From an uncultured SAR324 cluster bacterium (lineage in GTDB: Bacteria > SAR324 > NAC60-12), in contig CACGSI010000014.1 of the NCBI GenBank assembly GCA_902575715.1, positions 1-29,143 of the forward strand: 29,143 nucleotides of DNA. The letters are read 5' to 3'. Every line of letters starts with the position of its first letter. The first letter of the stretch is position 1. The notes beneath the pieces are model-generated. The model saw only the letters and a list, made by a program, of their open reading frames with translations, was not told the origin of the DNA and did no database searches. A program made the position numbers and the translations under genes. Below are positions 1 through 29,143 of the stretch, in pieces.

Positions 1-2
1 AA

Positions 3-791
3 ATTTTTAATAATACAAATACGATAGCTAAAAAAGAAAAATTTAACGAATTTTTCCAATCTTATCCAATCAAAGATTCTCAAAAAATACTCAAAAATGA
101 TAGTACTATTAAGATGGTAAATGTAAATATAAGTTATGGGAAAAAAATAGTCTTAAAAGATTTTAATTGGACCGTTAAAAAAGGAGAAAACTGGAAAATT
201 TTAGGGGGAAACGGTGCTGGCAAATCTACTTTACTTAATCTAATTTATGGCGACAATTTGCAAGTTTACTCAAATGAAATTTATATTTTTGGGAAAAGAC
301 GTGGTACTGGTGAAAGTATTTGGGATATAAAAAAAAGGATAGGTATTGTTTCTCCAGAGTTTCATGTGCTCTACCGCGAATCCATTTCTTCGATAAAAGT
401 TGTACTTTCAGGTTATTTTGATTCGATAGGTTACTATAAAACCTCTTCAAAAAAACAAATAACAGAAGCTTTGAAATGGTTGGATTTACTAGGAATTAGT
501 AACCTAGCCGAACAAAATTTTACCAAACTTTCTTTTGGTCAACAAAGATTAATTTTAATTGCTAGAGCCATGGTCAAATCTCCGTCTCTACTTATACTTG
601 ATGAACCCTGCCAAGGATTAGATTTGATTAACAAAAATCATATTTTGGAAGTTGTAGATAAAGTTGCACAAATTTCAAAAACACAAATTTTTTACACTAC
701 ACATATTCCAACAGAAAATTTAAAATGTTTGGATCACGAACTCCATTTTGAATTTATTAGTGAAGGTAAATTTAAAATAAAAATTATATAA
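3..791 (+). CDS. modF: ModF-type ABC ATPase, C-terminal half (5' truncated by window edge)
   Basis: The reading frame is open from base 3, so an internal ATG at 114 is not the real start; about 262 residues are visible. They form one complete ABC nucleotide-binding domain: Walker A GGNGAGKST, signature LSFGQQR, Walker B LLILDEP and switch histidine in FYTTH. The stretches GDNLQVYSN, RRGTGESIWDIKKRIG and LSGYFDSIGYY are characteristic of the second ABC domain of ModF (PhrA), a soluble protein with two ABC domains linked to molybdate transport operons. ModF proteins are near 490 residues, so the first domain should lie left of the window. The actual function of ModF is poorly defined. A molybdenum hydroxylase gene lies 1.6 kb downstream, a possible but unproven link. 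It converges on the next gene with 34 bases between them. Confidence 0.85.
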   Translation: MFNNTNTIAKKEKFNEFFQSYPIKDSQKILKNDSTIKMVNVNISYGKKIVLKDFNWTVKKGENWKILGGNGAGKSTLLNLIYGDNLQVYSNEIYIFGKRRGTGESIWDIKKRIGIVSPEFHVLYRESISSIKVVLSGYFDSIGYYKTSSKKQITEALKWLDLLGISNLAEQNFTKLSFGQQRLILIARAMVKSPSLLILDEPCQGLDLINKNHILEVVDKVAQISKTQIFYTTHIPTENLKCLDHELHFEFISEGKFKIKII

Positions 792-825
792 TTTTTTCTC
801 TGAAACATTATTTAAGAATATTAAT

Positions 826-1986
826 TTAAAGAAGAGAAGCAATCGCAAAACCTCCTACAAATGTACCAATTGCACTCCCAAGATTTGCAAATACGACCAC
901 TAGCAATACTCGAGTAATATTGTTTCGCCAAAATCCTTTTAAATGAGAAATATCATCTGCAAGATTTTCAAAATCTCTAACTTGTGGCTTTCTAAGAAAT
1001 GCTTCAACTAAACCCGCAACCCATCCTGCTGCTATTGCGGGATTTAAGGAGGTGAAGGGAGCCGCTACAAAAGCTGTTGCAATCGTAATTGGATGAGCAA
1101 AAGCTAATAAAGTCCCTAGAGCAGAAAGAGTCCCGTTAATTATGAACCAACGTTGGATCATTTCTATACTAACATCTCTATCAACTGTTACGAACCCATA
1201 TGCAATCAAGCCAAGAATAATTCCAGGAATACCCCACTTTAAGAAAAGTCCTAATTTACCCGATTTAGGAACAATATCCAAAAGTTTCAAGTCATGGACT
1301 TTTTCTATTTCATCCTTAATTCCTTTAACATGACCTGCTCCAACCACAGCAACAATCAGTTTCCCCTCTGCTTTTCTAATTTTTTCTGCCATATATTGAT
1401 CCCTCTCATCAATCAAAATATTTTTTATTTCAGGGGATTGTTCAGAAAGCATTTGCATAGCCTCAGAAAGTGCATCATTTTCTTTAAGTTTTTCGATCTC
1501 TTCTTTACTAATTTCTTCATTTATAAAAAAACTCGCCAAAAGTTGGCTTATTACTTTAATTTTTCCAAAAAAAGAGATACTTCTCCAGGCCCTCTGCAAT
1601 GTAGTTTTTACATCTCTATCAGCTAATAAAAGTTCTGCACCTATTCTTTCAGAAATCTTTACTGCCTCAAACATTTCGGCTCCAGGCTTAACTCCTATCT
1701 TAGACCCTAATCTCTTTTGAAATGCCGTCATGATTAAATTTGCAAAAAGCAAAAATGATTTACCTTCACGAACAACTTTAAAAATGTCCATATTTTTCCA
1801 CCTATCTTTATCCATCATAGCTTGGTATCGAGAATTGCATAGTTCAACAAGAACTGTGTCTGGATTCTCATTTTCAATTAATAGCTTAACCTCATCTACA
1901 CTAGATTGAGAAATATGAGCCGTTCCTATAAGAAAAACCTGCTTATCACCCAAAATAATGTTATGGACATTCTCAGAATAATTCAT
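826..1986 (-). CDS. TraB/PrgY-family membrane protein
   Basis: 386 residues. The N-terminal part carries the TraB-family signature GTAHISQSS near residues 21-29, an LVELCNSRY block, and GAGHVKGI near residue 217, which is the second conserved GxGH block of the TraB/GumN fold. The C-terminal third (from about residue 243) is hydrophobic with several predicted membrane helices, as in bacterial and archaeal PrgY-like proteins. TraB and PrgY of enterococcal plasmids reduce pheromone activity, and the fold is related to metal-dependent Tiki/GumN peptidases, so a membrane-bound protease role is plausible but not shown. The ATG at 1986 is preceded only by a weak purine run. Transcribed alone, convergent with the ABC ATPase gene. 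Confidence 0.85.
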   Translation of the reverse strand: MNYSENVHNIILGDKQVFLIGTAHISQSSVDEVKLLIENENPDTVLVELCNSRYQAMMDKDRWKNMDIFKVVREGKSFLLFANLIMTAFQKRLGSKIGVKPGAEMFEAVKISERIGAELLLADRDVKTTLQRAWRSISFFGKIKVISQLLASFFINEEISKEEIEKLKENDALSEAMQMLSEQSPEIKNILIDERDQYMAEKIRKAEGKLIVAVVGAGHVKGIKDEIEKVHDLKLLDIVPKSGKLGLFLKWGIPGIILGLIAYGFVTVDRDVSIEMIQRWFIINGTLSALGTLLAFAHPITIATAFVAAPFTSLNPAIAAGWVAGLVEAFLRKPQVRDFENLADDISHLKGFWRNNITRVLLVVVFANLGSAIGTFVGGFAIASLL

Positions 1987-2374
1987 TTTCTTATGTTATT
2001 TAAAATTATGTAGTTGATTATTAGTTTATTAGAAAGATACGAAAGGCGCAAAAGGTTTATCTTTATTTTATTACTTCAAAAACATTGTAAATGTTTCAAT
2101 TTTTTAGAAATATAAAATATTAAATAAATTATTTTTTAAGTCCTTATTTTAATATTTCTTGAGAGAAACATTTTACTAATTCTTATCCACAAAATTAAAA
2201 AATTAAACAAATATCCATTTTGTGTTTAAATTAAAATTATAATAATTTAACATTATTGCACATTAGAATATTTTTTTGATAGAATTAAGATCAAAACTTT
2301 TTTAAAATTATTCTCTTCAGTGAAAACATACGATTTTTCTAAACTATTTTTTATAAAATAAATTTAAAACTATT
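1987..2374. other. 388-base divergent intergenic region
   Basis: Very AT-rich and without a convincing ORF. It separates the divergently transcribed TraB-family gene (minus) and the molybdenum hydroxylase gene (plus), so it should contain both promoters. Bases 2080-2096 form an inverted repeat, AAACATT-GTA-AATGTTT, a possible repressor site. A weak sigma-70-like pair TTGCAC (2256-2261) and TAGAAT (2280-2285), spaced 18, points toward the hydroxylase. Neither can be trusted on sequence alone at this base composition. No obvious Shine-Dalgarno precedes the hydroxylase ATG. Confidence 0.4.
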
Positions 2375-4492
2375 ATGCTTCAAAATTATTTTAAACGTCG
2401 CGATTTAATTAGAAAATCTGCCTTTGCTGGGGTCGGATTTATGATTGGAGTTTCTCTTGATAAAAAATTTATTTTTGCTGATAAGTACGAACATGGAGAA
2501 AAACTTGGAATTTGGATCCAGATTAATCTCAATGGAGATACTACTTTAATTGTTCCTAGCTCAGAAATGGGACAAGGAGTTAATACATCTCTTCCAATGA
2601 TATTAGCGGATGAATTAGATGCAGATTGGGACAGAATTAAAACCGAAACTGCACCAGTAAATCCTGAATATAAGAATCCTGAAAGTCGCGGATCTCAAAT
2701 GACCGGAGGTAGCAATAGTATCAAAGGATTTTTACCTCTTCTAAGAGAAGTTGGTGCTGCTGCAAGAGAAATGTTAAAAACTGCTGCATCTCTAAGATGG
2801 GAAGTCCCTATAGAAGAATGTAAATCGCAAAAAGGTCAAATTTTTCACAGTAAAACAGGTAGAAAATTAAGTTATGGAGAACTAGCTGAAACAGCTGGGA
2901 AACTTGACATTCCGTCGAATCCACCTTTGAAATCAAAAAAAGAATTTTCCTTGATAGGAAAATCAATTCCACGTCTTGATATACCAATAAAAGTTAACGG
3001 CCATGCAAAATTTGGAATAGATATCAGATTACCGAAAATGCTTTTCGCAACTGTCAAACAATCTCCTGTTTTTGGAGGAGAGATACTTTCATATGATGAA
3101 AAATCGGCAAAAAAGATTAAAGGGGTAAAAGCTATCCTCAAACTTAAAGATGGAATTGCTGTGGTTGCAAATACCACTTGGAGTGCAAAAAAAGGAATGG
3201 AAGCACTTTTACCAAAATTTCATGAAGGAAAAACTGTTGGACTCAATAGCCAAAAAGTAAAAAAAGACTTAATAACTGCCCTTGATAAAGAGGGAAAAGC
3301 AGAAATTAGTGGATACAAAGTCTTAGATTTAGAATACGAAGTCCCTTTTCTTGCTCACGCAACATTAGAACCCATGAATTGTACCGCGGATGTTAAAGAA
3401 AAATTCTGCGAAGTTTGGGTTCCTACACAAAATCAGAGTAAGTCTATGGATGTAACAAAAGAAATTACAAATTTAGATGAAGAAAAAATCAAGATTCACA
3501 CAACTTTTTTGGGAGGAGGTTTTGGAAGGCGTTCAGAAACTGATTTCGTGGAGCAAGCAGTATCGATTTCTAAAATGGTTAAAAAACCTGTTCAATTAAC
3601 TTGGATGAGGGAAGAAGACATTCAACATGATTATTATAGACCTGCTTGCATTAGTCGTTTCCAAATATCTTTGGCTAAAAATGGATTACCTTTAAAATGG
3701 AAAAATCAATTAGCAGGATCGTCTATTCTAAAAAGATTCGTCCCCGCTATGGGTTGGTTAGGATTCGACCCTACTTCGACGGAAGGGGCAAAGGAATTAC
3801 CTTATTCTATTCATGATTTTGACTTTGATTATTCATTAGTAGACTCTGGTATACCAGTTGGATTTTGGCGATCAGTCGGAAATTCTTATAACGCTTTTTT
3901 CACTGAAAGTGCCCTTGATGAAGCAGCACACCTTGCTAAAATAGATCCTTTAACCTATAAAAAAAAAGTTTTAAAAAAGCAACCTCGCTTCCTTGCCGTC
4001 CTTGAAAAACTAAGAATAAACTCTAATTGGCGCAAAAACCTACCTAAAGGACATGGCTTAGGAATAGCCATACAAAAATCATTTGGAAGTATTACAGGCG
4101 CAGTAATTGAAGTATTTTTGAATGATTCTAGAGTTCTTAAATTAAAAAATGTTTGGATCGTCATTGACTGTGGTGAAGTAGTCAATCCTGACACAGTGAA
4201 GTCTCAAATGGAAGGAGGATTTATATTCGGTCTATCTTCAACAATTAGTGAGCAGATTACAATAAATGAAGGTAGAGTTGAGCAATCTAATTTTCATGAT
4301 TACCCTATTTTTAAATTAAGTACCTGTCCCAAAATATTTGTTGATATTATAGAAAGCGGCAATGAAATAGGCGGAGTTGGTGAGCCTGCTGTCGCTCTGG
4401 CTGCACCAGCTTTAACAAATGCAATTTTTTCTGCATCAGGTGAAAGAATTCGCTCATTACCTTTAACAAAACATGGGTTTACTGTTTCTTAA
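2375..4492 (+). CDS. Molybdopterin-dependent hydroxylase large subunit, isoquinoline 1-oxidoreductase beta-subunit (IorB) family
   Basis: 705 residues. The N-terminus has a Tat-like signal: twin arginines in KRRDLIRK (residues 7-14) followed by a hydrophobic run, so export to the periplasm is likely. Family motifs are MGQG (65-68), LADELDADW, GGGFGRR in the middle, and the C-terminal GGVGEPAV, in which Glu670 matches the catalytic base of xanthine-oxidase-type enzymes. The cytosine-dinucleotide molybdopterin cofactor would be bound by this chain. IorB-type enzymes work with a small [2Fe-2S] IorA subunit and often a cytochrome; no such gene is present here. The substrate (aldehyde or N-heterocycle) cannot be read from sequence. 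The gene is closed by a strong hairpin terminator. Confidence 0.85.
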   Translation: MLQNYFKRRDLIRKSAFAGVGFMIGVSLDKKFIFADKYEHGEKLGIWIQINLNGDTTLIVPSSEMGQGVNTSLPMILADELDADWDRIKTETAPVNPEYKNPESRGSQMTGGSNSIKGFLPLLREVGAAAREMLKTAASLRWEVPIEECKSQKGQIFHSKTGRKLSYGELAETAGKLDIPSNPPLKSKKEFSLIGKSIPRLDIPIKVNGHAKFGIDIRLPKMLFATVKQSPVFGGEILSYDEKSAKKIKGVKAILKLKDGIAVVANTTWSAKKGMEALLPKFHEGKTVGLNSQKVKKDLITALDKEGKAEISGYKVLDLEYEVPFLAHATLEPMNCTADVKEKFCEVWVPTQNQSKSMDVTKEITNLDEEKIKIHTTFLGGGFGRRSETDFVEQAVSISKMVKKPVQLTWMREEDIQHDYYRPACISRFQISLAKNGLPLKWKNQLAGSSILKRFVPAMGWLGFDPTSTEGAKELPYSIHDFDFDYSLVDSGIPVGFWRSVGNSYNAFFTESALDEAAHLAKIDPLTYKKKVLKKQPRFLAVLEKLRINSNWRKNLPKGHGLGIAIQKSFGSITGAVIEVFLNDSRVLKLKNVWIVIDCGEVVNPDTVKSQMEGGFIFGLSSTISEQITINEGRVEQSNFHDYPIFKLSTCPKIFVDIIESGNEIGGVGEPAVALAAPALTNAIFSASGERIRSLPLTKHGFTVS

Positions 4493-4506
4493 AGGAAAAA
4501 ATTAAT

Positions 4507-4536
4507 AAAAAATGCGGGATTATTCCCACATTTTTT
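4507..4536. terminator. Bidirectional rho-independent terminator
   Basis: Arms AAAAAATG(c)GGGA (4507-4519) and TCCC(a)CATTTTTT (4524-4536) pair with one C/A mismatch around the loop TTAT. The A-run on one side and T-run on the other give a U-tract on both strands. It sits between the convergent IorB-like gene and the antiporter gene and should end both transcripts. Confidence 0.85.
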
Positions 4537-4550
4537 AAACAAATATTATC

Positions 4551-6194
4551 CTATAAGATCATGAAACATAGTCCCATGATAACAGTCGGGACAAGAGCTG
4601 CTAATGCTAAATACGCTGGATTAACCCCATTATTGAAAAAACGACTAAGGATAGATTGCCCTGCAGGATTTGGAGCATTTGCTATAACGGTAAGTCCTCC
4701 TCCTGTAACTGCACCAGCTACAACAGCATATTTAGAAGCTTCACCTAAGTTCGGAACCAAAGTAGCAAGATATGTAATTGCCGCATTATCATTAAATGCA
4801 GTTAATACTGTAGCAGTAATCATCAGCTGAACTTCTGCAAGAGATCCCAGCACTGGTGCAATCCACCAACCCTGTAGACCTCCATGTGTTATCAAACCAG
4901 CAAGAAAAAAACCAACCAGTATCGGTGATTTTAGTTCAACATTATTTTGATGAGTTTTGGTCAAAGTTACAAATCCCAAGAAAAAGAGAAACCCACCAAT
5001 AAAAAGTGCTGGATAGTGAGCATTAAACACTGTCCATGCAAGAAAAATTATGTGCACTAAAGTAACCCACCAAGGAATAGGAGTATCCCTCTCAGCCCAC
5101 ATTTCTTCAAATTCCTCGTGGCTCATCTGACTTGGCTTGAGATTTTTCTTTTCAGGGCTATCAAAGGATACCCCCTCATTTTCTTGACTACCTTCACTCA
5201 TTACTTTGAATTGAGTTCTAAAAACCATATAAAAAAGCAGGTTCGAAATAAGAATTCCGATTGCAGCTTTCCAACCAAAATTGGTTGCCATAAATGCTAT
5301 ATCCCAATTCCAAGGGGCCGCAACCATAAGCACAGGAGGAGCGGCAAAATGTGTCAAAGTTCCTCCAACTGAAATATTAACAAATAGAAGACCAATTGTG
5401 GCATAACAAAAACCTGTACTAGGATTATGTTTATAAAACTGGTTTGCAAGTAAAAGTGCTGCAATTGTTATTGCAGCAGGTTCTGTTATGAAAGATCCTA
5501 AAAGTGGCGCAATCATTAAGATAGAAAACCACCATGCAGCAGGGGTATGTCCTCCTAACCCCGCGACAAGGCCCAGTATCTTTTCAGAAAATTTTACTAC
5601 AGGTCTAGTCGAAGCAATAGCCATAATTACTACCACAAACATTGGCTCTATGTATACTCGGTCGTAAACAATATAATTTTTAAATGTCGTCCAATCGTAA
5701 AAATTAATTGTAACAGCCATTAGAGCAAGAACCCAAATTCCAAAAATTACTTCAACCTCCCCGAGAAAATGAAATAACTCCGCTTTGAAAGGTATATCAT
5801 GATTTATTTCTTCCTCAGATGCACCCTCTTTTTTCATTCTTTCATCGTGTTCCTCGTGAATCAGATGAGCTTTAGCAGTCAGTTTATTGGCCAAAAAAGT
5901 GTGAATAATTGCTAACAAAAATATAATAGAAGCTACTAGATTAAATGAGTTAGCACTTATTCGACTAGATAGGATTTCTCCAACACTTGCTCCATCAGGA
6001 TCTTTAAAATTTTCAATTCCCTTTACTCGATTACAATTTTTCTCGATGAATTGAATAGAATTTTGATCCTCAACATAACAATCAAGTGGAACTGGGAATG
6101 GAGATAAGTCAGAGTTACTTACGCCCGAAACACTACTTATTCCTATGAAACACAAACTAACTGAAATTAAGCAACCTTTTACAAATCTCTTCAT
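4551..6194 (-). CDS. Putative Na+/H+ antiporter (PF07399-type), copy 1
   Basis: 547 residues from the ATG at 6194, which has a good Shine-Dalgarno AAGGAG four bases upstream; an in-frame TTG at 6209 lies before that ribosome-binding site and is rejected. The N-terminus looks like a signal peptide (MKRFVKGCLISVSLCFIGISSVSG), then a short extracytoplasmic segment and about 12 membrane helices. Family hallmarks include GSFITEPAAITIAALL, FAAPPVLMVAAPWNWD, TAFNDNAAITYLATLVP and AVTGGGLTVIANAPNPAGQ, with acidic and polar residues inside helices typical of NhaD/ArsB-like ion transporters. A charged cytosolic helix follows the first membrane span. It is a close paralogue of the gene just upstream. 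Transport of Na+ or Li+ against protons is the family prediction, not tested. Confidence 0.85.
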   Translation of the reverse strand: MKRFVKGCLISVSLCFIGISSVSGVSNSDLSPFPVPLDCYVEDQNSIQFIEKNCNRVKGIENFKDPDGASVGEILSSRISANSFNLVASIIFLLAIIHTFLANKLTAKAHLIHEEHDERMKKEGASEEEINHDIPFKAELFHFLGEVEVIFGIWVLALMAVTINFYDWTTFKNYIVYDRVYIEPMFVVVIMAIASTRPVVKFSEKILGLVAGLGGHTPAAWWFSILMIAPLLGSFITEPAAITIAALLLANQFYKHNPSTGFCYATIGLLFVNISVGGTLTHFAAPPVLMVAAPWNWDIAFMATNFGWKAAIGILISNLLFYMVFRTQFKVMSEGSQENEGVSFDSPEKKNLKPSQMSHEEFEEMWAERDTPIPWWVTLVHIIFLAWTVFNAHYPALFIGGFLFFLGFVTLTKTHQNNVELKSPILVGFFLAGLITHGGLQGWWIAPVLGSLAEVQLMITATVLTAFNDNAAITYLATLVPNLGEASKYAVVAGAVTGGGLTVIANAPNPAGQSILSRFFNNGVNPAYLALAALVPTVIMGLCFMIL

Positions 6195-6418
6195 AACTCT
6201 CCTTGACAATAGTTCTGTTAATCGAAAAATCTGTTATTAAGACAAAAATTTCTGTGTAAATTACTTTCATAAAAGAATTTTCAAAAGAATTTCCAAGTTA
6301 TAGCTAAACCCGAATACATACACAAAGTGTTCCTATTATCTTTATTTCTATCCTTAAAATATTTTTATTCTTAACAATTTTATTCAAAAAATATAATAAC
6401 AGATGTAAGAAAAAAAAA

Positions 6419-8008
6419 TTAATCTGTATATTTTTTTTCAATTACAATGGCTTTTTGTGGATCATTTAAATCCTGCGGAATTGCCATATAACAAAAACCC
6501 AAAATAATAGTAGGTATCATTGCTCCCATAGCAAGTTTAACAGGATTCACTCCACCGGGGAAATATTTTGACAATATCGATTGTCCAGCAGGATTCGGAG
6601 CATTTGCAATAACAGTCAATCCTCCTCCGGTTACCGCTCCAGCAACTACAGCATACTTAGCATTTATTGACAAATCTGGTACAAGTGTACTTAAATAGGT
6701 AATCGCAGCATTGTCATTAAACGCAGTTAATAATATTGCTGACAACATCAAAGGAATCTCTCCCAGAGATCCCAATACTGGAGCAATCCACCATGCCTGC
6801 AAACCTCCATGTGTAACCAATCCCGCTAAAAAAAACCCTACAAGCATTGGTGGCTTCAAATTTATATGGCTTTGGTATTTTTTAGTCGCAAAAGCAAAGC
6901 CAAGGAAAAATAAAAAGCCTCCTATAAATAGCGGAGGATAATGGGCATTAAAAACTGTCCATCCCATAAAAGAAATGTGAACAATCGTAATCCAATTTGG
7001 AATATGAGGTTCACTATTTTCAATATCAATTTTAACGTACTCAACATATTCTCCAACATCTTCTTTAACTGCAAGAGAATAGAATTCTTTCTTAAATGTT
7101 ATATAATAAACTGTATTAGAAATAATAATTCCCAAAAGTGCTTTCCACCCAAAATTCAATGTCATAAATGAAAGTGTCCATTCCCAAGGAGCTGCGACCA
7201 TAAGTACTGGGGGCGCCGCAAAATGAGTAAAAGTTCCCCCTACAGAAACATTAACAAACAGTATCCCAATAGTAGCATAAGCAAGTTTGCTAGTTGGAGA
7301 GTGTCGGTAAAACTGCTCCCCCAAAAGAATAGCTCCTATAGTCATTGCTGCTGGCTCAGTAATGAAAGAACCAAGCAATGGAGCTATAGTAAGAATAGAC
7401 AGCCACCATGCTCCGGGAGAATGTTTTCCAATACCTGCAAAAAGCCCTAAAATTTTCTTTGAAAATTGCATAATAGGCTTAGTAGAAGCAAGGGCCATAA
7501 TTACTACTACAAACATTGCTTCAGTATAATTAACTTTATAAGCAATGTAATTTTTAAAAGTAATCCAATCATAAAATGAAACTGTAACTGCAGCCAAGAC
7601 CAAAACCCAAATACCAAAAATAGCCTCTACTTCACCAAAGAAATGAATAATTTCTGTCCCTACAGGACTATTACGTTCTATTTCTTCTTTAGATTTACCC
7701 TCCACTCTCATTTTTTCTATATGATTACGTTCTAATCTTTTTGCGAATGCAGTAATTTTTGCTGCAAAAAAAGTATGAATAATGGCTAAAAAAAATATTA
7801 TTGATGACCAGAGATTAAATGGAGTATGATAAATACGGTTTGTTAAAACTTCAAAAATTTTTCCACTTTTTATTAAGTCATCATCTCCATATACTTCAAG
7901 AGGATTTGGGAATAGAATATGGTCAGAAACTTTTTCTGAAGCAAAAATAAATGGAGTCAAACTTACAAAAGTTGTTAACACCAAAAAATAAATTCTAAAA
8001 TTTTTCAT
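6419..8008 (-). CDS. Putative Na+/H+ antiporter (PF07399-type), copy 2
   Basis: 529 residues with an ATG at 8008 and a cleavable-looking signal (MKNFRIYFLVLTTFVSLTPFIFA). It aligns with the neighbouring copy almost end to end and shares the blocks GSFITEPAAMTIGAILL, FAAPPVLMVAAPWEW, LTAFNDNAAITYLSTLVP and AVTGGGLTVIANAPNPAGQSILS. Differences cluster in the N-terminal periplasmic segment (about 20 residues shorter here) and in the charged loop around residues 305-325. The copies are in the same orientation, 224 bases apart, so they arose by tandem duplication or are kept as a pair with different ion or pH preference. An alternative is that both are subunits of one hetero-oligomer. Confidence 0.85.
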   Translation of the reverse strand: MKNFRIYFLVLTTFVSLTPFIFASEKVSDHILFPNPLEVYGDDDLIKSGKIFEVLTNRIYHTPFNLWSSIIFFLAIIHTFFAAKITAFAKRLERNHIEKMRVEGKSKEEIERNSPVGTEIIHFFGEVEAIFGIWVLVLAAVTVSFYDWITFKNYIAYKVNYTEAMFVVVIMALASTKPIMQFSKKILGLFAGIGKHSPGAWWLSILTIAPLLGSFITEPAAMTIGAILLGEQFYRHSPTSKLAYATIGILFVNVSVGGTFTHFAAPPVLMVAAPWEWTLSFMTLNFGWKALLGIIISNTVYYITFKKEFYSLAVKEDVGEYVEYVKIDIENSEPHIPNWITIVHISFMGWTVFNAHYPPLFIGGFLFFLGFAFATKKYQSHINLKPPMLVGFFLAGLVTHGGLQAWWIAPVLGSLGEIPLMLSAILLTAFNDNAAITYLSTLVPDLSINAKYAVVAGAVTGGGLTVIANAPNPAGQSILSKYFPGGVNPVKLAMGAMIPTIILGFCYMAIPQDLNDPQKAIVIEKKYTD

Positions 8009-8191
8009 TAATATAATTTAGTATATTTAAATAGTTAATGTGATATCAAATTGTTATGTATATTTTTTTTATAATATTAAAAAAGTAAAAAGGTATTTAC
8101 TTGTAAAATAAGGCCTTAATTTGTGGTGATTTTATCAGATAATTCTGCGATAATATATTCTTTAATTCAAAACAATTTTTTCTTTAATCTT

Positions 8192-9121
8192 ATGGCTAAA
8201 AAAATAAAACAAAAAAAATCCGGAATGATTAGGCGTCAACAAAAAAAACGTCATCAAAAGAAAATCCGTAGACGCTCATCAATGTCTTCAAGAAATCAAA
8301 ATAATCAAGAATCCTCGGAAAAAATTGAACAGTTATTATCTGCTTTACCGACACTTGCATTCGAACCAGAATTGACTGATTTAAAAATGAATGAATCCGA
8401 ACTTATAAGTTTATTGAATAAAAGTTTAACAGAAACTGAAATTTTTTCAAAATTACTAACGGATTCTTTCATCTCTGAATTTAAATCACGACTAACACAA
8501 ATAATAGAATCAAATCCAGAAAAGTCAATAAAATCTATTTTAGCACAAGCAACACAACATCAATTGGAAAATGGAGAAAAATCATTATATGTTTCAAACC
8601 CTTTATTAATAGCAATTTTCCTTAAAAATAAGGCCGCTTCAGAAGGTAAAGAATTAGAAATGAAGGACTTAACTAATGAATTAAAAAAATTTAATGAACG
8701 CAACGAAAAAGCTCTTCGCAATTCTACAGAAAATTTGCCAGATAATGAAATTGCAAATCTTAATGAAGAGTCGGATGACCAATTTGATGAGTACACATCA
8801 CCCAAAAAACTTTTGCCTTTAATTGAACCATCGGTTTACAAGAAATTTTTAGAAAATTTACCGCGTCACAAAAAACAAAGGATTGAAGATGATTTAGAAG
8901 TTTTTTTAGAAGATTTTCAGCCTCCTGCCCTAGAGAAATGGGACAACGATTTAGTGAAAAGTTTTTTAGAAAAATGGTTTATTGAAAATGCCAATCCCAT
9001 GAAAGAAGACTTGGAAAGTATGCATGAGTCACTTATGTATCTATTCCAATTTATGAATGAAGAAAACCTACTTTCAAAAGATTTTTTTAATGAAGTTTCC
9101 AAATATTTGAAGAAAGAATAA
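8192..9121 (+). CDS. Hypothetical protein with highly basic N-terminus
   Basis: 309 residues if started at the ATG at 8192 (MAKKIKQKK...); an in-frame GTG at 8123 would add 23 uncharged and hydrophobic residues that do not look like the rest, so 8192 is preferred although no clear Shine-Dalgarno precedes it. Residues 1-40 are an extreme Lys/Arg cluster (KKIKQKK, RRQQKKRHQKKIRRR), which suggests nucleic-acid or ribosome binding. The remainder is Glu/Leu/Lys-rich, predicted largely helical and acidic, with no membrane segment. I do not recognise a family. It is 66 bases ahead of the NtrC-like gene and could share its transcript; it is divergent from the antiporters. Confidence 0.7.
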   Translation: MAKKIKQKKSGMIRRQQKKRHQKKIRRRSSMSSRNQNNQESSEKIEQLLSALPTLAFEPELTDLKMNESELISLLNKSLTETEIFSKLLTDSFISEFKSRLTQIIESNPEKSIKSILAQATQHQLENGEKSLYVSNPLLIAIFLKNKAASEGKELEMKDLTNELKKFNERNEKALRNSTENLPDNEIANLNEESDDQFDEYTSPKKLLPLIEPSVYKKFLENLPRHKKQRIEDDLEVFLEDFQPPALEKWDNDLVKSFLEKWFIENANPMKEDLESMHESLMYLFQFMNEENLLSKDFFNEVSKYLKKE

Positions 9122-9150
9122 AATAACTGACTTAAATTAAATCGTTATTT

Positions 9151-9166
9151 TATCAAAATTTTGATA
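9151..9166. promoter_or_regulatory. Perfect 16-bp palindrome ahead of the NtrC-like gene
   Basis: TATCAAAATTTTGATA is a perfect palindrome 21 bases before the regulator's ATG, in a gap of only 66 bases. It could be an operator, perhaps autoregulatory. At this AT content one or two such palindromes are expected by chance in the window. Confidence 0.3.
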
Positions 9167-9187
9167 TAAAAATTAGAGAACAAAAAA

Positions 9188-10654
9188 ATGCAAGATTTTT
9201 TGAATGGTCACAAAAATAAAGATCAATTTCAAATTTTAATTTTAGATGATGAAAAGAGCATTCGCTGGGTTTTGCACAAAACATTAACAGCAGCAGGATA
9301 TATTACATACTTGGCTGAAAATGTCTCAGAAGCACGAACCATACTACTTAAACATCCTATCAGATTGGCCCTAATTGATATTCATCTTCCAGAAATAGAT
9401 GGCATTTCATTTACTCGAGAAATTTTAAAAAAACATCCATCTTTAATAACGATCGTAATGACTGGTCAAAGTACTGTTTACTCAACAGTTGAAGCAATTA
9501 AAGCAGGAGCCTTCGATTTTATAGATAAACCATTTAATATTGAAGAAATAGAAGAACTTGTTGAAAAAGCATTACGAATTCCATTTGAAGTTAGAGAAAC
9601 AAATAGTATTTTAAAGAATAATGAGAATTCAAAAGAACTTTTAACTGGTCAAAGCAGAGAAATGAGAGAATTATATAAAGCTATAGGAAGAGTTGCTGAA
9701 ACAGATTTAACTGTACTTATTCAAGGAGAAAGTGGAACAGGAAAAGAATTGGTTGCGCGCTCCATTCATAATCATTCTCTTCGAGCTAATAAACCTTTTG
9801 TTGCTATTAACTGTGCTGCTATACCTTCTGAATTGATGGAGTCAGAGTTATTCGGTCATGAAAAAGGTGCCTTCACTGGAGCGACATTTCAAAAGCAAGG
9901 GAAATTCGAACTCGCTAGTGAAGGAACTTTGTTTCTTGACGAGATTGGAGATATGTCTATAAAACTTCAGAGTAAGTTACTAAGAGTCTTGCAAGAAAAA
10001 CAATTTGAACGCCTTGGAGGTCACAAACTTATTAAAACAAATATGAGAGTAATTTCTGCAACTCATCAAAATCTTGAAAGTTTAATTAAAAATTCAAAGT
10101 TCAGAACAGACCTTTTTTATAGAATCAATGTCTTCCCAATTTATATTACACCATTAAGGAATCGTAAAGAAGATATACCTTTACTAGTTGATCATTTTTT
10201 GAGAAAAGGAAGTAAAGAAATGGCCGTTGGCCACAAAGCAATTGATCCCAAAGCTTTGAATGTTTTGAAACATTTTGATTGGCCAGGTAATATTCGTGAA
10301 CTTGAAAATACCGTAAAAAGCCTAATGATAACAAATATGACTGGTACAATAACTTTAGACTCATTACCGAAGAATCTTTTTAAGAAAAAAACTTTGAACA
10401 ATATTAGCAAAAGTCTAGAAGAAATTGTAACTGAAAAAATGGAGAATATTGTTAGAGATTCTATTGAATTTGAACACAATTCTTTGATGGAAGATGTTAT
10501 TTGCCAAATTGAAAGGCCCCTATTAAAGATATTGTTATCTAAAACTAACTGGAATCAACAAAAAACTGCTAGAATTTTAGGCATCAATAGAAATACACTT
10601 AGAAAAAAAATTGAATTATTAAATTTGAAAAATAATACAAAAATTACTTTATGA
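9188..10654 (+). CDS. ntrC: NtrC-family sigma-54-dependent response regulator
   Basis: 488 residues in three domains. The receiver (about 14-130) has the acidic pocket Asp20/Asp21, phospho-acceptor Asp64 (ALIDIHLPE), the Thr of MTG at 92 and Lys114. The AAA+ domain (about 150-385) has Walker A GESGTGKE (180-187), the sigma-54-contacting GAFTGA loop (227-232), Walker B LFLDEIGD and R-finger region. The C-terminus is a Fis-type helix-turn-helix (NQQKTARILGINRNTLRKK). The SIRWVL motif after the acidic pocket is typical of NtrC proper, which controls nitrogen assimilation, but AtoC- or ZraR-like roles cannot be excluded because no cognate histidine kinase is adjacent. Its stop overlaps the hisE start by ATGA, so the two are probably translationally coupled. 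Confidence 0.88.
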   Translation: MQDFLNGHKNKDQFQILILDDEKSIRWVLHKTLTAAGYITYLAENVSEARTILLKHPIRLALIDIHLPEIDGISFTREILKKHPSLITIVMTGQSTVYSTVEAIKAGAFDFIDKPFNIEEIEELVEKALRIPFEVRETNSILKNNENSKELLTGQSREMRELYKAIGRVAETDLTVLIQGESGTGKELVARSIHNHSLRANKPFVAINCAAIPSELMESELFGHEKGAFTGATFQKQGKFELASEGTLFLDEIGDMSIKLQSKLLRVLQEKQFERLGGHKLIKTNMRVISATHQNLESLIKNSKFRTDLFYRINVFPIYITPLRNRKEDIPLLVDHFLRKGSKEMAVGHKAIDPKALNVLKHFDWPGNIRELENTVKSLMITNMTGTITLDSLPKNLFKKKTLNNISKSLEEIVTEKMENIVRDSIEFEHNSLMEDVICQIERPLLKILLSKTNWNQQKTARILGINRNTLRKKIELLNLKNNTKITL

Positions 10655-11001
10655 ATGCAATTTTTTCTGAAAAGATAATAGAGCAAGTATATAATTTAAT
10701 CATTGAAAGGAAAAAAGATTCTCCTAAATCATCATATGTTTCTAGCTTGTTGAATAGCGGAACTAATTCTATTCTAAAAAAAATTGGAGAAGAATCTGCA
10801 GAACTTTTAATTGCATCAAAAGAAGAAAATACAGATGAACAAATTCATGAAATAGTTGACTTATGGTTTCACATTCTTGTCTTGATGGTAGATAAAGAAA
10901 TTTCATTAGAGTGTACACTTCAAGAACTAAAGAATCGTTTTGGTAAATCCGGATTACAAGAAAAAGCTATGCGAAAAAATAACAATCAACCAACACAATA
11001 A
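10651..11001 (+). CDS. hisE: Phosphoribosyl-ATP pyrophosphatase
   Basis: 116 residues, an all-alpha MazG-like NTP pyrophosphohydrolase that converts phosphoribosyl-ATP to phosphoribosyl-AMP, second step of histidine synthesis. Visible metal-binding pattern: KIGEESAELLIA (Glu47, Glu48, Glu51) and HEIVD (Glu67, Asp70), followed by the family ending RFGKSGLQEKAMRK. The length fits stand-alone HisE. It overlaps the regulator gene by four bases and is followed by the OYE homologue after three bases. No other his gene is in view, so hisE is detached from any his operon. Confidence 0.88.
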   Translation: MNAIFSEKIIEQVYNLIIERKKDSPKSSYVSSLLNSGTNSILKKIGEESAELLIASKEENTDEQIHEIVDLWFHILVLMVDKEISLECTLQELKNRFGKSGLQEKAMRKNNNQPTQ

Positions 11002-11004
11002 ACA

Positions 11005-12039
11005 ATGACATCAACATCTAAATCCAATTTAACTATTACAAAAAAAGAGCCCTCATCAATTGATTCACTTTTTGAATCTTTTTCTTTTAAAAGTAAAAAT
11101 TTCAGGAATAGAATTCTTGCCCCTCCAATAACGAATGATCAAGCTGATATCGATGGCAGAGTGACTCTTTCTCAATTAAAACATTACCGGACTCTAGCCC
11201 GTCAAGGAGTAGGCACAATTATAGTAGAATCAGCTTATATATCCAAACAAGGACGCAGTCATGTAAATCAATTAGGAATATCAGAAGAAGAACATTTGGA
11301 AGGCCTTGAAAACTTAGCTCGAGGGGTTAAGCAGGAAGGATCTTGTATTGGTATTAGAATTACTCATGCTGGGGCACAGACATCAGAAACCATTTGCGGA
11401 GAGCAACCCATAGGCCCTTCAGTATTAAACTTTGGTCGAGATTATGATGTGAGCAGAGAGTTCGATCAAGGAGATGTTGAAGAAATTATTCTAAATTTTG
11501 TTCACGCTGCCGAACGTGCAGAAGAGGTAGGAATGGATTTTATTGAAATAAATGGAACAGAACAACATTTACTTGACCAGTGTTGTAATGTTAAATATAA
11601 CTCTCGTTTCGATGAATATGGATCCACAAATATTGAAACAAGGAATCGGTTAGCTATAGAAATTGTTAAAGCTATAAAAAATCGTAAATCAGTTAATTTA
11701 CCATTAAGTTACTACTTTGCAGTTTTTGATAAAATTGAAGATGGTTTTAAACCAAAAGATCTAAATTCAATGATAAATTTGTTAGAATCCGCAGGAATAG
11801 ATTTATTTCACCCCTACGCTGTTCATGCAATGAACAAATGTTTTGAAAACAGGGATCCATTATGTCAATGGACATCCAAATTTACTAAATGCCCAATAAT
11901 AATAAATGGGAACCTTAAATCTCCTCAATTGCTAGAAGAAGCCGCAGAGTTAGATTGTGCTGATTGGTTTGCTTTGGATCAAAGTATATTAGAGAAATCT
12001 CAATGGTATCAATTTCTAAAAAGGAAACTTAATCAATAA
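11005..12039 (+). CDS. Old-yellow-enzyme (NADH:flavin oxidoreductase) homologue with altered active site
   Basis: 344 residues with the fold signature of OYE-like TIM barrels: FRNRILAPPITNDQADIDG (33-51), IGIRITHAG (115-123) and a block equal to RxDxYGGSxxNR, here RFDEYGSTNIETR (201-213). The substrate-binding HGAHGYLL block of the family reads NGTEQHLL (183-190), so both usual His/Asn ligands of the substrate carbonyl are replaced. The C-terminal GRP-type FMN phosphate loop reads ALDQSIL. About 23 extra residues precede the conserved start. It is probably a diverged flavoprotein with another reaction, or one that no longer binds FMN well. It sits in the hisE-ridA-hom series. Confidence 0.75.
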   Translation: MTSTSKSNLTITKKEPSSIDSLFESFSFKSKNFRNRILAPPITNDQADIDGRVTLSQLKHYRTLARQGVGTIIVESAYISKQGRSHVNQLGISEEEHLEGLENLARGVKQEGSCIGIRITHAGAQTSETICGEQPIGPSVLNFGRDYDVSREFDQGDVEEIILNFVHAAERAEEVGMDFIEINGTEQHLLDQCCNVKYNSRFDEYGSTNIETRNRLAIEIVKAIKNRKSVNLPLSYYFAVFDKIEDGFKPKDLNSMINLLESAGIDLFHPYAVHAMNKCFENRDPLCQWTSKFTKCPIIINGNLKSPQLLEEAAELDCADWFALDQSILEKSQWYQFLKRKLNQ

Positions 12040-12046
12040 AAAGTCT

Positions 12047-12430
12047 ATGAGTAAAAAAATTATAAAATCTTCAAGAGCTGCTGCACCAGTTGGCCCTTAT
12101 TCTCAAGCAATTAGTTTTAATAAAATATTATTTATCTCGGGACAAATCCCAATTGATCCTAATAGTGGAGAATTTGTCTGTAAAACTTTTATTGAACAAT
12201 GTCATCGTGTAATTTTAAATCTTAAATTAATTCTAGAAGAAGGTGGTTCTAACTTAGAAAATGTTCTTAAAATAACTATTTTTATGAAAAATATAAAACA
12301 ATTTGATGAATTAAATCAAATTTACTCGCAATATTTTGAAAAATCAAAACCTGCGAGAACCTGCATAGAAGTTAGTGAATTACCAAAAGGTGTAGATTTG
12401 GAAATGGATGCTATAGCCGAAGTAATTTAA
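12047..12430 (+). CDS. ridA: RidA-family enamine/imine deaminase
   Basis: 127 residues, the normal length of YjgF/YER057c/UK114 proteins. It has PVGPYSQA (14-21), ISGQIPIDP, the catalytic Arg104 in PARTCIEV and Glu119 of the active-site rim. RidA hydrolyses reactive 2-aminoacrylate and related enamines made by PLP enzymes such as threonine dehydratase, protecting branched-chain and threonine metabolism. The position seven bases after the OYE homologue and 36 bases ahead of homoserine dehydrogenase fits amino-acid metabolism. Confidence 0.9.
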   Translation: MSKKIIKSSRAAAPVGPYSQAISFNKILFISGQIPIDPNSGEFVCKTFIEQCHRVILNLKLILEEGGSNLENVLKITIFMKNIKQFDELNQIYSQYFEKSKPARTCIEVSELPKGVDLEMDAIAEVI

Positions 12431-12466
12431 ACCACAAATATTAACAATTGTTAAGCAAACTAAACT

Positions 12467-13756
12467 GTGAAATCACTTAACGTCGCAATTGCTGGACTTG
12501 GAACAATAGGAAGCGGAGTTGCTCACGTTTTAGAAGAACATGAGAAATATTCTGATTCTAAAATTAATCTAGTAAGAATTCTTGAAAATAATTATAACAG
12601 TAAAAAAGCTCAGATTTGGATGAATAAAAAAAATGAACTTTTTTGTAAGGATCCTAAAATTATTATCGAAAATCCAGAAATTGATGTGATAGTTGAAACC
12701 ATTGGTGGTAAAGAATTTTCTCGAGAACTAATAACTAAAGCGTTGGAAAATGGGAAACATGTGATTACTGCAAACAAGGATCTGATTGCAGTCCATGGGA
12801 AAGAGCTTACAGATATTGCAAGAAAAAATGATCGGCACTTGCTCTTTGAAGCAGCAGTTGCCGGAGCAATTCCTGTTTTACGTCTTCTAAAAGATTATCT
12901 GCACGTTCAAGATATTCGGGCAATGCGAGGAATACTTAATGGAACCACTAATTACATTCTTAGTGAAATGGAAGAAAAAAGTATTTCTTTTGAATATGCT
13001 CTTTCTGAGGCTAAGCAAAAAGGGTTTGCAGAGCAGGACCCAACAAATGACATTAAAGGTATTGATGCAAGATATAAATTAGTAATACTTACTTATTTAA
13101 TTACGGGACAATGGTTCGATCCTGAAGAAATAAAATTAGAAGGGATTGACCATCTAGAGCTTGCTGATTTTGAATATGCAGAAAGAATGGGGATGAAAAT
13201 AAAGCTAATAGCAAATCTTCATAAAAATAATAATGCACTACAAGTTTATGTATTACCTCTTATGATCGAAAAAGATGATATTTTAGCTAAAGTTTCAGGT
13301 TCTACAAATGCTGTAACACTTTCTGGGCAGTATGCTGATGATATTACGCTTATTGGGAAAGGAGCCGGTAGCCTTCCAACGGCTTCAGCAATTGTTTCTG
13401 ACTTGAAAAAAATTCAAGGTCATCCCCATCCTTTCCCAGCACCTCCCAATTATAAAGATCTGGAAATAGAATCAATGGATGAAATTGAATTTCGTCATAC
13501 ATTACGATTTGAAGTTCGTGACCACCCAGGAATCTTTGGTCACTACGGAAAGATTTTTGAAAATCATTCAATAAACATATATGCACTAGAGCAGTTACCA
13601 CAATATCATAAAATTAATAAACAAGGTGAGGAAATTGTAATTTTTACGTTAACACTCCAAAACTGCAAAGAGGGCCTCCTCCTAAAAGCTTTAGAGGAAA
13701 TAAATCAAGCAGAATATATGAAAAAACCTGTTGTTCTTCTTAGAGAAATTATCTAA
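12467..13756 (+). CDS. hom: Homoserine dehydrogenase
   Basis: 429 residues from a GTG at 12467, the only start that keeps the whole nucleotide-binding beta strand. The Rossmann motif is GLGTIGSG (residues 10-17); VIVETIGG and VITANKDLIA follow. The catalytic stretch NGTTNYILSEM and GIDARYKL supplies the Asp and Lys of the active site. A C-terminal ACT domain begins near residue 348 (LRFEVRDHPGIFG), the usual threonine-feedback site of monofunctional enzymes. It reduces aspartate semialdehyde to homoserine for threonine and methionine. A 14-base palindrome TTAACAATTGTTAA (12441-12454) lies just upstream and may be chance. Confidence 0.92.
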   Translation: MKSLNVAIAGLGTIGSGVAHVLEEHEKYSDSKINLVRILENNYNSKKAQIWMNKKNELFCKDPKIIIENPEIDVIVETIGGKEFSRELITKALENGKHVITANKDLIAVHGKELTDIARKNDRHLLFEAAVAGAIPVLRLLKDYLHVQDIRAMRGILNGTTNYILSEMEEKSISFEYALSEAKQKGFAEQDPTNDIKGIDARYKLVILTYLITGQWFDPEEIKLEGIDHLELADFEYAERMGMKIKLIANLHKNNNALQVYVLPLMIEKDDILAKVSGSTNAVTLSGQYADDITLIGKGAGSLPTASAIVSDLKKIQGHPHPFPAPPNYKDLEIESMDEIEFRHTLRFEVRDHPGIFGHYGKIFENHSINIYALEQLPQYHKINKQGEEIVIFTLTLQNCKEGLLLKALEEINQAEYMKKPVVLLREII

Positions 13757-13806
13757 TGCAAAAAGTTATCATCCATTTTTTAAAGGTTAAATAAATTGAT
13801 TTAAAT

Positions 13807-14643
13807 ATGATTAAATTTTTTGTTCGATTCCGTCTCCAAATATCAATTATAGCAGTCCTTATTGGCTTATTTTTATTAATGTTCCAAACTCATTCAAATA
13901 GGACCCCCTCATATTTACAAAGTGCTATACAAACTTTCACATATCCAATTCAAGCCTCTGTCCACTCATTTGCCTCTTCAATAAGGAATTTATGGTCTTC
14001 CTACATCTCACTAGTTGATGTAAATGAAGAAAATAGGCAACTCAGAAAAAAACTACTTGAAATGGAAGAGAAAATTAATCAACACATTGAAAATTCTGTA
14101 CAGTTTCTACGACTAAGAGATCAGTTACTATTTGCAAGTAAAAAAGCTAAAGACAAAATTTTTGCAGAAATAATTGGTGAATCTTCAGACAATACTCACA
14201 ATATTCGATTGATCAACCGTGGGAGTAATCAATTAGTTCTAAGAAACTATGTAGTTCTTAGAAAAGAGGGATTAGTAGGTCGCATCAAATCTGTATCTTC
14301 TTTTCAGTCTATTGTCCAATTAATTACTGACCATAGAAGTCGAGTTTCTGCTCTTATCCAACGCAATCGTAATAGAGGTCTAATTTATGGTACGCGTGAT
14401 GGAATAGAAATGCGCCAAATAAATTTACATGCTAAAATTAAAATCGGTGACCGTGTAATTACAAGTGGCCTTGGAGGACTATATCCTAAAGGGATTCTGA
14501 TAGGGTGGGTTAAAGAAATCCGACACCAACAACATGAGCTCTTCAAAACTGCAGTTTTAGATAGTGCAGTAAATTTTAATCAAATTGAAGAAGTTTTTGT
14601 CATAGTACCATCTACATCTGATTCTCACTTATTTTTTGATTGA
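13807..14643 (+). CDS. mreC: Rod shape-determining protein MreC
   Basis: 278 residues. One membrane helix near residues 10-26, a short helical coiled-coil region (about 72-100, ENRQLRKKLLEMEEKI) and the beta-rich periplasmic domain with LINRGSNQ, GLVGRIKSV and GDRVITSGLGGLYPKGILIGWV, all typical of MreC. It bridges MreB, MreD and the elongation transpeptidase in the elongasome. The mreB gene that normally precedes it is absent; hom is there instead. The stop overlaps the mreD start (TGATG). Confidence 0.92.
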   Translation: MIKFFVRFRLQISIIAVLIGLFLLMFQTHSNRTPSYLQSAIQTFTYPIQASVHSFASSIRNLWSSYISLVDVNEENRQLRKKLLEMEEKINQHIENSVQFLRLRDQLLFASKKAKDKIFAEIIGESSDNTHNIRLINRGSNQLVLRNYVVLRKEGLVGRIKSVSSFQSIVQLITDHRSRVSALIQRNRNRGLIYGTRDGIEMRQINLHAKIKIGDRVITSGLGGLYPKGILIGWVKEIRHQQHELFKTAVLDSAVNFNQIEEVFVIVPSTSDSHLFFD

Positions 14644-15140
14644 TGCGATTAATCTTTTTTTGTTCGGTATACATTATTTTAGGATCATGGATGAATATAG
14701 TTTTAAATAATTATTTTCAAATAGCAGATTTGAAAATAAATTGGGTGCTAATATTTATACTAGCACTTGCATTTAGATACTCCAAATTATTCCTGCCTTT
14801 TTTTGGAATTGTTGCTGGACTAATTTGTGATGCTCATTCTCACGGTATCATGGGACTCTACGGAGCTTCATTTTTTTTGACATTATTAGTAGTAAATCAA
14901 ATAAAAAAAATTTTTTATTCAAATACTCTTTTTTCAATATGTTTAGCAATTTCGGCAATGACCTTATTTGAAGGTTTGGTTTCTCTGTTCATTTTAGGGT
15001 TATTTGAAGCAGATATTGAAAAAACTTCATTAATTTTAAATACAAGTTTAATTTTGGCGATTATACACGGAATTTTAGCTCCATTAGTTATTAAATTAAT
15101 AGATTGGGGAGAACATCTATTTTTGCGGGAATTTTCATGA
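14643..15140 (+). CDS. mreD: Rod shape-determining protein MreD
   Basis: 165 residues from the ATG at 14643, which overlaps the mreC stop by one base; a TTG one codon earlier is not needed. Five or so membrane helices, with the family pattern LKINWVLIFILALAFRYSKLFLP... and GIVAGLICDAHSHGIMGLYG. It is the small membrane partner of MreC. Identification rests on hydrophobicity, size and the mreC-mreD-mrdA order. The stop overlaps the mrdA start by ATGA. Confidence 0.88.
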   Translation: MRLIFFCSVYIILGSWMNIVLNNYFQIADLKINWVLIFILALAFRYSKLFLPFFGIVAGLICDAHSHGIMGLYGASFFLTLLVVNQIKKIFYSNTLFSICLAISAMTLFEGLVSLFILGLFEADIEKTSLILNTSLILAIIHGILAPLVIKLIDWGEHLFLREFS

Positions 15141-17029
15141 AAGTAGAGTCTCTAGATTTTGAAGAACTTGATAGGATTCGAATTCGTTTAATAATTTTGG
15201 GTGGAGTAATAATTATTATTTTCTCACTCCTTGCGTCTCGCCTTTGGTTTCTTCAAATTACTGAGGGGGAAAAATATGAAGAGTTTTCTCAGGGGAATAG
15301 AATTAGACTTGTACCTGAACCTGCTTTAAGAGGTATAATTTATGATAGGAATGGTATAATTCTAGCCGAAAATCGTCCCGCCTATCAACTTCACTTAATA
15401 AGAGAAGATACTCCTGACTTAGAAAAAACTTTAGGTAAAGTTTCTCATTCTCTCAACTTACCATATAGTGAATTAAAACAAAAAATATTGGAAAAAAAAG
15501 ATCTGGCTCAGTTTAAACCAATAATATTGCATGAGGATTTAAATTATGAGAAAGCTATGTATTTAGAAACTTATCAAGATAATTTCCCTGGTGTTTCAAT
15601 AGTTATTCATCCGCGAAGATATTATCCTTATAAAAACCTCGCATCTCATCTAATTGGTTATGTTGGAATAGTACAAGAAGATTGGACAGAATTACCAGAA
15701 GAAAAAAGAAGTTCCAGTCAAGTAGTAGGTCATTCTGGGATTGAATTACTTAAAAACGATCACATGATAGGACTTGATGGGGGGAGACAAGCTGAAGTCG
15801 ACCATATGGGAAGAGAATTACAAATTTTAGGAAAATCTGTTCCCTCTGTGCCCGGTAAAAATATTTCATTAAGCATAGATATACGTCTCCAAAAAGTCAT
15901 TCACGAAGCAATGAAAGGGGAAAGTGGAGCTGTTATAGTTATGAATCCTAAAACCGGTGATATTTTGGCTTTAGCAAGCTTCCCTGACTTTGACCCAAAT
16001 TTGTTCTCCGGAGGAATTGATCAGAAAAATTGGAATACTCTATTAAATAATCCTGAAGACCCGATGGGTAATAAAGCCATCCAAGGGTTGTATGCACCAG
16101 GCTCTATTTTTAAGGTTGTTACAGCATATGCTGGACTAGATTTAGAAGCCATTTCATCGAAAACAGAACATGTTTGTAAAGGTACTTTTTCTGTAAAAGG
16201 GAGAGAAGAACCATATAAATGCTGGAAAGAAGAAGGGCACGGAAAAGTTTCATTATTAGATGCCATAAAGGGTTCGTGCAATGTATATTTTTATAATGTT
16301 GGAATGGAAATTGGAGTAGACGTAATGCATAAATATGCCAGTTTATTTGGACTGGGTCAGTTAACTGGACTAGGATTAATGAATGAAAAAGAAGGATTAA
16401 TACCCAGTAGCAAATGGAAAAAAAGGGCCCTAAAAGAACAATGGTATGAGGCAGAAAATACTGCAATGGCAATAGGCCAAGGATATATCATTGTAACGCC
16501 ATTACAGGTAATTAATATGATAAATATTCTTGCTAATAAAGGAACACTCATGCCCCCCAAACTTTTCCTAGAACAAGATGGCCTTTTACAGCACCAACTA
16601 AATTTGAAAGAAGAATATATGTCTTTAATAAGAGAAGGTATGATTGCAGTAGTTAATGAGAACGGGGGTACCGCTAGAAAGGTTCAGTTTGAAGAGTTTA
16701 CTGTTGCTGGAAAAACTGCAACATCTCAAGTTGTTAGTCACAAAACACTAGAAACAATGGATAATGAAACCAAAGCAAAAAGATTATATCAGAATCATGC
16801 TTGGTTCGTAGCCTTTGGACCTGCGAAAGATCCAGAAATTTCTGTTTTAGCTCTAGTAGAACATGGAGGTGGTGGATCAAAAGCAGCTGCTCCAGTTGTT
16901 AGGAAAATTTTAAGTTATTATATAGATAACATCTATAAACCTAAATCTGAAAAAACAACAAAAAATAAACCTGAATCGAAAAATCTAGATTTTACTGAAC
17001 TCCTTCAAACTACATTTAACGGAAATTAA
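15137..17029 (+). CDS. mrdA: Penicillin-binding protein 2, elongasome transpeptidase
   Basis: 630 residues from the ATG at 15137, which overlaps mreD by four bases; an in-frame TTG at 15104 lies inside mreD and is rejected. A membrane anchor (about 16-40) is followed by the pedestal domain (RGIIYDRNGIILAENRPAYQL, GHSGIELL) and the transpeptidase domain: SxxK at Ser323-Lys326 (GSIFKV), SxN at Ser380 (SCN) and the third box K526-T527-A528 (GKTATSQ). The last is usually KTG; Ala in place of Gly is unusual. The protein crosslinks peptidoglycan during cell elongation together with MreCD and RodA; rodA is not in the window. The C-terminus ends in a Lys-rich tail. Confidence 0.92.
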   Translation: MKVESLDFEELDRIRIRLIILGGVIIIIFSLLASRLWFLQITEGEKYEEFSQGNRIRLVPEPALRGIIYDRNGIILAENRPAYQLHLIREDTPDLEKTLGKVSHSLNLPYSELKQKILEKKDLAQFKPIILHEDLNYEKAMYLETYQDNFPGVSIVIHPRRYYPYKNLASHLIGYVGIVQEDWTELPEEKRSSSQVVGHSGIELLKNDHMIGLDGGRQAEVDHMGRELQILGKSVPSVPGKNISLSIDIRLQKVIHEAMKGESGAVIVMNPKTGDILALASFPDFDPNLFSGGIDQKNWNTLLNNPEDPMGNKAIQGLYAPGSIFKVVTAYAGLDLEAISSKTEHVCKGTFSVKGREEPYKCWKEEGHGKVSLLDAIKGSCNVYFYNVGMEIGVDVMHKYASLFGLGQLTGLGLMNEKEGLIPSSKWKKRALKEQWYEAENTAMAIGQGYIIVTPLQVINMINILANKGTLMPPKLFLEQDGLLQHQLNLKEEYMSLIREGMIAVVNENGGTARKVQFEEFTVAGKTATSQVVSHKTLETMDNETKAKRLYQNHAWFVAFGPAKDPEISVLALVEHGGGGSKAAAPVVRKILSYYIDNIYKPKSEKTTKNKPESKNLDFTELLQTTFNGN

Positions 17030-17089
17030 TTTTCAATAAAATTTTTTAACAAAATTTACTCCTCAAATTTAACTAGGATGATAAATATA

Positions 17090-17701
17090 ATGCAAAAAAG
17101 ACCTTTGTGTCTTGCTTCATCTTCGCCTCGCCGAAAAATGTTTCTGGAAAAATACAATCTCCATTTTGAAAGTCATTCACCAAATATAGAAGAAACTCCA
17201 AAATCAAATGAAAAAGCAAAAAATTTTGTAAAAAGAATGGCAAGAGAAAAGGCTCAATATGTGATGAAAAAATTCTATAAACCCCCAAAAGATATCGTTT
17301 TTCTTGCAGGTGATACAATTGTCTCTATAGATTCACAAATTCTTGGGAAACCACTAAATTCTGATGAGGCAAAGAAAATGCTAAAACTGCTCAGTAATAA
17401 AACACATAAGGTATTTTCTGGTTTTTCAATATTAGATTTTAAAACGGGAAAAGTTATCACTGAAGTTATCTCTACTGAGGTAAAATTTCAAAAACTCGAT
17501 AAAAATATAATAGAATGGTACGTTGAAACTGGAGAACCTTTTGGGAAAGCAGGTTCATATTCAATTCAGGGATTGGGATCTATTTTAATAGAATATATTT
17601 CCGGATCATATAATAATGTTGTTGGATTTCCAATTGAATATATTTTTCCCTACTTAAAAAAAAATGGATGTATTATTTTTGGAGTTAAAAAGAAAATATG
17701 A
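17090..17701 (+). CDS. maf: Maf-family nucleotide pyrophosphatase
   Basis: 203 residues from the ATG at 17090, which has AGGA 11 bases upstream and puts the conserved LASSSPRR right after the start; an in-frame ATG at 17078 has its purine run directly against it. Motifs: LASSSPRRKMFLEK, the metal and nucleotide site GDTIVSIDSQILGKP, GEPFGKAGSYSIQG and the C-terminal SGSYNNVVGFPIE. Maf proteins hydrolyse dTTP/UTP or modified nucleotides and are linked to septum control; maf next to mre genes is a common arrangement. Its stop overlaps the next start by ATGA. Confidence 0.9.
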   Translation: MQKRPLCLASSSPRRKMFLEKYNLHFESHSPNIEETPKSNEKAKNFVKRMAREKAQYVMKKFYKPPKDIVFLAGDTIVSIDSQILGKPLNSDEAKKMLKLLSNKTHKVFSGFSILDFKTGKVITEVISTEVKFQKLDKNIIEWYVETGEPFGKAGSYSIQGLGSILIEYISGSYNNVVGFPIEYIFPYLKKNGCIIFGVKKKI

Positions 17702-18690
17702 ATTTTCTAATAAAATTAATTTTTTTTAAAACTTATTTATTCGCATATTTTCTTACAGCAATTTTATACGCCTTTGAAATTGAAAACAGGATCCCTAAGT
17801 CAATTTTGGAAGTTGAAATAAATTTTAAAAATACTCCAGAATATAATATGGCATTTGATGGCTACGGCAAAAAAGGACCTTTGCATAAATTAATATTGTG
17901 GAATTTCGAATGGCGAGAAAATGTGGAAGGCGAGATTAAACGTGCAGAGCAAGTTCTTGAAATAAACGTATCATATGCTTTTGATGAGAACTGGTTATTT
18001 AAAGCTTACTTGCCATTAGTAAATAAAAAACAAGTATCATCACTCAATTTTGAATCTGGTAATTCTACTCAGAAAAATATACTTAAAAATCTTGAATCAG
18101 AAAAATTGAACGGACTTGGTGACATTATTTTGCAAATTTCTAATGACATAACTTTTGGAACTACATGGCATAATAGAGGAGGATTAATCTTTAAGATACC
18201 CACTGGTAATACTGGTAATAGAAGAGGGACATTACCTAATGCCATTGGAGAAGGACATAGTTCGATAGGAGGATTTATCCATTTTAACTGGTTTCCAATT
18301 ATAAGCGGCTTAAGGAGTGGTTTCAGAATACAAGGTTCAAATGAGTTAATAGGAAATAAAAGAGAAACCCTTGATGGCATAGAGAGTTATTATGCTGCTG
18401 GGAATACTGCTGATATCTATTACAATTGGAGTTTTGAAAGAAAGAACCTTTTTTTGGGAACAGAATTACATTATTTTCAGCAGTCAGAAAGCAATTTACC
18501 CACTGGAGCATCAAATGATTCTTATCTCAAAGAACTAAAATTTGAATTGGGTTATGGAAATTTGAGTGATTTAGAGAATCAACCTTTAAAACTCCCTTGG
18601 CAATTACGTTTTGGTTATGTACATCCTATTTCAGGACAAAATATTCCATTTACAAAACGTTTTGAAATTAATTCTAATATTTTTTTCTAA
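17698..18690 (+). CDS. Predicted outer-membrane beta-barrel protein (phenol MetA-like/DUF3187-like)
   Basis: 330 residues. A hydrophobic N-terminal segment (residues 5-25) looks like a signal peptide. The rest is made of short alternating strands with aromatic girdles, and ends in Phe (SNIFF) as outer-membrane barrels do. The pattern YAFDENWLFKAYLPL...LNGLGDIILQ resembles transporter-like barrels of the phenol-degradation MetA family. No substrate can be assigned. It is translationally coupled to maf by a four-base overlap and closes the long plus-strand series; downstream is only an AT-only weak inverted repeat. Confidence 0.6.
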   Translation: MNFLIKLIFFKTYLFAYFLTAILYAFEIENRIPKSILEVEINFKNTPEYNMAFDGYGKKGPLHKLILWNFEWRENVEGEIKRAEQVLEINVSYAFDENWLFKAYLPLVNKKQVSSLNFESGNSTQKNILKNLESEKLNGLGDIILQISNDITFGTTWHNRGGLIFKIPTGNTGNRRGTLPNAIGEGHSSIGGFIHFNWFPIISGLRSGFRIQGSNELIGNKRETLDGIESYYAAGNTADIYYNWSFERKNLFLGTELHYFQQSESNLPTGASNDSYLKELKFELGYGNLSDLENQPLKLPWQLRFGYVHPISGQNIPFTKRFEINSNIFF

Positions 18691-18730
18691 AAAAAATTTT
18701 AAACTCAATTTAAAATAGTATAAATTATTG

Positions 18731-18758
18731 TTGACAGATTCTTTAAATTTGGTATCTT
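18731..18758 (+). promoter_or_regulatory. Sigma-70-type promoter for the amino-acid importer
   Basis: A perfect -35 box TTGACA (18731-18736), a 16-base spacer and TATCTT (18753-18758), about 40 bases ahead of the binding-protein ATG. The gene also has a strong Shine-Dalgarno AAGGAG (18788-18793) eight bases before its start. Confidence 0.6.
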
Positions 18759-18801
18759 TACTCATTTAAACACATTAATAAGAACATAAGGAGAAGTTAG
18801 A

Positions 18802-19590
18802 ATGTACAAATTTAAATTAAAATTATTTTCAGCAATTATTTTTTCAGTATTTTGTTTAAATTCAATTGCTTTTGCAGATTTAAAAGATATTCTCAGTTCT
18901 GGGAAAGTTAAAATCGCTGTCCCCGAGAGTTTTTCACCATTTGGTTCAATTGGTCCAGAAGGAACCCATGTTGGTTATGATGTTGATGTTGCCAAGCTGG
19001 TAGCAAAAGACCTTGGTGTCAAACTAGAACTTGTCCCAGTTTCATCCAAGCAAAGAATCCCTTTTCTTGAAACAGACAGGGTTGATTTGGTCATTTCTAC
19101 AATGGGAGCAAATCCTACCAGAGCTAAATCAATTAATTTTTCTAGTGCATACGCACCGTTCTTTTCCGGAGCCTTTGCATCTTCAAAGTTATCAATTAAA
19201 AGTCCTTCTGATTTAGCAGGCCTTAAAATTGGACTAACAGGTGGTTCCCTTGAGGATTTGGAAATAACAAAAATTGCTCCAGAAAGCGCAAAACTTGTTC
19301 GTTTTGGAGATAATGCTGCAACATTAAGCGCATTTACTTCAAAACAGGTAGATGTTTTAGTCACAGGGAATACTGCCGCTGCTGCTTTGTCTGCAGACGA
19401 TCCAAATCTTGATATCCAAACAAAGTTTATTATTAAAGAATCACCTTGTTTCATTGGTATAAAAAAAGGTAATGAAGATCTCCTAAGATGGGTCAATGTA
19501 TTTATTTTACATAAGAAATTAGGTGGTGAACTTAATGCCATTTCAAAAAAATGGTTAGGTCAGGATCTACCTCCACTTCCAAGTCTTTAA
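18802..19590 (+). CDS. Polar amino-acid ABC transporter, periplasmic binding protein
   Basis: 262 residues. Signal peptide 1-25 ending ...NSIAFA, then a complete SBP family 3 domain: VAVPESFSPFG-type first strand, GYDVDVAKLVAKDLGVKLELVPV, DLVISTMGANPTRAKSINFSSAY (with the ligand-binding Arg of the family) and LAGLKIGLTGGSLED. It probably binds an amino acid or another small nitrogen compound. It is followed by two matching permeases, but no ATP-binding subunit. Its own promoter, strong ribosome-binding site and downstream hairpin suggest that it is made in excess over the permeases. Confidence 0.88.
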   Translation: MYKFKLKLFSAIIFSVFCLNSIAFADLKDILSSGKVKIAVPESFSPFGSIGPEGTHVGYDVDVAKLVAKDLGVKLELVPVSSKQRIPFLETDRVDLVISTMGANPTRAKSINFSSAYAPFFSGAFASSKLSIKSPSDLAGLKIGLTGGSLEDLEITKIAPESAKLVRFGDNAATLSAFTSKQVDVLVTGNTAAAALSADDPNLDIQTKFIIKESPCFIGIKKGNEDLLRWVNVFILHKKLGGELNAISKKWLGQDLPPLPSL

Positions 19591-19614
19591 CATCAGCCTT
19601 TTAGAATACTAAAA

Positions 19615-19636
19615 TTCGGGCCTGAGTAGGCCCGAA
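19615..19636 (+). promoter_or_regulatory. GC-rich hairpin between binding protein and permeases
   Basis: TTCGGGCCT (19615-19623) and AGGCCCGAA (19628-19636) form a perfect nine-base stem with the loop GAGT, remarkable in this AT-rich DNA. No U-tract follows, so it is more likely a 3'-end-stabilising or partial-stop element that protects the binding-protein mRNA, as between malE and malF type genes, than a classical terminator. It lies 25 bases after the stop codon. Confidence 0.65.
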
Positions 19637-19757
19637 CCTCAACTGGATCAGTTTTCTTTATTTTTGATACTTCTTTGAAAAATTTGTTGCTAGTTCAGGT
19701 GAATTGATATCTATATAGAATTTTTTCAATTAATTTTAAATTAAAAAAAGCAATTAA

Positions 19758-20435
19758 ATGGAATTCAGATTTTTTGAAATTTATAGAAATGCAGATTATA
19801 TACATCTACTCATAGAAGGAATTACAACAACATTTTTTTTGACTGTTTTCGCAGGAACAATAGGTTTTTGTCTAGCTATTTTACTCGCGGGTGTAAGATA
19901 TGAAAAAATAAGTATTATTGCTTCAATTTCAGCTTCCTACACCGAGTTTATTCGAAATACACCACTTATAGTACAACTTTTTTTTGTTGCATTTGGCCTT
20001 CCTCTTCTTTTTAATTATCAATGGCCTTTCTGGGCACATGCTCTTCTTGCACTAATCTTAAATTTTTCAGCTTATTTTGCAGAAATTTTACGAGCTGGTT
20101 TTGATAATATTAGCAAAGGGCAAATAGAAGGAGCTTTATCAATAGGATTATCAAGGAAAGTTATTTTTTTTAAAATTATACTTCCTCAAGCTGTCGCAAA
20201 AATGTACCCATCCTTAGTGGGGCAATTTATATTCCTTTTTCTTACTACAGGTATTATTTCTGAAATCGGTGTTCAAGACCTTACTCATGCTGGATTATTC
20301 ATAGATAGTAGAACTTTTAGATCTTTTGAAGTCTTCTTAATTTTGACGGTATTGTATATTCTTATATCTTTATTTTTTAAGTATGTACTTGCTAGATGCA
20401 ATCTAAAATTTTTCCCCTACTTAAGAATTCAATGA
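19758..20435 (+). CDS. Polar amino-acid ABC transporter permease 1
   Basis: 225 residues of the HisM/GlnP class with about five membrane helices. The cytoplasmic EAA loop that docks the ATPase is present near residues 110-140 (AEILRAGFDNISKGQIEGALSIGLSRKVIFFKIILPQA). The N-terminal hallmark LLIEGITTTFFLTVFAGTIGF and the FIRNTPLIVQLFF segment are typical. It partners with the next gene, overlapping it by four bases. Confidence 0.9.
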   Translation: MEFRFFEIYRNADYIHLLIEGITTTFFLTVFAGTIGFCLAILLAGVRYEKISIIASISASYTEFIRNTPLIVQLFFVAFGLPLLFNYQWPFWAHALLALILNFSAYFAEILRAGFDNISKGQIEGALSIGLSRKVIFFKIILPQAVAKMYPSLVGQFIFLFLTTGIISEIGVQDLTHAGLFIDSRTFRSFEVFLILTVLYILISLFFKYVLARCNLKFFPYLRIQ

Positions 20436-21139
20436 ATGATTTTTTCGTCTCATTATTTGGGAAACCATTTGGACATGTAATTTTTCAATTAATAGATGCA
20501 ACTCAATTTACTATTTATCTTTCGCTGATTGCTTTTTTTGGTGGAGGGATTGTAGGAGCTCTCATTACATTACTCAGGGTGATGCCAAGTAAAATAACTA
20601 AAAATTTTGCTATTTCATACATCTGGCTATTTCAATCCGCTCCACTTCTGATGCTCTTTTTTATATTAGGTTTGGGAATTCCAAGATTTTTTGAAATTGA
20701 AGTTAACCCTTGGATTGCTGCAATACTTTCTTTGACTATTTTTACAAGTGCATACTTAGCGGATGTTTGGCGTGGAGCAATAGAAAGCATACCTATAGGG
20801 CAATGGGAAGGCGCAAAATCGTTAGGCTTAAAGTTTTTTTCTACTCTAAGATTAATTATTTTACCTCAATCATTTCGTATTTCATTGGCTCCAACAGTAG
20901 GTTTTATGGTACAAATTATCAAAGGTTCTTCTCTGGCATATATAATTGGTTTTCAGGATTTGATGTTAATTGGTAAAAGATGGGCTAATGCACCTGTTTC
21001 AGGAACTGAACCATTCATAATTTTTCCTATAATGGCATTGATATATTTCTTTTTATGTTTCCCTCTAACGGTTTATTCAAGAAAACTGGAGATCCAAATG
21101 GGCACTATTCCAAAAAAATCACTTATTCTAGCAGACTAA
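20432..21139 (+). CDS. Polar amino-acid ABC transporter permease 2
   Basis: 235 residues from the ATG at 20432, whose ATGA overlaps the stop of permease 1; an in-frame ATG at 20396 would overlap by 40 bases and is less likely. Same family: IDATQFTIYLSLIAFFGGGIVGA, FQSAPLLMLFF and the EAA loop ADVWRGAIESIPIGQWEGAKSLGL. The two permeases should form a heterodimer. The ATPase must be supplied from elsewhere in the genome. No terminator is visible before the ureide genes 141 bases downstream. Confidence 0.9.
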   Translation: MNDFFVSLFGKPFGHVIFQLIDATQFTIYLSLIAFFGGGIVGALITLLRVMPSKITKNFAISYIWLFQSAPLLMLFFILGLGIPRFFEIEVNPWIAAILSLTIFTSAYLADVWRGAIESIPIGQWEGAKSLGLKFFSTLRLIILPQSFRISLAPTVGFMVQIIKGSSLAYIIGFQDLMLIGKRWANAPVSGTEPFIIFPIMALIYFFLCFPLTVYSRKLEIQMGTIPKKSLILAD

Positions 21140-21236
21140 AATAATCTTTATGGAAACTCATACATACTTTTCACTTAAAACTATTTTGATTTAGTACTAA
21201 TTTTCATTATAAAATAATTATACGTTAAATTTTTTA

Positions 21237-21252
21237 TCAAAAATATTTTTGA
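21237..21252. promoter_or_regulatory. Perfect 16-bp palindrome upstream of allE
   Basis: TCAAAAATATTTTTGA is a perfect palindrome 28 bases ahead of the allE start. Its half-site TCAAAA/TTTTGA is the same as in the palindrome before the NtrC-like gene, with a different centre. It may be an operator for the ureide genes; chance cannot be ruled out. Confidence 0.3.
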
Positions 21253-21280
21253 AATAAATCATAAAAAAGGAGAATAAAAA

Positions 21281-22051
21281 ATGCCCTATCCAAAAGGATT
21301 CTTAGAAAGTCGAGCGGTAATAAAACCAGGAATATATACCCTCATTCCTCCAGAAGGTAGAGTCATCAATTCCATCCCTGGTTTTGAAAAATGCAAATTA
21401 ACTATTATTGCTTCACCAAAATATGGTGCAAGTTTTGTTCAGTATGTTGGAAGTGTCGATTCAGGAGGAAAAACTACTACAAAATTTGTTGATGACCCTG
21501 AAGTTGAAACATTCATTTTTGTAATGGATGGAGAAGGAGAACTTCAAGTAACGATTGGTAATCAAACTGAGAAACTAAAATCAGGTGGATATGCTTTTGC
21601 CCCACCAGAAAATGGCATTGAATTCGAAAACATTTCTTCTGAATCTGTAAGAATTCTTCTATACAAACAGAGGTATGTTCATTTAGGAGACCTAAAACCT
21701 TGGACTGTTTTCGGTAACATCAACAATATTGAAGAAAATATCTATGATGAAATGGATAATGTGTTTCTAAGAGACCTTTTACCAAATAATTTAGAATTTG
21801 ATATGAATATGCATACATTAAAATTCATGCCTGATGGTTGTCATCCATTTGTAGAAACCCACGTTCAAGAACACGGAGCTTACTTACTTGGGGGACAAGG
21901 CCTTTATCTGTTAGGTGAAGATTGGCTGCACGTAAAAAAGGAAGATTTTATTTGGTTTGGACCATTTACTCAACAGGCGGCATATACAACTGGTCGCGAA
22001 CCTCTTTGGTACATATACAGTAAAGATATGAACAGAGACGCAGAAATATAA
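21281..22051 (+). CDS. allE: (S)-ureidoglycine aminohydrolase
   Basis: 256 residues of bicupin fold, closely resembling E. coli AllE (YlbA): SRAVIKPGIY, PGFEKCKLTI, ETFIFVMDGEGEL and the ending YIYSKDMNRDAEI. In the C-terminal cupin the manganese ligands of plant UGAH are reproduced with exact spacing: Glu192, His194, His198 and Gln232 (ETHVQEHGAYLLGGQG; QQAAY). The enzyme converts (S)-ureidoglycine from allantoate into (S)-ureidoglycolate and ammonia, in purine/allantoin breakdown. The ribosome-binding site AAAGGAG is strong. No allantoinase, allantoate amidohydrolase or ureidoglycolate lyase/dehydrogenase is in the window. The following three genes run in the same direction and are likely pathway partners. 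Confidence 0.92.
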   Translation: MPYPKGFLESRAVIKPGIYTLIPPEGRVINSIPGFEKCKLTIIASPKYGASFVQYVGSVDSGGKTTTKFVDDPEVETFIFVMDGEGELQVTIGNQTEKLKSGGYAFAPPENGIEFENISSESVRILLYKQRYVHLGDLKPWTVFGNINNIEENIYDEMDNVFLRDLLPNNLEFDMNMHTLKFMPDGCHPFVETHVQEHGAYLLGGQGLYLLGEDWLHVKKEDFIWFGPFTQQAAYTTGREPLWYIYSKDMNRDAEI

Positions 22052-22099
22052 TAATGTAATTATAAATTATTAAATAACATCATTACAGATTAAATAGAC

Positions 22100-23125
22100 A
22101 TGACAATTACAAGTAACTTCGAACCAAACGATATCTTCAAGCAGATTGAAAAAACAAATATTAAGGGAAAACATTTAATTTTCATAGATGATTTTTCCTC
22201 AACAGAACTTGAAAATATTTTTAAAACAGCTTTTATGCTTGAACCATTTTGGAGATTACGAATTCCCTTGCTTGAGAACAAAGTTCTATGTACACAATTT
22301 TTTCAACCTAGTACTAGAACGAGATTTAGTCACGAAACTGCAATGATTAGACTTGGTGGAAGTGTTATAACTGAATCAAATCCTTTGGTAAGCTCTTCAG
22401 CAGCAAAAGGAGAGTCTCTTTATGATTCCCTTAGAGTAACTTCTCAATATGCTGATATAATAGTTCTACGTCATCCTGATGCTAACATAATAGAGACAAT
22501 AAAGGAATTAGGAAAAGATTCATCTCCTATCATCAGTGGTGGATATGGAGATGTAACTCACCCCACTCAAGGGCTTCTAGATATGTATACTGCATATAGA
22601 GCTCTTGGAGAAGACTTCAAAAAAATGACAGTAATGATTGCTACCCCAGATTTATCTCGTGCTAGATCAGGACAGTCTTTTGGTCTAGGATTAGCTAAAA
22701 TGGGAGCAAAACTTATATACTCTGGAACAACAGGACTCGAAATTCCACTAGTAATTCGAGAAAAGCTACAGAAAATGAATGCAAATTTTAGTGAAGTCAA
22801 CAATTTAACTATCAAACAGCATGAAGAAATGCTAGCTGATGAAAAAGTTGATCTTCTTTACCTTCCAGGTTGCTCAGTTAAAAAAGGAGATCCCGGAAGA
22901 GATGAATTTTTGAAGAAAATGGACGAATACTATTTTACTTTAGAAGGTCTTCAGAATATCAAAAATAAGAGTGGTAAGATTATTGGTTTAATGCATTCTC
23001 TCCCCAGAAACTCTGGTGAGTTTGATTTTAAAATCGATGCCAGTGAACATGAATTATATTTTAAACAAATTGGTTTCTCAGTTCCTCTAAGAATGTCTTT
23101 GTTAGCTAATATCTGTGACTCATAA
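22100..23125 (+). CDS. Aspartate/ornithine carbamoyltransferase superfamily protein, substrate unknown
   Basis: 341 residues. The carbamoyl-phosphate half is intact: STRTR (71-75), a Lys in the 80s-type loop (Lys103 in SSSAAKGES), RHP (124-126) and HPTQ (154-157). The second-substrate half departs from PyrB: the Arg/Gln pair of the 240s loop that holds aspartate is replaced by LPGCSVKKGD (255-264), and the HPLPR motif reads HSLPR (299-303). It is also not a standard ornithine enzyme, which has HCLPR. No pyr or arg gene is near; allE lies 48 bases upstream. It may act on a ureide, for example by phosphorolysis to carbamoyl phosphate, as suspected for YgeW-type proteins in purine clusters. This is inference; a diverged PyrB remains possible. 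Confidence 0.82.
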   Translation: MTITSNFEPNDIFKQIEKTNIKGKHLIFIDDFSSTELENIFKTAFMLEPFWRLRIPLLENKVLCTQFFQPSTRTRFSHETAMIRLGGSVITESNPLVSSSAAKGESLYDSLRVTSQYADIIVLRHPDANIIETIKELGKDSSPIISGGYGDVTHPTQGLLDMYTAYRALGEDFKKMTVMIATPDLSRARSGQSFGLGLAKMGAKLIYSGTTGLEIPLVIREKLQKMNANFSEVNNLTIKQHEEMLADEKVDLLYLPGCSVKKGDPGRDEFLKKMDEYYFTLEGLQNIKNKSGKIIGLMHSLPRNSGEFDFKIDASEHELYFKQIGFSVPLRMSLLANICDS

Positions 23126-23154
23126 TTCACCATAAAAGACGCTTTAATAAACCT

Positions 23155-24162
23155 ATGAATTCTAAACCAACAATTTATATAATAGGTACTGGAGGGACCA
23201 TTGCTGGTGAAGGTTCTAATGCTACAACAGCAAGTTATAAATCTGGACAAATAAATACAAAAAGACTAGTTAATGCCATTCCTGGTCTAGGGAAAAAAGT
23301 TAATATAAGAACTAAAACTCTTTTTTCTACAGGTTCTGAAAATCTTGGTCCTGAAAATTGGAAAATTTTGGCACTTAAAATCGAAGAACTTTCAGATGAT
23401 CCTGAAATAAATGCTTTTATAGTTACGCACGGAACGGATACCCTTGAAGAAGCTGCATTCTTTCTTGATTTGGTAGTAAAATCAAAAAAACCAATAGTTA
23501 TAACAGGCGCTATGAGATCCAGCACTGCTCTAAGTGCTGATGGCCCAGCAAACATATACCATGCTACATTAGCAGCTATCTCTCCAAAACTGAAAAATCA
23601 AGGTGTTTTAGTTGTGATGAATGGACTCATTATTCAAGGAAGACAAGCAATAAAAACTGACTCATTAACCTTGGAATCATTTTCGTCTTATCCCGGAGGT
23701 CCTATAGGCAAAATTGTAGGTGAAGAAGTTTTTATTTTTGGAATACCAAGACCATCACCGATTATGGGGAGATTTCATAGTCATTTGTTAAATCAAATGA
23801 AATTGCCATTCGTTGAAATAATTTTTCTGCGCGGTGGCTACTCTGAAAATCTAATTAAAATTTTTGAAAACAATAATTCAAAAGGCATTGTTGTTGCTGG
23901 ATTTGGTGCTGGGACTATGCCAAAGAATCTTGCTAAGGTTATATCAGAAAAAGCAAAAGCAGGAAATATCTTCATTGTTTCTTCTAGAGTTTCAAGAGTT
24001 GCAGTTTTACCAGAAACAATGACAAGTATTGACAGTAATAATGTTTTACCAGCAGGGGTGCTCAATCCTCAGAAATCAGCAATACTTCTGTCTCTAGGTC
24101 TTAAAGAAAATCTTAAAGCTTTCGAATTAGTTAAATTTTTAAAATTATTGGAAATTCAATAA
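23155..24162 (+). CDS. Asparaginase-family amidohydrolase, cytoplasmic
   Basis: 335 residues of the bacterial L-asparaginase fold. Visible active-site residues are Thr15 in TGGTIA, Tyr28, Ser61-Glu62 in GSEN, Thr94-Asp95 in THGTDT and Lys167 in GRQAIKT, so it should be active. The domain organisation matches type II enzymes, but there is no signal peptide, so it acts in the cytoplasm. Glu62 instead of the Gln of E. coli AnsB is also found in Erwinia-type enzymes. Located 29 bases after the carbamoyltransferase, it may deamidate a ureide-derived amide rather than, or besides, asparagine; either way it would release ammonia. Confidence 0.87.
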   Translation: MNSKPTIYIIGTGGTIAGEGSNATTASYKSGQINTKRLVNAIPGLGKKVNIRTKTLFSTGSENLGPENWKILALKIEELSDDPEINAFIVTHGTDTLEEAAFFLDLVVKSKKPIVITGAMRSSTALSADGPANIYHATLAAISPKLKNQGVLVVMNGLIIQGRQAIKTDSLTLESFSSYPGGPIGKIVGEEVFIFGIPRPSPIMGRFHSHLLNQMKLPFVEIIFLRGGYSENLIKIFENNNSKGIVVAGFGAGTMPKNLAKVISEKAKAGNIFIVSSRVSRVAVLPETMTSIDSNNVLPAGVLNPQKSAILLSLGLKENLKAFELVKFLKLLEIQ

Positions 24163-24269
24163 TTAAATTCTATATTTTATAAAATTTTTGTTTAAGTAAA
24201 ATCTCAAAATTATCAAAAATTTAATAATAAAAATTCTTATTTAAATTATCTTTTACTAAAACACAAAAC

Positions 24270-25709
24270 ATGAAAAATTTAATACAAACTGAATATAATG
24301 CCAAAATTTTATCGAAACTTTCTAAAGCTAATCATGAATTCGAAAAAAAATATCTTGGAAGATCACTTATGCGTCAACCTGTTCATACTGTATATGGAGG
24401 AGCACATTTGTTTAAGGCTGACACCGCAAAAAAAATTGGTACCCTCGCACTAAATAGTTTGAAAGACTTTGCTCCTAATTTTGTAATATTCGCAAGAGCA
24501 CTATCATTAGAAGGAGCAGATACCCTTCCGAAGAATATCAAAGATATCGATTCTTTAGTAAATGAATCTCTGAAAAATGGAGTAACCCCTTCTAACTTCC
24601 CTATATGGCTATCGTGGAGAGTCTATGATCAAGTTATAAAAAAATTAGAAAGAGAAGCAATTGAAGATTTCCGTGTAGATTATGAAGATGGCTTTGGTAT
24701 TCGCCCTGATGATGAAGAAGATGCTATTGCAACTAAAGGAGCTAAAGAAGTGGCTTTGGGAATGAAGCAAGGCACGCTACCACCATTTATAGGTATTAGG
24801 ATTAAGCCATTTAATCAAGAGTTCGTCAAAAGAGGGACTAGAACATTAGAAATATTTATTACTACTTTACTCGAAGAAACAGGTGGTAAATTACCAGAAA
24901 ATTTTGTAGTAACCTTACCAAAAGTAGAAATCCCGGAACAGGTAACAGCATTAGTAGAAATTTTCGAGTTAATGGAATCAAATTCTAGTCTGAAAAGTGG
25001 TGATCTAAAAATGGAGATAATGATAGAAACTACTCAATCAGTTTTTAATTCCAACGGTGAAGTTACAGCTAGAAAAATCGCCAACGCTGCCGATAAAGGT
25101 GATTCCAAATTTAAGAGATGTATTGGAGCACATTTTGGAACTTATGATTACACTGCATCGTGTGATTTAATAGCTGCTTACCAAACAATGGATAGTAAAG
25201 TTTGCGATTTTGCAAGACATGTCATGAAAGTAGCTTTTGGAGGCTCAGGAATTTTCTTGTCTGATGGTGCAACAAATATTATGCCTGTATCTCCGCATAG
25301 GGGAGAAAAACTTTCCAATCTTCAGATCAGGGAAAATTTAGAAAGTGTTCACAAAGCATGGAAACTTTCTTACAAACACATCCGTCATTCGCTTGCCCAA
25401 GGTTTCTATCAAGGTTGGGATCTGCATCCCGCTCAAATTCCTATCCGATATGCAGCAAATGCTGCCTTTTTCCTTGAACAGGTTCAAGAATCAACAACAA
25501 GACTAAAAAACTTCGTTGAACAAGCATCGAAGGCAACTCTAAGTGGTGATGTTTTTGATGACGCAGCTACTGGACAAGGATTACTTAATTTCTTTTTTCG
25601 TGCACTTAACAGTGGTGCTATTGATCCAGAAGATGTTGAGAATGCTGGAGTAACTGTCCAGGAAGTCCAAGCTAGATCATTCCGTCAAATTGTAGAAGCA
25701 AGAAGATAG
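24270..25709 (+). CDS. DUF6986/HpcH-HpaI-like aldolase, citrate-lyase-beta superfamily
   Basis: 479 residues. Features of the CitE/malyl-CoA-lyase/malate-synthase-like TIM barrel: an acidic metal-binding block VDYEDGFGIRPDDEEDA (136-152), MEIMIETTQSV, GAHFGTYDYTAS and the LHPAQIP block typical of HpcH/CitE proteins. It is larger than CitE and resembles the group catalogued as DUF6986, sometimes annotated as phosphoenolpyruvate kinase or aldolase without good evidence. In the family, reactions make or break C-C bonds next to a carboxylate, often with glyoxylate. Since glyoxylate is the end product of ureidoglycolate breakdown, a role in consuming it is plausible. It ends at a hairpin terminator. 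Confidence 0.75.
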   Translation: MKNLIQTEYNAKILSKLSKANHEFEKKYLGRSLMRQPVHTVYGGAHLFKADTAKKIGTLALNSLKDFAPNFVIFARALSLEGADTLPKNIKDIDSLVNESLKNGVTPSNFPIWLSWRVYDQVIKKLEREAIEDFRVDYEDGFGIRPDDEEDAIATKGAKEVALGMKQGTLPPFIGIRIKPFNQEFVKRGTRTLEIFITTLLEETGGKLPENFVVTLPKVEIPEQVTALVEIFELMESNSSLKSGDLKMEIMIETTQSVFNSNGEVTARKIANAADKGDSKFKRCIGAHFGTYDYTASCDLIAAYQTMDSKVCDFARHVMKVAFGGSGIFLSDGATNIMPVSPHRGEKLSNLQIRENLESVHKAWKLSYKHIRHSLAQGFYQGWDLHPAQIPIRYAANAAFFLEQVQESTTRLKNFVEQASKATLSGDVFDDAATGQGLLNFFFRALNSGAIDPEDVENAGVTVQEVQARSFRQIVEARR

Positions 25710-25733
25710 AGGGTAATAAATTCGATTACCCTC
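25709..25733. terminator. Hairpin terminator between convergent genes
   Basis: GAGGGTAAT (25709-25717) and ATTACCCTC (25725-25733) form a perfect nine-base stem with a seven-base loop, overlapping the last base of the DUF6986 stop codon. There is no long U-tract on either strand, so it may be a weak or 3'-stabilising terminator serving both the plus-strand ureide genes and the minus-strand permease. Confidence 0.65.
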
Positions 25734-25747
25734 CATAAATTAATAAG

Positions 25748-27106
25748 TTAAGATTTGTTTTTGGGAAGAACAAGATTTAGTATTAATGCACACAAACCAC
25801 CGGAAGTTATAGCGGAACCAAAAATTTGCTGAATTGCTTTAGGCATGTGACTAAGTACTTCTGGTACAAAAGCAAGTCCAAGTCCTACTCCTAGTGAAAC
25901 TGCAATTATCAAAATTTCCCTGCGACCTAAACGCCCCATCGAAGCGATAATATTTACACCGGCTGCAGCAACTGTTCCAAACATTACAATAGTTGCTCCT
26001 CCTAAAACCGGATTTGGAAGCGAACGAAAAAAACCCCCCACAACCGGAAATAAACCAAGAATAACTAGGAATCCGGCAAGATACATTCCTACGTACCTAC
26101 TTGCAACTCCCGTCATTTGAATTACACCATTGTTTTGACTGAAAGTAGTATTTGGAAAAGTATTGAAAATGGCTGCAATAGCTGAATTAATTCCATCTCC
26201 CAAAACACCTCCCTTTATACGCTCCATATATTTATCACCTTCTACAGGCTCTCCCGAAAGCATTGAAGTGGCCGTCAAATCTCCTGTAGATTCAATGGCA
26301 GTAATTATATAGATAAAAGCTACTCCAATAAAAGCTGCCCAATTGAAATCAAATCCAAAATTAAAAGGAATTGGAATACTAATTATATCTACTCCAGACA
26401 TATGCCCAAAATTAACTTTACCCATAATAAGAGCTACTATGTAACCAACCACTATTCCACCTACTATAGATCCCAATCGAATCATTGGATTTTTACTTCT
26501 ATTTAAAATTAGAACAACTAACAAAACAAGTATTCCCAAACCCAAATTTCCGGCTGTACCAAAAAATTCTGGTTTATTATCCAATAACCATTTACCTCCA
26601 GCCATATCAGTAATCCCTACTTTGACAAGGCTGAGTCCTATGAGCATTACAACCGTACCAGTAACAACAGGAGTAATGACCTCTTTCAATACGTGTAAAA
26701 AACGACTAATTAGCATTTCAATAAAAGCGCCGACAAAACATACACCAAAAATTGTTGCTAACATTTCATCTGGACCACCTCCCTGTGCTTTTACGATAAA
26801 TCCTGCTGTAAGAATAGCACCTAAAAACGCAAAACTTGTCCCCTGAACACTCAATAAACCCGATCCAACTGGACCAAATCGTCTTGCTTGAATAAAGGTT
26901 GCCACGCCTGAGACAATCAAAGACATACTTATTAAATAAGGAATATTTTCTCCTAAGCCAAGGACCCCTCCTATAACTAGCGTAGGAGTTATAATACCAA
27001 CAATTATTGCAAGCAAATGCTGTATAGCAGCATAAGATGATTCTACTGGAGATGGCTTGTCTTCTACGCCATACACCAGTTCTAATTTGTCATTTTCTTT
27101 TTCCAT
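25748..27106 (-). CDS. NCS2-family xanthine/uracil permease
   Basis: 452 residues with about 14 membrane helices of the UraA/XanQ fold. The nucleobase-ascorbate transporter signature is complete: QNNGVIQMTGVASR. An acidic residue two helices earlier (TAIESTGD) corresponds to the conserved Glu of the substrate site. Proton-coupled uptake of xanthine, uric acid or uracil is the family role; the facing ureide genes favour a purine. The start codon ATG at 27106 has GGAG eight bases upstream. The leader contains a terminator hairpin and an alternative pairing partner, so transcription is probably attenuated. Confidence 0.9.
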   Translation of the reverse strand: MEKENDKLELVYGVEDKPSPVESSYAAIQHLLAIIVGIITPTLVIGGVLGLGENIPYLISMSLIVSGVATFIQARRFGPVGSGLLSVQGTSFAFLGAILTAGFIVKAQGGGPDEMLATIFGVCFVGAFIEMLISRFLHVLKEVITPVVTGTVVMLIGLSLVKVGITDMAGGKWLLDNKPEFFGTAGNLGLGILVLLVVLILNRSKNPMIRLGSIVGGIVVGYIVALIMGKVNFGHMSGVDIISIPIPFNFGFDFNWAAFIGVAFIYIITAIESTGDLTATSMLSGEPVEGDKYMERIKGGVLGDGINSAIAAIFNTFPNTTFSQNNGVIQMTGVASRYVGMYLAGFLVILGLFPVVGGFFRSLPNPVLGGATIVMFGTVAAAGVNIIASMGRLGRREILIIAVSLGVGLGLAFVPEVLSHMPKAIQQIFGSAITSGGLCALILNLVLPKNKS

Positions 27107-27128
27107 ATCTTCTCCATGATTGATTAAG

Positions 27129-27154
27129 AAAAAATGGCGCTAAGATAAGCACCA
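27129..27154 (-). terminator. Intrinsic terminator in the leader of the permease gene
   Basis: Read on the minus strand, UGGUGCU and AGCGCCA pair over seven bases (one G-U) around a six-base loop and are followed at once by U6 (27134 to 27129). The structure ends 22 bases before the permease ATG, leaving room only for the ribosome-binding site. No such U-tract exists on the plus strand, so it acts on permease transcription. Confidence 0.75.
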
Positions 27155-27260
27155 GGACAAAAAAAGGACATTCTAACAAAATCAAATTTGTTCAACAACA
27201 AAATAATAAACTTTTTTTAGCAAATGATTATTGGTGGTGTCTTAGCTGATTTTTATTACA
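27129..27260 (-). promoter_or_regulatory. Putative riboswitch/attenuator leader of the xanthine permease gene
   Basis: In minus-strand RNA the segment GCUAAGACACCA (27246-27235) is complementary to UGGUG (27154-27150) and UCUUAGC (27145-27139), 12 pairs with a four-base bulge. These partners overlap both arms of the terminator hairpin, so the two folds exclude each other. About 80 bases between the partners, including a UUUGUU/AACAAA hairpin, could form a ligand-sensing domain. A possible -10 box TGTAAT (27260-27255) would start transcription right before the first pairing segment. The conserved core of classical purine riboswitches is not recognisable, so class and ligand are unknown. Position upstream of a purine permease suggests purine sensing. 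Confidence 0.55.
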
Positions 27261-27341
27261 ATTTTTTAAAAATTTTTTGAATGCATTGTTTAAAGTATAC
27301 AAAAAATATTTATTGATCTTTTATATTTAATTTTAAAAAAT

Positions 27342-29143
27342 TTACATTCTCACACGCTCACTCATGGGATCGTAAAATGCTTTCAAAGATGCCTTTGCAC
27401 TATACCTTTCACCAGCAACTTCAATTTCAAATTTACTGGATCTTATTAATTCATCAGTTACTCCTCCCTTAAAAAAAACGTATCCCATACCTAAACAGGT
27501 TCCGATTGTATGGCCATACATTCCAGATGTTAGATCCCCGACTATTCTTCCATCGCACCAAATAGGTTCATTATGGTAAAGCATTGGAGTTGGATCTTCT
27601 AGAGCAAATTGTACAAGTCTTTTCTCAAAAGCTTCCATTTTTGATTCTAATAATGAATCCTTTTTCTCTAATAAAGCTTCTCTTCCGATAAAACCACCTT
27701 TTTTATCATATTTAACGGTAAAGTCCAGCCCCGCCTCTAGAGGAGTATCCTCATCTGTTATATCATGTCCCCAATGTCTAAAAGATTTTTCTAACCGGAG
27801 TGAATTTAGAGCATGCAATCCTGCTAATTTAATTCCATAATCTTTACCAGATTCAATAATTTTATCAAAAATGTCTTGAGCAAACTCTGTAGGCACATAT
27901 ATTTCCCAACCTAACTCTCCTACATAAGTAATACGAAGCGCCAAAGCCTTACCATAACCTATTTCAATTTCCTTTGATGTACCAAATGGAAAAAATTCAT
28001 TAGACAAATCAGTAGGAGTAAGTTTGGATAACAAATTTCTTGATTCAGGACCCATCAAACTCATAACGGTGTATCCTGAAGTCACATCAGTTACTGTTAC
28101 ATTTGCCCTATCTGGTATATTTTTGTTTAGCCAACTTAAATCACGAGTATGGCTTGCTCCAGCGGTTACTATCAGAAAAACATTTTCTTTTAACCGCGTC
28201 ACTGTTAAGTCTGATTCGATACCTCCTCTCTCATTAAGCCATGAGGTATATACAACTTTTCCAGGATTTACTTCAACATTATTAGCACAAATTCGATTCA
28301 AAACCTTTAAACTATCTGAGCCTTGAAATAAAAATTTTGCAAATGATGACATGTCGAAAAGTGCAACTCTTTCTCTGGCCGCAATATGTTCTGAAGCAGA
28401 AAAATCAAACCAATTTTGACGACCATAACTATATTCATAATTAGCTTTCTTATCCTTAGGAGCAAACCAATTAGCTCTTTCCCAACCACTCAATTCTCCA
28501 AAGCAAGCACCAGAACTTTTTAGACGATCATGCAACACAGATTTTCTCACACCTCGGCTCGTTTCTGGTTGAAGATATGGCCAGTGCATTGAGTATAACA
28601 ATCCTAATGTTTCCTTTGTACGATCCTTTAGATAACGAGCATTACCTTGGAATGTATGAAATCGACGAATATCAACGTCCCACAAATCCATTGGAGGATA
28701 ACCATTAATAATCCATTCAGATAATACTTTGCCGGCTCCGCCTGCGGATTGAATTCCAATAGAGTTGAATCCTGCCGCAACAAAAAAATTTTTTATTTCA
28801 GGGGATTCCCCTAAAATATATCGGTCATCTGGAGTAAAACTTTCTGGTCCATTTAGAAAAGTTTGAATCCCCACATCTCCTAATTTTGGTATCCGATGAA
28901 TAGCATTAAGCATTGCAGGCTCAAAATGATCCCAATCCTCAGCAAATGTTCCAAACGAAAAATCATCTGGAATAGAATCCAATGGTCTTGGTTTAGAATT
29001 TGGCTCAAAACAACCAACTAACATTTTTCCAGCATCCTCTTTAGCGTATATCCATCCATTAGGATCTCTCAAAACTGGCAAATTGGAGGGCAATCCCATC
29101 TCTTCAGTAACAATATAAAAATGTTCTGCAGCATGAAGGGGAA
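27342..29143 (-). CDS. Dimethylglycine/sarcosine dehydrogenase-like FAD oxidoreductase with GcvT domain (5' end beyond window)
   Basis: 601 codons including the stop are visible; the frame is open to the right edge, so the N-terminal FAD-binding motif lies outside and the ATG at 29099 is internal. The visible part starts in the FAD oxidoreductase domain (AEHFYIVTEE, LPVLRDPNGWIYAKEDAGKMLVG, FVAAGFNSIGIQSAGGAGK) and continues with a folate-binding aminomethyltransferase-like domain from about residue 240 (VALFDMSSFAKF, GIESDLTVTRL, YVGELGWEIYVP, HALNSLRLEKSFRHWGHD) to the C-terminal barrel (VGDLTSGMYGHTIG). Such enzymes oxidatively demethylate N-methylated glycines and pass C1 units to tetrahydrofolate. 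Full-length relatives are about 800-860 residues. It is upstream of the permease on the same strand, separated by 235 bases holding the attenuator. Confidence 0.88.
   Translation of the reverse strand, partial: PLHAAEHFYIVTEEMGLPSNLPVLRDPNGWIYAKEDAGKMLVGCFEPNSKPRPLDSIPDDFSFGTFAEDWDHFEPAMLNAIHRIPKLGDVGIQTFLNGPESFTPDDRYILGESPEIKNFFVAAGFNSIGIQSAGGAGKVLSEWIINGYPPMDLWDVDIRRFHTFQGNARYLKDRTKETLGLLYSMHWPYLQPETSRGVRKSVLHDRLKSSGACFGELSGWERANWFAPKDKKANYEYSYGRQNWFDFSASEHIAARERVALFDMSSFAKFLFQGSDSLKVLNRICANNVEVNPGKVVYTSWLNERGGIESDLTVTRLKENVFLIVTAGASHTRDLSWLNKNIPDRANVTVTDVTSGYTVMSLMGPESRNLLSKLTPTDLSNEFFPFGTSKEIEIGYGKALALRITYVGELGWEIYVPTEFAQDIFDKIIESGKDYGIKLAGLHALNSLRLEKSFRHWGHDITDEDTPLEAGLDFTVKYDKKGGFIGREALLEKKDSLLESKMEAFEKRLVQFALEDPTPMLYHNEPIWCDGRIVGDLTSGMYGHTIGTCLGMGYVFFKGGVTDELIRSSKFEIEVAGERYSAKASLKAFYDPMSERVRM

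Follow-up and report, generated by a model that had tools for sequence, protein, structure and literature searches.

What does a short hairpin followed by a run of T, standing just before the start codon of a xanthine permease gene, do in bacteria of the SAR324 cluster? The question was raised by a preliminary description of one such leader, which proposed a riboswitch or attenuator built on mutually exclusive terminator and antiterminator folds. The window, that is, the whole stretch of 29,143 nucleotides analysed here, carries on its minus strand (25748-27106) a gene for a 452-aa protein of the NCS2 family, pbuX type. This protein matches NCBIfam TIGR03173 at 434.5 bits (cut-off 414.15) as well as Pfam PF00860, and its top PDB matches are uric acid-xanthine permeases, so that what had been called a xanthine/uracil permease can be named, by TIGR03173, a pbuX-type xanthine permease. 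The nearest relatives of the window are SAR324-cluster bacteria, and the permease of the closest one (L001) is 96% identical. A DUF6986 gene (24270-25709) is convergent with the permease gene, and the genes past it encode an asparaginase-like protein, a carbamoyltransferase and an (S)-ureidoglycine aminohydrolase; from these neighbours, the local gene theme is probably purine breakdown. Elsewhere in the window, two adjacent minus-strand genes (4551-6209 and 6419-8008) encode two membrane proteins (552 and 529 aa) that look alike and are probably sodium/proton antiporters; the pair has the look of a tandem duplication.

The hairpin itself is present in the sequence as it had been described. On the minus strand at 27135-27154, seven pairs enclose the loop TATCTT (TGGTGCT-TATCTT-AGCGCCA), a T6 tract (27129-27134) follows the stem immediately on its 3' side, and 22 bases separate this tract from the ATG at 27106. 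The interval contains a Shine-Dalgarno-like GGAGAAG (27109-27115, positions -9 to -3); GGAG is found in all 12 rows of the leader alignment and is absent from L011, which stands outside that alignment. By itself the window hairpin is unremarkable: when the 90-nt leader is shuffled, 8 of 100 versions do equally well. Our judgement that it goes beyond chance is based on its conservation across the 13 SAR324 leaders.

The comparison covered 13 leaders, from the window and 12 SAR324 relatives. Nine relatives are labelled SAR324 and three (L002, L005, L009), labelled Deltaproteobacteria or Proteobacteria, belong to the same class set; L012, which comes from a Cloacimonadota MAG and lacks a hairpin of this kind, was left out before every 13-leader count. 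A hairpin with a T-rich tail, ending 26-31 nt 5' of the ATG, occurs in 13/13 leaders when at least five T in eight bases are sought, beginning 0-2 bases past the stem; the hairpin cut-off of -5.5 kcal/mol was chosen after the result of this search. For L008 the search script selected a longer hairpin than the hand-set one of 22 nt, with an identical 3' end. Leaders taken singly are ordinary (5 to 35 of 100 shuffles match the real hairpin), and the sequence of the hairpin drifts: stem arms read GGTGC/GCGCC, GGTGTTTC/GAAACACC or GGCACTT/GAGTGTC, near-identical arms being common to the four related leaders L002, L004, L006 and L013, and the most constant pairs are the GG/CC at the stem base, adjoining the T tract.

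Pairing, on the other hand, is kept. For a 6-pair helix aligned over the 13 sequences, 85.9% of cells are paired against 75.0% after shuffling (a level reached by 0/500 shuffles) and 33-51% in slid controls; the covariation score is likewise reached by 0/500 shuffles, the number of pair types by 26/500, and changes on both sides, seen in 4/6 pairs, by 47/500. An 8-pair helix over 12 sequences, without L011, gave 85.4% paired cells, a covariation score reached by 1/500 shuffles, both sides changed in 5/8 pairs (10/500) and a number of pair types matched by 71/500. These values come from alignments that favour the structure and from shuffles that disregard relatedness; in an alignment of 12 with the window and L001 stems misplaced, all the covariation measures stood at 46 to 49 of 500. 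When whole arms were exchanged among species, the result was as good as the real combination in 114 of 10000 trials with 13 sequences and in 273 of 10000 with 10 representatives. In folds of the whole leader, the hairpin is absent from L010 and L011 and partial in L007. The hairpin is conserved as a structure across SAR324 leaders.

A conserved promoter-like element precedes it. The window has a predicted extended -10 element, TGT-TAGAAT, at 27170-27178 of the minus strand, and the pattern TGnTANNNT recurs in 13/13 SAR324 leaders, its first base 72-95 nt 5' of the ATG and its last 12-22 nt short of the hairpin, as read off the alignment, with one of two candidates picked by hand in L002 and in L007. 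Leader comparison also points to a -35-like TTGTTG (27193-27198) at a spacer of 17 nt; this hexamer begins with TTG in six of the 12 relatives and is weaker in the remaining six, and a simple sigma-70 scan of the window did not report the extended -10 promoter, whose -35 matches at 3/6 positions. Spacing only places the predicted +1 near 27163, in a run of seven T (27159-27165). At least three T at bases 5-8 past the -10 hexamer were counted by eye in 12/13 leaders, the exception being L003, and the same criterion holds at 9/34 sites with the extended -10 pattern across SAR324 leaders, a set that includes the permease's own. We found no conserved purine start directly before the T run in the 13 leaders. 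The genes upstream of the permease are three different ones in the window, L006 and L004, with promoter and hairpin kept in each, which fits a permease forming a unit with its own promoter. Promoter activity, a start near 27163, termination and any regulation are all predictions made from sequence.

The spacer between -35 and -10 also contains a dyad, AACAAA-N6-TTTGTT (27192-27175), of which L006 has a perfect 7+7 version. Considered as an operator candidate, its arms match better than letter-shuffled arms (0/5000), and within species no better than in between-species swaps (2358/5000 as good), in a test whose fixed register missed the window's own 6+6 dyad.

The switch that had been proposed involves a minus-strand segment further upstream, GCTAAGACACCA (27235-27246), acting as an antiterminator. 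As claimed, 27246-27235 can form 5+7 pairs with 27154-27150 and 27145-27139, and the minimum-energy fold of 27260-27129 contains this pairing; the fold is not unusual (-21.8 kcal/mol, z -1.56, 13/200 shuffles equal). The duplex is equalled by 12/5000 shuffles of its upstream DNA, yet 48 of 2898 arbitrary 20-nt segments of the window have an upstream partner of equal or greater strength. The relatives offer no parallel: in 12/12, the strongest duplex that the upstream 130 nt can offer was not better than shuffles at 5% (30-464 of 500), and for L001 243 of 500 shuffles pair upstream equally well. By energy alone the duplexes of L002 and L006 are stronger (-20.6 and -18.4 kcal/mol), but they do not exceed what base composition gives, and the segments that form them lie towards the distal limit of the searched 130 nt. 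As upstream duplexes are ordinary in all 12 relatives, the 12-pair pairing is not a conserved feature. Moreover, the conserved predicted promoter lies between the segment and the hairpin, so that the segment should be absent from the gene's own transcript and would have no part in any competition there. We therefore reject this antiterminator, and the mutually exclusive folds are not supported: of the two pairings whose covariation was at issue, the hairpin covaries in SAR324 and the antiterminator pairing lacks conservation.

A ligand-binding RNA fares no better. No Rfam family matched the window at gathering level, and at E up to 10 the region 27060-27345 gave 11 matches, all to eukaryotic families (miRNA, snoRNA, U7 or mitochondrial rRNA), the best with an E of 0.38. 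A known RNA family for the leader was rejected for want of a gathering-level match, and the approximately 9 nt between the predicted start and the hairpin would leave no room for an aptamer. Pairing of the U tract with the Shine-Dalgarno sequence, which appears in some whole-leader folds, was considered as a fourU-like thermometer and found no support, since Shine-Dalgarno pairing is not above background (means of 0.06-0.98 and an average of about 0.48 in the 13 leaders, against 0.57 in 42 background leaders).

How unusual is the layout? Our background consisted of 104 SAR324 leaders, each having a clear start and an intergenic stretch of 100 nt or more, with gene and start assignments made by a crude script. 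T-rich stretches ahead of the Shine-Dalgarno sequence are common among them: at least five T in eight at -35 to -15 are found in 46/104, a hairpin with a T tail at this place in 18/104, four of them permease leaders, and the set of promoter, hairpin and T tail in 5/104, namely four permease leaders and that of one SBP_bac_5 gene. Among 34 ortholog trios with leaders of at least 80 nt in three SAR324 genomes, the permease trio is the one in which all three genomes have the hairpin. Two trios pass at laxer limits, the second preceding a gene whose product begins like 2-isopropylmalate synthase; this test under-detects, as it missed the SBP_bac_5 leader at both settings. Between genomes G003 and G005, 2/63 leaders pass, one of them the permease's. 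Within the window, two of 17 chosen gene starts pass the hairpin filter, the permease and a start at 19758, where the T run belongs to the stem itself. Outside SAR324 (L012, L014-L080), 6/68 permease leaders have a hairpin and T tail ending at -60 to -10, and none of the 68 has the extended -10 pattern 12-30 nt before a hairpin.

The explanation that we place first, tentatively and short of real confidence, is that this promoter-proximal, terminator-type hairpin is a leaky attenuator operating without an RNA antiterminator. The extended -10 element (27178-27170) would serve as the permease's own promoter; RNA polymerase would start near 27163 and within about 35 nt would have made the hairpin, with its GC-rich base, and the U tract. 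Part of the transcripts would stop near +35, and the remainder would continue into the permease 22 nt later. Read-through might be controlled by a protein or by coupling to initiation, or might go uncontrolled, leaving the hairpin as a constant brake; the choice narrows to these three because no competing fold fits before the hairpin. An attenuator is possible since a terminator-like hairpin is conserved with compensatory changes, and to this extent the preliminary description holds, whereas its switch folds and ligand-binding RNA are unsupported. With GG/CC pairs closing the stem where the T tract begins, the sequence looks like that of an intrinsic terminator. A score of the d'Aubenton-Carafa type is 30.5 for the window; it is strictly positive in 2/13 leaders, positive in 8/13 when one skipped base is allowed, and negative in 5/13 even then. 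Hairpin energies are weak, from -5.2 to -10.7 kcal/mol over the 13 leaders. In a survey, 5' terminators are described as weaker than those at 3' ends; their mean of -16.5 kcal/mol is still stronger than the SAR324 hairpins (PMC2965389).

Close behind the leaky terminator ranks its main rival, a serious possibility, in which the role of the 5'-proximal stem-loop would be not termination but protection of the mRNA against 5'-end-dependent decay. The T tract would then be either AT-rich background or a ribosome-friendly stretch ahead of the Shine-Dalgarno sequence. Such a role suits a hairpin that starts about 10 nt from the predicted transcription start and persists in leaders with a negative terminator score, and a similar promoter-hairpin leader stands before the SBP_bac_5 transporter gene in SAR324. 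It leaves unexplained the constant pairs abutting the T tract and the T-rich tail in 13/13 leaders. In addition, unpaired 5' bases weaken the protection given by a stem-loop, as in E. coli ompA, and the approximately 9 unpaired bases 5' of the stem would do so here. Stabilising 5' stem-loops as a class are established (works cited in PMC3997798).

A broader version of attenuation without an RNA antiterminator, which we consider rather unlikely, is a design shared by SAR324 transporter leaders, in which a trans-acting factor or the nucleotide pool at initiation would decide whether the hairpin terminates. The order of elements would be an extended -10 promoter, a T run at the start, a hairpin by about +10, a T tract and a Shine-Dalgarno sequence. 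If true, this shared design would control xanthine uptake without any RNA antiterminator. Six of 22 other transporter leaders pass the hairpin filter, against 14/100 non-permease background leaders, and 7/8 members of the 497-aa SBP_bac_5 ortholog group do so (L193 fails). The transporter set comprised 30 leaders, 29 for PF00496, drawn from part of its matches, and one for PF03401; as many of their starts were guessed and some are clearly wrong, these counts do not demonstrate enrichment.

The 497-aa SBP_bac_5 transporter leader of SAR324 (L134:2989-3064, minus strand; L191-L196, L198 and L200) has a layout similar to that of the permease, with a promoter-like element, a pyrimidine or T run, a hairpin (e.g. 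ACCTTCC-GCAA-GGGAGGT) and a T tract; its hairpin sequence is unrelated to that of the permease. Leaders of a 571-aa SBP_bac_5 gene (L205, L209, L211, L214, L215) show by eye other inverted repeats of changing sequence, such as GGCATTCAG...CTGAATGTC. A leuA-like 523-aa gene in G003, G002 and G005 is preceded by a conserved hairpin, GCTTGAAC...GTTCAGGC, with a T tail. In the three genomes it lies some 48-50 nt 5' of the chosen start, and it is possibly an attenuator of a leucine gene.

A wider regulon for the permease leader hairpin itself is weakly indicated. We built a covariance model, R1, from the window and 11 relatives and searched 52 genomes at E up to 1. By construction R1 finds the permease leader in its 11 source genomes, and it missed that of the sole held-out genome, G006, whose locus L011 was matched in another register (E 0.025); the model is thus without independent confirmation. 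At its best other matches, L188 and L189 (E 0.0029 and 0.0083), the hairpin is badly formed or absent. Two weak matches that do have a hairpin, L190:1501-1578 and L172:1501-1572 (E 0.015 and 0.099), directly precede genes for similar, secreted-looking proteins of 328 aa in two SAR324 genomes.

Three further readings can be weighed more briefly. It is improbable that RNA polymerase slips on the initial T run and so makes initiation UTP-sensitive, the hairpin acting on whatever escapes: the T run is present in 12/13 leaders against 9/34 pattern sites, but no conserved purine start lies right before it, and the permease is of the purine rather than the pyrimidine type. UTP-dependent reiterative transcription is described for pyrBI, codBA, upp and carAB (PMC6245113). 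Equally improbable is an inverted repeat serving as a DNA operator for a repressor and not as an RNA element: the repeat does lie immediately downstream of the promoter with near-identical arms in L002, L004, L006 and L013, but arms vary among species with pairing retained, and in the SAR324 DNA scanned GGTTTGACGCG occurs solely at permease leaders (5/5 matches) and CGGCTCGTT elsewhere once (1/7 matches). Least probable is a riboswitch or attenuator with the terminator/antiterminator switch first proposed, whose 12 pairs in the window, for all that few shuffles match them, meet ordinary upstream duplexes in every relative, a segment upstream of the conserved promoter and an Rfam search of the window with no gathering-level match.

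The riboswitch claim gives way to a simpler, testable picture of how xanthine uptake may be set in a widespread marine lineage. If termination by the leaky terminator is real, the permease leader would amount to an attenuator of minimal form whose RNA cannot switch. The case also carries a lesson: before a terminator-antiterminator pairing seen in a single sequence is named a switch, it should be looked for in relatives and the position of the promoter should be checked. Literature titles and the beginnings of abstracts contained nothing on this SAR324 permease leader, a statement that extends to those texts and no wider.

How does the leader compare with known systems? Purine and xanthine riboswitches are known to control xanthine permease genes; the SAR324 leader, by contrast, has no gathering-level Rfam match and no room for an aptamer past the predicted start. 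The existence of an attenuator in E. coli ampC is documented (PMC3660660). In the ampC system, the attenuator lies in a short leader between promoter and gene with no antiterminator RNA, and antitermination is proposed to come from a ribosome that loads in the leader. The SAR324 leader resembles it in the short leader, the position of the putative attenuator and the lack of antiterminator RNA, and differs in having no Shine-Dalgarno sequence or start codon before the hairpin. With 5' stabilising stem-loops of the ompA type it shares a stem-loop near the mRNA 5' end, and differs by a T tract after the stem and about 9 nt before it. In UTP-sensitive reiterative initiation (codBA, upp, pyrBI), a T run in the initially transcribed region follows a purine start 7-8 bases from the -10; in the SAR324 leaders a T run stands at the predicted start in 12/13, and a purine start is not conserved. 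The rimP-leader is a 5' premature terminator without a visible antiterminator, with a stem so conserved in sequence that it suggested a protein to the authors (Naville and Gautheret 2010, PMC2965389). The SAR324 stem instead drifts with its pairing kept, and in this sample it is found in SAR324 only. Like 5' premature terminators (PMC2965389), the SAR324 hairpin is weaker than 3' terminators, and like the rimP-leader it is a terminator-type hairpin standing before one gene family across species with no visible alternative fold: it is a conserved leader hairpin that is specific to its lineage and belongs to a kind already known in general.
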